This document shows positions 1 to 64,000 of a stretch of DNA of 64,000 nt, one piece after another. The DNA is from Salipiger bermudensis HTCC2601 (lineage in GTDB: Bacteria > Pseudomonadota > Alphaproteobacteria > Rhodobacterales > Rhodobacteraceae), in assembly GCF_000153725.1 (NCBI RefSeq), contig NZ_DS022277.1:1-64000 (forward strand). The letters are read 5' to 3'. Each line of letters starts with the position of its first letter. Position 1 is the first letter of the stretch. The position numbers were made by a program, and so were the translations under genes. The notes beneath the pieces were generated by a model. It made no database searches. It worked only from the letters and a program-made list of their open reading frames with translations, and had not been told where the DNA came from.

Positions 1-806
1 CCCACTGGATATTCCGAAGGCGTGAGCCCGAGGTAGGCCATCAATTGACGTGGGTTATCGAACCGCTGGAAATCGCCGACCTCGGCCACCACGGTAACTG
101 CGACGATGAAGGCTACGCCCCTCATCGCTTGCACCGCCTCGACCACCGGGGCCAGCGACCAGGTCGGGAGCAGGTCGGCAATCTGTGTCGTGAGCCTCTC
201 GACACGGACTTCGGCGTCGGAGACCGCATCGACATAGTCCTGGAACACGATCTTCTGGGCAGGGTGCTCAAAGCGCACCGTGGTCAGCCAGCGACGGTAG
301 GCGACTGTCCACCCCTTCTTTCCGGGATAGATGCGACCGTGCCTTAGCAGAAACCCCTGCAAATGCTGACGCGCCTTTCCCAGCACCTGCATCGCCGTAG
401 CGCGCGCTCGTACCAGGTCGCGCATCGCCTCATGCGCCGCATCCGGCACCCAGACCGCTGTCAGCTCTCCTGCACGGTGCAACTTCGCCAGCATCACTGC
501 ATCGCGGCGGTCGGTCTTCACACGGTCGCCCGTCTTCACCGGAATGAGCGATGGTGCGACCACGATGCAGTCATGCCCCATGTCGACGAGTTGCCGGTGC
601 AGACCGTAGCCGCAAGGCCCGGCCTCATAGCAGAAACACAACCGGCCTCCGCTCGCAGCCAGCTTTTCCACCAGCTTACGGACATAATCAGGGCGGTGCG
701 GCACCGTCCCCCAATGCCGGACCTCTCCACCGCGCTCTCCCATCGCAACCGCGACTGAAATCGTCGCCTTATGGACATCCAATCCGATGAACGTGCTACC
801 CTGCAT
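1..806 (-). CDS. IS110-family transposase, 3' part outside window
   Basis: The reading frame starts at an ATG ending at 806, after a purine-rich GGGGGAG ribosome binding site. It stays open to the window edge, so about 268 residues are visible and the C-terminus is missing. The N-terminus FIGLDVHKATISVAVA and the YEAGPCGYGLHRQL and KTDRRDAVMLAKLHR blocks are the RuvC-like DEDD core (Asp, Glu, Asp) of IS110-type transposases. The end of the visible part, DFQRFDNPRQLMAYLGLTPSE, is the start of the conserved transposase_20 domain. Such enzymes move a circular element by site-specific recombination. It is the first of four insertion sequences in a row. The family call is firm; the exact IS cannot be named without a database. 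Confidence 0.9.
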   Translation of the reverse strand, partial: MQGSTFIGLDVHKATISVAVAMGERGGEVRHWGTVPHRPDYVRKLVEKLAASGGRLCFCYEAGPCGYGLHRQLVDMGHDCIVVAPSLIPVKTGDRVKTDRRDAVMLAKLHRAGELTAVWVPDAAHEAMRDLVRARATAMQVLGKARQHLQGFLLRHGRIYPGKKGWTVAYRRWLTTVRFEHPAQKIVFQDYVDAVSDAEVRVERLTTQIADLLPTWSLAPVVEAVQAMRGVAFIVAVTVVAEVGDFQRFDNPRQLMAYLGLTPSEYPV

Positions 807-922
807 GTGGTCTCTCCCCCATTCTTGAGGCTCGGCGCCCGCCAACCGGACGCAACCCTCGAAGGGAGAATGCCGCGGGAGAGGCCACCAGCCCAGTCAG
901 GCTCACTCCACGATCATGGGGT

Positions 923-1183
923 CTAAAGGACAACCGGATCATCGACATGTTCCTCGCCCAGGGCGATACGAAGCATCTCGTGCGCCTGCACTCCCTTGCC
1001 GGCAAGTTCATCCGTCGGTCCTTCGTCCTCGAGCACGGCATTCGCTTCGATGAGGGTCGTGTGGCGAACGAGGTGATGTTCAACGCGCGACTGCACCGAG
1101 CGAACCCGCGGCGGCGAGTCAGCAATCTGGTCTGCTACCAGCTGCGCGAAGGAGATCTGAACTGATGCGGTGGATGCCCCCAC
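923..1183 (-). CDS. short hypothetical ORF next to IS256
   Basis: An 86-residue frame ends with residues HVDDPVVL and begins almost exactly at the outer edge of the IS256 inverted repeat (about 1185-1191). It may therefore be the 3' remainder of a gene cut by that insertion. The composition (balanced acidic and basic residues, few Arg-runs) looks more protein-like than the overlapping frames on either strand. I recognise no family. No continuation is seen on the far side of the IS256, where another IS follows directly. It could equally be non-coding filler between elements. Confidence 0.25.
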   Translation of the reverse strand: MGASTASVQISFAQLVADQIADSPPRVRSVQSRVEHHLVRHTTLIEANAVLEDEGPTDELAGKGVQAHEMLRIALGEEHVDDPVVL

Positions 1184-1190
1184 CGATGAT

Positions 1191-2541
1191 GTCCCGGGAA
1201 GTGGTGTAGCTCCTCATGGGCCTCGCGCTTTCGAGCGGGCCGAGCTGGTCAGTCGCTCTGCGCTGCAGGCAGACTGACACCGAGATCATCGCAGACGGGC
1301 GCGAGCGTTTCCAGCGTCATGTATCTGGCGCGCTGGACTGTCCATTCCTCGGTCTGCTCCATGAGGATCGCGCCGACGAGGCGCCGGATCGAAGCCTCGT
1401 TCGGAAAGATGCCGACGACGTCCGTGCGTCGCTTGATCTCGCCGTTCAGCCGCTCGATCGGATTGGTGCTGTGCAGCTTGGTGCGATGCTGGGCCGGGAA
1501 GGTCATATAGGCCAGGACGTCCTCCTCGGCCGTGTCCATGAGCGTGGCCAGCTTGGGGAGCTTGCCGCGCATCTGGTCCGCCACGAGACGCCACTGGGCC
1601 TTCGCCGCCGCGTGGTCGGGCTGGGCAAAGGCCGTGGCGATGAATGCCGAGACCACCCGGCGGCTGTTCTTGCCGGCATGGGCGAGCGCATTGCGCTGGA
1701 AGTGGACGCGGCAGCGCTGCCAGGTCGTGGACAGGACCCGGGCGGTGGCGGCCTTGATGCCCTCATGCGCATCGCTGATCACAAGCTTCACGCCGCTGAG
1801 GCCACGGCGGACGAGATCACGCAGGAACTCGGTCCAAAAGGGTTCGGCCTCGGAGGCCCCGATCGCCATGCCCAGCACTTCGCGCCTGCCGTCGGTGTTG
1901 ACGCCCACCGCGAGCGTGACCGCAACCGATACGATCCGGCCGCCCTGGCGCACCTTGAGATAGGTGGCATCGATCCAGAGGTAGGGCCATTCGCCCTCGA
2001 TCGGCCGTGTCAGAAAGGCATCCACGCGCTCGTCGATCTCCTCGCACAGTCGGCTGACCTGGCTCTTCGACACCCCGGTGCCACCCATGGCCTGCACCAG
2101 GTCGTCCATCGATCGCGTTGAGACGCCGTGGACATAGGCCTCCTGGATCACGGCCGTCAGGGCCTTCTCAACAGAGCGCCGCGGCTCGAGGAACGAGGGG
2201 AAATAGGAGCCGGTGCGCAGGCGCGGGATGCGCAGTTCGACGCTGCCGGCCCGGGTCTGCCAGTCCCGATCGCGATACCCGTTGCGCTGCGCCAGGCGCT
2301 CGCTGGTCTTCTCACCATAGTCAGCACCGGTCTTGGCGCCGACCTCCAACTCCATCAGCCGTTCGGCAGCAAAGCCGATCATCTCGCGAAGCAGGTCGGC
2401 ATCGGCGCTCTTCTCTACCAGCGCACGCAGGTCCATCATGGGTTTGGTCATCGGGGGCATCCCTCGGTTCAGGTTGGTGTCAGCAACCCGACCCTACCGA
2501 GAAACCCGATGGCCACCGAAAGCTACACCACGACCTGGGAC
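1191..2541. mobile_element. IS256-family insertion sequence, complete
   Basis: The ends form an imperfect terminal inverted repeat. GTCCCGGGAAGTGGTGTAGCT at 1191-1211 matches the reverse complement of 2521-2541 with three mismatches, and the similarity continues a few bases outward. It encloses one transposase gene, and the length of about 1.35 kb is normal for the family. A clear 8-9 bp target duplication was not found. Confidence 0.8.
1249..2451 (-). CDS. IS256-family (mutator-type) transposase
   Basis: A DDE transposase of 400 residues, the usual family length. The catalytic blocks are visible: [10 protein letters not shown] (first Asp), [10 protein letters not shown] (second Asp) and the [18 protein letters not shown] helix carrying the Glu. 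The preceding CRVHFQRN motif is also typical. The ATG ending at 2451 is preferred because GAGGG lies 9 bases before it; the ATG three codons upstream would leave no spacing. The frame is uninterrupted, so the element may be active. It would insert through a copy-out route with circular intermediates, as known for this family. Confidence 0.93.
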
Positions 2542-2611
2542 CTCACCCCCCCAACCAACGGCATCTCATATGCCATGATGGTTCCATTGGAACCGAACGG
2601 AGGGCACATCG

Positions 2612-3616
2612 ATGACGACGAATATCAGCATGCTGGCGATCGACCTTGCGAAGGGTAGCTTCCAGGTCTGCGCCATCGGGCCGGAGGGGGCGGTTCTATA
2701 CAACCGAAGTATGTCGCGGACGCGGCTTGCGTCCCTTCTTGCCGAGCAGCCAGCTTGCATCGTGGCGATGGAGGCCTGCGCCACGTCGCACCATTGGGGC
2801 CGGGTGGCGCAACTGCACGGCCACGAGGCTCGGCTTGTTCCGGCGGCCTACGTGAAGCCGTTCGTAAAGCGCCAGAAGAATGATCGCGCGGACGCGGAAG
2901 CCATCGCGGAGGCGGCCTTGCGCCCGACTATGCGCTTCGTGGCGGTCAAGAGCGCCGAGACCCAGGCGCGCGCGGTCGCATTCCGGACACACCAATGCCT
3001 GGTCCGGCAACGCACGCAGCTTATCAACGGGCTACGAGGACATCTGGCCGAGTTCGGACTCGTGGCGCCGAAGGGCCCGGCGAGCCTGAACGCGCTGGAC
3101 GACGAGGCCACGGACCTGCCAAGCCCGGTTCGTGAGATGGGCGCGATTTACCTCGACCAAATCGCGCGCCTCACTGCGGTGATCGAACAGCTGGCGGACG
3201 AACTCCAGGCGGCATCGAAGGCAGATGCACAGCTGCGACGATTGTGTACCATCCCCGGGATCGGCCCGGTCACCGCTGGCGCGGTCTCGGCATTTGCACC
3301 GGACCTCGATACATTTGACAGCGGACGAAACTTCGCAGCGTGGCTCGGCCTGGTACCCCGGCAGAGGTCCACCGGCGGCAAGATGAGGCTCGGCTCGGTC
3401 AGCAAGATGGGCCAAACTGACATCCGCCGCCTTCTGATTGTCGGCGCCATGAGCGTGATCCGTTGGGTGGTTCGCAAGGGCGGCAGTGCGAACCGCTGGC
3501 TGGCTGCGCTGGTGGCGCGCAAGCCCAGGATGGTCGCGGCCGTCGCGTTGGCGAATAAGATGGCTCGCATAATCTGGGCCATGACAACGAAGAAAGAGGA
3601 TTATCGAATGCCGTGA
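2612..3616 (+). CDS. IS110-family transposase, second copy type
   Basis: A full-length 334-residue DEDD transposase, different in sequence from the IS110 protein at the window start. AIDLAKGSFQVCAI carries the first Asp, MEACATSHHWGR the Glu and KNDRADAEAIAEA the third acidic pair. The C-terminal transposase_20 part shows CTIPGIGPVTAGAVSAF and FAAWLGLVPRQRSTGGK. The serine nucleophile region follows in the GSVSKMGQTDIRRLL block. It lies about 70 bases after the IS256 right end, in the opposite orientation. The frame is intact. IS110 elements lack ordinary terminal inverted repeats, so the outer limits are not assigned. Confidence 0.92.
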   Translation: MTTNISMLAIDLAKGSFQVCAIGPEGAVLYNRSMSRTRLASLLAEQPACIVAMEACATSHHWGRVAQLHGHEARLVPAAYVKPFVKRQKNDRADAEAIAEAALRPTMRFVAVKSAETQARAVAFRTHQCLVRQRTQLINGLRGHLAEFGLVAPKGPASLNALDDEATDLPSPVREMGAIYLDQIARLTAVIEQLADELQAASKADAQLRRLCTIPGIGPVTAGAVSAFAPDLDTFDSGRNFAAWLGLVPRQRSTGGKMRLGSVSKMGQTDIRRLLIVGAMSVIRWVVRKGGSANRWLAALVARKPRMVAAVALANKMARIIWAMTTKKEDYRMP

Positions 3617-3892
3617 TCTGGGCCCGAGCAGGGCCTGAACACGGCATGGCCGCAGGGCCGGGGTGAGCGATCGACGAGGAGTAGGCGACACGGACTTCGA
3701 AGTTCAAGGCGGGAGATCCAGTCCCGGGGCTCGAGCGCTTGCAGCTCTCTGAACCGATGTGAACCCAGCCTTCCGAACAGCATACCGGCCCGTGGCGTCA
3801 TGGAAGGCCACGCTCAGAGGCCTGACACACGTCCGATCGAAGACCCCGCCGACAAATCGAAGATCATGCTTGCCAAACAGGGGGCATCCACA
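3617..3892 (+). other. IS110 3' flank, no gene
   Basis: There is no credible reading frame here. The stretch lies between the IS110 stop codon and the presumed right end of the IS3 element. It probably holds the non-coding 3' end of the IS110 element, which in this family can be a few hundred bases and carries the guide-type RNA region in some members. That RNA is not demonstrated here. Confidence 0.4.
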
Positions 3893-3928
3893 CACGCCCC
3901 GGTTTCAGCGGAGGCAGTTTGCTTGGTC

Positions 3929-4828
3929 TCAGGCGACCATATTCACTCCTTCGATCGTTTCATAGAAGTTGCGCTCGGCCTCGGCTGGCGGGATGTTCCC
4001 GACCGGCCCGAGAAGGCGGCGGTTGTTGAACCAGTCGACCCATTTCAATGTCTCCCATTCCACGGCATCGGTCGATTTCCACGGTCCAAGTCGGTGGATG
4101 ACCTCGGTCTTGAAGAGGCCGATGATCGTTTCGGCCAGCGCGTTGTCATATGAATCCCCGACGCTGCCGACGGATGGCTCCAGCCCGGCCTCGCCCAGGC
4201 GCTCCGTATAGCGAATGGACAGGTATTGCCCGCCGAGGTCGGAATGATGGGTCAGACCCTTCCCTGGTCGGCGTTCGCACAGGGCCTGTTCGAGAGCATC
4301 GAGGACGAACTGTGTCTGCTGCGACCGGGATGCCCGCCAGCCCACGATCCTGTTGGCGAAGGTGTCGATTACGAAGGCGACGTAGACGACGCCCTGCCAG
4401 GTGGAGACATAGGTGAAATCGCTGACCCACAGGCAGTTGGGTGCAGGCGCTCGGAACTGCCGGTTCACCTTGTCCAGCGGACAGGGCATGGCCGGATCGG
4501 GGATCGTCGTCTTCCGCGTCTTTCCCCGGACAACGCCCTGAATCCCGAGCCGCTTCATCAGACGCTCGACCGTGCAGCGCGCCACTTCGAAGCCTTCTCG
4601 TCGCAATTGATGCCAGACCTTGCGCACGCCGTAGACCTGGAAGTTCTCGTCCCAGACCCGCTGCACTTCCGGCATCAGGTCCGCGTCACTGCGGGCGCGA
4701 GTGCTCGCCTGTGAAGGATCGCGGGCGACGACAAGCCCGGCATAGTAGGTCGACGGGGCGATCGGCAGCACCTTGCCGATCGGCTCGACCCCGAAGTCCA
4801 TCCGGTGCTCTTCGATGAAGGCGATCAT
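3929..4828 (-). CDS. IS3-family transposase OrfB
   Basis: A 299-residue integrase-core protein. [26 protein letters not shown] contains the first catalytic Asp, [19 protein letters not shown] the second, and [18 protein letters not shown] the Glu. The N-terminal HTH_21 part is seen as [15 protein letters not shown] and [14 protein letters not shown]. The C-terminus [18 protein letters not shown] is characteristic of the IS3 family. Its ATG overlaps the orfA stop (ATGA at 4825-4828), the arrangement in which the full transposase is made by a -1 frameshift between orfA and orfB. With orfA truncated, this copy probably cannot make OrfAB. Confidence 0.92.
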
Positions 4829-4977
4829 CGCTTCAGTGGGCGGTCGAGCTCCGCCTGGGCAAAATAGGCACTCGCCTTCTTCAGGATCTCGTTGGCCTGG
4901 CGTAACTCGCGCACCTCGCGCTCCAGTTCCTTGATGCGGGCGCGCTCGTCGCTGCTCAAGCCATCCCGCCGGCCGCT
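4825..4977 (-). pseudogene. IS3 OrfA, C-terminal remnant
   Basis: Reading upstream from the TGA that overlaps the orfB start gives [20 protein letters not shown], then [18 protein letters not shown] and [11 protein letters not shown]. This is the leucine-zipper C-terminus of an IS3 OrfA. The HTH-containing N-terminus is absent and the frame runs into unrelated bases at about 4977. No start codon is available, so this is a truncated gene. It is too short to stand as an ordinary ORF. Confidence 0.8.
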
Positions 4978-5018
4978 AACTAATCGAAATCAGCCTCCGG
5001 TAAACTCGGCGCAGTTCA

Positions 5019-5457
5019 GAACGCCTTAAGGGGGGCCGTCAAGCTTATCGTTCGTCATTTTCTTGGCAGGATCACCTGCCGCGAACCCCTGTCGCAAGGC
5101 TGAGTAAGCTGAACTCTTTCACTTGGCGTTGATCGCTGTGAATGCCGGTCTTCTTCTCGCCGCGCTCGGCCAGCGTCTGCGAAAAGATGCCTGTGTCGCG
5201 CCACTGGATCAGTTCAAATGCGACCATGGCACCGCCGGTCATGAGCGAGCTCTCCGTCACGGTGTCATGAGCGATTAGGGCAATCCGGACAGCGAGGAAA
5301 GGCGCAACCGGCGCCTTTCCTGATCTTCCTCGCCTCCAGTCTAACTGCTCGGCGTCTCCGGGCGCGAAAGTCTGACGCATGGAGGCGAAGGCTGACGCCT
5401 CGCGCCCGGCTTTGTTCCGGCCACAGCATGGCACTGCGCCGTCTCGTTATCGATGTG
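5019..5457 (+). other. gene-poor stretch between IS3 and the oxidase operon
   Basis: Only a weak minus-strand frame (5072-5434) crosses this stretch. Its last part (MTGGAMVAFELIQWRDTGIF, then SQTLAERGEKKTGIHSDQ) looks protein-like, but I cannot place it in a family and its start region is Arg-rich. It may be a decayed fragment of another mobile gene. The hairpin at 5295-5321 is the only other structure seen. Confidence 0.35.
5295..5321. terminator. perfect 11-bp hairpin downstream of the Dpp operon
   Basis: AGGAAAGGCGC (5295-5305) pairs perfectly with GCGCCTTTCCT (5311-5321) around a five-base AACCG loop. It sits about 140 bases past the stop of the last gene of the minus-strand operon. No T-run follows on the minus strand, so it is a stable transcript end or a Rho-assisted stop rather than a textbook intrinsic terminator. 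Confidence 0.45.
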
Positions 5458-6776
5458 TCAAGCGTGTGGCGGCAGCTCAACGCCGTCACGCCGTGCGGAG
5501 AAGTTGTCCTTGATCCCGTACCAGCGCAGCATCATCTCCGGCGCGAACGACATGTAGGGCGGGGCCGCCTTCAGGCGCTCGACCGGCAGCGCGAGATCCA
5601 TTTCGGCGGTGCCTTCAGCCCAGTCGGCAAGGATGCCGCCGAGCATGGTGCCGGTCGGTACGCCGCGTCCGGACAGACCGGTGCAGGCCAATGCGCCCGG
5701 GCCGAGGTCGTAGAGGCGCGGGATGGTGTGGCGCTGCATGTCCAGCTCGCCGGTCCAGAAGTAGTCCCATGTCGTGCCACCAGGCACCTGAGGGTGCAGC
5801 CAGCGCAGGCGGTCCATGAGCATCTGGCGGGTGTATTCGAGATCGCGCCCACGTTTGCCGACCGGGAACATCGAAGCGACGATCCGGCCTTCGGCGTTGT
5901 ACTTGTAGACGAAGATGTCGCCCCGCCCGTCATGCATGGTGCCGTCGAAGGGGATCACCTGTGCCCGCACGTCCTCGGGCAGGATGCTGGTGGCCGCAAG
6001 CATCACCTTCTGGATGCGATAGGTCTTCTCGAGCCCGTTCCAGCCGCCGTCCGTATAGGCTCCGGTGGCCATGATCACCTTGTCCGCGATCACTTCGCCG
6101 GAATCGGTGCGGACGTGCCACTTGTCGCCCTGCCGCTCGACCTTCGAGACCTTTGACCGGGTGAAGAGCTGCGCGCCCTCCTGAAGCACCGCCCGCGCCA
6201 GCCCGCGCGCATATCCCAGCGGGTTCAGGTGGCCGCCCGATTTCAGCAACCAGCCGCCAAAGAACCTGTCGGATCCAGTGAGACGTCTGGCCTCGGCTGC
6301 GTCGACAACCGTAGACGGGCAGCCGACCGAGGCATAGCTATCGGCCTTTTTGCGAATGCCGTCCATACGTGATGGGCTGAGGGCGCCCTGGAAATAGCCG
6401 TTCTGCTTCCATTCGCAGGAAATCTGGAAATCGCGAATGAATTCGGCGGCCATGTCGGCGCCTTTTGTCTGGCGTGCGATCAGCCGGTTTGCGCGCTCGG
6501 TCCCGAGATGGGTGCGCAGCTCTTCCAGCGAGTAATAGGAAAATGTCGGCGTGCAGTGACCGGCATTGCGGCCCGATCCGCCAAACCCGGCCTCCTGCGC
6601 TTCCAGCAGCACCACCTCGTGCCCGCGGCGGCGCAATTCGATGGCCGACGTCATGCCCGTGTAGCCGCCACCCACGACGCAAACATCCGTGCGCACAGTG
6701 CCCTCGAGCGGGCCGGTGTCCGGGGCCCGTGTGGCGGTGGCGTGCCAAAGGGTCGTATCGAAGGGAGAGAACTGGG

Positions 6777-6780
<4 letters not shown>
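5458..6780 (-). CDS. PuuB-like FAD-dependent amine oxidoreductase (DAO family)
   Basis: A 440-residue flavoprotein predicted to oxidise a secondary or primary amine of an amino-acid-like substrate, releasing aldehyde or oxo-acid. The FAD-binding fold starts with DVCVVGGGYTGMTSAIELRR near residue 28. The SGRNAGHC stretch that follows is the flavin-contact segment of gamma-glutamylputrescine oxidase-type enzymes. The second FAD segment is CTGLSGRGVPTGTMLGGILADW near the C-terminus. It starts at the ATG ending at 6780, overlapping the preceding ATP-binding gene by ATGA, so it is translationally coupled as the last gene of the importer operon. This suggests the imported compound carries an oxidisable amine. 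The substrate is inferred only. Confidence 0.82.
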
Positions 6781-7801
<1,021 letters not shown>

Positions 7802-7805
<4 letters not shown>

Positions 7806-8842
7806 ACGGAGAGATCCTCCATGTCGGACGCTGCGATGTCCTCGATGCGGAGACAGCGCACGGGGTGATCGGGGCGGCCATGCGGCTCGAGCGCGGGCAT
7901 GGCGGTGTCGCACACACCCGGCCGGGCATGGGGGCAGCGTGGGTGGAAACTGCACCCGTCGGGCAGGTTGCCGGCGGTGGGTACGAAGCCCTCGATGGTG
8001 CCAAGCGCCCCGGTCCTGAGCCCGGCATCTTCGAGCCGTGGCACCGAGGACAGCAGCCCTTGAGTGTAGGGCATGCGCGGCTGGGTCAGAACGTCTTCGA
8101 GACGGCCTTCTTCGACGATGCGGCCCGAGTACATGACCATCACCCGGTCGGCGATCTCGGCCACCACGCCAAAATCGTGGGTGATGAAGAGCATTGCCAT
8201 GCCGGTGCGGTTCTGGATGTCGCGAAGAAGCTCGAGGATCTGCGCCTGCACCGTTACGTCGAGCGCGGTGGTCGGCTCGTCGGCAATGAGCAGGTCCGGC
8301 TCTAGCGCCAGCGCCATGGCGATGACCACGCGCTGCCTCATGCCGCCCGACATCGCGCCGGGATAGGCGGACATCCGGCGCTCGGGGTCCGGGATGCCGA
8401 CGAGGGTTAGCAATTCGAGCACGCGGTCCCGGATTTGTGCGCGGGTCATCTTGCGGTGATAGCGGATCGCCTCGGCGATCTGGTCGCCGACCCGGTGCAC
8501 CGGGTTGAGCGAGGTCAGAGGCTCCTGGAAGATCATTGCGATCTTCGGCCCGCGCACCGAGGTCATCTTGCGCTCGGTCAGCTCCAGCAGGTTGACCCCG
8601 CCGATATTGACCTGGCCCTCGATGGTGCAGTGCCGCGCGTCGGGCAGCAGCCGCATCAGTGCGAAAGAGGTCACGGATTTGCCCGACCCGGACTCGCCCA
8701 CCAGGGCCAGCGTCTCGCCGCCATGGATGTCGAAATCGATGCCGTGCACCACCGGGGTCTCGCGCCCACGGGCCTTGAAACGGATGGTCAGGTCGCGAAC
8801 AGAGAGCACGGGGTCAGTGGTGGAGGAGGAGGGTGTCGTCAT
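7802..8842 (-). CDS. Oligopeptide/dipeptide-type ABC transporter ATP-binding protein (DppD/OppD)
   Basis: A 346-residue ATPase. Walker A is [20 protein letters not shown], the Q-loop is [20 protein letters not shown], the signature is [16 protein letters not shown] and Walker B is [20 protein letters not shown]. The oligo_HPY C-terminus contains [17 protein letters not shown]. The ATG ending at 8842 is chosen because an AGG lies about 9 bases upstream; the ATG three codons earlier (8851) sits directly on that AGG. It pairs with the DppF-like protein to form the ATPase dimer. It is separated from the permease gene by about a dozen bases and overlaps the next gene. Confidence 0.92.
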
Positions 8843-8853
8843 GATCCGCATCC

Positions 8854-9741
8854 TCACTTGACCGAGCGTGCATCGAGCGCATCGCGCAGCCCGTCGCCGA
8901 TAAAATTGAACGAGGTCACCGCCATGGTGATTGCGACGCCCGGCACGATGGCCAGCCAGGGGGCGCTCTCGAGATACTGTTGGGCGTTGTTGAGCATGTT
9001 GCCCCAGCTCGGCAGCGGTGGCTGTATGCCGTAACCGAGGAACGAGATGTAGGCTTCGAGCAGGATGGCGCGGGCCACGGTCAGAGTGGCAGCGACGATG
9101 ATCGGACCGGTGACGTTGGGAAGGATCTCGCGCAGCATGATCCACCAGTGCGGCGCGCCGATCATGCGGGCGGCGGCGGTGAAATCGCGCGAAGCCTGGC
9201 CGCGGACCTCTGCTTCGACGATGCGGGCGACCTCCATCCACGAGGTGACGGCGATGATCAGTGTGATCATGGTCGGCGAGGGTTGCAAGAAGGCCGCGAG
9301 CGTCAGCATCAGGAAGATCGATGGGAAGGACAGGAACGCATCGACGATGCGCATCAGCCCGGTGCGGGTCCATCCGCCGAAGTAGCCGGCGACCAAGCCG
9401 ATCACAGTGCCGATCAGGGTCGAGAGCACCATGGCGGTGAAACCGACGGTGAGCGAGATCTGCCCGGCCGAGAACAGCCGTGCGGCGATATCGCGGCCCA
9501 GAGGATCGGTGCCGAGGATGTGGTTCTCGGTCAGCGGCGGCGAGAAACGCGCGCGCAGATCGATGTACAGCTCGTCATAGGGCAGCAGGTAGGGGCCGAA
9601 GAAGCAGGTCAGCGTCAGGCCCACGATCATGATCAGGCCCAGCATGGCGAGCCGATGGCGCATGAACTTGCGCATACGCGGGCCGGTGAAGACGCGCAGC
9701 GGCGAAGGCCGGCGGGCGGGGGCGTCGGAGATGGCGCTCAT
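8854..9741 (-). CDS. Dpp/Opp-type ABC permease (DppC-like)
   Basis: A 295-residue inner-membrane permease. After a short cytoplasmic N-terminus comes the first membrane segment LAMLGLIMIVGLTLTCFFG, then the periplasmic OppC_N-type part with ENHILGTDPLGRDIAARLFSAG, a hallmark of this family. Five further helices form the BPD_transp_1 domain. The EAA-type ATPase contact loop is EVRGQASRDFTAAARMIGA. The C-terminus MAVTSFNFIGDGLRDALDARS is typical. It starts at the ATG ending at 9741, about 26 bases after the DppB stop. It forms the channel with DppB. Confidence 0.92.
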   Translation of the reverse strand: MSAISDAPARRPSPLRVFTGPRMRKFMRHRLAMLGLIMIVGLTLTCFFGPYLLPYDELYIDLRARFSPPLTENHILGTDPLGRDIAARLFSAGQISLTVGFTAMVLSTLIGTVIGLVAGYFGGWTRTGLMRIVDAFLSFPSIFLMLTLAAFLQPSPTMITLIIAVTSWMEVARIVEAEVRGQASRDFTAAARMIGAPHWWIMLREILPNVTGPIIVAATLTVARAILLEAYISFLGYGIQPPLPSWGNMLNNAQQYLESAPWLAIVPGVAITMAVTSFNFIGDGLRDALDARSVK

Positions 9742-9767
9742 TGGGGCGGTCCTTTCGGTCAGCTCTG

Positions 9768-10718
9768 TCAGCCCAGACGGATGCGCGGGTCGGCGAGTGC
9801 GACCCCCACGTCCGCGAGGAAGTTGCCGATGACGGTGAGGATGGCCGAGAACATGAGCAGGCCCATGATCACCGGGTAGTCGTTGTAGCCGAGGCTGTCG
9901 ATGAACAGGCGTCCGAGGCCGGGCCAGGTGAAGACCGTCTCGGTCACCAGCGCGCCGCCGATGATGGTGGGCAGCTGCAGGCCGGCGAGGGTGATCATCG
10001 GGATCAGCGCGTTGCGCACGATATGGGCGCTGACCACGCGCAGGTGGGGCAGGCCCTTGGCCTTGGCGGTGCGGACATAATCCTGATCGATCACGTCGAG
10101 CGTCGCGGCGCGCATGTAGCGGCTCCAGATTGCGACATTCACCAGCGCCAGCACGATCGAGGGCATGATCAGGTGGATGAGGTAGTCGCCCAGGCTTTGG
10201 TCGCCGACCGTGTACATGCTGCCGGCGGGCAGCCAGCCGAGTTCCAGTGCAAAGATGAAGATGGCGACGAGGCCGAACCAGAAGGTCGGGATCGACAGTG
10301 CGATCATCGCGCCCACCGTGGCCATGTAATCGAAGATCGAGTAGCGCTTCAGCGCGCCGAGCACGCCGACGAGGGTGCCGAGCGCCACCGAGATCACGGT
10401 CGAGGTGCCCATCAGCAGCAGCGTCGCCCACATGTGTCGCCACACCACGTCGAGCACCGGCGACTGGTCGCGATAGCTGTTGCCCCAGTCTCCGATCAGC
10501 ATGTTGCCAAGCCAGTCGAGGTACTGCACCGGGAGCGGACGGTCGAGACCCATCTGCGCCGCGATGCGGTCGAGGTCGGCTTGGCTCATGCCCGGGGTCA
10601 TGGCGTATTGCGACAGCGGCCCGCCGGGGGCGAGGTTGATGACGAAGAACCCGATCATCGACACGATCAGGATCAGCACGGCCCCTTGCAGGACGCGGTT
10701 TAAGAGGAAACGTAGCAT
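9768..10718 (-). CDS. Dpp/Opp-type ABC permease (DppB-like)
   Basis: A 316-residue permease with the conserved start LNRVLQGAVLILIVSMIGFF and the NLAPGGPLSQYA motif that follows the first helix in DppB/OppB proteins. The EAA-like loop reads VIDQDYVRTAKAKGLPHLRV, and the C-terminal helices include TVFTWPGLGRLFIDS. The full length matches the family. It lies about 97 bases downstream of the binding-protein gene and is followed by the second permease. It would form the inner-membrane translocation path for the ligand bound by the 10816-12459 protein. Confidence 0.92.
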   Translation of the reverse strand: MLRFLLNRVLQGAVLILIVSMIGFFVINLAPGGPLSQYAMTPGMSQADLDRIAAQMGLDRPLPVQYLDWLGNMLIGDWGNSYRDQSPVLDVVWRHMWATLLLMGTSTVISVALGTLVGVLGALKRYSIFDYMATVGAMIALSIPTFWFGLVAIFIFALELGWLPAGSMYTVGDQSLGDYLIHLIMPSIVLALVNVAIWSRYMRAATLDVIDQDYVRTAKAKGLPHLRVVSAHIVRNALIPMITLAGLQLPTIIGGALVTETVFTWPGLGRLFIDSLGYNDYPVIMGLLMFSAILTVIGNFLADVGVALADPRIRLG

Positions 10719-10815
10719 GCTGCGGCCTCCGAATGAGCGAGGGGGCAGAGGTCCCCGGCGCAGGCCGCGCCGGGGACGCCTGAGACGTCTGGTCGTTCAG
10801 GGCGGGGGGAGCGGA

Positions 10816-12459
10816 TCAGCTCCAGCTCCAGTCCTGCATGTTCCAGAAGGTGATGCGGACGTTGATGTTGGGGGTGTAGCCCGCCATCTGCTCGTCGTGG
10901 CCGCGCACCTCGTTGCGCTGGAACAGCGGTAGGAAGGGCAGCTCTTCGCGCACAAGTGCTTGGATCTCTTCGTAGATGGGCTTGCGCGCTTCGGGGGACA
11001 CGGTGGTCGCACCCTCGGCCAGAAGCTCGTCGATGCGCGGATTCGAGTATTGGAAGGTGTTCTGACCGGCACCGCCCTGTGCGTTGATCGCCTCGGTGTG
11101 GAAGTAGTCGCGGGTGTCCGGGTCGGGGCCCGTCAGGAAGATGATCCCGGCCACCGCCATGTCGAACTGCGACTGCATCCAGTGATCCGCCCACATCACT
11201 GCCGGCGGCAGGTTCGAGATGCTCATCTCGATGCCCATGTCGCGCCAGCTTTGCTGCAGGAACTGCTGAAGCTGCTCGCGGGTGTGGTTGCCGGCGGTGG
11301 TCGAGCACACGAAACTCAGTCGCTCGCCGTCCTTCTCGCGGATGCCGTCAGAGCCGACGACCCAGCCCGCTTCCTCGAGCAGGGCGATGCCCGCCTCGGG
11401 ATCGTAGACATGCTCGGGCAGGCTCTCGTTGTAGTAGAAGCTCTGCTGCGGCATGTAGGTTTCGGTCGCGGTCGGCAGCCCGTAGTAGAGCGCGTCGATC
11501 ACCGTGGCCTTGTCGACGCCGAGATAGAGCGCCTCGCGCACGGCCGGGTCGGCCAGCACCGGGTTGCCCACGTTGAGCGACAGGGTTTCGACGGTGCCCA
11601 CGGGCACCAGCTCGACCGTCTTACCTGACAGCTCCGAAGCTTCGGCGTAGTGGTCCGGCGCGATGCCCTGCAGGGCGATCACGTCGATGTCGCCGGTGCG
11701 GAACTGGGTATAGAGCACCGTGAGGTCGGGCACGTAGCGAACCACGACACGCTCGATCTGCGCCTTGTTGCCGTGGTAGTCGGGGTTGGCGACCAGCTGG
11801 ATATTGTCGCCCGGAGCGCGGCTGTCCCAGACGAAGGGGCCTGTGCCGATCGGGCTCTGGTTGAATGGCGCCTCGTTCGGATCTTCGCCCTCGAAGGCAT
11901 GCGCGGGGACGATCATCGTCCAGCTCAGGATCGCCATGTAAGGCGCGAAGGCCGACGACATCTTCCAGGTCAGCTCGGTGTCCGACACCACGGTGATCTC
12001 TTCGATCAGTTCGTGACCGGTGCGGCGTGCGGCGCGGAAGTCGGGATTGGTCTGAAGTTCGAGAGTGAACTTCACGTCCTCGGCGGTCAGCGGGGTGCCA
12101 TCGTGCCAGGTCACGCCCTCCTTGAGGCTGATCCGCCATTCGGTGCCATCCTCGGAGATGCCGCCATTCTCAACGGTGGGCACCTCGGTGACGAGCCGCG
12201 GCGCGAAGGAGCCGTCGGGTTCGACCGAGAAGAGCGGATCGAAGAGAGCCCAGTGGATGCCCTCATCCACCTCGATGTGCAGCAGGTGCGGGTTGAACAC
12301 CGTCGGTTCCTGGCTGATGCCGACGATCACCTGGCCGGTGGCTTGGGCGCGGGCGGTGCCGGGCAGCGACGATAGTCCCAGCCCTGCGGCGCCCATCAGC
12401 GTCATGCCGAGGAAGCCCCGCCGGGACGGGTGCGCAAAATCGTTTCCAGTGTTGGTCAT
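10816..12459 (-). CDS. ABC transporter substrate-binding protein, SBP_bac_5 family, Tat-exported
   Basis: A 547-residue periplasmic binding protein of the peptide/opine/nickel type. The N-terminus has a twin-arginine signal, SRRGFLGMT followed by a hydrophobic stretch and LPGTARAQA, so export of a folded protein is expected. The mature part shows the family features EWRISLKEGVTWHDGTPLTA and DVKFTLE. Flanking FAD amine oxidases hint that the ligand is an N-substituted amino acid, opine-like compound or peptide rather than a nickel complex, but this is inference. It is the first transporter gene after the enzyme genes, with a 111-base gap from the DadA-like gene. Confidence 0.9.
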   Translation of the reverse strand: MTNTGNDFAHPSRRGFLGMTLMGAAGLGLSSLPGTARAQATGQVIVGISQEPTVFNPHLLHIEVDEGIHWALFDPLFSVEPDGSFAPRLVTEVPTVENGGISEDGTEWRISLKEGVTWHDGTPLTAEDVKFTLELQTNPDFRAARRTGHELIEEITVVSDTELTWKMSSAFAPYMAILSWTMIVPAHAFEGEDPNEAPFNQSPIGTGPFVWDSRAPGDNIQLVANPDYHGNKAQIERVVVRYVPDLTVLYTQFRTGDIDVIALQGIAPDHYAEASELSGKTVELVPVGTVETLSLNVGNPVLADPAVREALYLGVDKATVIDALYYGLPTATETYMPQQSFYYNESLPEHVYDPEAGIALLEEAGWVVGSDGIREKDGERLSFVCSTTAGNHTREQLQQFLQQSWRDMGIEMSISNLPPAVMWADHWMQSQFDMAVAGIIFLTGPDPDTRDYFHTEAINAQGGAGQNTFQYSNPRIDELLAEGATTVSPEARKPIYEEIQALVREELPFLPLFQRNEVRGHDEQMAGYTPNINVRITFWNMQDWSWS

Positions 12460-12570
12460 TCAAAAGATCCCTGTTTCGGTCTTTGTTGAGTGGTCAGATC
12501 ATTCGATCTCGGGGTGGCGCTTCTTCTGGCGCCCTTCGCGACGCCCCGGCGCGCGGCCGGGGCGGGCAAG

Positions 12571-13902
12571 TCAGAACCCGTCGTCCGGTTTCAGTGGAGT
12601 GCCGTCGGAGAAGCGGGAAAAACGGAAATGATGCGGATCGACGCAGGGTGTACGCCCGGTGATGATCTCGGACATCAGCTTGCCGGCGGCCGGACCGATG
12701 CCGAAGCCGTGCCCGGAAAAGCCGGTTGCCATGAAGAAGCCGGGCAGGGCATCCACACCGGAGATCACCGGCACTGCGTCCGGGGTCACGTCGATGTAGC
12801 CCGCCCAGGACTGCCGGGGCTTGGCCTTGGCGAAGATCGGGAAGGCCTCGGCGGCGGCCTTGAGGGTGGTCCTCACCACCTTGGGATGCGGCTTGGGGTC
12901 GAGGACGCGGGTATATTCGAAGGGCGTCGGCTCGTCGTTCCGCCACTTGCGCGCATAGGAGGCCTCCTGCGCGAAGCGCGGCCCGAAGCGCAGGCGAAGG
13001 TCGCGCCACTGGTGCTGCATCGCCGGGAGGTACTTGAATGCCAGCCGAAAGCTGTCGGGGACGATGTCCACCACGTTGACCGATCCCGAGGCTAGCGAAT
13101 AGCCGCCGTCTCTGCGCTTGCGGAAAGCGAAATCACGGGTCCAGTATGCCGCCTCGGGGCCACCCTCGAGCGGCTCGGTGCGGACCACGGTGTTCATCAC
13201 CTTGAGTTGTGGGAAGTCGATGTCGAGGTTGCCCGAGAACAGCCGCGACCATGCGCCGCCCGCCAGCACCACCGCGTCGCAGGCGATCGGGCCGCGCTCG
13301 GTGATGACGCCGCTGATGTTTCCGGCGCTGGTCTCGACCCCGCGCACGGCGCATTCGGTGAGGATCGCCGCGCCCCTTTCGCGGGCGGCTTCGGCAATCG
13401 CGGGTGCCGCAAGCTGCGGCTCGGCGCGACCATCGGCCCCGGTGAAGAGCCCGCCTTTCACATCATCTTCGCACCCCGGTATCACCGCATCGAACTCGGC
13501 GCCCGAGACCATGCGGCAATCGAACTGGTAGGGCTTGAGGTGCTCGCTCCAGCGCTCGTACTGCGCCATCTGCTTGTCGGTGCGGCAGGCGAACATGATG
13601 CCGGCCTTCTTGTAGCCCAGCTCGCGGCCCGTCCGCTCGTTCATTCCGGGCCAGAGGCGCAGCGCTTCGGCCATCAACGGGATCTCGCGCGGGTCCCGGC
13701 GCGAGATCCGCACCCAGCCCCAGTTGCGCGAGCTCTGCTCCTGACCGATGCCGCCCTTTTCGCACAGCGCGACGCGCAGGCCCTTCTCGGACAGTTCGAG
13801 CGCGGTGGAGGTGCCGACGATACCGCCGCCGATGACCACCACGTCAACCTTATCAGGCAGCGCTTCGTCTCCGTGAACCGGTGTGACACGAGGTCCGGGC
13901 AT
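12571..13902 (-). CDS. DadA-like FAD-dependent oxidoreductase (DAO family)
   Basis: A 443-residue flavoprotein related to D-amino-acid dehydrogenases and sarcosine/glycine oxidases. The FAD fold begins with DVVVIGGGIVGTSTALELSE near residue 20, followed by EKGGIGQEQSSRNWGWVR. The C-terminal flavin segment is FFMATGFSGHGFGIGPAAGK. It lacks a signal peptide, so it is cytoplasmic or membrane-associated from inside. The start at 13902 overlaps the stop of the upstream SDR by one base (TGATG), indicating coupling. It would deaminate or dealkylate the compound brought in by the neighbouring importer. A second, distinct DAO-family protein closes the same operon. Confidence 0.82.
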   Translation of the reverse strand: MPGPRVTPVHGDEALPDKVDVVVIGGGIVGTSTALELSEKGLRVALCEKGGIGQEQSSRNWGWVRISRRDPREIPLMAEALRLWPGMNERTGRELGYKKAGIMFACRTDKQMAQYERWSEHLKPYQFDCRMVSGAEFDAVIPGCEDDVKGGLFTGADGRAEPQLAAPAIAEAARERGAAILTECAVRGVETSAGNISGVITERGPIACDAVVLAGGAWSRLFSGNLDIDFPQLKVMNTVVRTEPLEGGPEAAYWTRDFAFRKRRDGGYSLASGSVNVVDIVPDSFRLAFKYLPAMQHQWRDLRLRFGPRFAQEASYARKWRNDEPTPFEYTRVLDPKPHPKVVRTTLKAAAEAFPIFAKAKPRQSWAGYIDVTPDAVPVISGVDALPGFFMATGFSGHGFGIGPAAGKLMSEIITGRTPCVDPHHFRFSRFSDGTPLKPDDGF

Positions 13903-14603
13903 CAGTGTATTCCATCTGGTTGGCAGTTAAGCGTGATTTCGGCCTGACACAGCGTGCTGGGCGTCTCGATCGTGTTGAGCGTCAGCGCGGCAAGGTCAGA
14001 AACCTGCGTCATGTCCTCCGGGGAATACCCACCGTCAGCCGCCGACAGGCCCATGTCGGTGGCGACGAGGCCGGGGCAGATCGCGGTTGCGCGGATGCCA
14101 TGATCCCAACCTTCGTGTCTTAGCGCATGCGCCAGCCCCACGGCGGCGAACTTGGAGAAGGCGTAGAGACCGGAGCGCTGCGACTTGACCCGTTTTCCGG
14201 ACAGCGACGCCATCACCACGATGCGCCCGTCTCCACTGTCGATGAGCGGCAGCCACGCCGCCGCCGCCAGCCGGCGCGGAGCATGTGCGTTGACCTCGAA
14301 TAGACGCAGCACCGCCGCATCGTCCTGCGTGACAATGGTGTCGTGATCGAGCAGCCCGGCGCAGGCCACAACCGCATCGATGCGGCCATGCCGCTGCATG
14401 ACACCCTCGACCCAAGCGGCCTCGCCGGCGGTGGTGGCATCATATGTCACCGCCTCGGCGCTCTTCGCCGCTAGCTCTTGCGGCAGTGCTGCCTCGCCGC
14501 GCAGCCCCAGCGATACGAACCAGCCTCGCCGTGCGGCCTCGAGTGCTATGCCAAGGCCAATACCGCGCGATCCGCCGGTCAAGAGCATGACTTTCCTGGT
14601 CAT
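13902..14603 (-). CDS. short-chain dehydrogenase/reductase
   Basis: A 233-residue classical SDR. The cofactor motif is LTGGSRGIGLGIALEAARRG at the N-terminus, the VACAGLL segment takes the place of NNAG, and the catalytic residues are the Ser of VVMASLSGK and the YAFSK Tyr/Lys pair. The Lys/Arg-free region after the second strand does not settle NADH versus NADPH. The ATG ending at 14603 overlaps the MarR stop, so the gene is co-transcribed and coupled with its regulator. It could reduce the carbonyl product of the two FAD oxidases or oxidise an alcohol group. The substrate is unknown. Confidence 0.85.
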   Translation of the reverse strand: MTRKVMLLTGGSRGIGLGIALEAARRGWFVSLGLRGEAALPQELAAKSAEAVTYDATTAGEAAWVEGVMQRHGRIDAVVACAGLLDHDTIVTQDDAAVLRLFEVNAHAPRRLAAAAWLPLIDSGDGRIVVMASLSGKRVKSQRSGLYAFSKFAAVGLAHALRHEGWDHGIRATAICPGLVATDMGLSAADGGYSPEDMTQVSDLAALTLNTIETPSTLCQAEITLNCQPDGIH

Positions 14604-15106
14604 CACCGGCTCCTCTTCCAATCTAGCCCCTTGTGCCGTTCGATGTACGCGTTCGAGATCTTGCGCAGCAGCGCCACGGTCTGCGCGTGCTCTTCCGGGC
14701 TCAGCATCCAGAAGGCTTCCTCGCGCTCGCGGCCAACGATGGCGCGCACCTCGTCGAGCACCTCGCGGCCCCTGTCGGTGATGAAGAGTTGCTGGCGCCG
14801 CCGCGTCTCTGGGTCGGGCCGCCGGTCAAGCAAACCTTCGCTGATCAGCTTCTCGACAAGGCGCGTCATGGCTGGCGCGTCCTTGCCGGCGAACTGGCGG
14901 ATCTCCGAGGCGGTGATGCCGGGCTGGTGGAACACGATGAACAGGGTCGAGACCTTGCCCGTGCCGCCAGCCACCGGAAGCCCGGCGAACTTCTTTTCAA
15001 GGTCGCGTGACACCCAGAGGTTCAGCACCCGGATGTAATAGCTGATCGCGCTGCTGAGGCAGTCGATCTCCAGCTCGTCGAAGCAATCCTTTGGGCGGTC
15101 AGTCAT
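14603..15106 (-). CDS. MarR-family transcriptional regulator
   Basis: A 167-residue winged-helix regulator. The recognition region is PGITASEIRQFAGKDAPAMTRLVEKL and the wing is GLLDRRPDPETRRRQQLFITDRG, both classical for MarR. The C-terminal dimerisation helix ends in ISNAYIERHKGLDW. Of two adjacent ATGs, the one ending at 15106 has better spacing from the AGG upstream. It heads the whole minus-strand operon and most likely represses it by binding the palindromes at 15190-15216. The inducer is probably the imported substrate or a metabolite. Confidence 0.9.
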   Translation of the reverse strand: MTDRPKDCFDELEIDCLSSAISYYIRVLNLWVSRDLEKKFAGLPVAGGTGKVSTLFIVFHQPGITASEIRQFAGKDAPAMTRLVEKLISEGLLDRRPDPETRRRQQLFITDRGREVLDEVRAIVGREREEAFWMLSPEEHAQTVALLRKISNAYIERHKGLDWKRSR

Positions 15107-15176
15107 CATCACCTGCTTCCAAACACGTTTTACCGATCGCGCCGCACGCGGGGTCCGGGCGGCACATGTCAAACGA

Positions 15177-15216
15177 TTGTCGATTGCAGTTGTCATCGAC
15201 AAGTTGTTTTCGACAA
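15177..15216. promoter_or_regulatory. MarR operator candidates: two 13-bp palindromes and a half-site
   Basis: TTGTCATCGACAA (15190-15202) is a TTGTC-N3-GACAA palindrome. TTGTTTTCGACAA (15204-15216) is nearly the same, 14 bases away, and a TTGTCGAT half-site lies at 15177-15184. They start about 70 bases upstream of the marR start and are the only such repeats nearby. The arrangement fits two MarR dimers over the operon promoter. Confidence 0.6.
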
Positions 15217-15632
15217 TTTGCCGGACCGGGGCGCGGAACTGCCGCGAAAGCGGATAAACGGCTAAAGAATGTGCGGATGGCGTACGGCTTTCGGGGGCTC
15301 GGGTGGGAGAGACGACCATCGCCACCACCCGGTCCCTGCAGGCCAACTTCCGGCGGTCACGTCATCCAGTCGGTCGAAGGGGGGATGGATCCGGCCCGGA
15401 AGCCGACAACGCGCGCCAAGCGGTGCGCTGCGGTCGAGGGGGGGGCAGCGCATCTCGAGGCAGCAGGCCTGAAAGGTCGAAACCACTGGCGGGACGCAGC
15501 TCACCCGCCACGTCCATTTTGTTCAAAGCGCCGCTCAGGAACGTTCAATACCCCGGCGCATGCCCGTGATACCCTTGTTCTACAGAACCGGTCCGCAGAG
15601 CCTTGCAGATGCGATCAGCCAGGCCCGCAGGC
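15217..15632 (+). other. gene-free stretch upstream of the MarR operon
   Basis: I see no frame with recognisable protein features on either strand. The stretch has G- and C-runs (GGGGGGG near 15440) and separates the MarR promoter from the decayed integrative element. It may contain the original attachment junction of that element. No tRNA was recognised. Confidence 0.35.
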
Positions 15633-15842
15633 TTAGCGGCGTGCCTTCGCTTGGTCGATGACAGTAAGGATGTCGGATTGCGCCCAGCGCGAGGCGGAAC
15701 CGAGCTTTATGGGCTTTGGGATCGAGCCATCAGCGACCCGTCGCCAGAAAGTCGGGACGCTGATGGATAGAAGGTCAGCCGCTTCGCGGACCTCCGGGAG
15801 GGGGTCGATATTGGTAGCGGTCGAGAGTGTAGAGTTGGTCAT
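15633..15842 (-). CDS. AlpA-like excisionase/regulator, short HTH protein
   Basis: A 69-residue protein of the MerR-like AlpA/excisionase type. The HTH is seen in VREAADLLSISVPTFWRRVADGSIPKPIKLG, followed by SASRWAQSDILTVIDQAK, the usual helix-wing-strand order of phage AlpA proteins that control integrase or excision. The ATG ending at 15842 is used; an in-frame GTG three codons upstream is possible. It lies downstream of the integrase remnant and a hypothetical gene in the same orientation, as expected for the end of an integrative element. Confidence 0.8.
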   Translation of the reverse strand: MTNSTLSTATNIDPLPEVREAADLLSISVPTFWRRVADGSIPKPIKLGSASRWAQSDILTVIDQAKARR

Positions 15843-15939
15843 GAGGCCCACAGCTTCGTTCTGATGGAGGTTGACTCACCAAAAGCAGAAGCGTGCGGAC
15901 CGGCCCAGTCAGGAGAAAAGATTATGGGTCAGAAAACCC

Positions 15940-16599
15940 TCAGATAACGAAAGCTCGCTCATCTTCGGTCAGAGAGTAGAGGCCTGGCAGCGGGGAGGGG
16001 GCAAAGCAGTCGGGGATTCTCCATGGATTCCACTCGAACCCTGACTTATCTGCGATCACGTCGATTTCTTGCTCGAAAGACCTCGCGTTCGACAGGAAAA
16101 CTGTGAATGCGGCTGCGTCGTTCTCAAACTCCTCTGGGCCCGGGGTCGACCATCGCAGTGCAGCCTCGAGGTGGGCTGTGTTGATCCAACGCTCGAACTC
16201 CGCCTGAAGCACGGTGGTCATGGAGAGCTCATCTTGCCTGCCTCCTTCGTCACGTAGAGCCTTCGCAACGAGACGGTATGCGTTCGCACGAGTTAGAGGC
16301 AGCCCCTCGAACCTCAGGCGCATGAGCTCCACGATGATCATCGCGGCGTGCCTTCTCTCGGTCCAGAAGCGCTTGCGCCGAAGATACTTCGCCTCGACGA
16401 CCTGGTCGAAATCGCTAAGTGGCGCGGAATTGTCGGAGTTGAGGGTCATGTGCCGCCATACCTGCGTGACAAGCTCTTCGCCTTCGCTCTCAGGTATAGA
16501 GAGGCGCGCCAGCGTGAAAAGGTCGGGCCTTTCGATGAGCTCCCTGTTCTCATCAAGGATCGGAAGGACGCGTGACGCGTGCATAGGTTTGATTGTCAT
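15940..16599 (-). CDS. hypothetical protein of integrative element
   Basis: A 219-residue protein of unknown function. It has no signal peptide or membrane segment. The sequence is rich in charged residues and contains SMTTVLQAEFERWINTAHLEAALRW, which looks helical. The start codon overlaps the stop of the integrase remnant by ATGA (16596-16599), so it was translationally coupled to the integrase. Base composition is less GC-rich than the flanking operons, consistent with recent acquisition. Its position suggests an accessory role in integration or excision, or a cargo gene, but nothing in the sequence proves either. Confidence 0.6.
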   Translation of the reverse strand: MTIKPMHASRVLPILDENRELIERPDLFTLARLSIPESEGEELVTQVWRHMTLNSDNSAPLSDFDQVVEAKYLRRKRFWTERRHAAMIIVELMRLRFEGLPLTRANAYRLVAKALRDEGGRQDELSMTTVLQAEFERWINTAHLEAALRWSTPGPEEFENDAAAFTVFLSNARSFEQEIDVIADKSGFEWNPWRIPDCFAPSPLPGLYSLTEDERAFVI

Positions 16600-17249
16600 T
16601 CTATCGCAAGTTTGACTGCGGCGCAGGGTGCGCCGGTTAAGTGTGCCGCCCAACGCTCAAGCAAGGCACGGCGCTGGTCGAGGTAGTCCGTTCGTCTATA
16701 GGCGCGTTCCACATGCCCTCCTACCACGTGGCCGAGGATGGTCTCCCCGACTTCGTGCCGGGCATCCGTTGCCTCGGCCAGCCAGTCACGCAGGCTGGAC
16801 CGAAAGCCGTGCGGGCGTTCATCCATCCCCCTGCGCTCCATGAGCTGCGCCATCGTCGCGTCGGATATGACTCTCTTGCGGGTTCCGGGGAAAAGGAAGC
16901 CATCTCGCGCATGCCGGTTCGCCTCCGTGATGACCTCCTGTGCTTCTAAAGAAAGCGGCACCCGGAAATCAGACGTGGCGCCCCTGCGGCCTTTGATCTG
17001 TTCTGCCGGAATGGTCCACGTATCGCCGTCGATCTGGTCAAGGTGCATGAAGCGTATTGGCCTCGACCGTACGCCGGTGAGCATCAAGAGCCGCAAGGCC
17101 AGATGGGTTACGGATCCTTCCGCCAAGCTCTGGTAGAAGGCAGGCGCCTCGCTCCAGGGGACTGAAGGGATGTTCTTGGCGGTGTGTCGCGGTTTGCCGA
17201 GAAGAGCTCTGGCTTTTTCCGGAGCCTGGGTGTCTACGTCAAGCCCTCA
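16596..17249 (-). pseudogene. tyrosine recombinase (phage-type integrase), N-terminus lost
   Basis: The catalytic half of a tyrosine integrase remains. LTGVRSRPIRFMHLDQID has the first Arg, PHGFRSSLRDWLAEAT the H-x-x-R pair, LGHVVGGHVERAYRR the second His region, and the Tyr nucleophile is in TDYLDQRRALLERWAAHL. An ATG exists at 17126, but the frame continues upstream through ARALLGKPRHTAKNIPSVPW, the usual linker before the catalytic domain. The coding sequence stops abruptly at the IS5 left end (17250). The SAM-like core-binding and Arm domains are missing and are not found on the far side of the IS. The gene is therefore broken. Confidence 0.85.
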
Positions 17250-18603
17250 CAGGCTGCTGAAAAACTCTCGCCTCGACGCCTGACGTGGAACATGATTCAC
17301 CGTAACCACTACGATGGTGGCGGAGTGTGGGATGCGTGGATCAGATCAGGTGACGGGCTCGCTGTTCAGCTACGTCGATCTCGAGGAGCGCATTCCAGTG
17401 CGATACCCGCTTCGCAAGATCAGGGCCGTCGTCAACGACGCACTGCGCTTCCTGGATGCAGAGTTCGACCGGCTTTACGCGGGTGAGGGCCGCCCCTCGA
17501 TCGCGCCGGAACGATTGATCCGGGCCAGCCTGCTGCAAATCCTCTACTCGATCCGGTCCGAGCGGCAGCTCATGGAGCAGATGGACTACAACTTGCTGTT
17601 CCGCTGGTTCGTGGGCCTTGGGATCGATGACGTTGTCTGGGTCCCGACCGTGTTCACGAAGAACCACGACCGGCTGCTGACCACGGACATGTCGCGCAAG
17701 ATCATGGCCGCCATTCTGGCGCATCGCGAGGTGGCACCGCTGCTGTCGGACGACCATTTCTCGGTCGACGGCACCCTTGTGAAGGCCTGGGCGTCGATGA
17801 AGAGTTTCCAGCCGAAGGAAAGAGCGACGTTGGGCGGGGACGAGGGTCCCGGCGATCCGCCAGATGGCAGCGCGCCGCCCACATCTTCCTCTGACCAGTC
17901 CACCGTCGAGCCCGACCCGATGACCCGCCCCACACGCCGCAACCGTAACGCCGAAGTCGACTTCCGTGGCGAACGACGGTCGAACGCGACCCATGCTTCG
18001 ATGACCGATCCGGAGGCCCGGCTGTTCAAGACCCCCCGGCGCCGGCGCCATGCTGTGCTTCATGGGGCACAGCATGATGGAGAACCGCTCCGGCCTGATC
18101 GTGCAGGCCGACCTGACGCGGGCGGACGGCCACGCCGAGCGGCGTGCTGCCATCGACATGCCTCACCGCCACTCGCCGGGATCGACCCGGCGCCTGACCC
18201 TGGCAGCGGACCGCGGTTACGACAGCGCCGACTTCGTCGCCGAGCTGCGCCAAATGGTGGTCACGCCGCATGTCGCCCAGAAGTCTCGACACTCCGCCAT
18301 CGACGGCAGAACCACCCGGCACCCCGGCTACGCCAAGTCACAGCGGCGCCGGAAGAAGATCGAGGAACCTTTCGGCTGGACCAAAACCGTCGGTGGCATG
18401 GCGCAGCCCCTGTACCGCGGCATCGAGCGCGTATGGGCCCGCTTCACCTTGGCGATGGCGGCCTGCAACCTCGCGAGGCTGCCGAAACTGCTCGCCAACT
18501 GAGCCGGCAAGCGGCTACTCGGACTGCCGGTTCGCAAACCAGGCCGCATCGAGCTCCTGCTCAAGGGAAACCCTTCCTCAAGGCAGACCTTTTCAGCGGC
18601 CTG
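17250..18603. mobile_element. IS5-family insertion sequence interrupting the integrase
   Basis: The left end CAGGCTGCTGAAAAACTCT (from 17250) and the reverse complement of the right end CAGGCCGCTGAAAAGGTCT (to 18603) form an imperfect terminal inverted repeat. One frameshifted transposase gene lies within. The left end abuts the truncated integrase reading frame. Confidence 0.75.
17332..18502 (+). pseudogene. IS5-family transposase, frameshifted at a C-run
   Basis: The first part, from the ATG at 17332, carries DUF772-type N-terminal sequence (PSIAPERLIRASLLQILYSI) and the first catalytic block HFSVDGTLVKAWASMKSF. After EARLFKT the frame is lost. The missing part continues one base out of register from 18050: MLCFMGHSMMENRSGLIVQA, then LTLAADRGYDSADF with the second Asp, and RRKKIEEPFGWTKT with the Glu, ending at 18502. 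Six C residues occur at the junction (about 18030-18035). Removing one restores a continuous KTPGAGAMLCFMGH reading. So either an indel or a sequencing error split the gene. Programmed frameshifting is possible but the site lacks a known slippery motif. Confidence 0.85.
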
Positions 18604-18867
18604 TTAGGTGCGCCCCAGAGCCGACGGCCTCTTGGCTGATCGTCACAAGGGGGGGGAGCCATGATGCGCTTCCCCCCAAAAAAGGCTTGGGCAGGGAAGG
18701 TCTTTCGCTCTCGCGGGCAGGGGAGTGCACATAAGCCCTCCGCGCGAACAGTCGGTTCCGTGGGTGCCCGCGGCACGTCGGCGCCCATCCCTTTCTTCGC
18801 AGGATACAGCCTGTTCTCCGCGCTGTCCGCTCAGCGCTTCCGAACCGGCCTCGGAAAGAGACAGGAA
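18604..18867 (+). other. intergenic, nothing recognised
   Basis: This is sequence between the IS5 right end and the terminator of the flavoprotein gene. No frame shows conserved features. The integrase N-terminus was searched for here and not found, so the IS insertion was accompanied by loss or rearrangement. Confidence 0.35.
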
Positions 18868-18896
18868 CGGCCCCGCAGCGTCGTGCTGCGGGGCCG
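18868..18896 (-). terminator. terminator of the KstD-like flavoprotein gene
   Basis: CGGCCCCGCAGC pairs with GCTGCGGGGCCG around a GTCGT loop. It lies 25 bases beyond the stop codon of the 18921-20630 gene and is followed on the minus strand by a pyrimidine-rich TTCCTGTCTCTTTCC. Confidence 0.75.
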
Positions 18897-18920
18897 CTCT
18901 CTTGTGGATGTGTACCGGGA

Positions 18921-20630
18921 TCAGGCGTTGGCGCCGGACATGTGCCGCGCGGCGATGTAGCCGAAAGTCAGCGCCGGTCCCAGCGTAATGCCGCCGCCAG
19001 GGTAGTTGCCGCCCATGATGGAGGCCGCATCGTTGCCTGCCGAATAGAGCCCGCCGATTGGCTGGCCGTTGCCGTTCAGCACCTCGGCGTACTCGTTGGT
19101 CTTGAGGCCCGCGAAAGTCCCGAGATCACCCACATACAGCCGCACCGCGTAGAACGGGCCCTTCTTGACCGGCGCAACGCAGGGGTTGGGCTTGTGCTGC
19201 GGATCGCCCAGCGACCGGTTGTAGGCCGTCGAACCCTTGCCGAACTCGGGATCCTCCCCCTTGACCGCGTGCTTGTTGAACTCTGCCACGGTCTGCTCCA
19301 ACTGCGCCGGGTCCGCGCCGATCTGACGCGCCAGATCGGCGATGGTCTTGCCCTGGATCAGGTAGCCCTGCTTGACCAGGCTCTTGTAGGGCACCGGCGA
19401 CGGCTTGGCGAAGCCGAGACCGTATTTGCGGAAGGTCCGATGATCGGCAACGAACCAGGCTGCCAGTTCGGCATCCGGGCCGCCCTCTTCCTGGCAGCGC
19501 TTGACCATGGCCTGACAGAAATCGTGATAACTCTGCGCTTCGTTCACGAACCGCTTGCCCGAGCGCGTCACAGCGATCACCCCAGGCTTCGAGCGGTCAA
19601 CGAAATGAGGGAAGGTGCCGAGTAGGCCGTTGCCCATCGGCGGGCGCGACACCGGCACCCAGGCCGCCGAGTTCGGCAGCTCGGTGTTGACCGTCGCGCC
19701 CACAGCCTCGCCAAGGCGCAGGCCGTCGCCCGTGTTGCCCGGAGGAGCGGGCGACACATGCTCGTGACCCGAGGGGGCATGCGGCATCAGCTCCTTGCGG
19801 CGCACCGAGTCCTGCGGAAAGCCACCCGCTGCGAGCACCACGCCCTTTCGCGCGTGCACCTCGACCGGACCATCGGGCCGGTTCACGACCGCACCGGTGA
19901 CGCGGCCGCTGTCGTCGCGGATCAACGTCCGCACCGGAGCCGAGGTCCAGATCGGGACACCCTTGTCGAAGCAGGATTTCGCCAGCCGCGCGATCAGAGC
20001 ATTGCCGTTCATCAGTCGCATCGAGCGGCCGTGGAAGGTCACGTCACGGGCGAATTTCGCAACCAGCCCGGTGACGAACAGCGCCGAGATCGGAGAGCGC
20101 GTCACATTGAAGAAATGCAGCAGCTCCTTGCCCGAGCCGATCATCATGCCCAGCACGGTGATCTCGCGCAGTGGTGGGCGCAGACGCTTGATCTCCTTTC
20201 CCAGCTCTCGCCCGTCGAAGGGCCGAGCCACGATCGACCGACCGCCATCCATCCCGCCCGGCGCGGTCGGGTGGTAATCGGAAAAGGTCGGGCCGAGGTC
20301 GAACTGAAGCGATGTCTGGCTCTCGAAGAAATCCACCGCTTTCGGCCCGGCCTCCAGGAATGCCTCGACCTTTGCTGAATCGTAGTGTTCGCCGGCCTCG
20401 TGCTTGAGGTAGGTCCGCGCCTTGTCGACGCTATCCTGCACCCCGGCACGTTTGGCGGGGGCGTTGTTGGGGATCCAGCTCCAGCCACCCGAGCGCGCGG
20501 TTGTGCCGCCAAAGACAGCTTCCTTTTCCGCCACGATCACCTTGAGACCCCGGTGCACCGCCGAGACCGCCGAGGCGAGCCCTCCCGCACCAGAGCCAAC
20601 GACCAGAACGTCTACATCTTCTCGTTTCAT
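18921..20630 (-). CDS. FAD-binding dehydrogenase, 3-ketosteroid-dehydrogenase/fumarate-reductase type
   Basis: A 569-residue flavoprotein of the FAD_binding_2 family. DVLVVGSGAGGLASAVSAVH binds ADP at the N-terminus, EAVFGGTTARSGGWSWIPNN is the flavin-contact loop typical of KstD-like enzymes, and the C-terminal YSAGNDAASIMGGNYPGGGI closes the site, with TLGPALTFGYIAARH after it. Such enzymes remove or add hydrogens next to a ring ketone. A Tyr-rich active site cannot be confirmed by eye. No signal peptide is present. The gene follows an SDR by 12 bases in one operon and is divergent from the fused ABC importer. A role in degrading a cyclic ketone is plausible, but a steroid is not proved. 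Confidence 0.8.
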   Translation of the reverse strand: MKREDVDVLVVGSGAGGLASAVSAVHRGLKVIVAEKEAVFGGTTARSGGWSWIPNNAPAKRAGVQDSVDKARTYLKHEAGEHYDSAKVEAFLEAGPKAVDFFESQTSLQFDLGPTFSDYHPTAPGGMDGGRSIVARPFDGRELGKEIKRLRPPLREITVLGMMIGSGKELLHFFNVTRSPISALFVTGLVAKFARDVTFHGRSMRLMNGNALIARLAKSCFDKGVPIWTSAPVRTLIRDDSGRVTGAVVNRPDGPVEVHARKGVVLAAGGFPQDSVRRKELMPHAPSGHEHVSPAPPGNTGDGLRLGEAVGATVNTELPNSAAWVPVSRPPMGNGLLGTFPHFVDRSKPGVIAVTRSGKRFVNEAQSYHDFCQAMVKRCQEEGGPDAELAAWFVADHRTFRKYGLGFAKPSPVPYKSLVKQGYLIQGKTIADLARQIGADPAQLEQTVAEFNKHAVKGEDPEFGKGSTAYNRSLGDPQHKPNPCVAPVKKGPFYAVRLYVGDLGTFAGLKTNEYAEVLNGNGQPIGGLYSAGNDAASIMGGNYPGGGITLGPALTFGYIAARHMSGANA

Positions 20631-20642
20631 CGGTTCTCCCCT

Positions 20643-21398
20643 TTATGCCGTCAGATATCCGCCATCGACCGGCAGCAGAGCGCCGGTCACGTAGCTCGAG
20701 GCCTCCGAGGCCAGGAACAGCACCGGGCCGACCAGCTCCGAGGGCTGGCCGGGCCGACGCATCGGCGTGTGTGCCATGAAGCGCCCGATCGCCTCGGGGT
20801 TCTCGCGCGTGGCCGCGGTCATTGGTGTCTCGATGACACCGGGCGCGATGGCATTCACACGGATCCCGTGCTCGGACAGATCGTGGGTGAGCGCGCGGGT
20901 CATCTGCAGCACCGCCCCCTTGGAGGCTGCGTAAGCCACGAGCCCCGGTCCGCCCGAGACGGACATGATCGAGCCGAGATTCACGATCCGGCCCTTGGTT
21001 CGCTTGAGCTGGGGCAGAAAGGCACGCACCATGTTCATGCAGCCGGTCGCGTTGACCCGCATCATCGCATCCCAGTCGTCTTCGAAGCTTTCTGCGTCCG
21101 GCGGGGTGCGGCGGATGATGCCGGCGTTGTTGACCAGAATATCGGTTGGCGCGCCAAAGCGGCTTTCGGTTTCCTGCGCGAGCGCCTCACAGGAGGCCCT
21201 TCGTGCAACGTCAAGCCCAAGCGCGATGGCCTCGCCTCCGGCCGCGGAGATTTCGGATGCGACGTCCGAGCAGGCCTGCTCCTGCAGGTCGCAGACCACA
21301 ACCCGCGCCCCGGCCTCCGCCAACCCAAGGGCGATGGACCTGCCATTGCCCTGAGCGGCGCCGGTGACCACCGCCACCGCACCTTTGATTCCCAGCAT
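20643..21398 (-). CDS. SDR-family oxidoreductase
   Basis: A 251-residue classical SDR with VVTGAAQGNGRSIALGLAEAG (G-x3-G-x-G variant, Asn in place of Ile), the DILVNNAGIIRR strand, and the catalytic Ser in NLGSIMS plus YAASK. VVVCDLQ with an Asp after the second strand suggests NAD rather than NADP. The C-terminus ASSYVTGALLPVDGGYLTA is the usual tetramer end. It is the promoter-proximal gene of the minus-strand pair with the KstD-like flavoprotein and would supply the ketone that enzyme acts on. The exact substrate is unknown. Confidence 0.87.
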   Translation of the reverse strand: MLGIKGAVAVVTGAAQGNGRSIALGLAEAGARVVVCDLQEQACSDVASEISAAGGEAIALGLDVARRASCEALAQETESRFGAPTDILVNNAGIIRRTPPDAESFEDDWDAMMRVNATGCMNMVRAFLPQLKRTKGRIVNLGSIMSVSGGPGLVAYAASKGAVLQMTRALTHDLSEHGIRVNAIAPGVIETPMTAATRENPEAIGRFMAHTPMRRPGQPSELVGPVLFLASEASSYVTGALLPVDGGYLTA

Positions 21399-21713
21399 GA
21401 TTCCTCCCTCGGTCGTCTCGGTCGCCGGAGATTCTCCGGCCTACCTGATTTGGCAATAACGAAACGATTGCACCTTAACAAACGAATTCTCGAATCCAAG
21501 AAAAATTTCTGCTTCCAAGGTGTCAGTCTGAGCCGAAGCATGTGCGCAGATGGAGAAAAGTGTCGCGATATCAATGTCGTATATTCCAAATGCCATGGCG
21601 GACGAGGCTCGTCAGATCATACTATATTGACATATGTATTATTCATCGACAAACTTTAAGCCGAGGAGCGAGGCCTGCGGCGATGCCGTTGGGTCTTTAA
21701 AGGGAGAGAGATC
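21399..21713. promoter_or_regulatory. AT-rich divergent promoter region
   Basis: A stretch of about 315 bases, noticeably richer in A+T than its surroundings, lies between the divergent SDR and ABC transporter genes. A TTGACA hexamer occurs at 21627-21632, directed toward the importer, but no convincing -10 lies 17 bases on. No gene and no clear operator palindrome were found. It must hold both promoters. Confidence 0.4.
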
Positions 21714-21797
21714 ATGACAAAGAATGGCGAAGTCATTCGCACCGCTGTGGTGCGAGCCGCCGCCTGTGGTCGTGCTGCGACGAGGGGGCAGGCATGA
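21714..21797 (+). CDS. 27-aa leader ORF coupled to the fused importer gene
   Basis: A short frame beginning MTKNGEVIRTAVVRAAACGR starts at an ATG with an excellent GGGAGAGAG ribosome binding site. It ends at a TGA overlapping the importer start codon (ATGA at 21794-21797). It resembles no protein. Two readings are possible: a leader peptide that couples translation of the importer gene, or the fused head and tail of a deleted gene that once stood here, such as a periplasmic binding protein. The strong ribosome binding site next to a weak one for the importer favours real translation. Confidence 0.45.
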   Translation: MTKNGEVIRTAVVRAAACGRAATRGQA

Positions 21798-24271
21798 GTT
21801 CGGCGAGAAAACTTCTGGAGATGCGCGGCGTTTCCAAGCATTTTCCGGGTGTCCGGGCTCTGCACGACATTACCTTCGACGTCTACGCCGGAGAGGTTCA
21901 CGGCCTCGTAGGTGAGAACGGCGCAGGCAAATCGACCCTGATGGGGGTAGCCTCGGGGGCGCTTGTAGCGACCGAGGGCGAAGTCCACATCGACAGCGAC
22001 CCGATGTCGGGCGACCCGGATCGCGCGCGTGAGCTCGGTCTTGCCATCGTGCGGCAGGAGCCGGCGTTGATGCCGGACCTGTCAGTGGCCGAGAACCTCT
22101 TCCTCGGGATGCCACATGCCAAGCGGCCCTCGCTGTCTGCGCTCAACACCTGGGCGCGTGGACTGCTCAAGCACTGGAGCGAGGACGTCACGATCGACCC
22201 GCGCGACCACGTGTCCACGCTGAACCCGGAACAGCGCTTCATCGTCGAGATCGTGAAGGCCCTGGAATGCGAGCCGAAAGTGCTCGTGCTGGATGAGCCG
22301 ACCGAGCACCTCGCCTCGGAGGATGTCGAACGGCTCTTCGAACGCGTGCGCGCAGTCACGGCGCGCGGTGCGGCGGTGATCTACATCTCGCACCGGATTC
22401 GCGAAGTTCAGGCCATCGCCAACCGGCTGACCGTGCTGCGCGATGGTGAAGGGCAGGGGACCTTCGATGCCCGGAACATGTCCGAGGATCAGATCGTCTC
22501 GCTGATCGTGGGTGGCGATCTCGACCGGACTTTCCCCGCTAAGGCGTCCGAGGCCTCCACGCGTACAGTGCTGTCCACCCGCGGCTTCTCGGGGCCCGGC
22601 TTCAGCAACGTCAATCTCGACATACGCGCGGGCGAGATCCTCGGTCTCGCGGGCATTGATGCCAACGGGCAGCGCGAGTTCATGCGGGCACTGGCCGGCA
22701 TCCATCGCGGGTCGGGTGACGTGACCCTTCTTGGAAAGCCAATCTCGATCCGCAACAGTCAGGGCGCGAAGCGACACGGTATCGCGTACCTGCCCGGGGA
22801 CCGGCACCGCGAAGGGATCTTCCCAGAGCTTTCGATCCGCGAGAATTTCTCGATCCGCAGTCCGCAAGAGGACGCGGCCCTCGGACTGATCCGTAGCGGC
22901 AGCGAACAGCGCCGCACGGTCGATGCGATCCGGCAGTTCGCAGTCAAGACGCCGCATGGAGAGACGCCGATCCAGTCCCTCTCCGGCGGCAACCAGCAAA
23001 AGGTCGTGCTCTCGAGCGTCCTTGCGGCCAAGCCGCAGGTGCTGCTGGTCGACGAGCCGACGCAGGGCGTCGATGTCGGAGCGCGGGCGGAGATCTACCG
23101 CAGTATCCGTGAAACCGCCCGCAGCGGTGTCGCTGTGATCGTCGTGTCTTCGGACGCGCAGGAGGTGGCTGGGCTGAGCGACCATGTCGCCATCTTCTCC
23201 CGTGGTCGCGTGGTCGACATGCTCTCGGGCGACGACGTGACCGAAGATCGCATCACGTCTTCGGTCTTGAAATCCACCGAACAGCGCGACCGTCATCATC
23301 GCCCCGTCGCGGCGTTCTGGAAATGGGCGGCGAGCAACAGCGCGCCGCTGGTCATGGTCGCCGCCGCGATCCTGTTTCTGGGTGCGGTCGCCGGGATGTG
23401 GAACCCGTTCTACCTCTCGCCTCGCAGCCTGACCGGAATGATGACCTTTGCCGCCACCCTGGCGCTGGTCGCCTACGGGCAGCAGTTCCTGATGATGGTC
23501 AGCGGCATCGACCTGTCAGTAGGGCCAACGATGGGGCTTTGTCAGGTCGTCGGCTCATTCTTCCTATTGCAGGAGCTGGGGCCGGGCTCACATGTCGCCG
23601 GCTGGGTGCTGCTCTTGCTGGTGGCGATGGCGGTCGGTGTCGTAAACTGGATCCTTGTCGAGGGCCTTCGGATGCACCCGATGGTCGCGACGCTGGCCAC
23701 CTTTATGGCGGTCCAAGCCATCTCGCTGATCCTGCGCCCGGTGCCGGGTGGCATGATCGACGGTGACGTGATGATGGCGCTTTCGATGAAGGTGGGCATC
23801 GTGCCGGTGACCTTCATCGCAGCCGTCCTGCTGGCGCTGGTGCTGGAATTTTGGCTCTATCGGCGAGAGATGGGCGTATCGATGCGCGGCCTCGGCTCGC
23901 GGCAGGAAGCGGCGCGAACCGCCGGCATCCGACCGAAGCTTGCCCGCTTCGTGGCCTATGTTGGCTGCTCTTTCCTCGCAGGTCTGGCCGCGATCACCAT
24001 GATTGCCCAGGTGGGCATCGGGGATCCCAGGGCCGGTCTGACCTATACGCTCGGCTCCATCGCGGCGGTGGTCATCGGCGGCGCGAGCCTTTTCGGGGGG
24101 CGCGGATCCTTCGTCGGCGCGCTGCTCGGGGCGATCTTCATCACCCAGGTGAACTCGGTGACCGTGTTTCTGAGGCTCAGCCAGGAATGGCAGCAGTATC
24201 TGCTTGGCTTCCTCATTCTCGCGTCCGTGGCGCTTTACTCCAAGAGCCGTGAAAAGGTGGTGCAGGCATGA
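21794..24271 (+). CDS. ribose-type ABC importer: two ATPase domains fused to a permease
   Basis: An 825-residue fusion. Residues 1-245 and 255-500 are RbsA/MglA-type ATPase halves and residues 515-825 are an RbsC-type permease with several membrane helices. The first half has Walker A GENGAGKST (40-48) and Walker B VLVLDEPT (163-170), but LNPEQRF (143-149) stands where the LSGGQ signature should be. The second half has a good signature, LSGGNQQKV (396-404), and LLVDEPTQGVDVG but a relaxed Walker A (GIDANGQRE), as usual in RbsA. Normally ATPase and permease are separate genes. A second permease follows, so the complex probably pairs the fused permease with that one. No binding protein gene is adjacent. 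Confidence 0.88.
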   Translation: MSSARKLLEMRGVSKHFPGVRALHDITFDVYAGEVHGLVGENGAGKSTLMGVASGALVATEGEVHIDSDPMSGDPDRARELGLAIVRQEPALMPDLSVAENLFLGMPHAKRPSLSALNTWARGLLKHWSEDVTIDPRDHVSTLNPEQRFIVEIVKALECEPKVLVLDEPTEHLASEDVERLFERVRAVTARGAAVIYISHRIREVQAIANRLTVLRDGEGQGTFDARNMSEDQIVSLIVGGDLDRTFPAKASEASTRTVLSTRGFSGPGFSNVNLDIRAGEILGLAGIDANGQREFMRALAGIHRGSGDVTLLGKPISIRNSQGAKRHGIAYLPGDRHREGIFPELSIRENFSIRSPQEDAALGLIRSGSEQRRTVDAIRQFAVKTPHGETPIQSLSGGNQQKVVLSSVLAAKPQVLLVDEPTQGVDVGARAEIYRSIRETARSGVAVIVVSSDAQEVAGLSDHVAIFSRGRVVDMLSGDDVTEDRITSSVLKSTEQRDRHHRPVAAFWKWAASNSAPLVMVAAAILFLGAVAGMWNPFYLSPRSLTGMMTFAATLALVAYGQQFLMMVSGIDLSVGPTMGLCQVVGSFFLLQELGPGSHVAGWVLLLLVAMAVGVVNWILVEGLRMHPMVATLATFMAVQAISLILRPVPGGMIDGDVMMALSMKVGIVPVTFIAAVLLALVLEFWLYRREMGVSMRGLGSRQEAARTAGIRPKLARFVAYVGCSFLAGLAAITMIAQVGIGDPRAGLTYTLGSIAAVVIGGASLFGGRGSFVGALLGAIFITQVNSVTVFLRLSQEWQQYLLGFLILASVALYSKSREKVVQA

Positions 24272-25275
24272 CGACGACAACGCTCAACAAGGCCGGTGAC
24301 GCACCGGCCGGCAACGCTGGCTTCGCCCGGCTTTCGGCGACGCTCTTCAACGAGTTCTCGTGGATTTGGGGAGGCCTGTTCGCGCTGTTCCTGATCTGCT
24401 CGGTCGTCGCACCCGGCGTGGTGCGGCCCGCCGCACTCAGCTCGCTCCTGCCCTTCGCGGCGATCCTTGCGATTACCGCGGTGGGGATGACGGTGGTGAT
24501 CCAGCAGCGGGGCCTCGACATGTCGCTGCCGGGCACCATGACCATCGCCGGCCTGCTCTTCGCCAAGATCGGCTTCATGACCGGATCGACGCTGCTTGCG
24601 GTGCCGCTCACGCTGCTCATTGCGCTTGGCATCGGCATCGTGAACGGCCTTCTGGTGGCCAAGGTGAACATCACCCCGATCGTGGTCACGCTCGCGACGA
24701 ATGCCATCCTGATGGGTGCGGTGCGCGCGGTGTCGGGCGGAAGCCCGATGACCGCACCTGCGGAGCTGGCCGAGTTCTCGCACTCTAAGCTCTTCGGTGT
24801 GCCGATGACCCTTGTGCTGGCGTTGCTCTTCATCCTCGTGATCAGCGTCGTGACCAAGCGTTCGATCGCCGGTCGACGCTTTGTCGCCGTCGGGCAGAAC
24901 CCCGCCGCCGCGACCGCCGCGGGCATCCCCATTCTGCGCTACCAGGTGGCGACCTACGCGGTGGCGGCGCTGTGCTTCGCCGTGGCCGGGATGCTGTTCA
25001 CCGGCTTTATCGGCTCTGCCTCGCAGACCGCGGGCATCGATTACCTACTGCCTGCGATCGCAGCGGTGGTGGTTGGCGGCACCCCCTTCAGCGGCGGGCG
25101 CGGGAGCGTCATCGCCAGCGGGGCGGCAGCGCTGTTCATGGCGCTGCTCGGTCAGATGGTGCTCGCATTCGGGGCCGAAACCTCGGTGCAACTGCTGGTG
25201 CAGGCTGGCGCCATCATCGTTGCGGTGAGTGTGCGCCACCTCCCGGACCTGCTGCGCTGGATCGCGCGCGGCTGA
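24268..25275 (+). CDS. ribose-type ABC transporter permease (RbsC-like)
   Basis: A 335-residue inner-membrane permease of the branched BPD_transp_2 family. Hydrophobic segments alternate throughout, for example IWGGLFALFLICSVVAPGVV and LPFAAILAITAVGMTVVIQQ. The GLDMSLPGTMTIAGLL loop and the C-terminal VGGTPFSGGRGSVIASGAAA region are the conserved cytoplasmic contacts of this family. The start overlaps the fused importer gene by ATGA. It probably forms a heterodimeric channel with the permease domain of the fusion. The substrate could be a sugar, a cyclitol or another polar compound. Confidence 0.9.
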   Translation: MTTTTLNKAGDAPAGNAGFARLSATLFNEFSWIWGGLFALFLICSVVAPGVVRPAALSSLLPFAAILAITAVGMTVVIQQRGLDMSLPGTMTIAGLLFAKIGFMTGSTLLAVPLTLLIALGIGIVNGLLVAKVNITPIVVTLATNAILMGAVRAVSGGSPMTAPAELAEFSHSKLFGVPMTLVLALLFILVISVVTKRSIAGRRFVAVGQNPAAATAAGIPILRYQVATYAVAALCFAVAGMLFTGFIGSASQTAGIDYLLPAIAAVVVGGTPFSGGRGSVIASGAAALFMALLGQMVLAFGAETSVQLLVQAGAIIVAVSVRHLPDLLRWIARG

Positions 25276-25282
25276 CTCCACG

Positions 25283-25305
25283 GGCCCCGGCCAAACGCCG
25301 GGGCC
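25283..25305 (+). terminator. hairpin between permease and EthD gene
   Basis: GGCCCCGGC pairs perfectly with GCCGGGGCC around CAAAC, eight bases after the permease stop, followed by GTTCGTCCTATTTTG. Because the EthD-like gene follows after 32 bases in the same direction with a strong ribosome binding site, this is likely a partial terminator that lowers downstream expression. Confidence 0.6.
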
Positions 25306-25336
25306 GTTCGTCCTATTTTGCTCAAGAGGAGACGAC

Positions 25337-25990
25337 ATGATTTCTGTCATGGCCCTGATCCGTACTGCCAACGAACTCTGCGCCGAGACCATGCGTGGGC
25401 CACTGGCCGAGCTCGCCTCGGGCGGGGCCTCTGCGGAGGAAATCCGGGGGATGGTCTTCAACCGGATTCACGGCCCGCAGGACGAAACCGCGCCGCTGGA
25501 TGGCATCGCGCAGTTCTTCTGCCCGACGATCTCTTCCGGGATGTCTGCTGCCGCCAGCGGCGAACTTGATCTCGCGATGGGGGTTCCGGGGCATTTGATC
25601 CGTGAGATGAACCCGATCCTGTGCCTGCAGAACAGCGTCCTGGCGCCGGACCGCGACGCTGGGTTCAAGCGCATTTCGCTGCTGCGCAAACGCGCGGAGC
25701 TGTCGACGGAGGCCTTTCAGGAAGAATGGTTCGGTCTACATGCGGCGCTGGTCAAGCGGATGCCGGGGCTGCTTGGCTATCGCCAGAATCTCGTGCTGGA
25801 CGGCCCGCGCGATGACGAGGGGCGGATGATGGCTGACGGCGTCGTCGAGATCTGGGCCAAGGATGCCACGGACCTCGACGCCGCCTTCGCCTCGGGCGCC
25901 GGGCGCACGGTTCTTAGCCACGCGCAGGAGTTCATCGCGGAGAGCTCGAGCTTCGTGGTCGAGCCGACTGCCCTGCGGGGGCTGCACTGA
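25337..25990 (+). CDS. EthD-domain protein, probably a tandem duplication
   Basis: A 217-residue cytoplasmic protein starting at the ATG at 25337 after AAGAGGAG. The C-terminal half is a recognisable EthD/dimeric alpha-beta barrel domain: FKRISLLRKRAELSTEAFQE, then HAALVKRMPGLLGYRQNLV. The N-terminal half (ISVMALIRTANELCAETMRG to SGMSAAASGELDL) follows the same order, with an IHGPQDE turn matching LDGPRDDE, so the protein looks like two EthD repeats, the first one degenerate. EthD proteins are small, often catalytic or product-protecting partners in degradation of ethers, quinones and cyclic ketones. Here it would handle an intermediate of the KstD-like/SDR pathway. Confidence 0.72.
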   Translation: MISVMALIRTANELCAETMRGPLAELASGGASAEEIRGMVFNRIHGPQDETAPLDGIAQFFCPTISSGMSAAASGELDLAMGVPGHLIREMNPILCLQNSVLAPDRDAGFKRISLLRKRAELSTEAFQEEWFGLHAALVKRMPGLLGYRQNLVLDGPRDDEGRMMADGVVEIWAKDATDLDAAFASGAGRTVLSHAQEFIAESSSFVVEPTALRGLH

Positions 25991-26009
25991 GCGACGTTGA
26001 CAGGACGCC

Positions 26010-26780
26010 ATGCTGACCGACCCTCTGCTGCTTGCCGTGATGACACTGGCGGTTGTGATCCTCGGCCTGTCGAAGGGCGGCTTTGCCGGGATCGGCATGG
26101 CAAGCACGCCGATGGTCGCGGCCATCACCGACCCGCTGACCGCGGCAGGCCTCATGCTGCCGATCCTGCTGGTGCAGGACCCGCTGGTGGTGGCGATCTA
26201 TCGCCGCAGCATCGACTGGCGGGTGATCCGGCGGATGTTGCCGGGCGGCGCGGCTGGGGTGCTTGCGGCCTACGTGTTGGCCACGGAAGTCCCGGAATGG
26301 ACGGTCAAGGCGGTGTTGGGCATGGTCTCTGTCGCCTTCGCGCTCTGGCAGGTGGCGGTCGACCGGCGGGGTGTCCCGCAGATCGCGCGCGCGCGCCGCT
26401 TCGACTGGCCTCTGGGCCTTGCAGCCGGTGCGGCGAGCGGATTTACCAGTGCCATCGCCCATGCCGGGCCGCCGCCGTTCCAGATCTACGTCATGCCGAA
26501 GCGGCTGCCCAAGGAGGTCTATGTCGGCACCAGCGTGATGTTCTTCGCCGCGGTGAACCTGATGAAGCTGCCAAGCTTCGTCGCGCTCGGCTTGTTCAGC
26601 CTCGGGACATTACAGACCAGCGCGCTCTTCCTTCCCCTCGCCATCGGCTCGAGCTGGGCGGGCGCTTGGCTGATCCGGCGGATCGACCCGCAGAGCTTTC
26701 GCCGGGTGATAAACGGCATCCTGCTGCTGATCGGCCTCGCACTGCTCTGGCAGGCCGCAGCCGGCGCCAGTCTGGGCTGA
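26010..26780 (+). CDS. TauE/SafE-family membrane permease
   Basis: A 256-residue membrane protein with about eight hydrophobic segments. The family motif appears twice in related form: LGLSKGGFAGIGMASTPMVA near residue 20 and GAASGFTSAIAHAGPPPFQIY near residue 140. Such proteins move sulfite, sulfoacetate or other organic anions across the inner membrane. It is the last gene of the plus-strand importer operon, 19 bases after the EthD-like gene. It might export an acidic end product or sulfite from the substrate, which would make the substrate sulfonated, but this is only a suggestion. Confidence 0.85.
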   Translation: MLTDPLLLAVMTLAVVILGLSKGGFAGIGMASTPMVAAITDPLTAAGLMLPILLVQDPLVVAIYRRSIDWRVIRRMLPGGAAGVLAAYVLATEVPEWTVKAVLGMVSVAFALWQVAVDRRGVPQIARARRFDWPLGLAAGAASGFTSAIAHAGPPPFQIYVMPKRLPKEVYVGTSVMFFAAVNLMKLPSFVALGLFSLGTLQTSALFLPLAIGSSWAGAWLIRRIDPQSFRRVINGILLLIGLALLWQAAAGASLG

Positions 26781-27080
26781 GGCCATGGCGCAACCGGTGT
26801 CACTGCGCTTTGCACCGCAGCGCGCTGGCGGGTTATCTGGGAAAGTTGGATAATCTGCGCCAAGCGCGACAAAGGACGAGCCGTGACAAGGTGGTTGCCC
26901 GCCACCCAGCTTCGCTCAGGCGGATCATGGGGATTGTTCAGCCGGAATGACGCTGACCCAAGTGTCCGACATGGTCAGCACATGCCCACTGAGCTGGGTG
27001 CCGAGTTCCGGGGTGAGGCGGGCCCTAGATTTGTAGGCGCTTTTCCCATTACCAAGAGCCGCGCAAGACACCTATCGGGC
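26781..27080 (+). other. intergenic, nothing recognised
   Basis: Three hundred bases lie between convergent genes. A plus-strand frame ends with RDKVVARHPASLRRIMGIVQ, but it is an extension of a shadow frame and has no family features. No strong hairpin was found. Confidence 0.35.
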
Positions 27081-28061
27081 TCAGGGGCGCAGCATGATCT
27101 TCCCGGCCCGACCGGGGGTCAGCGCGGCTTTCATCGCGTCGGCACTGCGCGACAGGGAATAGCTGCCGCCGGTCTCGAGCGGCAGCTCACCACGTGCGGC
27201 CAGCTCGACCAGCTCGCCGATCAGGCGGCGGCGGGTGTCGGGCGCCATCTCCTTGCTGACCCGCGCGCCCCAGAAGCCCTTCACCGTGATGTGCTTGGTG
27301 ATGAGATCGCCCGAGGACAGCGCCAGAGGCGCGCCGGTCGCGGTGCCGAAGACCACCAGCTCGCCATCGGTGCCCAGCAGGTCCACGAGGCTCGCGGCCA
27401 TCTCGCCGCCGACCGAGTCGATGGCCGAGACCGCGCCGGCCTCGCCGATCAGTGCGCGTGCCTTGGACTTCCAGTCGGGATCCGCGGTGGAGAGCACGTT
27501 GGTCATGCCGGCCTTGAGCAGCTCGTTGGCGGCCTCGTCGCGGCGCACGAGGTTGAGCAGCCGGATGCCGCGCGCCTTGGCGAGCCCGGCCATGATCTTG
27601 CCGACCGCGCCGTTGGCGGCGGTTTGGATCAGCCACTGGCCCTCGCCGACCTTCAGCGTCTCGAGCAACGACAGCGCGCTGAACGGCATCGCCACGAGCT
27701 GGGCGCCGGCGGTGTCGGGGATGGCGTCGGGCAACGGCAGCAGCGCGGCCGCGGGGGCGGTGAAATACTCGGCCCAGGCGCCGTGCACCCCGGCCGCGGC
27801 GACGCGCTTGCCGAGCAGCTCGGGATCGACGCCTTCGCCAAGCGCCTCGACGATGCCTAGCGCCTCGGAGCCGCCGATGGCACCGGGCAGCGGCGGCTTG
27901 TAGCCGTAGCTGCCGCGGATCGTCCACAGGTCGTGATTGTGGATCGGCGACAGCACCATGCGGATCAGCGCCTCTCCGGGCCCGGGCTCGGGGCGCTCGA
28001 TCTCGCGCGCGTCAAGGACATCGGCGGGCTCGCCGAAGGTGTCGTGGATGGCAGCGAACAT
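27081..28061 (-). CDS. zinc-independent MDR-family oxidoreductase (quinone oxidoreductase-like)
   Basis: A 326-residue medium-chain dehydrogenase/reductase. The N-terminal GroES-like domain has PGEALIRMVLSPIHNHDLWT and the Rossmann part has WLIQTAANGAVGKIMAGLAKA, an AxxGxxG motif. Cys/His/Glu zinc ligands of true alcohol dehydrogenases are absent (an HD pair instead of CHTD), so reduction of alkenals, quinones or enones with NADPH is more likely. It lies 14 bases after the TetR gene on the same strand and forms a typical electrophile-response pair with it. The inducer may be a quinone or unsaturated aldehyde. Confidence 0.85.
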   Translation of the reverse strand: MFAAIHDTFGEPADVLDAREIERPEPGPGEALIRMVLSPIHNHDLWTIRGSYGYKPPLPGAIGGSEALGIVEALGEGVDPELLGKRVAAAGVHGAWAEYFTAPAAALLPLPDAIPDTAGAQLVAMPFSALSLLETLKVGEGQWLIQTAANGAVGKIMAGLAKARGIRLLNLVRRDEAANELLKAGMTNVLSTADPDWKSKARALIGEAGAVSAIDSVGGEMAASLVDLLGTDGELVVFGTATGAPLALSSGDLITKHITVKGFWGARVSKEMAPDTRRRLIGELVELAARGELPLETGGSYSLSRSADAMKAALTPGRAGKIMLRP

Positions 28062-28075
28062 GCTGGTTCTTCCTT

Positions 28076-28687
28076 TCAGTCGGTCGTTTCAGCCCCGGAG
28101 GGGGCGAGCTGGGCAGAGGTCTCCTCGCGCGCCATGCGCAGGGCCGCATCGCTCTGGGCGAGCTTCGCGAGCACCGCGGCGCCGAGCCATCTGGCGTAGA
28201 GCATCCGGGCAGTGGCGTCGGGATTGTCGACGGGGGCGACGCTGCCATCCTCTGCGCCGTCGCGCAGCAGGCGGGCGATGCGCGCCACGAGTGCGTCGAC
28301 GCCGCGGTCGAGGATTTCGCGCATGGGCTCTGAGAGATCGGCGACCTCGGCGCCGAGCTTCACCACGAGGCATTCGCCGGCGATGCCCGCGCGCCCGGCC
28401 TCGGCCAACCACGCATCCCAGAACCGCGCGAGCTTGTCGCCGGCGCTGCCAGGGCTGTCGATGAGGGCATCGAAACGTGCGAGATAGCCCGCGACGTAAT
28501 CCTCAAGAAGGGCGGCGCCGAAGGCCTCCTTGGAGGCGAAGTAATAGTAGAACGACCCCTTCGGCACGCCGCTCTCGGCGAGGATGCGCGACAGCCCCAC
28601 CGCCGAGAAGCCGTGACGCAGCAGCAGGCCGCGTCCGGCGTCGAGAATGCGCTTCCGCGTCAGATCCGATTTGCTTTCCTCTGTCAT
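28076..28687 (-). CDS. TetR/AcrR-family regulator (NemR-like)
   Basis: A 203-residue regulator. The HTH is TRKRILDAGRGLLLRHGFSA then SRILAESGVPKGSFYYYFAS, which is the TetR consensus. KEAFGAALLEDYVAGYLARF and the Cys-containing IAGECLVVKLGAEVADLSE follow; a Cys at this place is the electrophile sensor in NemR-type proteins, though this is an analogy. It is divergent from nothing nearby but sits upstream of the MDR oxidoreductase, which it should repress together with itself through the operator at 28709-28723. Confidence 0.88.
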   Translation of the reverse strand: MTEESKSDLTRKRILDAGRGLLLRHGFSAVGLSRILAESGVPKGSFYYYFASKEAFGAALLEDYVAGYLARFDALIDSPGSAGDKLARFWDAWLAEAGRAGIAGECLVVKLGAEVADLSEPMREILDRGVDALVARIARLLRDGAEDGSVAPVDNPDATARMLYARWLGAAVLAKLAQSDAALRMAREETSAQLAPSGAETTD

Positions 28688-28708
28688 GCGCAGCGAGATA
28701 GGAAATAA

Positions 28709-28723
28709 TAGACCGGTCGTCTA
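28709..28723. promoter_or_regulatory. TetR operator candidate TAGACCGGTCGTCTA
   Basis: A 15-base palindrome, TAGAC-N5-GTCTA, lies 22 bases upstream of the TetR start codon. TAGACCGGTC-type boxes are the known operators of NemR-like TetR proteins, so autorepression of the TetR-MDR operon is likely. Confidence 0.75.
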
Positions 28724-28812
28724 GTAACGCTCGCGAAGCTGTGACCGGCCTTGGATCCGGGCCGGATCACGCGGCCCCGCGACGGGGGCGGGACCGCGCG
28801 GAGTGTCACTCG

Positions 28813-29310
28813 TCACTCATAGGCGCCGGCGGAGTAGGTCAGCTCGTAGCTGTGGCTGTAGAGCTCGAAGACGATGCCGAACGGGTCTTCGACATAGACC
28901 ATGCGGTAGGGCTTCTTGCCGGGGAAATACTCTCGCACCGGCATGCGCTGGCGGCCGCCGGCCTCGACGATGCGCTGCGTCAGACCCTCGACATCGGGAT
29001 CCTGCACCGCGAAGTGGAAGGTGCCGTGACGCTTGTGCTCGAGCTTTTCCTCGGGCGCGTAATCGCCCGGGAACTCAAAGATCTCGATGCCGATCCCGTC
29101 GGCTGTCGCGAGATGCGCGATACGCAGCGAGCCCCAGCCGGGGCCGAAGACGTCGGTGCACATGACGCCGATGGCGCTGTCATCCTCGACCGCCTCTGAG
29201 GGCGCCATGACGACATAGAAGCCGAGCACCTCCGAGTAGAATTTGACCGCGGCGTCGAGGTCGGGAACCGAAAGTCCGATGTGAGAGAAGGTGCGGGGGG
29301 TCTGTTGCAT
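28813..29310 (-). CDS. VOC-family (glyoxalase/dioxygenase-like) protein
   Basis: A 165-residue vicinal-oxygen-chelate protein. The first module has SHIGLSVPDLDAAVKFYSEV with the metal His, the second has GTFHFAVQDPDVEGLTQRIV with another His, and YVEDPFGIVFELYSHSYEL supplies the Glu. It starts at the ATG ending at 29310, with AAGGAG eight bases before it. Members are glyoxalases, ring-cleavage dioxygenases and lactoylglutathione lyases; the metal-binding pattern is consistent but does not name the reaction. It is divergent from a LysR gene, which probably controls it. Confidence 0.82.
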   Translation of the reverse strand: MQQTPRTFSHIGLSVPDLDAAVKFYSEVLGFYVVMAPSEAVEDDSAIGVMCTDVFGPGWGSLRIAHLATADGIGIEIFEFPGDYAPEEKLEHKRHGTFHFAVQDPDVEGLTQRIVEAGGRQRMPVREYFPGKKPYRMVYVEDPFGIVFELYSHSYELTYSAGAYE

Positions 29311-29371
29311 TGGGTGTCTCCTTGGGTGGCTGTGTGCCCTGGAGCTAGACATCCCGTACCTGCATATGAAA

Positions 29372-29396
29372 TTATCATCTGGCATCGAAATGATAA
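29372..29396. promoter_or_regulatory. LysR-type binding site candidate between VOC and LysR genes
   Basis: TTATCAT (29372-29378) and ATGATAA (29390-29396) form a perfect 7-bp inverted repeat with an 11-base spacer in the 102-base divergent gap. The spacing and position match a LysR recognition site that activates the VOC gene and represses the regulator gene. Confidence 0.6.
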
Positions 29397-29412
29397 CTGA
29401 TTGTAAGCGTCC

Positions 29413-30300
29413 ATGCTGAACGCCACCTGGCTCGAGACCTTCACCACGCTTTGCGAAGCCGGGCATTTCACCCGCGCCGCAGAGCGGCTGAACATGACCC
29501 AGCCGGGCGTCTCGCAACATCTCAGGAAGCTTGAGGATCAGGTCGGCCAGCCGCTGATTGCGCGCGAGGGTAAGCGCTTCACGCTGACAACCGCCGGAGA
29601 CGCGGTGTTTGCGCTCGGCCTGTCGCGACGCGGCGAGGAGGCGCGACTGCGCGAGGCGATCGAGACCGATGACCGGGATGCCGGCACGCTCTGCATCGGC
29701 TGTTCCGGCAGCTTTGCCATGCTGCTCTCGCCGTTCCTGCTGGACTGGATGGCATCGGCCCCGGCGCTGACGATCAGGCTGGTTGCGGCGCCGCAGGGCG
29801 AGATCCGGACCGGGCTTCTCGAGGGGCGCTTCGATCTGGGCGTGCTGGGCGCCGATCCAGGCCACGCGCGGCTGGAGGGGCAGTATCTCGGACGCGAGGA
29901 GCTGTGCCTGGTGCTCCCGAAGGAGGCGCCGGACCGGATGCCGGATTTCACTGATCTCGAGGCGCGCGGCTTCATTGCGCACCCGGACGGGTTTGGCTAT
30001 GCCGACGAGTTGTTTGGGCTGAACTTTCCCGACGCCTATCCCGGGGCCGACCGGCTGCGGCTGCGGGGATTTCTCAACCAGATCGGGCAGATCCCGGCGC
30101 CGGTCGCAAAGGGGATCGGCTATACCCTGCTGCCGCGCAGCGGGGTCGAGGCCTTTGCCGGCAAGCAGGCCCTGCGCGTGGCGCCAATGGCGCGGCGTCG
30201 CTGGCACGAGCTCTGGCTGGTCAACCGCAAGGGGCGGGCGGCGACGGCGCGCGCCGCCCATGCCGCAAGCCTGATCCGCGAGGCGGCGCAACGGCTCTAG
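29413..30300 (+). CDS. LysR-family transcriptional regulator
   Basis: A 295-residue regulator. The HTH domain is seen in WLETFTTLCEAGHFTRAAER then LNMTQPGVSQHLRKLEDQVG with the LysR PxVSxxLRxLE pattern. The effector domain begins with TLCIGCSGSFAMLLSPFLLD and includes GRFDLGVLGADPGHARLEGQ. It starts at the ATG at 29413, 103 bases from the divergent VOC gene start. The gene ends 43 bases before the next (convergent) TetR gene. Its inducer is not known. Confidence 0.9.
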   Translation: MLNATWLETFTTLCEAGHFTRAAERLNMTQPGVSQHLRKLEDQVGQPLIAREGKRFTLTTAGDAVFALGLSRRGEEARLREAIETDDRDAGTLCIGCSGSFAMLLSPFLLDWMASAPALTIRLVAAPQGEIRTGLLEGRFDLGVLGADPGHARLEGQYLGREELCLVLPKEAPDRMPDFTDLEARGFIAHPDGFGYADELFGLNFPDAYPGADRLRLRGFLNQIGQIPAPVAKGIGYTLLPRSGVEAFAGKQALRVAPMARRRWHELWLVNRKGRAATARAAHAASLIREAAQRL

Positions 30301-30343
30301 CGTCCGAGATTCAGCGCCGCCTCCGAGGCGGCTTGGCGCTGGA

Positions 30344-30958
30344 TCAGCTTGCGGAGGACGCCGCCTGCGGTCGGCGCAGCTGGCCGAGCTCGTCGGCGAG
30401 GTCGGCGCAGAGCAGGCGCATGCGCTCGGGGTCGCGCTCGCGTTGCGCCTGGATCTTGAGGCCAAAGATATAGGTCTGTATCCGCCGCGCGATGCGGTCG
30501 GGATCGCTGCCCGGCGCCAGCTCTCCAAGCGCCTGCGCCCGGTGCAGGGCCTCGGCCAGCAGGTGCTCCACGGTGTCGAGATGCCCAAGCACGACGGCGC
30601 GCAGTTCCGCCTCGTCGGGCACTTCGAGCAGCGATTTCACCAGCATGCAGGCGGTCGACGGGCGATCGCCGGGACGCAGCTCGGCGAGGCTGCGCAGGTG
30701 GCCCTGAAGCGCCTCGAGCGGCGAGTCCGCATGGGCCAGCAGGGTCTCGAGATCGTTCGCCATGCGCGCGCCGTAGCGGTCGAGCGTGGCACGAAACAGC
30801 GCCTCCTTGCTCTGGAACGCGCCATAGATCGAGCCCGGCCGCATCTGCAGTGCCTGCTCGAGATCCTTCAGCGAGGTCGCGTGGTAGCCCTTGACCCAAA
30901 ACAGGGTCATCGCCGCGTCGAGCGCGGCCTCGCGGTCATAGGAAGCGGTGCGTGCCAT
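30344..30958 (-). CDS. TetR/AcrR-family regulator
   Basis: A 204-residue regulator. The HTH is YDREAALDAAMTLFWVKGYHA then TSLKDLEQALQMRPGSIYGAF, followed by QSKEALFRATLDRYGARM. This is the subgroup that usually controls divergent carboxymuconolactone-decarboxylase or peroxidase genes. It ends with a low-complexity RRPQAASSAS. The palindromic operator at 31011-31045 lies between it and the divergent AhpD-like gene, indicating shared control. Confidence 0.88.
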   Translation of the reverse strand: MARTASYDREAALDAAMTLFWVKGYHATSLKDLEQALQMRPGSIYGAFQSKEALFRATLDRYGARMANDLETLLAHADSPLEALQGHLRSLAELRPGDRPSTACMLVKSLLEVPDEAELRAVVLGHLDTVEHLLAEALHRAQALGELAPGSDPDRIARRIQTYIFGLKIQAQRERDPERMRLLCADLADELGQLRRPQAASSAS

Positions 30959-31010
30959 GCCGGGACCTTAGGCGTTCGTCGGGGCGAACAGAAGGGGCGG
31001 AGGAGTTTTT

Positions 31011-31045
31011 GAGCGATCACTCTAATATTACTTGAGTGACCGCTC
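31011..31045. promoter_or_regulatory. TetR operator candidate, long inverted repeat
   Basis: GAGCGATCACTC (31011-31022) and GAGTGACCGCTC (31034-31045) are near-perfect inverse copies separated by 11 AT-rich bases (TAATATTACTT). Each half is itself nearly palindromic. The site is centred in the 144-base gap between the divergent TetR and CMD genes and probably covers both promoters. Confidence 0.72.
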
Positions 31046-31102
31046 AAGAATGGTCAGGTTCGCCGTATCGCACCTCAGAGCCAAGAGAAAGGGCCAGACC
31101 TC

Positions 31103-31666
31103 ATGACCAAGTTCGAACGCTTCGACGACAGCAACGCGCCGGCGGAGTCGCTGCCGCTGATCGAGAAATCCAAGAAGGCTTTCGGCCGCCTGCCGGGGCT
31201 GCATTCGGTGATGGCGGGCTCGCCGCCGCTGCTCGACGGCTACCAGACGCTGCACCGGCTCTTTGCCGAGGAGACGGCCTTTGACGCCGACGAGAAGACC
31301 GTCGTCTGGCAGACCATCAACGTCTACCACGAATGCCATTACTGCGTGCCGGCCCATACCGGAATCGCCAAGATGATGGGCGTGAGCGACGAGATCTCCG
31401 ATGCGCTGCGCGACGAGACCCCGCTGCCCAGCGGCAAGCTCGAGGCGCTGCGTCTCTTTACGCTGGCGATGCTGGAGACCCGTGGCAACCCGAGCGAGGA
31501 CGCATTCGAGGCGTTCTACGCGGCGGGCTACGGCGAGCGGCAGGTGCTCGACATCATCCTTGGCCTCGCCCAGAAGGTGATGAGCAACTACACCAACCAC
31601 GTGGCACATACGCCGGTGGACGCGCCGATGCAGAAATTCTCCTGGACCCCGAAGGCGCAGCGCTGA
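31103..31666 (+). CDS. carboxymuconolactone decarboxylase-family, AhpD-like peroxidase
   Basis: A 187-residue protein of the CMD/AhpD superfamily. ECHYCVPAH contains the redox CxxC (Cys78, Cys81) and His85 of AhpD-like alkylhydroperoxide reductases and not the metal-free decarboxylase pattern. The rest, including GLAQKVMSNYTNHVAHTPVD, matches the all-helical fold. Cytoplasmic, probably reducing organic peroxides. The start at 31103 follows AAGAGAAAGG and fits. It is divergent from the TetR gene and likely repressed by it through 31011-31045. Confidence 0.87.
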   Translation: MTKFERFDDSNAPAESLPLIEKSKKAFGRLPGLHSVMAGSPPLLDGYQTLHRLFAEETAFDADEKTVVWQTINVYHECHYCVPAHTGIAKMMGVSDEISDALRDETPLPSGKLEALRLFTLAMLETRGNPSEDAFEAFYAAGYGERQVLDIILGLAQKVMSNYTNHVAHTPVDAPMQKFSWTPKAQR

Positions 31667-32353
31667 GCGGCGGAACCAGACCGACGGAGGCGCGCACATC
31701 GCTGGGTGCCTTTTCTCACATCTACGCTGCCCGAGGCTCTCGTTCTGCGGGCGATTGTGCCGGACAGCGGGGCACAATCGGCCTGTGTCGTGCAGCCGAA
31801 TAGGACGAATCCGCCCCCATCTGAGCGCCGCTCGCAGCGAGTAGCAACGCTGCGACGTGTTGCGAAGAGCAACCCTTCAAGCCTCTCGGTGCCCTTGTAG
31901 GCATACCAAGGGCCAGCTTCGTGCGCGACCCGCTTCAGGATGAAGGCCTTCTGCATCTCCGCGAAGCTCGATGCTTTGATGTGTTTCCGCTCCTATCCCA
32001 GCCGAGGCAGCCCAGCCGAAGACTCCAGCTGCAAACGGTCCAGTTCCCTACGGGCAGAGCATTCGAGACTGGTAGTCGGGACGGTCGTTCTGGGCAGGCG
32101 CGCCGGGCGCGGAGCCTTCAATTGCTCAAGCGTCCGGCGCGCTTCGAGCGGGGAGCCCCCGTGAGTACGCCGGCAGAGCATCATGTCGATCTTGCGGGAC
32201 GGCTCGGATCGTCAGGAACTATGCCTGAAAATGTCCACCTCCATCGGCTTTCATTTGCCCGTGGCGTTGCGTTGCCACGCAAAGCAAGAACGGCGCGCCC
32301 CAGATCGAGGCGCGCCGCGGATGTCTCAGTCGGTCTCGTCTCGCGAGCGCCGA
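31667..32353 (+). other. gene-poor stretch with an IS remnant
   Basis: About 690 bases without an intact gene. A minus-strand remnant of an IS3-type orfA is described separately (31900-31980). A hairpin, GATTGTGCC (31753-31761) against GGCACAATC (31771-31779), is the other structure seen. The 31993-32184 minus frame shows no family features. Confidence 0.4.
31900..31980 (-). pseudogene. degenerate OrfA N-terminus of an IS3-type element
   Basis: The minus strand reads IKASSFAEMQKAFILKRVAH, which resembles the start (MKASKFSDAQKAFILKQ) of OrfA proteins of IS3-family elements. The expected ATG is ATC at 31978-31980, and the frame diverges from the family after about 20 residues. It therefore looks like a dead fragment. 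The identification rests on this short match only. Confidence 0.4.
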
Positions 32354-32674
32354 TCAATCCCACTTGGGAAGCGTTTCCATTTCCTCGGCGGTCATCGAGA
32401 CCGTGTAGGTCCCGTTGTCATACTGAAGATTGTCGAACGAGATCACCACGTCCTCATCACCGATGTCGAGCCAGCCACCGACCTCGACCACCGCTGCGGT
32501 CGGCGTGCCGGAGTCGTCTACGAGAATTTCTTCGATCTCGCCGACCTGATCGCCGTTCGGTCCGAGGATCTTTGCATCGTCCAACGATCTGAGTACATCC
32601 ACATCAAGGCCTTGGGCCAGTGCGGTGCCTGCGGCGAAGGTCAGTGCGATGGCGGGAAGAATTGCGCGGGGCAT
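32354..32674 (-). CDS. PRC-barrel domain protein, secreted
   Basis: A 106-residue protein. MPRAILPAIALTFAAGTALA is a Sec signal peptide with AQG at the cleavage site. The mature part has LDDAKILGPNGDQVGEIEEI then VEVGGWLDIGDEDVVISFDN, the beta-rich PRC-barrel pattern found in periplasmic or envelope proteins of alphaproteobacteria. It starts at the ATG ending at 32674. It stands alone with no operon partners. Its function is probably envelope-related, but unknown. Confidence 0.8.
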   Translation of the reverse strand: MPRAILPAIALTFAAGTALAQGLDVDVLRSLDDAKILGPNGDQVGEIEEILVDDSGTPTAAVVEVGGWLDIGDEDVVISFDNLQYDNGTYTVSMTAEEMETLPKWD

Positions 32675-32906
32675 GGTATCTCCGTCTAATTGCTTGCGTC
32701 TGTTCGCAAAACCAACGGGGCGACGGGAAGTTCCACGGCGTGTCCTTGCCGTCGCGACAGGCGGGTGCCCGCGCGAAGGCAGAGGCCGTGCGGTGGATGC
32801 CCGGATCGTCCGGGCAACACCCGGCGGGGCAGATGCGAGCCCCTCCAGCGCGACCTGCTGCCGAGAGTTTTCATCCCGCCGCCGACCCAAGGCAGAGACA
32901 CAACAG

Positions 32907-32937
32907 AAAAGGGGCCGGACAAGTGCTGGCCCCTTTT
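32907..32937 (-). terminator. strong intrinsic terminator after hpbA
   Basis: AAAAGGGGCC (32907-32916) pairs with GGCCCCTTTT (32928-32937) around an 11-base loop, 23 bases past the hpbA stop. On the minus strand the stem is followed by a T-containing stretch. The symmetric A/T ends would let it work in both directions. Confidence 0.8.
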
Positions 32938-32959
32938 CCGTTTCAGGACATGGCGTGTC

Positions 32960-34996
32960 TCAGACGGTGCGCACCAGGCGCAGTGCGTCGTAGATGGCGG
33001 CATGGGTGTTTCGCGCCGCGACCGCATCGCCGATGCGGAACAGCTGGAAGCTGTCAGTCGGCCCGGTTGCGACCTTCTGTGCGGCGCCAGCCACCAAAGC
33101 CTCGTGATCGACCTCGCCAAGATTCACCGATTTCGGTTTGAGGTCGAAATAGAGGTCATCCAGCGGCCGGGTGCCGTGGTTGACGATCACTTGGTCGACC
33201 TCGCGGGTACGGGTCACGCCGCCGTAATCCGACCCCAGCACCGCCTTCAGCCCGTTGCCGTCGCGCTGCACGTCCGTCAGTCGCCAAGTGACGGTAAAAG
33301 TGGTGTCCTTCGCCTGGAGGCTGCGCATGTAGGGCACCAGGTTCATCGCCATGACCTCGGGGGCAAAGGCGCGATCGGGGGTCACGATCTCGACCCGGGC
33401 GCCGGTGGCAGCGATGATATCCGCCGCCTGCAGGCCCGCGTGGTCGCCCGCGTCGTCGAAGATCAGGACGTTGCTGCCCGGCTTCACGTCTCCTGAGAGG
33501 ATGTCCCAAGCCGAGACCACAAGGTCGTCGCCGCTGGTCAGAACCTCGGTGTGGGGCAGGCCGCCGGTGGCGATGACTACAACGTCGGGCTCGGTTGCCA
33601 GCACGTCGGCCTCATCGGCGAAGCTGTTGAAGTTGAAGGTCACGCCCAGCTTCTCGCACTGATTGAAACGCCATGCGATGATCGAGGACATCTCGCGCCG
33701 ACGCTCCTGCAGGGCGGTCAGGCGGATCTGGCCGCCCGGCTGGGCCGCGGCCTCGAAGACGGTCACCTCGTGGCCGCGCTCAGCCGCAACGCGGGCGGCT
33801 TCCATGCCTGCGGGGCCCGCGCCCACGATGGTCACGCGCTTGGGCGTGTCGGCCTTGGCGATCATGTGTGGCTGTTCGATTTCGCGACCGGTCGAGGGGT
33901 TGTGCAGACAAAGCGCCATGCCGCCCTGATAGATCCGGTCGAGGCAATAGTTGGCGCCCACGCAGGGACGAATGTCATCCTCCCGGCCCTCGACGATCTT
34001 GCGCACCAGATGCGGGTCCGCGATGTGCGCGCGGGTCATGCCCACCATGTCCAGCTTGCCCGAGGCGATCGCGTGGCGCGCGGTGGCCACGTCGGGGATC
34101 TTGGCGGCGTGGAAGGTCGGGAAGTCGGTGGCCTTGCGGATCTCACCTGCGAAATCGAGGTGCGGGGCGTTGCGCATGCCTTGCACCGGGATCACGTCGG
34201 TCAGACCTGCGTCGGTAGCAATATGGCCCTTCACCACGTTGAGGAAGTCGACCAGTCCACTGTCCTTGAGCTTGCGCGAGATCTCGATCCCGTCCTTGGC
34301 GTCGAACCCGCCGGGCAGGTCTTCGTCACCGGTGTATCTCACGCCCAACAGGAACTCTTCGCCGCAACGCTCCCGGATTCCGCGCAGCACGTCGAAGGTG
34401 AACCGCAGGCGATTGTCGAGGCTGCCACCGTAGGGCCCCTCGAGATCGTTGGTCAGAGGCGACCAGAACTGGTCCATCAGGTGCCCGTAGGCCTGGATTT
34501 CGAGCCCGTCGAGGCCAGCCGCCTTCATGCGTTCGGCGGCCTGCACGTAATCCTCGACGATGCGCGCGATATCCCAGTCTTCCATTTTCTTTGGGAAGGC
34601 GCGGTGCGATGCCTCGCGCTCGTGGCCCGGCGAGACCACCGGCAGCCAGTCGGCCTTGTCCCAGCGGGTGCGGCGGCCGAGATGGGTCAACTGGATCATC
34701 ACCGCGCAGCCCTCGTCGTGGCACTCCTGCGCCAGCTTGGACATGTGGGCCACGACCTCGTCCTTCCAGGCGAGGATGTTGTTGAACACCGGCGGGCTGT
34801 CGCGCGACACGCTGGCCGATCCTGCGGTCATGGTCAGCGCAACGCCGGCCTTGGCGCGCTCCACGTGGTAGGCGCGATAGCGGTCCTTGGGCATGCCGTC
34901 CTCGGGATAGGCCGGCTCGTGGCTGGTGATCATGATGCGGTTCTTCAGCGTCAGATGCTTGAGCTGATAGGGCTGGAGAAGCGGGTCGTTCGACAT
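32960..34996 (-). CDS. hpbA: N-methylproline / betaine demethylase, flavin- and Fe-S-dependent
   Basis: A 678-residue protein of the old-yellow-enzyme/trimethylamine-dehydrogenase type: an FMN TIM barrel (about 1-370), a loop with Fe-S cysteines, then an FAD/NAD-binding half starting at RVTIVGAGPAGMEAARVAAE. StcD-like enzymes of this family remove the N-methyl of N-methylproline (stachydrine catabolism). In the hydroxyproline-betaine pathway this is HpbA. The cluster loop reads RPCVGANYCLDRIYQGGMAL then CLHN, with three Cys visible and no Cys at the place of the second one in dienoyl-CoA reductases (see findings). It is transcribed divergently from the TetR gene. The start is the ATG ending at 34996. 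Confidence 0.82.
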   Translation of the reverse strand: MSNDPLLQPYQLKHLTLKNRIMITSHEPAYPEDGMPKDRYRAYHVERAKAGVALTMTAGSASVSRDSPPVFNNILAWKDEVVAHMSKLAQECHDEGCAVMIQLTHLGRRTRWDKADWLPVVSPGHEREASHRAFPKKMEDWDIARIVEDYVQAAERMKAAGLDGLEIQAYGHLMDQFWSPLTNDLEGPYGGSLDNRLRFTFDVLRGIRERCGEEFLLGVRYTGDEDLPGGFDAKDGIEISRKLKDSGLVDFLNVVKGHIATDAGLTDVIPVQGMRNAPHLDFAGEIRKATDFPTFHAAKIPDVATARHAIASGKLDMVGMTRAHIADPHLVRKIVEGREDDIRPCVGANYCLDRIYQGGMALCLHNPSTGREIEQPHMIAKADTPKRVTIVGAGPAGMEAARVAAERGHEVTVFEAAAQPGGQIRLTALQERRREMSSIIAWRFNQCEKLGVTFNFNSFADEADVLATEPDVVVIATGGLPHTEVLTSGDDLVVSAWDILSGDVKPGSNVLIFDDAGDHAGLQAADIIAATGARVEIVTPDRAFAPEVMAMNLVPYMRSLQAKDTTFTVTWRLTDVQRDGNGLKAVLGSDYGGVTRTREVDQVIVNHGTRPLDDLYFDLKPKSVNLGEVDHEALVAGAAQKVATGPTDSFQLFRIGDAVAARNTHAAIYDALRLVRTV

Positions 34997-35042
34997 GTGC
35001 GGGTGCCTCCGAGGGTGCCGGGTAAGAAACGATACGGAAAAA

Positions 35043-35114
35043 TGTACAGCTATGTCGTGTCCGGCAGGAAGCAGAATGCGACGGGACCATGTGAAAATTC
35101 GACACCACTGTACA
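35043..35114. promoter_or_regulatory. intergenic control region of hpbA and the TetR gene
   Basis: Two TGTACA palindromes (35043-35048 and 35109-35114) lie 66 bases apart. The sequence ATGTCGTGTC at 35052-35061 resembles the ATGTCGCGAC boxes found upstream of hpbB1. This suggests that one regulator contacts both the hpbA and hpbB1 promoters. Confidence 0.35.
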
Positions 35115-35138
35115 ATCTCTGGACATCCCGTAAGGGTC

Positions 35139-35786
35139 ATGGAAAATGGCGCGATGACCGACAAGACCCCTCTTCCCGATCGCGGCTGGCGTGGCTCGCC
35201 GGAACTGTGGCTTGATGCAGCCTATGACGCGTTGATCGACAAGGGGGTCGACGCCGTGAAGATCTTGCCGCTGGCCAATTCCCTGAACTTGTCGCGCACC
35301 AGCTACTACTGGTTCTTCAAGGACCGCCGCGCATTGCTGCTCGCGCTGCTGCAGCGCTGGGAGGCGACAACGACCGAACCGCTTCTCGAGATCACCAGGG
35401 CCTATGCCGCGACCGAGGCCGAAGCCATTCTTGGCGTGATCTCGATCTTCCTGGGCGACATTGGCTTCGATCGGCGGCTGGAACTGGCGGTTCGCGCCTG
35501 GGCGCAGCAAGACACGGAGGTCGCGGACATGCTGCAGGAGGCGGATGCCAAGCGGCTGTCGGCCCTGCGCGAGCTGCTGCTCCGCTGGGGACACGGGGAA
35601 GAAGATGCCGACGTGCGCGCCCGGACGATCTACCTCGTGCAAATCGGCTATATCTCGATGCGGATCGCGGAAAGCGTCGAGGACCGGATTCAGCGCGTTC
35701 CCTACTATGTGGAAGTCTACTCCGGACAGCGGCCTTCAGCGGACGAGATGGCACGTTTCCGCGCAAGAGTGACCGTCCCCGACTGA
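35139..35786 (+). CDS. TetR-family regulator of the betaine island
   Basis: A protein of about 215 residues. The HTH is IDKGVDAVKILPLANSLNLS then RTSYYWFFKDRRALLLALLQ, a TetR pattern with the uncommon YYWFF for YxYF. The long helix LERAVRAWAQ-like region (LAVRAWAQQDTEVADMLQEA) follows. Two ATGs are possible, 35139 and 35154; the first has AAGGG close by, the second GGAAA at a better distance. It is divergent from hpbA and precedes the hpbB1 operon on the same strand. It most likely controls both, with the paired boxes at 35799 and 35821 as operator. Confidence 0.8.
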   Translation: MENGAMTDKTPLPDRGWRGSPELWLDAAYDALIDKGVDAVKILPLANSLNLSRTSYYWFFKDRRALLLALLQRWEATTTEPLLEITRAYAATEAEAILGVISIFLGDIGFDRRLELAVRAWAQQDTEVADMLQEADAKRLSALRELLLRWGHGEEDADVRARTIYLVQIGYISMRIAESVEDRIQRVPYYVEVYSGQRPSADEMARFRARVTVPD

Positions 35787-35798
35787 ACCCCAGTCATC

Positions 35799-35830
35799 AT
35801 GTCGCGACATCCCGGCCGACATGTCGCGAT
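35799..35830. promoter_or_regulatory. paired ATGTCGCGA boxes upstream of hpbB1
   Basis: ATGTCGCGACAT (35799-35810) is a perfect 12-base palindrome, and ATGTCGCGAT (35821-35830) repeats it 22 bases further on, two helical turns. They lie 137-168 bases upstream of the hpbB1 start, directly after the TetR gene stop. Repeat, palindrome and phasing together make this the best operator candidate of the island. Confidence 0.65.
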
Positions 35831-35966
35831 TTGCGAAGTGCGCCCCCCTGATCCCGTGCAGTACTGCCGAGAAGAAGAGACGCCGTGCGCCAACTCTTCT
35901 TTCAAATTTCTTCCCCAGATGACCCGGTCCGTCAGTGTTCTGCGGCCCGCTCAGAGGAGTACGCAT

Positions 35967-37223
35967 ATGCTGCGCGAATCCGAAGTGCTGTCGCTGTTGA
36001 TGCGCCGCACCCCCGCACATTCCCTGGAACAGGACCTCTATTGCGACGCAGGCGTCTTCGAGGTCGACATGGAGAAGATCTGGTACCGCGAATGGGTCTT
36101 TGCCATCCCGGCCTGCGAGATCCCGAAGGCCGGTGAATTCGTCGTGCACGAGATCGGCGCCTATTCCGTCGTCATCGTGCGCGGCAACGATGGTGAGATC
36201 CGCGCATTTCACAACGCCTGCCGGCACCGCGGCTCGGTCCTGTGCAAGACCAAGAAGGGCAGGGGCCCGAAGCTGGTCTGTCCTTACCACCAGTGGACCT
36301 ACGAGCTGGATGGCTCGCTTCTCTGGGCGCGTGATATGGGCCCCGACTTTGTCGCTTCGGATCACGGGCTGATGTCAGTTCATTGCCGCAATGTCTCGGG
36401 AATGGTCTACATCTGCCTTGCGGACGAGGCGCCCGAGTTCGAGGACTTTGCCGCCGAAGCCGCACGCTATCTCGCCCCGCATGATCTGGAGAATTCCAAG
36501 GTCGCTTTCGAAAGCACGATCATCGAGAAGGGCAATTGGAAGCTCGTCTGGGAAAACAACCGCGAATGCTATCACTGCTCGGGCAACCACCCTTCGCTGT
36601 GCCTGACCTTCCCGGATGATCCGCGGGCCATCGGCAACGACGACTCCGGACAGCTTTCAGGGCTTCTCGAGACCCATGTCGCGCGTTGCGAGGCGGTCGG
36701 CGCTCCCTCCGCGCACAAGGAGGATCCGGTCCGGGGGGACTGGCGCTTCGTTCGCACCCCGTTGCTCGGCGCGGGCGAGAGCTACACTCTGGATGGGAAG
36801 GTCGCTGTCACGAAACCGAACAGCTCGATCCCCTTCAAAGATGCCGGCAGTCTCTTGAAGTACAAATACCCGGGATGCTGGAACCATTTCCTGTCTGACC
36901 ATGCCCTGATCTTCCGCGTCACGCCGATCAGTGCCACGGAGACCGAGGTCTGCACGAAGTGGCTGGTTCACAAGGATGCGGTCGAGGGCCAGGACTACGA
37001 TGTCAAGCGCCTGACCGAGGTCTGGCTCGCGACCAACGATGAGGACCGCGAAGTGGTTGAGAACAACCAGCGCGGCATTCTCAGCCCTGCCTACCGACCG
37101 GGCCCCTATTCGCCGACCCATGAGGGCGGCAACATCCAGTTCACCGATTGGTACGCCGAGACCATCGTCCGCGCCATCACCGGGCCGGACCGGCGCGGCA
37201 AGCTCACCGTGGCGGCAGAATAA
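35967..37223 (+). CDS. hpbB1: Rieske-type betaine demethylase, oxygenase subunit
   Basis: A 418-residue ring-hydroxylating-type oxygenase that removes an N-methyl from (hydroxy)proline betaine by hydroxylation, giving formaldehyde. The Rieske [2Fe-2S] ligands are Cys85-x-His87 and Cys105-x2-His108. The mononuclear-iron His203 and His208 lie in WENNRECYHCSGNH, the motif of glycine-betaine and stachydrine demethylases (GbcA family). The ATG at 35967 is chosen because AGGAGT stands just before it; the frame extends upstream without coding signs. It is followed after 3 bases by its reductase, the pair matching HpbB1/C1 of the known pathway. Confidence 0.88.
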   Translation: MLRESEVLSLLMRRTPAHSLEQDLYCDAGVFEVDMEKIWYREWVFAIPACEIPKAGEFVVHEIGAYSVVIVRGNDGEIRAFHNACRHRGSVLCKTKKGRGPKLVCPYHQWTYELDGSLLWARDMGPDFVASDHGLMSVHCRNVSGMVYICLADEAPEFEDFAAEAARYLAPHDLENSKVAFESTIIEKGNWKLVWENNRECYHCSGNHPSLCLTFPDDPRAIGNDDSGQLSGLLETHVARCEAVGAPSAHKEDPVRGDWRFVRTPLLGAGESYTLDGKVAVTKPNSSIPFKDAGSLLKYKYPGCWNHFLSDHALIFRVTPISATETEVCTKWLVHKDAVEGQDYDVKRLTEVWLATNDEDREVVENNQRGILSPAYRPGPYSPTHEGGNIQFTDWYAETIVRAITGPDRRGKLTVAAE

Positions 37224-37226
37224 GCC

Positions 37227-38315
37227 ATGTCGATCACGTCTGATCTCATTGCCACCGCGAACAGCGGCATTTGGACCGATAGCGAGATGCTGGAGTGCTG
37301 TGCCGTTGTTCCAGAGGCACCGGACACGGTCACCATAAGCTTCGTCTCTCCCTCCGGAAACCTGTTCAAGTACGAGCCCGGGCAGTTCCTGACGCTGGAA
37401 CTGCCGGTGCCCGGCGGGCCGCTCTACCGGACCTACACAATCAGTTCCTCACCTTCGCGACCTCTGTCTTTGTCGATCACGGTGAAAGCACAGCCCGGCA
37501 GCATCGGGACGCGCTGGATGCTGGAGAAACTGATGCCCGGAATGCGGGTCAAGGCAATCGGCCCGGCAGGCCAGTTCACGCTGGATACGACCGCAAGGAA
37601 GAAGAAGTACCTCTTCATCTCGGCCGGGTCCGGCGTGACGCCAACGCTGGCGATGACGACGTACCTCTACGACAGAGGGACTGATATCGACGTCAGTATC
37701 ATCAACTGCGCCCGTCGGCCCGGTGAGATCATAGGACGGCGCTCCCTGGCCGCGATGGCGTCGCGCGTGCCGTCAATCAAGCTCACGTTCATCGTTGAGG
37801 AGGACGACCCTTTTCAGGTCTGGACGGGTCTGCGCGGCAGGCTCAACCAGATCATGATCGGTATCGTTGCCGGAGACTATCTGGAGCGCGACATCTACTG
37901 CTGCGGACCGGAGCCCTTCATGGATGCCGTACGGGAGATGCTGATCGGCCTTGGCTACGACATGTCGCGTTACAGTCAGGAGAGCTTTTCCGCACCTGCG
38001 GAAACTGCCGAGGACGTGCCAGACCTTGACGATGTCACACCTGACGAGTCGGTGGCGGCACAGATCACTTTCGTGAGCTCCAAGGTGACGGCGGGTTGCA
38101 CCGAGACGGACACGGTCCTGGCCGTCGCCCGTGGTGCGGGGCTGAACATCCCCTCGGGCTGCACCTTCGGGGTTTGCGGGACATGCAAGATCCGCAAGAC
38201 CAAGGGCGAGGTCCACATGGTCCACAACGGCGGCATTTCGGAAGACGACATCGCGGACGGCTACATCCTTGCCTGCTGCTCGAAGCCGGTCGGCCAGGTC
38301 GAAGTTGATATCTGA
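37227..38315 (+). CDS. hpbC1: NADH-dependent reductase subunit of the Rieske demethylase
   Basis: A 362-residue electron-transfer protein with FAD, NAD and ferredoxin domains in that order. RTYTISSSPS (68-77) binds flavin, LFISAGSGVTPTLAMTTYLY binds NAD, YCCGPEPFMDAV lies near the end of the NAD domain, and the C-terminal plant-type [2Fe-2S] ferredoxin shows GCTFGVCGTCKIRKTKG and the last Cys in LACCSKP. It would pass electrons from NADH to the Rieske oxygenase encoded just upstream. Architecture and length fit GbcB/HpbC1-type reductases. Confidence 0.88.
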   Translation: MSITSDLIATANSGIWTDSEMLECCAVVPEAPDTVTISFVSPSGNLFKYEPGQFLTLELPVPGGPLYRTYTISSSPSRPLSLSITVKAQPGSIGTRWMLEKLMPGMRVKAIGPAGQFTLDTTARKKKYLFISAGSGVTPTLAMTTYLYDRGTDIDVSIINCARRPGEIIGRRSLAAMASRVPSIKLTFIVEEDDPFQVWTGLRGRLNQIMIGIVAGDYLERDIYCCGPEPFMDAVREMLIGLGYDMSRYSQESFSAPAETAEDVPDLDDVTPDESVAAQITFVSSKVTAGCTETDTVLAVARGAGLNIPSGCTFGVCGTCKIRKTKGEVHMVHNGGISEDDIADGYILACCSKPVGQVEVDI

Positions 38316-38336
38316 GGGTTAAATCGGAGGGCAACC

Positions 38337-39893
38337 ATGGAGACAGAGGCAGCGGCAAAGCGGGGGCGCAGCGGAGGGCGCGCGGCACGGCGCTCGCGCC
38401 GCAGCAAGCACGATGTTGCAATGTTGCCCGGTCTGCACAATACCTTGCCGCCGTGCGAAGTCCTCGATCACGAGATGGTTGAACGGATCGATGCGGCCTC
38501 CATGGACATCCTTGAGCAGGTTGGCGTGGTCTTTCGCGACCCGGAGGCCCTTGCGGACTGGAGCGCGATCGGAGCGAAGGTCGTTGGGGAGCGGGTCTAC
38601 CTTGATCGTGGGCTGGTGCGTGACCTGATCGCCACCATTCCGGCGGATTTCACCTACAGCGCCCGAAACCCGGAAAACAACCTGCGTTTGGGGGGGCAGC
38701 ACGCGATCTTCGTGCCGATGACCGGCGCGCCCTTCCTGCGCGACCTCGATGACGTACGGCGAACGCCTACGCTCGAAGATCTGGCGATGTTCCACAAGCT
38801 GGCACATATGTCACCGGCGCTGCATTCCACCGCCCACCACATCGTAGAGCCCTGCGATCACCCGATCAGCCAGCGCCATCTGCGCATCACCTACTCCTCG
38901 ATGAAACACTCGGACAAGATCTTCATGGGCATGACGACCAGCCCGAAGAACGCCGAAGATGTGATGCAGATGTGTGCGCTGCTGTTCGGCGAGGACTTTC
39001 TGGAGACCAATCCTGTTACGACCGGAAACATCAACGGCAACTCGCCGCTGGTGTGGGACGAGACGATGCTGGGCGCCATGCGGGCCTTCTGCCGCCGAAA
39101 CCAGCCAGTGCTGTGCTCGCCCTTCGTGCTTGGTGGCGCGAATACCCCCGCTTCGGTGCCTGCGGCAGTCGCGCAACTGAACGCCGAGGCGCTCTCGGCT
39201 CTGGCTTACACGCAGGTGATCCGGCGCGGCTGCCCCGCGATCTACGGACACTACCTGTCCACGGTGTCGATGAAATCCGGCGCACCGATGGCGGGGACGC
39301 CCGAGATCAGCTTGATGAACTTCATGATCGGGCAGATGGCGCGCTGGTACCGCATTCCCTGGCGGACCTCGAACACGCTGGGCGGGGCCAAAACCTTCGA
39401 CGCTCAGGCCGGTTATGAGAGCGGCGCAACGCTTTCGGCCGTGATGCATTCCGGCGCCAACTATATCTGGCACTCGGCGGGATGGAACGAGGCTGGCATG
39501 CACTGCTCCGTCGCGAAGTTCGTCGTCGATGCGGAGCAGTGCGCCATGGCCTGTCGCATGGCCGAAGGTCCGAACTGGGCGGACTTCGATGCAGCGCTTT
39601 CTGCGATCCGCGACGTCGGTCCCGGAGGACACTATCTGGGCCATCCGCATACGCAGGACAACTTCCAGACGGCGTTCTACATGCCCAAGCTCTTCGACAA
39701 CAACTCGATCGAGCAGTGGACCGCCGAAGGCTGCAAGGAGATCACAGCGCGCGCCCTCGACCATGCCCGGTCGCTTCTGGATGCCTACGAGGAGCCGAAG
39801 TTGGACGAGGCGCGGGACGACGCGCTGCGCGACTTCATCGACAGGCGCGAACGCGAGATCCCGGCAGCGGATGCCCTGAACCAGACATACTGA
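38337..39893 (+). CDS. MttB-superfamily (non-pyrrolysine) methyltransferase
   Basis: A 518-residue TIM-barrel protein of the trimethylamine methyltransferase family. There is no internal amber codon in the frame, so it belongs to the non-Pyl branch that includes glycine betaine and proline betaine methyltransferases (MtgB, MtpB). Conserved stretches include [40 protein letters not shown] and [20 protein letters not shown]. These enzymes transfer a methyl group to a corrinoid protein. No corrinoid protein or activator gene is seen in this window, although the gene is co-oriented with hpbB1/C1. Betaine demethylation is a strong inference; the acceptor is unknown. Confidence 0.82.
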
Positions 39894-39906
39894 CACCTCC
39901 CCAACT

Positions 39907-39935
39907 GGCCCGCCGCGATGGCGGGTCCTTTTTTT
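39907..39935 (+). terminator. intrinsic terminator after the mttB-like gene
   Basis: GGCCCGCC pairs with GGCGGGTCC around GCGAT and is followed by TTTTTTTTC. This is a standard Rho-independent terminator, only 20 bases upstream of the hpbD start, so hpbD either needs read-through or its own promoter. Confidence 0.85.
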
Positions 39936-39948
39936 CGGGATAACAGCC

Positions 39949-41052
39949 ATGAAGATTGCCGAGATCCAGCTTTTCCAGCACGACCTTCCGGTCGTGAATG
40001 GTCCTTACCGCATCGCCAGCGGGGACGTCTGGTCGCTGACGACCACCATCGTCAAGATCATTGCCGAGGACGGCACGATCGGCTGGGGAGAGACCTGTCC
40101 GGTCGGTCCCACCTATGCCGAGGCCCATGCGGGCGGGGCCCTTGCCGCCCTCGAGGTTCTGGCTTCCGGCCTCGCCGGCGCGGAGGCTCTGCCCCTGCCA
40201 CTGCACACCCGCATGGACAGCCTGTTGTGCGGACACAACTATGCCAAGTCCGCGCTGGATATCGCGGTTCACGATCTCTGGGGCAAGCGGCTTGGCGTGC
40301 CTGTTCACGAACTCCTGGGCGGTGCTCTTACCGATAGCGTCTCCTCATATTACTCACTGGGGGTGATGGAGCCCGACGAGGCTGCAAGGCAGGCCCTCGA
40401 AAAGCAGCGCGAGGGATATTCCCGGCTTCAGGTGAAGCTTGGCGCGCGACCCATCGAGATCGACATCGAGGCGATCCGCAAGGTCTGGGAGGCTGTCCGC
40501 GGCACCGGTATTGCCCTTGCGGCCGACGGCAATCGCGGCTGGACAACCCGTGACGCCCTGCGCTTCAGCCGCGAATGCCCCGACATTCCCTTCGTGATGG
40601 AGCAACCCTGCAACTCCTTCGAGGATCTGGAGGCGATCCGCCCGCTGTGTCACCACGCGCTCTACATGGACGAGGATGGCACCAGCCTGAACACGGTGAT
40701 CACCGCCGCGGCGACGTCCCTTGTCGACGGCTTCGGCATGAAGGTCAGCCGCATTGGCGGGCTGCAGCACATGCGCGCGTTTCGGGACTTTTGCGCGGCG
40801 CGGAATCTGCCGCACACATGCGACGACGCCTGGGGTGGGGATATTGTCTCGGCCGCCTGCACACACATCGCCTCGACAGTCTTGCCGCGGCTGATGGAAG
40901 GGGCGTGGCTTGCACAGCCCTATGTTGCAGAGCACTACGATGCGGAGAACGGCGTGCGCATTGAGGGGGGACGAATCCGTGTCCCGCAGGGTCCGGGTCT
41001 TGGATTGACCATCGACCCCGAGCGTTTCGGACCACCGCTCTTCTCCGCATGA
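39949..41052 (+). CDS. hpbD: 4-hydroxyproline betaine 2-epimerase (enolase superfamily)
   Basis: A 367-residue muconate-lactonizing/mandelate-racemase-type enzyme. Counting from the start, Lys163 (LQVKLGA) and Lys265 (GMKVSRI) are the general bases, Asp193 (AADGN), Glu218 (FVMEQ) and Asp241 (YMDED) the metal ligands, and Trp320 (MEGAWLA) the residue expected to hold the quaternary ammonium by cation-pi contact. These places coincide with those reported for HpbD of Pelagibaca bermudensis, as I recall them. It epimerises trans- to cis-4-hydroxyproline betaine, or L- to D-proline betaine, ahead of demethylation. It lies behind a terminator and convergent with the hypO-type gene. Confidence 0.92.
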
Positions 41053-41084
41053 GCATGATCCGGGCTTGGCCTCAGGGCGTTGAA

Positions 41085-41108
41085 GCGCGCGGCCGACAGG
41101 CCACGCGC
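41085..41108. terminator. bidirectional hairpin between hpbD and hypO
   Basis: GCGCGCGGCC pairs with GGCCACGCGC (one bulge) around GACA, in the 60-base gap between the convergent genes. No T-run follows, so it is a weaker candidate for ending both operons. Confidence 0.4.
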
Positions 41109-41112
41109 GATG

Positions 41113-42450
41113 TCATTCCTTCGCGGCGCGGTACTCTTTCCAACGCATCCAGGCATTGGCGCCGATCTCGCGGAAGGGGCGGGGGGGCAGACGACTGGGG
41201 CGGGCCTCGCCTGTGAAATGTGCGGTGATGGCGCTGCTGTTTCCGCTGGCGAGTTCCGCCGCGCCCATCCCCGTCAGCGTGCCGCGCGCCGTCCCGAGCC
41301 CGTTCTGGACGCAGCCCGAGAACAGGCCGTCGTCCAGTTGGCGCATGACCGAGACCCCGTTCATCGTCAGGCACAGGTGACCGGACCAAGCGTGCTCCAT
41401 CTCCATGCCGGCAAGTTGCGGAAACCGCTGGTCGAACTTGTCCTGCATGACCCGGGCCGCACGCGCCAGATCCGCGTCGCCGACCTTCATGCCGGGCCGG
41501 AGAGCCGCGCAGGTGCGGGTCACGATGCGGTTGCCACCCTGACCCGCGTCGATCCGGCGGATGGTGGTGCCCATCGGATCCGAAGGCGTGATGCCCCAGC
41601 GCGGATGACCGCCGAGCCGCGAGATGGTCTCGTTGTCCAGCTCGGGCGTCATCACCGCGAACAGGAAAACCTGCATGAGCCGCCCGGTTTCGAACCCGAA
41701 GCTCTCGAGATGGCCGTTCACGGTCAGGATGACGCGACCGGCGGTCACGGTTCCGGACGCCGTCGAGGCGCGCCAGTCGCCCGATACGCGTTCCAATTCC
41801 GTGACGGGCGCATTCTCCAGGACCTCGACGCCGTCGCGGCGCAAGCCTGTGGCCAGCCCCCGGATGTATCCCGCCGGCTGGAGCATGACCGTGCCGGGCG
41901 TGTACAGCCCGCCCAGATAGTGCGAGGATCCGGTGATCTCGCGCATTTGCCGCGCATCCAGCAGCTCGGAGCGTTCGCCGAGACTTTCGAGATGACGGGC
42001 GTAGCTCTGGTTGTGCGCCGCGGCGGTCTCGGAGGCGGCGCCGTTGATCTTTCCGGCGCGGTCGAAGAACCCGGGCGAGATGCCATAGTCCGCAACGGCC
42101 TCGCCGGCGAACCCGATGGCCCGCCGGTTGAGATCGATCATCGTGCGGTCATCTCCGCTGCCGGCATAGTCGTCAGACGCCAGATCGTGCGGCAGGTCGA
42201 TCATGAAGCCGGAATTGCGGCCCGCCGAGCTGTCGGCCAGCTTCCCGGCCTCGAGCACGACAATCCGCGCCGAGGGCTCGAGCTGGCGCATGCGCCGCGC
42301 CGCCGAGAGACCGGCAAAGCCTGCACCGACGATCAACACGTCGGCGGTGCGGGCGCCATACAAGGTCACAGGCGGCTCGGCCGGCAGCAGCCGGTTCCAT
42401 CCTGCCGGCCCGCGAAGAGCCGGCAGCTGGCGCACCGTCAGTCTTGTCAA
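41113..42450 (-). CDS. hypO: FAD-dependent D-hydroxyproline oxidase-like (DAO family)
   Basis: A 445-residue flavoprotein. VLIVGAGFAGLSAARRMRQL binds FAD and EAGKLADSSAGRNSGFMIDL is the flavin loop. The far segment is FSGCVQNGLGTARGTLTGMG. In the HypO role it would oxidise cis-4-hydroxy-D-proline to the 4-hydroxy-pyrroline-2-carboxylate that HypD uses; the family alone also fits other amine oxidases, so the context decides. The only start that matches the full domain is a TTG at 42450 that overlaps the aldehyde dehydrogenase stop as TTGA, implying coupled translation. It is the last gene of the gntR-hypD-aldH-hypO operon. Confidence 0.72.
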   Translation of the reverse strand: MTRLTVRQLPALRGPAGWNRLLPAEPPVTLYGARTADVLIVGAGFAGLSAARRMRQLEPSARIVVLEAGKLADSSAGRNSGFMIDLPHDLASDDYAGSGDDRTMIDLNRRAIGFAGEAVADYGISPGFFDRAGKINGAASETAAAHNQSYARHLESLGERSELLDARQMREITGSSHYLGGLYTPGTVMLQPAGYIRGLATGLRRDGVEVLENAPVTELERVSGDWRASTASGTVTAGRVILTVNGHLESFGFETGRLMQVFLFAVMTPELDNETISRLGGHPRWGITPSDPMGTTIRRIDAGQGGNRIVTRTCAALRPGMKVGDADLARAARVMQDKFDQRFPQLAGMEMEHAWSGHLCLTMNGVSVMRQLDDGLFSGCVQNGLGTARGTLTGMGAAELASGNSSAITAHFTGEARPSRLPPRPFREIGANAWMRWKEYRAAKE

Positions 42451-43940
42451 TCCACGGCCTCGTCTGCATCATCGCCAAGGTCGACCCAGATAGTCTTCAG
42501 CTGGGTGTACTGATCGTGGGCATGGATGCCGTTGTCCCGGCCTCCGAAACCGGACTGCTTGTAGCCTCCGAACGGTGTCGCGCTGTCGCCTTCGCCAAAG
42601 CTGTTGACCGTGACGGTGCCGGCGCGGATCGCCCGCGCGCCGCGGAGCGCCTTTTTGACGTTGGCGGTGAAGATCGAGGCCGCAAGCCCGTACTCGGTGT
42701 CGTTGGCCAGCGCGATGGCCTCGTCGAAGCCTTCGACTGTCAGGACCGAGAGCACCGGCCCGAAGATCTCTTCGCGCACCTGCCGGTCATCGCGGCGGGC
42801 CTCGATCACCGTGGGTTCGACGAAGCCGTTTTCGGCCTTGCCACCCACCAGCGCTTTCGCCCCCTCGAGATAGCTTGCCACCTTCTCGAAATGCGCCTTC
42901 GACACCAACGCGCCGACGCGCGTTTCCGGGTTTAGGGGGTCACCAACCGGCCATTCGCGGGTGTGGGCGATGATGCGCTCGATCAGGGCGTCCTTGATCC
43001 CTTTCTGTACGATGAGACGGGAGCTGGCCGAACAGTTCTCGCCCATGTTCCAAAAGGCGCCGTTGACCACGTGCGCGGCGACACGGTCGATGTTCTCGGC
43101 ATCGTCGAGCACGACGGCAGGATTTTTGCCGCCCATCTCGAGCGTGACTTCCTTGATGTTGGATTCGGCCGAGTAGCCAAGGAAGCGCCGCCCGGTTGCG
43201 GTGGAGCCGGTGAAGGAGACGGCATCAATGTCGGGGTGACGGCCCAGCGGCTCGCCGACCTCGGCACCGCCGCCCGGGACCACGTTGAAGACGCCCGCGG
43301 GCAGGCCCGCCTCAGCGGCCAGTTCCGCAAGGCGCAGTGCGGTCAGAGAGGTCTCCTCGGCCGGTTTCACCACCACCGAGCAGCCGGCAGCCAGCGCCGG
43401 GCCGATCTTCCAGGCCAGCATCAGCAGCGGGAAGTTCCAGGGCAGCACCAGACCGACGACGCCGACGGGTTCCCGCACCACCATCGCGATATGATCGTCG
43501 GAGGACGGCGCGAGCTGGTCATAGATCTTGTCGATCAGTTCAGCGTGCCAGAGCAGGCAGTGGATGGTCTCGGGAATGTCGACGGTCTCACAGTCGTAGA
43601 TCGTCTTGCCGCTGTCGAGGCTCTCCATCACCGCCAGCTCACGCGCGTTGCGCTTCATCAGCTTGGCCAGCCTGATGAGCACCTCCTTGCGCTCGGCCGG
43701 GTGCAGGCGGGACCAGCGGCCGTCCTCGAAGGCATCGCGGGCCTTCTCGACGGCGAAATCCACATCGGTCGCGTCGCAGGCGGCAACCTTGGCCAGAACG
43801 TCGCCGGTGGCGGGGTTCAGGCTGTCGAAGGTCTTGCCCGATTGCGCGGGGCGGAAACTGCCATCGATGAAGGCCTGCGTCGGGAACGACAGTTCGGCGG
43901 CGATGGCTTTGTATTCTTCGGTCGTCAGAAGATCGCTCAT
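42447..43940 (-). CDS. aldehyde dehydrogenase, probable 2-oxoglutarate semialdehyde dehydrogenase (HypH role)
   Basis: A 497-residue NAD(P)-dependent aldehyde dehydrogenase of the PuuC/BetB type. PWNFPLLMLAWKIGPALAAG binds the cofactor, VTLEMGGKNPAVVL carries the general-base Glu, and NMGENCSASSRLI the catalytic Cys. Between hypD and hypO it should oxidise 2-oxoglutarate semialdehyde, as HypH does. The PuuC-type sequence would also accept other omega-amino aldehydes. The ATG ending at 43940 has GGAG eight bases before it and is preferred over a GTG at 43949. The gene overlaps its neighbour hypO. Confidence 0.8.
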   Translation of the reverse strand: MSDLLTTEEYKAIAAELSFPTQAFIDGSFRPAQSGKTFDSLNPATGDVLAKVAACDATDVDFAVEKARDAFEDGRWSRLHPAERKEVLIRLAKLMKRNARELAVMESLDSGKTIYDCETVDIPETIHCLLWHAELIDKIYDQLAPSSDDHIAMVVREPVGVVGLVLPWNFPLLMLAWKIGPALAAGCSVVVKPAEETSLTALRLAELAAEAGLPAGVFNVVPGGGAEVGEPLGRHPDIDAVSFTGSTATGRRFLGYSAESNIKEVTLEMGGKNPAVVLDDAENIDRVAAHVVNGAFWNMGENCSASSRLIVQKGIKDALIERIIAHTREWPVGDPLNPETRVGALVSKAHFEKVASYLEGAKALVGGKAENGFVEPTVIEARRDDRQVREEIFGPVLSVLTVEGFDEAIALANDTEYGLAASIFTANVKKALRGARAIRAGTVTVNSFGEGDSATPFGGYKQSGFGGRDNGIHAHDQYTQLKTIWVDLGDDADEAVD

Positions 43941-43945
43941 GTCAG

Positions 43946-44848
43946 TCACTCCGCTGCGATTTCGGCCACGGTGCGCTTGAGCACGCGGACCACCTGTTCA
44001 AGCTGACGCTTGTCATCCTTGTTGAGACCCTTCAGCGGGGGCCGCGGCGGACCGGCGTAGAGACCGTTCATCTCGACGCCGTGCTTGACGCACTGGATGA
44101 ACTTGCCGCCCTGCTCCAGAACGCGCATCAGCGGCATCATCGCGGACATGATGCGGCGGCCCTTGTCGAAATTTCCCTCGACGGCACACGCGGTGTAGAG
44201 CGCGATATGCTCTTGCGGCAGGAAGTTCGACCCGGCGCAAACCCAGCTGCGGGCGCCCCAGGCGAAGAACTCCAGCGCCTGATCGTCCATGCCGCAGGAC
44301 ATCTGGATATGCGGATAGTCGCGAGCGAGCAGGTGGACCCGGTTGATGTCACCCGAGCTTTCCTTGATCGCGCAGACATTGCGCGAGCGTCCCACCCGGT
44401 CAAGGAACTCCTCGCCCATGTTGATGCCCATCCGGCCCGGATAGTTGTACAGCATGATCGGCAGGTCTGCGGCGCGGTCGATGGCCAGCGCGTTCAGAGC
44501 GTTCTCCCGCTCGGTCGGCACCGAGTAGGGCGGAGAGCCCACGAGGATACAATCTGCCCCGATCTTGGCCGCGTGCTCGGCCATGGCGATGCTGTCGGGC
44601 AGGCGCAGCGCCACCGTGCCGATCATCAGCGGTACGCGGTTCCCGATGACGTCCTTGGCAAGGCTCGCCATCTCCATGCGTTCGTCCATGGATTGGGCGT
44701 AGTATTCACCAGTCGACCCGCCGTTGATCAATCCGTGGACACCCGCGTCGATCAGATACTCGATCTGCGCGGCAAAGGCGTCCCGGTCGATGCTGCCATC
44801 GTCGCGGTGGGGCGTGATGACAGGCGTGTATATGCCTTCGAACTTCAT
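43946..44848 (-). CDS. hypD: pyrroline-4-hydroxy-2-carboxylate deaminase, DapA family
   Basis: A 300-residue member of the dihydrodipicolinate synthase/N-acetylneuraminate lyase family. Schiff-base Lys162 is in NVCAIKESSGD, Tyr134 in LYNYPGRMG, and the phosphate/carboxylate loop GGSTGEYY is at 43-50. In the hydroxyproline pathway this fold removes water and ammonia from 4-hydroxy-pyrroline-2-carboxylate to give 2-oxoglutarate semialdehyde. The assignment rests on its place between GntR and an aldehyde dehydrogenase, next to a HypO-like oxidase and hpbD. The start (ATG ending at 44848) overlaps the regulator stop by ATGA, and the stop overlaps the next gene region. Confidence 0.85.
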   Translation of the reverse strand: MKFEGIYTPVITPHRDDGSIDRDAFAAQIEYLIDAGVHGLINGGSTGEYYAQSMDERMEMASLAKDVIGNRVPLMIGTVALRLPDSIAMAEHAAKIGADCILVGSPPYSVPTERENALNALAIDRAADLPIMLYNYPGRMGINMGEEFLDRVGRSRNVCAIKESSGDINRVHLLARDYPHIQMSCGMDDQALEFFAWGARSWVCAGSNFLPQEHIALYTACAVEGNFDKGRRIMSAMMPLMRVLEQGGKFIQCVKHGVEMNGLYAGPPRPPLKGLNKDDKRQLEQVVRVLKRTVAEIAAE

Positions 44849-45567
44849 GAAGCTCCCTTTATGGCTGTGGCCCCTGGCGCCTCTCCAAGCGGGATCTGCA
44901 TGCCCTGGGGGGTGACGAAATTCTGGATCTCGGCGCGCGACAGCTCCCAGTGCTCGATGGCAAGGGCCTCGGCGGCATCGGCATCGCCCGCCTCAATGTG
45001 GGCGATGAATTGGTCATGCTGGTCGGCCGCAACGGTACGTTGCCGGGCCATGGATGTGTTGCGCGGGCTGTAGAAGGTCATGCCGATACGGGTGTGGTCG
45101 ATCAGGAGGCGCCGCAGCGAGGGGAAAAGGTACTCGTTCGAGGCCATTTCGCCAATGATCGCGTGGAAGCTCTGGTTGGTGAGCGCGCGTTCGGCAGCAT
45201 CGCCGTCCCGGATCGCGGCGCGGAACAGAAGCTGCGTGTCCTTCAGGCGCATTAGCTGTGCTTTCGTCCCGTTCAGCGCGGCGAGGCGCGAAACGGCGGC
45301 GTAGATCATCGGCGCGGCCACGAAGAAGTTTCGCAGCGTCTTGTGCGTCATCGGGGCAACCTGCGTCCCCCGATTCTTGTGCAGCACGACATAGTCTTCG
45401 CCTGCCAGTTGAAACAGCACTTCGCGCAGAGGGGGGCGGGAAATCTCGTAGGCCTCTGCCAGCTGGGTTTCATCCAGATAGCTGCCCGGCTCCAGATCCT
45501 CGGTCAGGATTCTCCGCCGCAAGTCCTCTAAGCACTTCATTTTTTTCGTCTTGGGGTCGTCGGCCAT
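44845..45567 (-). CDS. GntR-family regulator of the hyp operon
   Basis: A 240-residue GntR/FCD regulator. The winged HTH is LRRRILTEDLEPGSYLDETQ then LAEAYEISRPPLREVLFQLA, and the C-terminal all-helical FCD domain includes HDQFIAHIEAGDADAAEALA. It is the first gene of the minus-strand hyp operon, coupled to hypD, and lies divergent from the proVWX-type importer. It is therefore placed to control import and catabolism together through the site at 45653-45669, probably induced by hydroxyproline or a pyrroline intermediate. Confidence 0.87.
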   Translation of the reverse strand: MADDPKTKKMKCLEDLRRRILTEDLEPGSYLDETQLAEAYEISRPPLREVLFQLAGEDYVVLHKNRGTQVAPMTHKTLRNFFVAAPMIYAAVSRLAALNGTKAQLMRLKDTQLLFRAAIRDGDAAERALTNQSFHAIIGEMASNEYLFPSLRRLLIDHTRIGMTFYSPRNTSMARQRTVAADQHDQFIAHIEAGDADAAEALAIEHWELSRAEIQNFVTPQGMQIPLGEAPGATAIKGAS

Positions 45568-45652
45568 TTCTCGTCTCCATCAGGTGCAGCCACCCTTTGT
45601 ACTGGCGGCTGGGAGCTGAAATCCATGTAGGATAAGAAAATACATATTGTCT

Positions 45653-45669
45653 ACAGAGAAGTTTTCTGT
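45653..45669. promoter_or_regulatory. GntR operator candidate in the hyp/importer divergent gap
   Basis: ACAGA-N7-TCTGT (45653-45669) is an inverted repeat in the AT-rich 129-base gap between the GntR gene and the importer ATPase. It starts 28 bases upstream of the importer start codon and fits repression of both sides. Confidence 0.45.
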
Positions 45670-45696
45670 CTTTGTTTTTTCTGCACGGAGGATCAA

Positions 45697-46776
45697 ATGA
45701 CCAAAGAAACGGACGAAGCCGTCATCCGCTGCGATGGCGTGTGGAAAATCTTCGGCGGCAGGGCGGACCAAGCCTTGCAAGCCGTGCAGCAACAGGGACT
45801 TTCGAAGGAAGAAACGCGAGACCAGTACGATTGCGTGGTCGGCGTGCGTGATGCCTCGTTCGAAGTGAGGCGTGGCGAGATCTTCTGCATCATGGGCTTG
45901 TCGGGCTCCGGCAAATCCACGCTGATCCGGCATATCAATCGCCTGATCGAACCGACGGCAGGGGCGATCTATATCGAGGGTCGCAACATCAACGAGATGT
46001 CGCAGAAGGATCTGCGGCAGCTTCGGGCCGAGAAGATCGGCATGGTGTTCCAGAGCATGGCGCTGATGCCGCATCGCACGGTTCTGGAGAACGTCGCCTT
46101 CAGCCAGGAGGTGCGAGGCCATTCCGTGAAGGAGCGCAACGCCAACGCGATGCGGGCGATTCACTCGGTCGAGCTGGATGGCTGGGAAAGCAAGTATCCT
46201 GATGAGCTGTCGGGCGGCATGCAACAAAGGGTCGGACTGGCGCGGGCCATCGCGGCCGATCCATCGATCTTGCTCATGGACGAGCCGTTCTCGGCGCTCG
46301 ACCCCCTGATCCGCCGCCAGCTTCAGGATACTTTCATGGCGCTGTCGGCAGAGATGAAGAAGACGACGCTCTTCATCACGCACGACCTCGACGAAGCAAT
46401 CCGCATCGGTGACCGCATTGCGATCATGAAGGATGGCGTTCTCGTGCAGATCGGGACGCCAGAGGACATCGTGACCAATCCCGCCGACGACTATGTCGCG
46501 GATTTCGTCGCTGGCATTTCCAAGCTCGAACTCGTGTCGGCGGGCAAGATCATGGAGCCCGTCGCGTCCTACGAACAGCGTCGTGGGAATGCCGACATGA
46601 CCGGATGGCCCGAGGCACACCCGGAGCAGTCGCTCGACGATCTGCTAAACCTCTCCATCGCGACCCAGCACCCGATCGTCGTCAAGATCGACGGTCGTCC
46701 GCTGGGCGTCGTCACCAAGAACGCCCTGCTTCGGGGCATCAAGGGCGGGGCCGATGATACCGGCGCTGCCGCCTGA
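45697..46776 (+). CDS. betaine ABC importer ATPase (ProV-type)
   Basis: A 359-residue ATPase for quaternary-amine uptake. Walker A is IMGLSGSGKSTLIRHINRLI, the signature DELSGGMQQRVGLARAIAAD and Walker B SILLMDEPFSALDPLIRRQL. The N-terminal DGVWKIFGGRADQALQAVQQ and the segment up to VVGVRDASFEVRRG are typical of ProV/OpuA. The CBS-like C-terminus ends with IVVKIDGRPLGVVTKNALLR. In this cluster it should drive proline betaine/hydroxyproline betaine import (HpbJ/X/N/H-like role). The starting ATG follows GGAGGATCAA. The permease gene starts 14 bases later. Confidence 0.9.
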   Translation: MTKETDEAVIRCDGVWKIFGGRADQALQAVQQQGLSKEETRDQYDCVVGVRDASFEVRRGEIFCIMGLSGSGKSTLIRHINRLIEPTAGAIYIEGRNINEMSQKDLRQLRAEKIGMVFQSMALMPHRTVLENVAFSQEVRGHSVKERNANAMRAIHSVELDGWESKYPDELSGGMQQRVGLARAIAADPSILLMDEPFSALDPLIRRQLQDTFMALSAEMKKTTLFITHDLDEAIRIGDRIAIMKDGVLVQIGTPEDIVTNPADDYVADFVAGISKLELVSAGKIMEPVASYEQRRGNADMTGWPEAHPEQSLDDLLNLSIATQHPIVVKIDGRPLGVVTKNALLRGIKGGADDTGAAA

Positions 46777-46790
46777 ACGGGAGCTGCTCC

Positions 46791-47777
46791 ATGGAAAACG
46801 AAGAGACCTTCAATTGGCTTGACCCCTTCTCCTCGGTCGATCTCGGAATTGCTGACAGTGCCGACGGCGTCAAGCAGTGGGCGATCTCCAACCGCGACGT
46901 GATCCAGCCGATCAAGCAGGTGTTCAACGAGCTGGTGGTGGCGATCGACACGAGCCTGAACGCGGTGCCGCCGACACTCATGCTGATCCTCCTGGTGCTG
47001 ATCGCATGGCAGGCCGCGGGTTCGCGCACCGCGATCATCGTCGGCGTCGCGCTGACCTGTCTCGGCCTGCTGTCGCCAGATGCCTGGGGCCTGGCAATGA
47101 CGACGCTGGCCATCGTCATCGCAGCGGTGGTCGTGTGTTTCGTCATCGGCTTGCCGCTCGGCATTCTCGCTGCAAAGAACGACACCTTCGAAAAGATGCT
47201 GAGGCCGGTTCTCGACACGATGCAGACCATCCCCGCGTTCGTCTATCTGGTCCCGGTGGTCATGCTGGTTGGGATCGGCAACGTCTCGGGCGTGATCGTC
47301 ACGATCATCTTCGCCCTGCCGCCGCTGATCCGCCTGACCTCGCTGGGCATCCGAGGCGTGAACCCCTCGGTCGTCGAAGCCGCCCGGGCCTTTGGCGCCT
47401 CGCCGCGGCAGATCCTCTTCAAGGTCGAACTGCCCTTGGCCACCCCGACCATCCTGGCCGGCGTGAACCAGACCATCATGCTGTCGCTGTCGATGGTGGT
47501 TATCGCCTCCATGATTTCGGTGAAGGGACTCGGCAACGAGGTGCTGCGCGCCATGGGTCGTCTGGACGCCGGCAAGGCCATCGTCGGTGGCCTTGGCATC
47601 GTGATCCTGGCCATCGTGCTGGATCGCATCAGTCAGGGCATGGGCCAGTCTGGTCGCGAGCGTGGACACCGCCATTGGTGGCAGGGCGGGCCGGTCGGTC
47701 TGGCATTGCGGATGACCGGACCAAAGAACGAAACGACGCCGCCTGCTGCGCAGGCGACGGCGAAACCCGAAACCTGA
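46791..47777 (+). CDS. betaine ABC importer permease (ProW-type)
   Basis: A 328-residue permease. After the cytoplasmic or periplasmic FNWLDPFSSVDLGI N-terminus come hydrophobic helices such as TLMLILLVLIAWQAAGSRTA and PDAWGLAMTTLAIVIAAVVV. The conserved contact loop to the ATPase is GVNPSVVEAARAFGASPRQI, and the QTIPAFVYLVPVVMLVGIGN stretch matches ProW/OpuAB. The C-terminal tail GHRHWWQGGPVGLA is hydrophilic. Full length. It lies between the ATPase and binding-protein genes of one operon. Confidence 0.9.
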   Translation: MENEETFNWLDPFSSVDLGIADSADGVKQWAISNRDVIQPIKQVFNELVVAIDTSLNAVPPTLMLILLVLIAWQAAGSRTAIIVGVALTCLGLLSPDAWGLAMTTLAIVIAAVVVCFVIGLPLGILAAKNDTFEKMLRPVLDTMQTIPAFVYLVPVVMLVGIGNVSGVIVTIIFALPPLIRLTSLGIRGVNPSVVEAARAFGASPRQILFKVELPLATPTILAGVNQTIMLSLSMVVIASMISVKGLGNEVLRAMGRLDAGKAIVGGLGIVILAIVLDRISQGMGQSGRERGHRHWWQGGPVGLALRMTGPKNETTPPAAQATAKPET

Positions 47778-47799
47778 ACTCAACAACAGGGAGATACAT

Positions 47800-48789
47800 A
47801 TGTTCAGACCCAACATTTTCGCGACCCTTGTCGCCACCACCTGCCTTTCGGCGCCCGCAATGGCGCAGGACATGCCCGGCGAAGGCACAACTGTTCGCCC
47901 CATCATCGGCTTGATCGCCGAAGAGATGTTCCAGGCACGGGTCCTGTTCAGCGCCCTCGAAGATCTGGGCTATGAGGTCGCCGAGCCGCAGGAAGTCGAG
48001 ATCCAGACCGCGCATCTCGCCCTCGCGACCGGCGATGGTGATTTCTACCCGGCGCACTGGGAGACGCTGCAAAGCGCCTTCTTCGATGAGTCCGGCGGCG
48101 ATGACGTACTTGAGCGCGTTGGCCCCTTTATCGAAGGTACGCTGCAGGGCTACCTGGTCGACAAGGCAACCTATGACGCCGGCGTCACCAGCCTTGGCGA
48201 CCTGACCGATCCGGACGTTGCGGCCAAGTTCGACGCCAATGGCGATGGCTCCGCCGATCTGGCGGGGTGCGTTCCGGGCTGGGGCTGCGAGCGTGTCATC
48301 GAGCATCACCTGGAGGAATACGGCCTGCGCGACACAGTGACCCACAACCAGGGCTCCTACAACGCCATCATGGCCGACGTGATTGCCCGCCACGAAAACG
48401 GCGACCCGATCCTCTATTACACCTGGACGCCCTACTGGGTGTCGGGCGCGCTGGTGCCGGGTGAAGACGTGGAATGGCTGGAGGTGCCCTATACCTCATT
48501 GCCCGACGGCGTCGAGGCGGAGACCACGTTCGACGGCAAGAACATCGGCTTCGCCGTGGACAACATCTACATCCTCGCCACCGATGATTTCCTCGCCGAC
48601 AACCCTGCCGCAGCGAAACTGTTCGAGGTTGCGCAGATCAAAATCAACGATATCTCGGCTCAGAACAAGCTGATGGCCGATGGCGCCGATAGCTCTGACG
48701 ATATCGACCAGCATGTGGCAGACTGGATCTCTGAGAACCAGGAAACCTACGACGGCTGGCTGGAGCAGGCTCGCGCTGCAGCAAGCTGA
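47800..48789 (+). CDS. betaine-binding periplasmic protein (ProX-type)
   Basis: A 329-residue substrate-binding protein of the OpuAC/ProX family. MFRPNIFATLVATTCLSAPA followed by MAQ is a Sec signal peptide. Trp residues that would form the aromatic cage for a quaternary ammonium are at YPAHWET, GCVPGWGCE and YYTWTPYW, the last two also flanked by the Cys pair known from ProX. This agrees with uptake of trimethylated amines, here proline or hydroxyproline betaine. It is the last gene of the importer operon, 54 bases before the GlxA-type regulator. Confidence 0.9.
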   Translation: MFRPNIFATLVATTCLSAPAMAQDMPGEGTTVRPIIGLIAEEMFQARVLFSALEDLGYEVAEPQEVEIQTAHLALATGDGDFYPAHWETLQSAFFDESGGDDVLERVGPFIEGTLQGYLVDKATYDAGVTSLGDLTDPDVAAKFDANGDGSADLAGCVPGWGCERVIEHHLEEYGLRDTVTHNQGSYNAIMADVIARHENGDPILYYTWTPYWVSGALVPGEDVEWLEVPYTSLPDGVEAETTFDGKNIGFAVDNIYILATDDFLADNPAAAKLFEVAQIKINDISAQNKLMADGADSSDDIDQHVADWISENQETYDGWLEQARAAAS

Positions 48790-48842
48790 TCCATTGGGGC
48801 CGCGGGGATCGCCTGCGGCCCGCCTTTGAAGGATGGGCGAGA

Positions 48843-49796
48843 TTGACCGCAACGCAGCACTTTGTCTTTGCCTTGGTCGAAGACTTTACCCACATCGCCT
48901 TTTCCTGTGCCGTTGACCCCCTGCGCATCGCCAACCTGATCCGCGGGGAAGAGCTGTATCGCTGGTCTTATGCCTCGCTCAGCGGCGAGACCGTTGCCAG
49001 CTCCGACGGCACCACGATCCTGGTGCATCACGCCTTTCACGCTCTCCCTGCCTGCGACAGGCTGTTCGTGCTGTCGGGCATCGGCATGCACAGTAAGGAT
49101 CACGCCGAGCTCATTGCCGCGCTACGCCACGCCGACCGCCACGGGCGGGCCCGGATCGGGGCGCTCTGCTCCGGCGCCTACGTTTTGGCAAAGGGCGGCT
49201 TTCTGAACGGCATGCAGGCCGCGATCCACTGGGAATATCATGATCTCGTCATGGAGGAGTTTCCCGAGATCAACCTCGTTCGCAACGTCTTCGTCGTAGA
49301 TGAGCGTCACATCACAGCATCGGGGGGAACTGCGACCGCCGACCTCATGCTGCACCTGATCGAGCGCGACCACGGCAAAGACCTAGCCGTCGCGGTGGCG
49401 GACCAGATGGTCTATAATGCCGTACGTGACTCATCGGCTGCGCAGAAAGTTTCGTTGCAGTCACGGAATGGCATGCGCAATCCGCACTTGGTACGGGCGA
49501 TCGACATCATGTCACGCAACATCGAGACTCCGCGAAGCCCGTCGCAGATCGCGCGCGAGGTCGGTATCTCGCTGCGCCAGATGGAGCGCCTGTTCGGTAA
49601 ATACCTCAACAGCTCGCCGAAGAAGTACTACATGGAACTGCGCCTGGATAAGTCGCGAAACCTTCTGGTGCAGACGGACCGGTCCGTCATGGAGATTGCT
49701 CTCGCCTGCGGCTTCGAAAACTCGGGAACGTTTTCGCGGGTGTACAGGACCGCCTTCGGCGTGACGCCGATGATGCAGCGGGGCAAGCTGAAGTAG
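48843..49796 (+). CDS. GlxA-family AraC-type regulator (GbdR-like)
   Basis: A 317-residue regulator with an N-terminal DJ-1/PfpI-like domain, where GALCSGAYVLAKGGFLNGMQ places a Cys in a nucleophile-elbow-like position, and a C-terminal AraC HTH: SPSQIAREVGISLRQMERLF then FENSGTFSRVYRTAFGVTPM. Proteins of this type (GbdR, CdhR) activate betaine and carnitine genes in Pseudomonas. It follows the ProX gene on the same strand, so it may activate the importer and hpb operons. The full frame needs a TTG start at 48843; no ATG in frame fits. Confidence 0.85.
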   Translation: MTATQHFVFALVEDFTHIAFSCAVDPLRIANLIRGEELYRWSYASLSGETVASSDGTTILVHHAFHALPACDRLFVLSGIGMHSKDHAELIAALRHADRHGRARIGALCSGAYVLAKGGFLNGMQAAIHWEYHDLVMEEFPEINLVRNVFVVDERHITASGGTATADLMLHLIERDHGKDLAVAVADQMVYNAVRDSSAAQKVSLQSRNGMRNPHLVRAIDIMSRNIETPRSPSQIAREVGISLRQMERLFGKYLNSSPKKYYMELRLDKSRNLLVQTDRSVMEIALACGFENSGTFSRVYRTAFGVTPMMQRGKLK

Positions 49797-50032
49797 AGCC
49801 CTGCTGGCCGGTCTTGCCTGTGCGACCCTGTGACGACGCGATGTCGGCGGGACGTCTGATCATGGCGTCCCCCTCCATCCTGCCCCACGCGCGCGGAGCT
49901 GTTTCAGTAGGCCAAGAGGTTTGGCAGGGGCCTGTCGACGCAGTGGCGCAAGTGCTCTTCGCCAGTGCCGCATGACCCGCATGGGTAGCTTCGTTGTCTG
50001 AATGTCCTTCGGGCGCGCGTCTGATATCTTGT
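49797..50032 (+). other. intergenic, nothing recognised
   Basis: About 240 bases lie between the GlxA gene and the hairpin that ends the minus-strand operon. No coding frame of note was found. Confidence 0.35.
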
Positions 50033-50060
50033 GCTGGGCCCCGAGCGGTCGGGGCCCAGC
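50033..50060 (-). terminator. hairpin terminator downstream of the SnoaL-like gene
   Basis: GCTGGGCCCCGA pairs perfectly with TCGGGGCCCAGC around GCGG, 13 bases past the restored stop codon of the SnoaL-like gene. On the minus strand ACAAGATATCA follows, so the U-tract is poor but the stem is very strong. Confidence 0.6.
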
Positions 50061-50072
50061 AGGGGAGCAGGC

Positions 50073-50472
50073 CTAGCCTGTGAGCTGCTGCCTGATATCG
50101 GCGCGGTCAAAATGCGCCCGTTTCTCGATGATCAGCCCGTCCCTGAGCGTCAGCTTCATGAAAAGAGAACCGAAGCTTGCGTCCCGAGGCGGGTATTCCT
50201 GCCCAGTCGCGGGCATGGGTGCCTTCGAAGATCAGGTATGCGGCCACTTGGTCGCCTTCTGCAATCAGCTTGATCAGTGGCATCTGCCAATCGTCATAGG
50301 CGGCGAAGTTCTTCTCTTCGGAGGCGCGGAAGCCCTCGACGCCCCAATGCGGCGTGTCCACTTGGTGGTAGAACACGAAACCTGGATGGCAATACTGCGC
50401 CAGATCGTCGAAACGGCGATCGTTCAGTGCCTCGTAGAAGGCGCGGACGGTGGCCTTGTTGCTCTCGCTCAT
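50073..50472 (-). pseudogene. SnoaL-like (NTF2 fold) protein, frameshifted near the 3' end
   Basis: The frame from 50472 reads as a normal SnoaL-like protein: NKATVRAFYEALNDRRFDDL, then GVEGFRASEEKNFAAYDDWQ and GDQVAAYLIFEGTHARDWAG. After RKLRFSF it runs out of register to a premature stop at 50107. One base away the expected end follows: MKLTLRDGLIIEKRAHFDRA and DIRQQLTG, ending at 50073. A TTTT run at the switch implies a one-base insertion; with TTT the reading is continuous (FSFMKLTLRD). So it is a recent indel or a sequencing error. Such proteins are small isomerases or hydrolases. It lies two bases from the MBL gene in the same operon. Confidence 0.78.
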
Positions 50473-50474
50473 CC

Positions 50475-51245
50475 TCAGAACTCGAGCACGGTGTCGTCGG
50501 CCGGGATCGACAGGCGCTCGGTCATGCCATTTGCCTCGGCGAAGGAGGCCAGCTCGGCGCGACTCAGAACGCAGTGGTTCACCGTTTCCATGTGGCTGGC
50601 GATGATCTGCGCCTCGGGCGCCGCGTCATGAACCGCCTTGATGTCGGCGGTGCCCATGATGATGGAGCCGAGGCCCGGCACCTGTGCATCGCCGGCCGCC
50701 AAGACGATGACATCGGGCTTGAACATTTCGAGATTGGTCTCGACCATCTGGTTCCAGACGGTGTCGCCGGCCAGGTAGAGCGTCTTTTCGCCCATCGCGC
50801 GGAACACGACGCCCATCACGTTGCCCAGAAGTTCGGCGCCGTAGACATAGGCCTGGTCCGAGCCGTGCTGGCCGCGGGTACGCGACAGGGTGACACCTTC
50901 GAACGTCGTCTCGATGCCCAGCGGACGAACATCGGTAAAGCCCATGGCCTTGATCAGCTCGGCATCGGAATAATCCTGTACGAAGACTGGCTTGTCCCGC
51001 GGCAGCAGCTTGACCGCGGCCTCGTCGAAGTGATCGGGATGCAGGTGCGTCAGGATCAGCGCATCGAAGTCGAGGACGGTGTCCATCGGGGTCGACAGCG
51101 CGACGCGCGGGTGGCGGATTTCGCTGTTCACCGTGCCTTCAAAGCCGGGATAGGCGTCCTTGTCGGCCAGGTAAGGATCGACGAGGAAGCGTTTGCCGCC
51201 AAAGGTGACGATCAGGGTGGCGTTGCGGATCTGGTGGATTTTCAT
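50475..51245 (-). CDS. MBL-fold metal-dependent hydrolase
   Basis: A 256-residue metallo-beta-lactamase-fold protein of the L-ascorbate-6-phosphate lactonase/UPF0173-like branch. The metal motif is ALILTHLHPDHFDEAAVKLL, with the further ligands in DTVLDFDALIL and VYLAGDTVWNQMVET-like (LYLAGDTVWNQMVETNLEMF). The C-terminal SHMETVNHCVLSRAELASFA includes the last His. Cytoplasmic. It lies between the cysteine hydrolase and the SnoaL-like gene in one minus-strand operon, divergent from a GlxA regulator. The substrate is unknown; lactones or cyclic amides fit. Confidence 0.85.
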   Translation of the reverse strand: MKIHQIRNATLIVTFGGKRFLVDPYLADKDAYPGFEGTVNSEIRHPRVALSTPMDTVLDFDALILTHLHPDHFDEAAVKLLPRDKPVFVQDYSDAELIKAMGFTDVRPLGIETTFEGVTLSRTRGQHGSDQAYVYGAELLGNVMGVVFRAMGEKTLYLAGDTVWNQMVETNLEMFKPDVIVLAAGDAQVPGLGSIIMGTADIKAVHDAAPEAQIIASHMETVNHCVLSRAELASFAEANGMTERLSIPADDTVLEF

Positions 51246-51260
51246 GGGAATGTCTCCGGC

Positions 51261-51803
51261 TTAGCGTGCGATGAAGGCGTCGGTCGAGATGACCTCGCCG
51301 TAGAAGAAGGCCAGCGCGGACATCATCGCCGTCTGGACATGGGCGGCCGGAACGGTCGCGCCGTTGAACTCCAGTTCGCGGGTGGCGCAAGCGTCATGGA
51401 TGGTGGTGGTCGTGTAGCCGAAGTCGTTGGCGGCTCGGACTGTTGCATCCACGCACATGTGGCTCATGGCACCAACCACGATGACCTCCCCGATGCCCTT
51501 CTCGTCCAGCAGGTCCTTCAGGCTGGTCTCGCGGAAAGAGTTGGGGAAGTTCTTGGTGATGACCGGCTCTCCTTGAGCGGGAGCGACGCTCTTGTTGATC
51601 TCCACGCCGACCGAGCCGGGCACGAAAACCGGCGCGCCGGGCATCTCGTGGCGGATGTTGACGATCAGATCGCCATTTTCGCGGCCATGGGCGATGACCC
51701 GGGCGGCGTTGGCAGCGGCGGCATCGATGCCTTCCAGCGGCAGGTTGCCGCCCGGCCAGTATTCATTCTGCAGGTCGATAACGATGATAGCGCGGTTCGA
51801 CAT
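51261..51803 (-). CDS. isochorismatase-family cysteine hydrolase
   Basis: A 180-residue hydrolase. AIIVIDLQNEYWPGGNLPLE contains the catalytic Asp, ITKNFPNSFRETSLKDLLDE the Lys, and VVGAMSHMCVDATVRAANDF the nucleophilic Cys of the Asp-Lys-Cys triad. Members cleave amides, biurets or nicotinamide-like bonds. It is the first gene of the minus-strand operon; the start (ATG ending at 51803) faces the GlxA gene across a 97-base gap. The start context is GGAAGGAAATCCGATG. The job is probably amide cleavage of an imported nitrogen compound. Confidence 0.87.
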   Translation of the reverse strand: MSNRAIIVIDLQNEYWPGGNLPLEGIDAAAANAARVIAHGRENGDLIVNIRHEMPGAPVFVPGSVGVEINKSVAPAQGEPVITKNFPNSFRETSLKDLLDEKGIGEVIVVGAMSHMCVDATVRAANDFGYTTTTIHDACATRELEFNGATVPAAHVQTAMMSALAFFYGEVISTDAFIAR

Positions 51804-51900
51804 CGGATTTCCTTCCTTCGCTTGGCTTGACGCCAAACTAATGACACCCGAGATTTCACTCCATTGGCGCAATCGACAAAATCCGGGGCGATATCGACAA

Positions 51901-52851
51901 ATGACAGAAGTCAGGATTGGCATCGTTCTTTACCCCGGCGCGCAGCGCTCGGCGGCCATGGGCCTCGAGGATCTGTTTCACGTCGCGGACCGCATGACCC
52001 CGAATGCGGGGGGCGGCGGTCAGAGGCTTCACGTCCGTATGATCAAAGCAGACGATGGCGCGGAGGCGCTGCAAGACCTTCCGGGATCGTCTGCCGATCA
52101 GTGCCAGGTTTTGATCGTGCCCCCGTCATTGGAGGCCCCGATCAGCTCCGAAGCCGCCTCACCGATCGCGCACTGGCTTCGCGCGCGCCACGCGGCAGGG
52201 ACCGTGCTCGCCTCGGTCTGCGGCGGAGCGTTTCTTCTGGGGGAAACAGGGTTACTCGCAGGGCGGGCGGCAACGACGCATTGGGCCTATGCAGATGCCT
52301 TCCGCGCAAGGTTCCCGGAGGTAGACCTTGATCCGGACCGGCTTGTCATCGATGGCGGTGACATCCTTTCGGCAGGCGGTTTGATGTCCTGGACAGATCT
52401 GGGACTGAAGCTGATAGAGCGCTTTCTCGGCCCCGTCGTCATGGGGAAAACGGCCCAGATGATGCTGGTCGACCCTCCTGGCCGGGAGCAGCGCTACTAC
52501 AGTGGGTTCTCCCCGCGCCTGAGCCATGGCGATGCAGCGGTCCTGAAGGCCCAGCATGTCCTGCAGGCAAGCGAAGGGAAGGAGGCGCGGCTCGCGACAT
52601 TGGCGGCGGAGGCCGGACTGGAGGAGCGCACCTTGTTGCGCCGCTTCCAGAAGGCCACGGGCCTGACCACCACGGAATACGCCCAGCGGCTTCGGGTTGC
52701 GAAGGCCCAAGAGCTTCTGCAGTTCGGGCGTTTACCGGTGGAACGCGTCTCGTGGGAGGTTGGCTACGCTGACCCGGGAGCTTTCCGTAAAGTTTTTCAC
52801 CGCATTGTCGGTTTGACACCGCGCGAGTATCGTCGACGGTTTCATGCCTGA
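51901..52851 (+). CDS. GlxA-family AraC-type regulator
   Basis: A 316-residue regulator with a DJ-1/PfpI domain (VLASVCGGAFLLGETGLLAG, Cys in the elbow) and a C-terminal AraC HTH: ARLATLAAEAGLEERTLLRR then VSWEVGYADPGAFRKVFHRI. It begins at the ATG at 51901; a longer frame upstream overlaps the divergent gene and is not used. It is divergent from the isochorismatase-MBL-SnoaL operon, which it most likely activates. It is clearly different in sequence from the first GlxA-type protein at 48843. Confidence 0.88.
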   Translation: MTEVRIGIVLYPGAQRSAAMGLEDLFHVADRMTPNAGGGGQRLHVRMIKADDGAEALQDLPGSSADQCQVLIVPPSLEAPISSEAASPIAHWLRARHAAGTVLASVCGGAFLLGETGLLAGRAATTHWAYADAFRARFPEVDLDPDRLVIDGGDILSAGGLMSWTDLGLKLIERFLGPVVMGKTAQMMLVDPPGREQRYYSGFSPRLSHGDAAVLKAQHVLQASEGKEARLATLAAEAGLEERTLLRRFQKATGLTTTEYAQRLRVAKAQELLQFGRLPVERVSWEVGYADPGAFRKVFHRIVGLTPREYRRRFHA

Positions 52852-53062
52852 CGGGGCCGTGTTGGAATAGCGGAGGCTTCGCTCTACGCTTTGCAGAAGA
52901 AGATCGTGATGGCGCCATCTTTAGACGTTGAGAAAGGCGCTCGGATCCGTAGGCGAGCGGCACCTGTCGCAGGGGGATGGCATGGTGCAGCTCTTGCCCG
53001 GGCTCGATCCCGATATCTGCATAAGACGCGTTTTTGCGGATGCGCCGATGCCCATGCCGAAC

Positions 53063-53593
53063 TTAGCCTGAAACACCAGAATCTTGGTCTTGGCTCTTGT
53101 AGCTGTACCTAAAATCGCAACAAGAAGAGCCTTCCATGATTGTTTGCGTGCGCTGAAGTTTAATGTCTGTATTATAGCCCTCGGGGAAGACGTAGTCTCG
53201 GTTGCACGAAAGCAGATGGCCGATATCGCCAAGACCCATTTCTTGGTACATTTCTGCGTAACGGCAACGCGTTACCTTATAATGAAACTCTTTATCTGAT
53301 GCTTTCTCAATTTCAATGGACAGGGCATCGTCCTGCGTCCAGAGTACCTGAAGGTCCTGAAAACTCCTCAAATCGGTTCCTCCAGGGGTCTTCTGTGCAA
53401 AGCTCTTGCCAGCTTCCAGCGCGGCAGTTCTTATCGCGGTGTCTATGATGCTCTTGGCCGCCTCATCGCCGTAGCGCAGCGCTATTTCCTTGTATATGGG
53501 AGCAATGATGGCTGCCTCTATGCGTCTGCGAGCGAGAATACCGATTTCACCAGCAACCGTGGTCTCAAACTGCTTATCTCGAGACTTTGACAT
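53063..53593 (-). CDS. L-2-amino-thiazoline-4-carboxylate hydrolase-like protein
   Basis: A 176-residue protein of the ATC_hydrolase family. The conserved part is HLLSCNRDYVFPEGYNTDIK followed by LQRTQTIMEGSSCCDFRYSY, where the Cys pair and the CNRDY block match ATC hydrolases of cysteine-derived thiazoline metabolism. An N-terminal helical part begins with SKSRDKQFETTVAGEIGILA. It stands alone and its A+T content is higher than that of its neighbours, suggesting transfer. Start at the ATG ending at 53593. A role in ring opening of a heterocyclic amino acid is plausible but not supported by neighbours. Confidence 0.72.
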   Translation of the reverse strand: MSKSRDKQFETTVAGEIGILARRRIEAAIIAPIYKEIALRYGDEAAKSIIDTAIRTAALEAGKSFAQKTPGGTDLRSFQDLQVLWTQDDALSIEIEKASDKEFHYKVTRCRYAEMYQEMGLGDIGHLLSCNRDYVFPEGYNTDIKLQRTQTIMEGSSCCDFRYSYKSQDQDSGVSG

Positions 53594-54039
53594 GTGGACC
53601 TCTCCTTTCGTGTCGGTACTGACGACCGCCTGTGGATAGCAGGGCAGGGCGCGTTTGAATGCCTTCAGGCAGAAACTGTCGGCCTCGCTTCTACCTTGCA
53701 ACAATCTTGTTCCCGGCCCTGGCTGACGACCTTCCTTGCCGGAATGGTTTCGGTTGTCACGGCCTCGCCAATCTTTGGTTTCTGGTGACGTGCAAGCAGG
53801 TGCTGCTGACGCAAGGTATGGCCCCGACATGAGGGTCGTGGCGATCATGCAATACCCGTTGTTCGGCATGGTCGCGGCGGCTTGTTGGGACTGATCCGAA
53901 TGGCCCGTCCCAATTGTGTGAGTGGACCAGCCGGATCAGTCGAATTGCGTGCCGCCGCATGTGTTCAGCGGCAGGCGGCCCTTGTCCAGAGGCAGCAGCC
54001 GCGTTGGCTCAGGCCTTTACGGCCCCAACATCGGCCGGC
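53594..54039 (+). other. intergenic stretch, no gene seen
   Basis: About 450 bases lie between the ATC-hydrolase-like gene and the sugar-acid operon. Frames crossing it have no family features. Base composition is intermediate between its neighbours. Nothing more is supported here. Confidence 0.35.
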
Positions 54040-55554
54040 CTATGCGAGATCGTCGGGCAGCACGCCTTGGGGGATGTTTTGGTAGCAGACCGGGCGCAGG
54101 AAGCGGCGGATCGACAGCGTGCCCACGGAGGTGGCGCCGAAGTTCGTGCTGGCCGGGTAGGGCCCGCCATGGACCATGGTGTCCGCGACCTCGACGCCGG
54201 TGGGGAAGCCATTGACCAGAACCCGGCCGGCCTTGCGTTCGAGGATCGGAAGCAGCGCGCGGGCGTCGGCGGTGTCGCCCTCGTCCATGTGGATGGTGGC
54301 GGTGAGCTGGCCCTCGAAGCCGCGGGCGAGCTGGGCCATCTCGTCATCGGAGGCGACGCGGATCACCAGCCCGAGCGGGCCGAAGACCTCTTCCCCGAGC
54401 GCGTGGTCCTGCAGGTAGCTCGCGGCATCGGTCTGGTAGAGGTTGGGCCTGGCGTTGCGGCCCTCCTGCTCGGTGGTCAGCACCGGCTTGACGGTGTTGC
54501 GCCCGTCGAACCGGGCCTTGCCGTCGCGATAGGCCTGCGCGATGCCCTCGGTCAGCATGACCTGCGCCAGCGCGTCGGTGAGCGCCTTGGCGGCGGCCTC
54601 GACGAAGGCATCGCCCTCGGCGCCGGTGCCGATCACCGCGATGCCGGGATTGGTGCAGAACTGGCCTGCCCCCATGGTGAGCGAGCCGGCCCAGCCGCTG
54701 CCGATCTCGGCGCCACGGGCGCGGGCGGCCTCGGGCAGGACGAACATCGGGTTGACCGAGCCCAGCTCGCCGAAGAACGGGATCGGCTCGGGACGCTGGG
54801 CGCAGAGATCAAAGAGCGCCCGGCCGCCGCCGAGCGAGCCGGTGAAGCCCACCGCCTTGATCTGCGGGTGCTGGACCAGCGCCTGGCCGACATCGCGCTT
54901 GCCGCCCTGGATCAGCGAGAACACGCCCTCGGGCATGCCGCACGACGCGATGGCGGCGTGGATCGCCTCGGCAACGATCTCGCCGGTGCCGGGATGGGCC
55001 GAGTGGCCCTTGACCACCACCGGGCAGCCGGCGGCCAGCGCCGCGGCGGTGTCGCCGCCTGCGGTGGAGAAGGCCAGCGGAAAGTTCGAGGCACCGAACA
55101 CGGCCACCGGACCGATCGGGCGCTGCATCATCCGCAGGTCGGGGCGCGGCAGCGGCGCGCGGTCGGGCAGCGCCGCGTCATGGCGGCGGTCGAGATAGTC
55201 GCCCTTGCGGATGTGCTCGGCGAAAAGGCGGAGCTGTCCGGTGGTGCGGCCGCGCTCGCCCTGAAGCCGGGCCTCGGGCAGGCCGGTCTCCTGGGTGCCG
55301 ATCGCGGTGATGGCCTCGGCGCGGGCCTCCATCTCGTCGGCGATGGCGTCGAGGAAGGCGGCGCGCTCTTCGCGGCTGGTGTAGCCGTAGCTCCAGAACG
55401 CCTCCTCGGCCGCCTCGCAGGCGCGGGTCACCAGCTCGGGCGTGCCGATGCTGAACGCGTGCGCGGGCCCGTGGGCGGGCTCGGAGGTGAAGGTCGCGTC
55501 CGAGGCGATCCAGTTTCCGGCGATCAGGTGCTTGCCGTGGGGGGTGAAGCTCAT
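54040..55554 (-). CDS. 2-oxoglutarate semialdehyde dehydrogenase (KGSADH), NADP-type
   Basis: A 504-residue aldehyde dehydrogenase. PIGPVAVFGASNFPLAFSTA and DTAAALAAGCPVVVKGHSAH bind the cofactor, FFGELGSVNPMFVLP holds the Glu region and GAGQFCTNPGIAVI the catalytic Cys. This NFPLAFSTAGGDTAAALAAGCP pattern is typical of 2-oxoglutarate semialdehyde dehydrogenases of sugar-acid and hydroxyproline catabolism. It is the last gene of the TRAP-dehydratase operon and oxidises the semialdehyde to 2-oxoglutarate. It starts at the ATG ending at 55554; the longer frame upstream overlaps the RraA gene in another frame. Confidence 0.88.
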   Translation of the reverse strand: MSFTPHGKHLIAGNWIASDATFTSEPAHGPAHAFSIGTPELVTRACEAAEEAFWSYGYTSREERAAFLDAIADEMEARAEAITAIGTQETGLPEARLQGERGRTTGQLRLFAEHIRKGDYLDRRHDAALPDRAPLPRPDLRMMQRPIGPVAVFGASNFPLAFSTAGGDTAAALAAGCPVVVKGHSAHPGTGEIVAEAIHAAIASCGMPEGVFSLIQGGKRDVGQALVQHPQIKAVGFTGSLGGGRALFDLCAQRPEPIPFFGELGSVNPMFVLPEAARARGAEIGSGWAGSLTMGAGQFCTNPGIAVIGTGAEGDAFVEAAAKALTDALAQVMLTEGIAQAYRDGKARFDGRNTVKPVLTTEQEGRNARPNLYQTDAASYLQDHALGEEVFGPLGLVIRVASDDEMAQLARGFEGQLTATIHMDEGDTADARALLPILERKAGRVLVNGFPTGVEVADTMVHGGPYPASTNFGATSVGTLSIRRFLRPVCYQNIPQGVLPDDLA

Positions 55555-55622
55555 GGGATGTCCTTTCGTCCGTGCAAGAGAAAGGGCGCGGAGCTCTCCG
55601 CGCCCATCCGATGTGGCAGGTG

Positions 55623-56348
55623 TCAGAGGCCGGTCTTTTCGCACCAGGCTTCGAACTTCTTCTGGTTCTCGTCCTTGGTGCAGGGGTAGAGCCCGATGAT
55701 CGGCGCGCCGTTCTCGACCTCCTCGAGCACGAAGGCCTCGAAATCCTCCATGCCGGCGCAGACCTCGGCGATCTCGTCGGACAGATGCGCCGGGATCACC
55801 ATGACGCCGTCGCGGTCTCCCACCAGCACGTCGCCGGGAAACACCGCGACCTCGCCGCAGGCGATGGGCACGTTGATGTCGAGCGCCTCGTGCTTGGTCA
55901 GGTTGGTGGGTGCCGAGGGGCGCGCGGCGTAGGCCGGCATGTCGAGCGCGCCGATGCCCTCGAAGTCGCGCAGGCCGCCGTCGGTGACGAGCCCGGCGCA
56001 CCCGCGCACCGCCATGCGGGTGACGAGGATCGAGCCCGCGGTGGCCGCCGAGGAATCGCCGCGTGCATCCATCACCAGCACGTGCCCTGCGGGGCAGGTC
56101 TCGACCGCGACGCGCTGCGGGTGATCGGCGTTTCGGAACACCTCGATCGGGTTGCGATCCTCGCGGGCCGGGATGTAGCGCAGGGTGAAGGCCTGCCCGA
56201 CCATGTTGGCGGATTTCGCGGCAACGGGTTGCACGCCCTGGATGAACTGGTTGCGCAGGCCGCGCTTGTAGAGCTGGGTCGCGATGGAGGCGGTCGAGAT
56301 GCGCTTGTACTTGGCGCGGGTCTCGTCGGACAGGACGTAATCGGTCAT
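55623..56348 (-). CDS. RraA-family protein (HMG aldolase-like)
   Basis: A 241-residue protein of the RraA/MenG-like fold. GHVLVMDARGDSSAATAGSI and GCAGLVTDGGLRDFEGIGAL are the metal- and substrate-binding stretches of 4-hydroxy-4-methyl-2-oxoglutarate aldolases, and FPGDVLVGDRDGVMVIPAHL is the conserved C-terminal block. The family also includes oxaloacetate decarboxylases and dehydratase partners. Within a dehydratase-KGSADH operon, an aldolase or a dehydratase acting on the 2-keto-3-deoxy acid is the likely role. It starts at the ATG ending at 56348, 11 bases after the dehydratase stop. Confidence 0.83.
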   Translation of the reverse strand: MTDYVLSDETRAKYKRISTASIATQLYKRGLRNQFIQGVQPVAAKSANMVGQAFTLRYIPAREDRNPIEVFRNADHPQRVAVETCPAGHVLVMDARGDSSAATAGSILVTRMAVRGCAGLVTDGGLRDFEGIGALDMPAYAARPSAPTNLTKHEALDINVPIACGEVAVFPGDVLVGDRDGVMVIPAHLSDEIAEVCAGMEDFEAFVLEEVENGAPIIGLYPCTKDENQKKFEAWCEKTGL

Positions 56349-56359
56349 TTCTGGAGTCC

Positions 56360-58102
56360 TCAGAAGATGTCGGGTTCTCCGGCGGTCTTGCCGAAGTCGG
56401 ATTTCAGGAAGTCGAAGTCGCAGCCCTCGTCGGCCTGCAGCACGTGCTTGGAGAACATCCAGCCCCAGCCGCGCTCGAAGCGCGGTTCCGGCGGCACGAG
56501 GGCCTTGCGGCGCGTCTCGAGGTCTTCCTCGCTGACCAGCATGTCGAGCGAGCGGTTGGGCAGGTCGAGGCGTACGATGTCGCCGGTCCTGAGCAGGGCA
56601 AGCGGGCCGCCGACGAAGCTCTCGGGCGAGACGTGCAGTACGCAGGCACCGTAGGAGGTGCCGGACATGCGCGCATCCGAGATCCGCAACATGTCGCGGT
56701 GGCCCTGCTTGATCAGCGCCTTGGGGATCGGCAGCATGCCCCATTCGGGGAAGCCCGGGCCGCCGAGCGGGCCGGCGTTGCGCAACACCATGACATGGTC
56801 GGGCGTCACCTCGGCCTGTTCGTCGTCGACGAATTTCTTCATTTCCGGGTAGCTGTCGAACACCAGTGCCGGGCCTTCGTGGACATGGTATTTCGGATCG
56901 CAGGCAGCGGGCTTGATGACCGCACCCATCGGGCAGAGATTACCCTTGAGCACGGCGAGGGAGCCCTCGTGATAGACCGGGTTCGACAGAGGCCGGATGA
57001 CGTCGTCGTTATAGACCTCGGCGCCCTCGAGGTTCTCGCCCATGGTCTTGCCGGTGACCGTCATGCAAGAGGTGTCGAGCCGGTCCTCGAGCTGCTTCAT
57101 CAGCGCGCGCAGGCCGCCGGCGTAGTAGAAATCCTCCATCAGGTAGTCCTTGCCCGAGGGGCGGACGTTGGCGATCAGCGGCGTATTGCGACCGAGCTCG
57201 TCGAGCTCCTCGAGCTGCATGGGCACGCCGGCCCGGCGGGCCATGGCTATGAGGTGGACGACCGCGTTGGTCGAGCAGCCGGTTGCCATGGCGACGATGG
57301 CGGCGTTCCGGCAGGCGCCTGCGGTGATGATCTGGTCGGGGGTCATGTCCTCCCAGACCATCTCGACGATGCGGCGCCCGCAGGCGGCGGACATGCGCTG
57401 GTGGTTGCTGTCGACCGCGGGGATCGACGAGGCACCGGGCAGGGTGATGCCCATGGCATCGGCGATCGCCGTCATGGTCGAGGCGGTGCCCATGGTCATG
57501 CAGGTGCCCGCCGAACGCGCGATGCCGCCCTGCACGCCGAGCCATTCCTCATCCGAGATGTTGCCGGCACGGCGCTCGTCCCAGTATTTCCAGGCATCCG
57601 AGCCAGAGCCGAGGATCTTGCCGGCGTAGTTGCCCCGCAGCATGGGCCCTGCGGGCAGGTAGATCAGCGGCACGCCGGCGCTGATCGCCCCCATGACGAG
57701 GCCGGGCGTGGTCTTGTCGCAGCCGCCCATCAACACCACGCCGTCGAGCGGGTGGCAGCGGATCATCTCCTCGGTCTCCATCGCCAGCATGTTGCGATAG
57801 AGCATCGAGGTCGGCTTGATGTTGCTCTCGTCGACCGAGAGCGCCGGCATCTCGACCGGCAGGCCGCCGGCCTGCAGCACGCCGCGCTTCACGTCATGCA
57901 CGCGGTCCTTGAAATGGGCGTGGCAGGTGTTGAGCTCGGACCAGGTGTTGAGCACTCCGATCACCGGCTTATCGCGGTAATCCTCTTCACCGTAGCCGAG
58001 CTGCATCATTCGCGAGCGGTGGCCGAAGGAGCGCAGGTCGTCCGGCGCGAACCAGCGGGCGGACCGCAGGGTTTCAGGTGTCTTGCGGGTCATTGTGGTC
58101 AT
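56360..58102 (-). CDS. L-arabinonate dehydratase-like, IlvD/Edd family
   Basis: A 580-residue Fe-S dehydratase. The cluster ligands are Cys60 (NTWSELNTCHAHF), Cys128 (LMGGCDKTTPG) and Cys201 (SAGTCMTMGTAS), the three expected for the IlvD/Edd family. The sequence resembles arabinonate/galactonate dehydratases (aldonic acid to 2-keto-3-deoxy acid) more than dihydroxyacid dehydratase. It should act on the acid imported by the TRAP transporter. It lies directly after the 53-aa membrane peptide, sharing an ATGA overlap at 58099-58102. Confidence 0.88.
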   Translation of the reverse strand: MTTMTRKTPETLRSARWFAPDDLRSFGHRSRMMQLGYGEEDYRDKPVIGVLNTWSELNTCHAHFKDRVHDVKRGVLQAGGLPVEMPALSVDESNIKPTSMLYRNMLAMETEEMIRCHPLDGVVLMGGCDKTTPGLVMGAISAGVPLIYLPAGPMLRGNYAGKILGSGSDAWKYWDERRAGNISDEEWLGVQGGIARSAGTCMTMGTASTMTAIADAMGITLPGASSIPAVDSNHQRMSAACGRRIVEMVWEDMTPDQIITAGACRNAAIVAMATGCSTNAVVHLIAMARRAGVPMQLEELDELGRNTPLIANVRPSGKDYLMEDFYYAGGLRALMKQLEDRLDTSCMTVTGKTMGENLEGAEVYNDDVIRPLSNPVYHEGSLAVLKGNLCPMGAVIKPAACDPKYHVHEGPALVFDSYPEMKKFVDDEQAEVTPDHVMVLRNAGPLGGPGFPEWGMLPIPKALIKQGHRDMLRISDARMSGTSYGACVLHVSPESFVGGPLALLRTGDIVRLDLPNRSLDMLVSEEDLETRRKALVPPEPRFERGWGWMFSKHVLQADEGCDFDFLKSDFGKTAGEPDIF

Positions 58103-58260
58103 CCCGTGAAAGCAAAGGTGAGCCAGATCAGGAGCGCCGTGAGGGCGAGACCAAGGAGCTCCGGCCAGTTGCCGAAATCGTGGCCGTCCTGACGGTCCTC
58201 GGCGGCGAGCTCGGGTGCGGAGAGGTCTTCGTCCTGTCGGGTGAGATGGTCATCTGACAT
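58099..58260 (-). CDS. 53-aa single-helix membrane peptide in the TRAP operon
   Basis: A frame too short for ordinary ORF lists: 53 residues starting MSDDHLTRQDEDLSAPELAA at an ATG that ends at 58260. Its GGAGACCCCA ribosome binding site lies at the end of the DctM gene. It ends with LLGLALTALLIWLTFAFTG, a single hydrophobic helix, preceded by an acidic tail. The TGA overlaps the dehydratase start by ATGA. This placement in the operon and the coupled stop support translation. It may be a TRAP-associated or dehydratase-docking peptide. I know no named family. Confidence 0.7.
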   Translation of the reverse strand: MSDDHLTRQDEDLSAPELAAEDRQDGHDFGNWPELLGLALTALLIWLTFAFTG

Positions 58261-58269
58261 TGGGGTCTC

Positions 58270-59586
58270 CTATTCCATCAGCGAGGGCAGCCAGAGCGCC
58301 AGCTCGGGTATGAAGAGCACCAGGAACAGTCCGACGGCCTGCAGCGCGATGAAGGGCAGCACGGCGACGAAGATGTCCTGCAGCTCGACGCCTTTCGGGG
58401 CGACCGACTTCAGGAAGAAGCAGGCAGGCCCGAACGGGGGCGAGAGATAGTACATCTGGATGTTCATGGCGAAGAGCACGCCAAACCAGACCGGATCAAA
58501 GCCGAGATCGACCACGACAGGGGCGAAGATCGGCACGGTGATGAAGATGATCGCGATCCATTCGAGGAAGGTGCCGAGCACCATCACGATCAGCATCATC
58601 ACGACGATCACCATGATCGGGGCGACGTCGAGCCCGGTCAGGATGCCGCGCAGGAACTCGCCGCCGCCGATGCGGTTGTAGATGCCGATCAGCGAGACCG
58701 CCCCAAGCACCAGCCAGATGATCGAGCCCACGGTGAGCACGGTCTGGCGCATGGCGTCGCGCGCCATCTTCCAGCGCAGCTCGCCGCGCACCGCGGCGAC
58801 CACCAGGGCGCCCACGGCGCCAATGGCGGCGGCCTCGGTTACGGTGGCGATGCCGGAATAGATAATCCCCAGAACCGTGCCGATCAGCACGCCCGGCAGG
58901 ATAATGCCCTTGAGGAACTTCAGGCGCTGGAGAAACGGCAGGCCGGTTTCCGGGATGTCGTAGATCGGCGCCATGGAGGGCTTCAGCCGGACCCGGATGA
59001 GGATGTAGGTGATGTAGAGCGAGGCGAGGATCAGCCCCGGCACCGCGGAGGCGGCGAAGAGCTTGGTGATCGAGACCTGCGCGGCCAGGCCGTAGATGAT
59101 GAGCACGACCGAGGGCGGGATCAGCGTGGCCAGCGCGCCTGCGGCACAGATGATGCCGATCGAGAGGTGCTTGTCATAGCCCAGCCGCAGCATCTGCGGC
59201 AGCGCGATGAGGCCGAGCATGACGATCTCGCCGCCCATGATGCCGGACATGGCGGCCAGCACCACGGCGACGATGCAGGTCTGCACGCCGACCGAGCCAC
59301 GAAAGCGCCCGCCCATGATCGCCATGGAGTCGAAGAGGGATTTGGCGATGCCTGATCGTTCCAGCACGTTCGCCATGAAGACGAAGAACGGCACCGCGAT
59401 CAGTTCGTATTTGTGCAGCACCTCGCTGACGTTGGCGGCAACGATGAAGAAGCCGGCGCGGGTGCCGAAATAGAGGATGGCCGTGGCCAACGAGACCGTG
59501 AGCGTCGTGATGCCGAGCGGCACGCCGAGCGCCATCAGCCCCAGCAGCGAGATCACGATCAGGAGGGTGATGTATTCAATGCCCAC
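58270..59586 (-). CDS. TRAP transporter large permease DctM
   Basis: A 438-residue membrane protein with about twelve hydrophobic segments. The conserved DctM blocks are seen: GIICAAGALATLIPPSVVLI, VMLIVMVLGTFLEWIAIIFI and FAMNIQMYYLSPPFGPACFF. It transports an organic acid with sodium, together with DctQ and the binding protein. The start (ATG ending at 59586) overlaps the end of DctQ by 11 bases, typical of TRAP operons. The ligand, judged by the enzymes downstream, is probably a sugar acid such as L-arabinonate. Confidence 0.92.
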   Translation of the reverse strand: MGIEYITLLIVISLLGLMALGVPLGITTLTVSLATAILYFGTRAGFFIVAANVSEVLHKYELIAVPFFVFMANVLERSGIAKSLFDSMAIMGGRFRGSVGVQTCIVAVVLAAMSGIMGGEIVMLGLIALPQMLRLGYDKHLSIGIICAAGALATLIPPSVVLIIYGLAAQVSITKLFAASAVPGLILASLYITYILIRVRLKPSMAPIYDIPETGLPFLQRLKFLKGIILPGVLIGTVLGIIYSGIATVTEAAAIGAVGALVVAAVRGELRWKMARDAMRQTVLTVGSIIWLVLGAVSLIGIYNRIGGGEFLRGILTGLDVAPIMVIVVMMLIVMVLGTFLEWIAIIFITVPIFAPVVVDLGFDPVWFGVLFAMNIQMYYLSPPFGPACFFLKSVAPKGVELQDIFVAVLPFIALQAVGLFLVLFIPELALWLPSLME

Positions 59587-60097
59587 TGGACAGGTCTCCT
59601 TCGGTGCGCTGGACCCAGCGAATTATGTTCGCGGCCAGCTGGGCGAGGTAGAGGAGGCAGCCGATCACGATCAGCACCTTGAAGATCGTCGGCTGGATCG
59701 AGTTCAGTGCGGTGCCGGCGTATTCGGTGCGCGACAGGACCTTCATCGCCGGCTTCCAGAGCGCGATGGTGAGCACGAGGATCGAGCCGAAGGCGATCAT
59801 CATCTGCAGCAGCCGGAACAGCCGCCAGAGCTTCGGGCTGACCACCAGTTCAAGCATGGTGATCGAGATGTGGCGGTTGCGCTCGGTCACGAAGCCCACC
59901 GCCAGAACCCAGGCCGTGGCGCAAAGCGTCATCGCCAGCTCGGTCGACCACACCGTGGGCCGGTCGAAGCCGTAGCGAAGCACCACTTCGAGCGCGGATA
60001 TGGCGATGCAGGTGAAAAACAGGACAGAGCAGGCCTGGCCGACAAAGACGCTGACGCGGTCCATGCCGTCGGCATAGCGGGCAAGAAGGCGAGACAT
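59576..60097 (-). CDS. TRAP transporter small permease DctQ
   Basis: A 173-residue protein with four hydrophobic helices (for example ACSVLFFTCIAISALEVVLR and AMTLCATAWVLAVGFVTERN). The RHISITML loop is characteristic of DctQ. It starts at the ATG ending at 60097, with GGAGAAAGC before it; an ATG four codons earlier lacks such spacing. It links the binding protein to DctM, which its gene overlaps. Confidence 0.9.
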   Translation of the reverse strand: MSRLLARYADGMDRVSVFVGQACSVLFFTCIAISALEVVLRYGFDRPTVWSTELAMTLCATAWVLAVGFVTERNRHISITMLELVVSPKLWRLFRLLQMMIAFGSILVLTIALWKPAMKVLSRTEYAGTALNSIQPTIFKVLIVIGCLLYLAQLAANIIRWVQRTEGDLSSGH

Positions 60098-60169
60098 CGC
60101 TTTCTCCACGAGAATGTTGGGACAGGGCCGCCCCGGCGTCGCACGACGCCAGGGCGGTGGGGCGGATGC

Positions 60170-61192
60170 TTACTTGAGCAGTCCGATCTCGGTCATGTAA
60201 GCGATATGCGCGTCGTAGACCTCTTTCGCGAGGTCGGACTTGGTGGCGTATTCTTCCCACTGACCGCGCGCGACTTCGCGCATCTGGTCACGGTCTTCCT
60301 GCGCCCAGTTGATGACCTCGATCTTTTCAGAGGCATCATCACGCGCTGCGAGCTCCTGATCGAGCTTGTGGACCTCGTCGCGCATCGCCGACTGGGCCTC
60401 GTACCACCAGTCGCGCAGCGCAGTCTGGTCTTCCTCCGACAGCGACTCCCACTTCTCCATGTTCACTGTGAACTGCATGTTCGGCATGGAGTGGATGCCC
60501 GGGTAGAGCGGGTAGGGGGCCACGTCCTGCATGCCGGTCGCATCGTTGTTGACGTAAGCCGAAGCGTCGGCCGCGTCGACGATGCCCTTCTCGAGCGCCC
60601 CGAAGACCTCGGAGAACGGAATGCTGACGGGCGAGGCGCCGGCAGCCTGAAACACCGCCGAGGCCATGCCCTCTGGAGAGCGGATTTTCTTGCCCTGAAG
60701 ATCCTCGAAGGTGCGGATCGGCACACGGGAGGCGAGCGCCTCGCGCGAATAGGGCCCGCATGCCACGACCTTGACCTCGCCGCCCGTGAGGCTTTCGGCC
60801 GCTTTCTGGAACAGCTCCTCGCCGCCGCCTTCGCGGCAGAAGCCCATCATCTGCTCAGGCGTGTCGTAGCCCGCGATGAGATCGCCGAGCAGACCATATG
60901 CCGGCTCAACCCCGACGAAATAGGACGCCGAGGTCCAGTCGCCGTCGATCACCCCTGCGGCGATGGCTTCCTGTGTGTCGCGCGCGGGAACCACCGAACT
61001 GTTCGGCGTCAGGATGACCTCGACACGGCCGTCGGTCCGTTCCTTGATTTTCGGAAGCCAGTTCTCGGTCAGATACTGCGTCGAGAAGTCGCCGGCGTTG
61101 AACGAGGTCTGGATGTTGAAGGTTTCTGCAGGCGCGACCGTGGCGATGACGGTGGCGCAGCCTGCAAACAGTGCTGCTTTCGCGAAGTTCAT
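60170..61192 (-). CDS. TRAP transporter substrate-binding protein DctP
   Basis: A 340-residue periplasmic protein. MNFAKAALFAGCATVIATVA followed by PAETF is a Sec signal peptide. The DctP pattern includes FEDLQGKKIRSPEGMASAVF, where the Arg that clamps the carboxylate of organic acids lies, and GAASPVSIPFSEVFGALEKG-like repeats, with IVDAADASAYVNND after it. It is the first gene of the operon, 68 bases from the GntR-type repeat. It captures the sugar acid for DctQM. Family call firm, ligand inferred. Confidence 0.9.
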   Translation of the reverse strand: MNFAKAALFAGCATVIATVAPAETFNIQTSFNAGDFSTQYLTENWLPKIKERTDGRVEVILTPNSSVVPARDTQEAIAAGVIDGDWTSASYFVGVEPAYGLLGDLIAGYDTPEQMMGFCREGGGEELFQKAAESLTGGEVKVVACGPYSREALASRVPIRTFEDLQGKKIRSPEGMASAVFQAAGASPVSIPFSEVFGALEKGIVDAADASAYVNNDATGMQDVAPYPLYPGIHSMPNMQFTVNMEKWESLSEEDQTALRDWWYEAQSAMRDEVHKLDQELAARDDASEKIEVINWAQEDRDQMREVARGQWEEYATKSDLAKEVYDAHIAYMTEIGLLK

Positions 61193-61247
61193 CTGGGTTC
61201 CTCCCCCTGATCGTCCGGGAAGCCCTCCTCCCCGGTCATCTAATGTG

Positions 61248-61259
61248 CTAATATATTAG
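61248..61259. promoter_or_regulatory. GntR operator candidate CTAATATATTAG
   Basis: A perfect 12-base palindrome, CTAATATATTAG (61248-61259), lies 56 bases upstream of the TRAP operon start and 78 bases upstream of the chosen start of the divergent GntR gene. AT-rich palindromes of this length are common in FCD-type GntR operators. Confidence 0.6.
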
Positions 61260-61336
61260 TGTCCATCGAGCAAGACTTGTTTATAGTTGCCGGCGAACGT
61301 GAAGGACTCAAGGCGATCACACCCGTGCCGAACGAC

Positions 61337-62032
61337 ATGATGACCTCTTCCCAGCGCCGCCGCCCGATGATCCGTCGCGCGTCTGCCAGCGTTGCGCTGC
61401 ACGATTCGCTGCGCGAGCGAATCCTCAATCTCGATCTGGCGCCGGGTCAGTACATTTCCCGCTCGGAGATCGCCGCCGAATATCAGGTCAGCCTGACTCC
61501 GGTGCGTGACGCGCTCATCAAGCTCGAGGAGGAGGGGCTGATCCACATCTACCCCCAGTCCAAGACGGAGGTGTCCAAGATCGACCTGTCACATGCACGG
61601 GAGACCCATTTCCTGCGCCTATCGCTCGAGCTCGAGATCGTCAGTCGCCTGGCCGCGATGGGCGCTTCGGCGCCGGTCCAGCCGGCACGCTCGAGCCTCG
61701 CGCAGCAAATAGCGGCGCATGATGCGAATGACCTGTCCTCCTTCGTCCGGCTCGACCGCGCCTTCCACCATGCGCTCTACGAAGCGATCGGAATGGAGGC
61801 GCTGTCGTCGGTGATCGAAGCGCGGTCCGGCCATATCGACCGGCTGAGAAAACTGAACCTGCCCGCGCCGGGAAAGTCCGAATCCATCGTCGGCTGCCAC
61901 ACCCGCATTCTCGAGGCGATCGAGCGCGGCGACGTGGAGGCTGCCCGCGCCGTGCTCCGCGAGCATCTTTCCGGGACGCTGGCCATGGCCGACGAGATCC
62001 GCGAGCGGAACCCGGACTTCTTCGTCGCCTGA
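61337..62032 (+). CDS. GntR-family regulator (FCD domain)
   Basis: A protein of about 231 residues from the ATG at 61337. The winged HTH is RERILNLDLAPGQYISRSEI then AAEYQVSLTPVRDALIKLEE, and the FCD domain includes SSFVRLDRAFHHALYEAIGM and HIDRLRKLNLPAPGKSE with His ligands for a metal. The annotated longer frame to 61259 would start with GTG inside the palindrome and has no ribosome binding site, so the shorter start is used, though its own site is weak. It is divergent from the TRAP sugar-acid operon and most likely its repressor. Confidence 0.85.
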   Translation: MMTSSQRRRPMIRRASASVALHDSLRERILNLDLAPGQYISRSEIAAEYQVSLTPVRDALIKLEEEGLIHIYPQSKTEVSKIDLSHARETHFLRLSLELEIVSRLAAMGASAPVQPARSSLAQQIAAHDANDLSSFVRLDRAFHHALYEAIGMEALSSVIEARSGHIDRLRKLNLPAPGKSESIVGCHTRILEAIERGDVEAARAVLREHLSGTLAMADEIRERNPDFFVA

Positions 62033-62081
62033 GGCGCGCGATAGGGTCTGTTTGCGCGCGAGCGCAGGGCGGTGTGCCGTG

Positions 62082-62999
62082 TCAGGCTCCCAGTGCGGTC
62101 TTCAGTGACGTCACCATCGACAGGCCCATCTGGCGCCGGGTTTCCTCCGTGCCCGAACCGATATGCGGCGTCAGGATCACCGAGGGATGCATCCTGAGCG
62201 CTTCCGGCACGTGAGGTTCGTTCTCGAACACGTCCAGGGCAGCGCCAGCCAGCCGCTCCGCCCGAAGCGCCTCTATCAGAGCGGTTTCGTCGACGATCGG
62301 GCCGCGCGAGATGTTCACGAGGTAGCCCTCCGATCCCAGAGCCGCGATCACCTCCCGGCTCACCAGCCCGCGCGTCGCATCGCTGAGCGGGCACGAGGCG
62401 ACCAGCATCTGCGTGGCCTCCGCCAGCGCCTCGGGGCTGTCGAAATAGGGCAGCTCGACCGGCTTCTTCCGGGGGCCATAATAGCTGACACGCGCGCCCA
62501 TCACCTCGAGCCGGCGGGCGATGGCCTTGCCGATATGCCCCAGCCCGATGATGCCCACCTCCATGCCACTGAGTGAATGGGTGAGCGGGAATTGCCCGCG
62601 CGTCCACGCCTCGGAGCGAACGAAGTCATGCGCGCGCACGAGTTGCCGGGTCACCGCGAGGCAGTGCATCACCGTCAGGTTGGCGACCTCTTCGGCGAGG
62701 ATGTGCGAGGTGTTGGTGACCGTGATGCCGCGTTGGCGGCAGTGCTCGGTATCAACGTTCTCCAGCCCGGCAGAATAGCTCGCGACGATCTCGAGCGCCG
62801 GCAGGCGGTCCAGCAACTCTGCGCGGATCTGACGCTTCCTCACCGCGAGACCTCGGACCCGCGATCCACAGGTCTGCAACAGCGCAGCGATCTCCCCGTC
62901 GTCCTCCGGCAACTCCAGCACGTCGAGCGATGCAGAGAGCGCCGAAGCAATTTCGCCGGGGAGTTTGGCAGCCTTGAGCACGAGGGGTCGGGTCGTCAT
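62082..62999 (-). CDS. 2-hydroxyacid dehydrogenase (NADPH-type, GhrB-like)
   Basis: A 305-residue D-2-hydroxyacid dehydrogenase. The cofactor motif is VGIIGLGHIGKAIARRLEVM, and the Arg-rich turn YYGPRKKP following the second strand favours NADPH. The catalytic residues are Arg232 (NISRGPIV), Glu261 (FENEPHV) and His279 (LTPHIGS), all in place. It is most similar in pattern to glyoxylate/hydroxypyruvate reductases. It is divergent from a FadR-type GntR gene that is followed by a 2-hydroxyacid oxidase. The pair may interconvert a 2-hydroxy acid and its 2-oxo acid. Confidence 0.88.
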   Translation of the reverse strand: MTTRPLVLKAAKLPGEIASALSASLDVLELPEDDGEIAALLQTCGSRVRGLAVRKRQIRAELLDRLPALEIVASYSAGLENVDTEHCRQRGITVTNTSHILAEEVANLTVMHCLAVTRQLVRAHDFVRSEAWTRGQFPLTHSLSGMEVGIIGLGHIGKAIARRLEVMGARVSYYGPRKKPVELPYFDSPEALAEATQMLVASCPLSDATRGLVSREVIAALGSEGYLVNISRGPIVDETALIEALRAERLAGAALDVFENEPHVPEALRMHPSVILTPHIGSGTEETRRQMGLSMVTSLKTALGA

Positions 63000-63082
63000 C
63001 GCAATCTCCTTTTGGGCCGCAGGCTTGTCGCCCCGGCATGAACGAGCTCGACCATATTGACGGTTTCGGCTTAGTCAACTAT

Positions 63083-63093
63083 TCATCTGATGA
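63083..63093. promoter_or_regulatory. GntR/FadR operator candidate TCATCTGATGA
   Basis: An 11-base palindrome, TCATC-T-GATGA, occurs in the 116-base divergent gap between the dehydrogenase and the GntR gene, 22 bases before the chosen regulator start. Confidence 0.5.
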
Positions 63094-63115
63094 CTTGTTC
63101 ACATTGGAGGCACGC

Positions 63116-63835
63116 GTGGCCCACCCTCTCGACAGATTTCCATCGCTGACCGAAACGCTGGTTCAGGCGGTGCTGCAGGTGGCGCGGGAGGAGCGGCTCG
63201 GGCCGGGCGACCGGCTGCCCTCGATCAAGGCGCTCTCGGAGCGCTTCGGGGTCTCGGTGCCGACCATGCGCGAGGCGCTGCAACGGGTCGCCAATCTTGG
63301 CGCGGTCGAGATCCGACACGGCTCGGGCATTTACCTGACGCGTACGCGCCTGCCGGTGATCACCGGTCATCCCGATGCGCTGCAGGGCCATGACCAGACA
63401 TTGCTTCACCTGCTCGACGCACGTCTCGCCATCGAGCCCGCAGTTGCCGCCAAGGCGGCGCGGAACATCACCGATCCGCAGGCCGAGGCTCTGCGTGAAG
63501 CCATCGAAGCCGCCGAGCGCGCCCTGAGCGGCGCCGGCGGTGAACACAAGGCCAACATGAGCATCCACGCGCGGATTGCTGAGGCCGCCGACAACCCGAT
63601 CCTTACCGACACGATCCTGTCGCTGATCAAGGTCTTCGGCGCCGAGCAGAAGCGCATCCTCGCCATGCATGACCGCCCGTCGAGAGAAAGAAATCACGCC
63701 GATCACGTGGCAATCTGCGATGCCATTATCGCCCGCGAGCCGGAGGCCGCCGAAAGCGCTATGCAAAAGCACCTCTCGCGCGTGCTCGCGGAGATCGGTG
63801 GCGCGCGCACTGGAAAGGCGGAACGGAATGACTGA
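63116..63835 (+). CDS. GntR-family regulator (FadR-like)
   Basis: A 239-residue regulator. The HTH is GPGDRLPSIKALSERFGVSV then PTMREALQRVANLGAVEIRH, and the FCD domain shows LDARLAIEPAVAAKAARNIT and RNHADHVAICDAIIAREPEA with the metal-type His residues. A GTG start at 63116 is chosen: GGAGG stands five bases ahead, whereas the longer frame begins inside the palindromic operator region. Its stop overlaps the oxidase start at 63828-63835. It controls the adjacent hydroxyacid genes, probably by sensing lactate or a similar acid. Confidence 0.85.
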   Translation: MAHPLDRFPSLTETLVQAVLQVAREERLGPGDRLPSIKALSERFGVSVPTMREALQRVANLGAVEIRHGSGIYLTRTRLPVITGHPDALQGHDQTLLHLLDARLAIEPAVAAKAARNITDPQAEALREAIEAAERALSGAGGEHKANMSIHARIAEAADNPILTDTILSLIKVFGAEQKRILAMHDRPSRERNHADHVAICDAIIAREPEAAESAMQKHLSRVLAEIGGARTGKAERND

Positions 63836-64000
63836 CACACCCTCGCTGATCGCGCGTGGTGCGAATGCCTTTGTTGAGCGGAGACTGCGCAGGATCCTGT
63901 CGCTGCGCGATTTCGAAAGGGCCGCGGCACGTAAATTACCGAAGCCGATCTTCGGTTACATCTCCGGCGCGGCCGAGACCAACGCTGCGCTGGAGGGCAA
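63828..64000 (+). CDS. FMN-dependent 2-hydroxyacid oxidase/dehydrogenase, start only
   Basis: The frame starts at the ATG at 63828, overlapping the GntR stop, and stays open to the window end with about 57 residues visible. RILSLRDFERAAARKLPKPI followed by FGYISGAAETNAALEG matches the start of LldD/glycolate-oxidase-type enzymes, where FxYxxGAAexExTl is the conserved FMN-barrel beginning. The rest lies outside. It would form an operon with its regulator. Confidence 0.82.
   Translation, partial: MTDTPSLIARGANAFVERRLRRILSLRDFERAAARKLPKPIFGYISGAAETNAALEG

Follow-up and report, generated by a model that had tools for sequence, protein, structure and literature searches.

A non-pyrrolysine MttB-superfamily protein of Salipiger bermudensis as a candidate hydroxyproline-betaine:corrinoid methyltransferase

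Introduction

The known enzyme of the hydroxyproline-betaine pathway is a Rieske demethylase. Breakdown of this betaine was reportedly worked out by Zhao et al. in 2013, very likely in the hpb locus considered here, and the hpb cluster, as Zhao in 2013 and Kumar in 2014 are said to have described it, includes that demethylase.

Non-pyrrolysine enzymes of the MttB superfamily are often devoted to one betaine each and share a corrinoid protein encoded apart (portions of PMC8604678 and PMC12155760); those of Eubacterium limosum share MtqC in this way (PMC8604678, same portion). An MtgBCD route of this kind also operates in an aerobe, so that the remark in an initial annotation of the present DNA, which placed such enzymes mainly in anaerobes, no longer holds: in Ruegeria pomeroyi, an aerobe, mutants in mtgC and mtgD show no growth on glycine betaine, even with methionine, and the RamA and DUF1638 proteins rise (extracts of PMC12478193). 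In the same extracts, the authors count up to seven PF06253 genes per genome in marine bacteria and suggest other methylated substrates for them; the general idea examined here has therefore already been published. The kind of enzyme is thus known, and any novelty would lie in the compound acted on and in the identity of the pathway's usual demethylase. The open-licence literature yielded no paper linking an MttB protein with hydroxyproline betaine, a result that says little about print overall.

The locus in Salipiger bermudensis

The window analysed here is a stretch of 64,000 nucleotides (C5:1-64000) of a 5.48 Mb genome in six contigs. Its gene P0001 matches PF06253 over model positions 1-500 in a family-model search (715 bits, cut-off 25), and its frame is open from start to stop, with no amber codon, which supports the initial description of a non-pyrrolysine MttB-like gene and makes the product a candidate quaternary-amine methyltransferase of the MttB superfamily. 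A GGAGG ribosome-binding site lies 6 nt upstream of the ATG, and the distances first given, 21 nt from the end of the reductase ORF and 55 nt to the start of the HpbD ORF, are both as measured. As for the TIM-barrel fold of the superfamily, the protein matches the solved relatives 4yyc and 2qne in sequence; its own AlphaFold model, built with 20 close sequences, is poor (mean pLDDT 49).

Table 1. Positions of the features discussed; rows without a contig refer to the window (C5)
Feature	Position	Strand	Basis or remark
OYE-family flavin oxidoreductase ORF	32960..35164	-	family match
Rieske oxygenase, betaine-demethylase type	35967..37223	+	start codon chosen by us; ORF opens at 35799
Rieske reductase, GbcB-like	37227..38315	+	family-model and NCBIfam comparison
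Ribosome-binding site of P0001, GGAGG	38326..38330	+
MttB-superfamily P0001, 518 aa, non-pyrrolysine	38337..39893	+	PF06253 match, intact frame, no internal stop
Terminator-like hairpin, 9 pairs and T-run	39907..39927	+	between MttB and hpbD
HpbD	39949..41052	+	366/367 residues as in PDB 2PMQ/4H2H
DAO-family FAD oxidoreductase, candidate cis-4-hydroxy-D-proline oxidase	41113..42450	-	pathway family as in PMC4113996 (part of text)
Aldehyde dehydrogenase (ALDH), candidate alpha-ketoglutarate semialdehyde dehydrogenase	42447..43949	-	pathway family, PMC4113996 (part of text)
DHDPS-type gene	43946..44848	-	pathway family, PMC4113996 (part of text)
GntR/FCD regulator	44845..45567	-	family match
ProV/ProW/ProX-like betaine ABC transporter, three genes	45697..48789	+
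GbdR-like AraC-family regulator	48843..49796	+	score below that model's cut-off
MtgD/MtgE/MtgC set, split	C6:3619305-3623547
P0003, second PF06253 protein	C6:3704095-3705594
MetH frame, 1277 aa	C6, about 4026565-4029072
Aminobacter plasmid rows with related MttB	L207 3208-11398; L209 7908-16098		one strand in each

The window's Rieske protein is related to PDB 3n0q, 3vca and 4qup, and is also like GbcA at a score below the cut-off of the GbcA model; NCBIfam gave no name above cut-off for P0001, the Rieske protein, the reductase or HpbD. ProX alone of the transporter proteins was scanned against the family library, ProV and ProW being named by likeness to annotated homologues, and the DAO protein matched no PDB chain at E <= 1e-10. 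The OYE-family ORF we take, by comparison with StcD, to be a candidate N-methyl demethylase. The protein in 2PMQ/4H2H is HpbD, product of the gene hpbD, from strain HTCC2601, which was called Pelagibaca bermudensis before it became Salipiger bermudensis; the locus is therefore very likely the site where hydroxyproline-betaine breakdown was worked out. The window holds HpbD together with the DAO, DHDPS-type and aldehyde dehydrogenase genes of an hpb cluster.

Usual and optional companions of the MttB gene

The neighbours of P0001 were compared in 98 MttB loci, namely the best 80 of at least 590 candidates and 18 further chosen ones, by tblastn with set thresholds; the loci are related and the neighbour counts are therefore not independent. 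The genes most often found near MttB are DAO (80 loci), ALDH and DHDPS (76 each), GntR (69) and the GbdR-like regulator (56), followed by BCCT (12), ProV, ProW and ProX (7 each), OYE (5), and Rieske, reductase and TetR (3 each). At least one of DAO, ALDH, DHDPS and HpbD is nearby in 84/98 loci, so the link with hpb genes, on which the first reading had been made to depend, is conserved, with HpbD itself near MttB in only 23; the other 14 loci have none of the four within the stretch examined, some of these stretches being short. Beside this MttB, MtgC, DUF1638 and RamA genes were found in none of the 98 loci.

Arrangement varies; MttB, ALDH and DAO share a strand in 10 loci. Neorhizobium galegae has GntR-DHDPS-ALDH-DAO-MttB-HpbD on one strand and no Rieske gene in the stretch read, and plasmid pB of Cereibacter sphaeroides 2.4.1 has MttB-HpbD-SDR-SDR facing DAO-ALDH-DHDPS-GntR, with no Rieske gene within the 19 kb read. 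Two short-chain dehydrogenase genes occur near HpbD/MttB and DAO (SDR6 in 30 and SDR8 in 29 of the 98 loci, e.g., L201 11652-13162); they perhaps act on the 4-hydroxyl group. In three Roseovarius loci (L030 8299, L035 5921 and L037 7965), a second and very distant MttB-like protein, 26-28% identical to P0003, is encoded just before this MttB.

The DAO, DHDPS-type and aldehyde dehydrogenase genes belong to hydroxyproline-pathway families (PMC4113996, in part). Because these are the usual neighbours, P0001 is more likely to act on hydroxyproline betaine than on proline betaine, the compound that the initial annotation suggested for an assay.

Terminator-like sites number 3 in the 5.6 kb scanned against 3.1 in shuffles, a count that is weak alone. 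Under a stricter hairpin rule, hairpins within 140 nt after MttB were found at 25/98 loci against 43/1960 random stretches of the same loci. MttB is therefore probably the last gene of a Rieske-reductase-MttB unit in the window, and hpbD is probably transcribed by read-through or from its own start.

The gene had at first been cast as an oxygen-independent back-up in an oxidative operon, and Rieske, reductase and MttB genes do stand consecutively on one strand in L020, L049 and L085 as they do in the window, although MttB of L049 is preceded by a gap of over 300 nt. Across genomes the two genes occur independently. Of 295 host-family genomes, 75 have MttB (E <= 1e-200) and 61 have a Rieske homologue (E <= 1e-150, at least 56% identity); both occur in 13, with about 15.5 expected (p 0.51, kinship ignored), and a Rieske match at E <= 1e-150 is lacking from 62 of the 75 MttB-positive genomes. 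Rieske proteins at 76% identity or more are found in seven genomes, of which two, the window's and G303, have MttB, the latter on a different contig from its Rieske gene. In 18 loci seeded from the best Rieske matches, with the window left out, this MttB, DAO, ALDH, DHDPS and HpbD are each absent, OYE is present in 6 and TetR in 5, and two loci carry a distant MttB paralogue (37-40%).

The idea that this MttB belongs by rule to a Rieske operon was accordingly rejected (3/98 loci, independent occurrence). That P0001 serves as an oxygen-independent back-up for the Rieske demethylase is, for all the four rows just named, quite unlikely: it is not supported as a general picture, and may still apply to the window organism itself. 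The earlier framing is largely reversed, the Rieske and reductase genes being an optional partner and the hydroxyproline genes the usual companions.

A plasmid of Rhodobacter sp. CZR27 (L216 2329-7437) carries a different MttB (42% identical to P0001, 53% to P0003) beside Rieske (59%) and reductase (62%) genes, a second MttB-Rieske neighbourhood. Genome G138, from the window organism's own genus, encodes a Rieske homologue (60%) and neither this MttB (E <= 1e-200) nor a close MtgC (E <= 1e-80).

Relationship to MtgB

The second PF06253 protein of the genome, P0003, groups in a 56-row tree (99/95) with MttB proteins of Paracoccus methylovorus and Sinorhizobium meliloti, the latter identical to 4yyc over the stretch compared and encoded near a cobalamin-binding protein, DUF1638, a methyltetrahydrofolate methyltransferase and bmt. 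Because of this grouping, P0003 is taken as this genome's MtgB. P0001 lies in another clade (100/100, 35 rows), apart from S. meliloti MtgB/4yyc in both trees made. The 56-row tree has long branches, including one that joins the Aminobacter proteins discussed below to the P0001 clade.

Docking of betaine into the MtgB of Desulfitobacterium hafniense proposed contacts with Tyr94, Asn199, Arg309 and His345, which are predictions (PMC6855144, in part). The last three (Asn233, Arg343 and His379 in P0001) are kept in 105/105 orthologues of P0001, and the position of Tyr94 is Thr in all 105; the Aminobacter, Azoarcus and Paracoccus proteins retain the Tyr, as do P0003 and 4yyc. P0001 and the Aminobacter proteins also have in common two residues, Trp342 and Trp378, that adjoin the conserved Arg and His and differ from those of the MtgB group. 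On the strength of its separate clade and the Tyr94-to-Thr change, P0001 was rejected as the genome's MtgB, and its residue pattern fits a different, perhaps bulkier, substrate.

The same chemistry and corrinoid hub could act mainly on another betaine (proline, glycine or a broader range), with the hydroxyproline genes as neighbours by regulon. MtyB of E. limosum also acts weakly on other betaines (PMC8604678, in part), betaine transporters, GbdR-like or BCCT genes lie near MttB in some loci, and the 14 loci lacking a nearby hydroxyproline gene point the same way. The presence of a separate MtgB in this genome and the frequency of the hydroxyproline-route genes DAO and DHDPS near MttB make such a main substrate unlikely. 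Breakdown of proline betaine or glycine betaine is not known to need DAO or DHDPS.

Column identity averages 87% across 20 orthologues, there are no internal stops among the 75 host-family matches listed, and the three contact residues are invariant, so that a passenger gene with no present role deserves next to no credence. One copy does have the look of a passenger: on pSymA of S. meliloti AK57 (L206 9001-10472), it is split into three tblastn pieces in different reading frames.

A candidate corrinoid hub encoded elsewhere in the genome

The initial annotation saw no corrinoid protein or activator in the window, allowed for one encoded elsewhere, and proposed a genome search for an MttC-like corrinoid protein and a RamA-like activator. 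The window indeed has no B12-binding (PF02310) or RACo (PF14574) match, and the genome-wide search gave four PF02310 matches and one PF14574 match, all on contig C6. One is P0002, a 234-aa MtgC-like B12-binding protein; one is the MetH frame, with pterin and homocysteine domains inside too; and the remaining two, of 717 and 732 aa, are taken as mutases by size alone. The PF14574 match is a RACo/RamA-type activase of 678 aa, encoded at another place on C6. Pterin-binding and homocysteine-binding proteins (MtgD and MtgE) are encoded about 1.5-3.5 kb before MtgC, and the 224-aa gene after it is 52% and 60% identical to the DUF1638 genes of the Paracoccus and S. meliloti clusters. MtgC, MtgD and RamA thus occur in the same genome as P0001. 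NCBIfam gave no name above cut-off for MtgC, P0003 or the activase; this MtgC falls below the NCBIfam MtgC cut-offs, yet is 74-81% identical to copies in annotated mtg clusters.

This one genome contains both a classical MetH and a split MtgD/MtgE/MtgC set. The corrinoid set as a MetH replacement only was rejected, because the MetH frame is also present.

The two genes also co-occur. MtgC was found at 80-87% identity in all 50 named MttB-positive genomes checked, drawn from the best 80, in one case split over two contigs. Within the host family, MtgC is in 72/75 MttB-positive genomes (p 0.10, kinship ignored), which tells little because it is nearly universal there (271/295). The class sample is more informative: among 385 genomes, MtgC (E <= 1e-80) is in 74, MttB in 11 and both in 10 (Fisher p 4e-7, kinship ignored), and with five host-family genomes removed MtgC is in 7/8 against 62/372 (p 3e-5, kinship ignored).

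The strongest single clue comes from two Aminobacter plasmids, on which a related MttB opens a shared one-strand row: substrate-binding protein, B12-binding protein, enolase-superfamily protein, OYE-like (32% identity) and P5C-reductase-like. This MttB is 51% identical to P0001, the B12-binding protein is 81% identical to MtgC of the window genome, and the enolase-superfamily protein is 52-53% identical to HpbD. DAO, ALDH and DHDPS are not present in the rows, and their betaine may therefore differ. The trees favour the Aminobacter MttB as sister of the P0001 clade (support 99/95 with 56 rows, 97/92 with 24 rows); its identity to the Mesorhizobium proteins of L212 and L213 is 57%, and a tree grouping it with these is not rejected (p 0.10). 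Under either placement, it falls with P0001 and not with MtgB where the two sides part.

A new activity without a corrinoid protein has in its favour four MttB-positive drafts that have no full MtgC match, and the invariant Thr in place of Tyr94. Those drafts are 76-96% complete: G118 (76%); G286 (85%), which holds a 42-residue MtgC fragment; G518 (93%), where MtgC matches only inside a 1251-aa frame; and G210 (96%), with no MtgC match. Set against the association in the class sample and the Aminobacter row, a corrinoid-free activity is highly improbable.

Proposed function

P0001 is probably a hydroxyproline-betaine:corrinoid methyltransferase that uses MtgC in trans, a proposal in which we infer the substrate, the use of MtgC and the order of steps. 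Its substrate would be a 4-hydroxyproline betaine, most likely in the cis-4-hydroxy-D form that HpbD produces. One methyl group would leave the quaternary nitrogen for the cob(I)alamin of MtgC, whose gene lies outside the window; MtgD would then transfer that methyl group to tetrahydrofolate, and RamA with the DUF1638 protein would re-reduce cobalamin. The remaining N-methyl-hydroxyproline would lose its second methyl group oxidatively, and the D-hydroxyproline route (DAO, DHDPS-type deaminase and aldehyde dehydrogenase) would then lead to alpha-ketoglutarate. Where present, the Rieske/reductase pair would be an optional partner that uses oxygen for this same first demethylation.

More tentatively, and with our judgment nearly evenly divided, the usual first step of hydroxyproline-betaine breakdown in many aerobic Alphaproteobacteria may be cobalamin-dependent transfer via the MtgC/MtgD hub, with the Rieske enzyme as the exception. 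If so, genomes with hydroxyproline genes and MttB and no detected Rieske homologue would gain a first-step demethylase. The hub would also serve glycine betaine, as well as methionine synthesis where a strain has no MetH; hydroxyproline betaine would feed methyl-tetrahydrofolate rather than formaldehyde at the first step and could be used only with B12, so that another algal and plant osmolyte would be tied to B12 supply. One of the "up to seven" PF06253 genes of marine bacteria (PMC12478193, in part) would also acquire a substrate.

Comparison with known systems

Of the solved relatives, the MttB trimethylamine methyltransferase (PDB 7xcl) shares the family match with P0001 (92 bits), but has pyrrolysine and acts on trimethylamine (PMC9842639, in part), whereas P0001 has no in-frame stop. 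MtgB of D. hafniense (2qne) is of the same family, with the three contact residues Asn199, Arg309 and His345 kept in P0001; it is 39% identical, and belongs to an anaerobe and to glycine betaine. The proline-betaine enzyme MtpB of E. limosum, likened to P0001 by description, works with a shared corrinoid protein from another cluster (portions of PMC8604678 and PMC12155760), although it too is an anaerobe's enzyme.

The aerobic MtgBCD(E) system of R. pomeroyi and S. meliloti is of the same family, and P0001 very likely shares its corrinoid hub (MtgC, MtgD, RamA and DUF1638) in trans. It differs from S. meliloti MtgB (4yyc) in sequence (47% identical), in clade and at Tyr94, and its neighbors are hydroxyproline genes, the role of MtgB being filled here by P0003. 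Of the hpb cluster, as reportedly described by Zhao in 2013 and Kumar in 2014, the HpbD, DAO, DHDPS and ALDH families and the Rieske pair are all in the window; relative to that cluster, MttB would add a second enzyme, one that needs no oxygen, for removal of the first methyl group.
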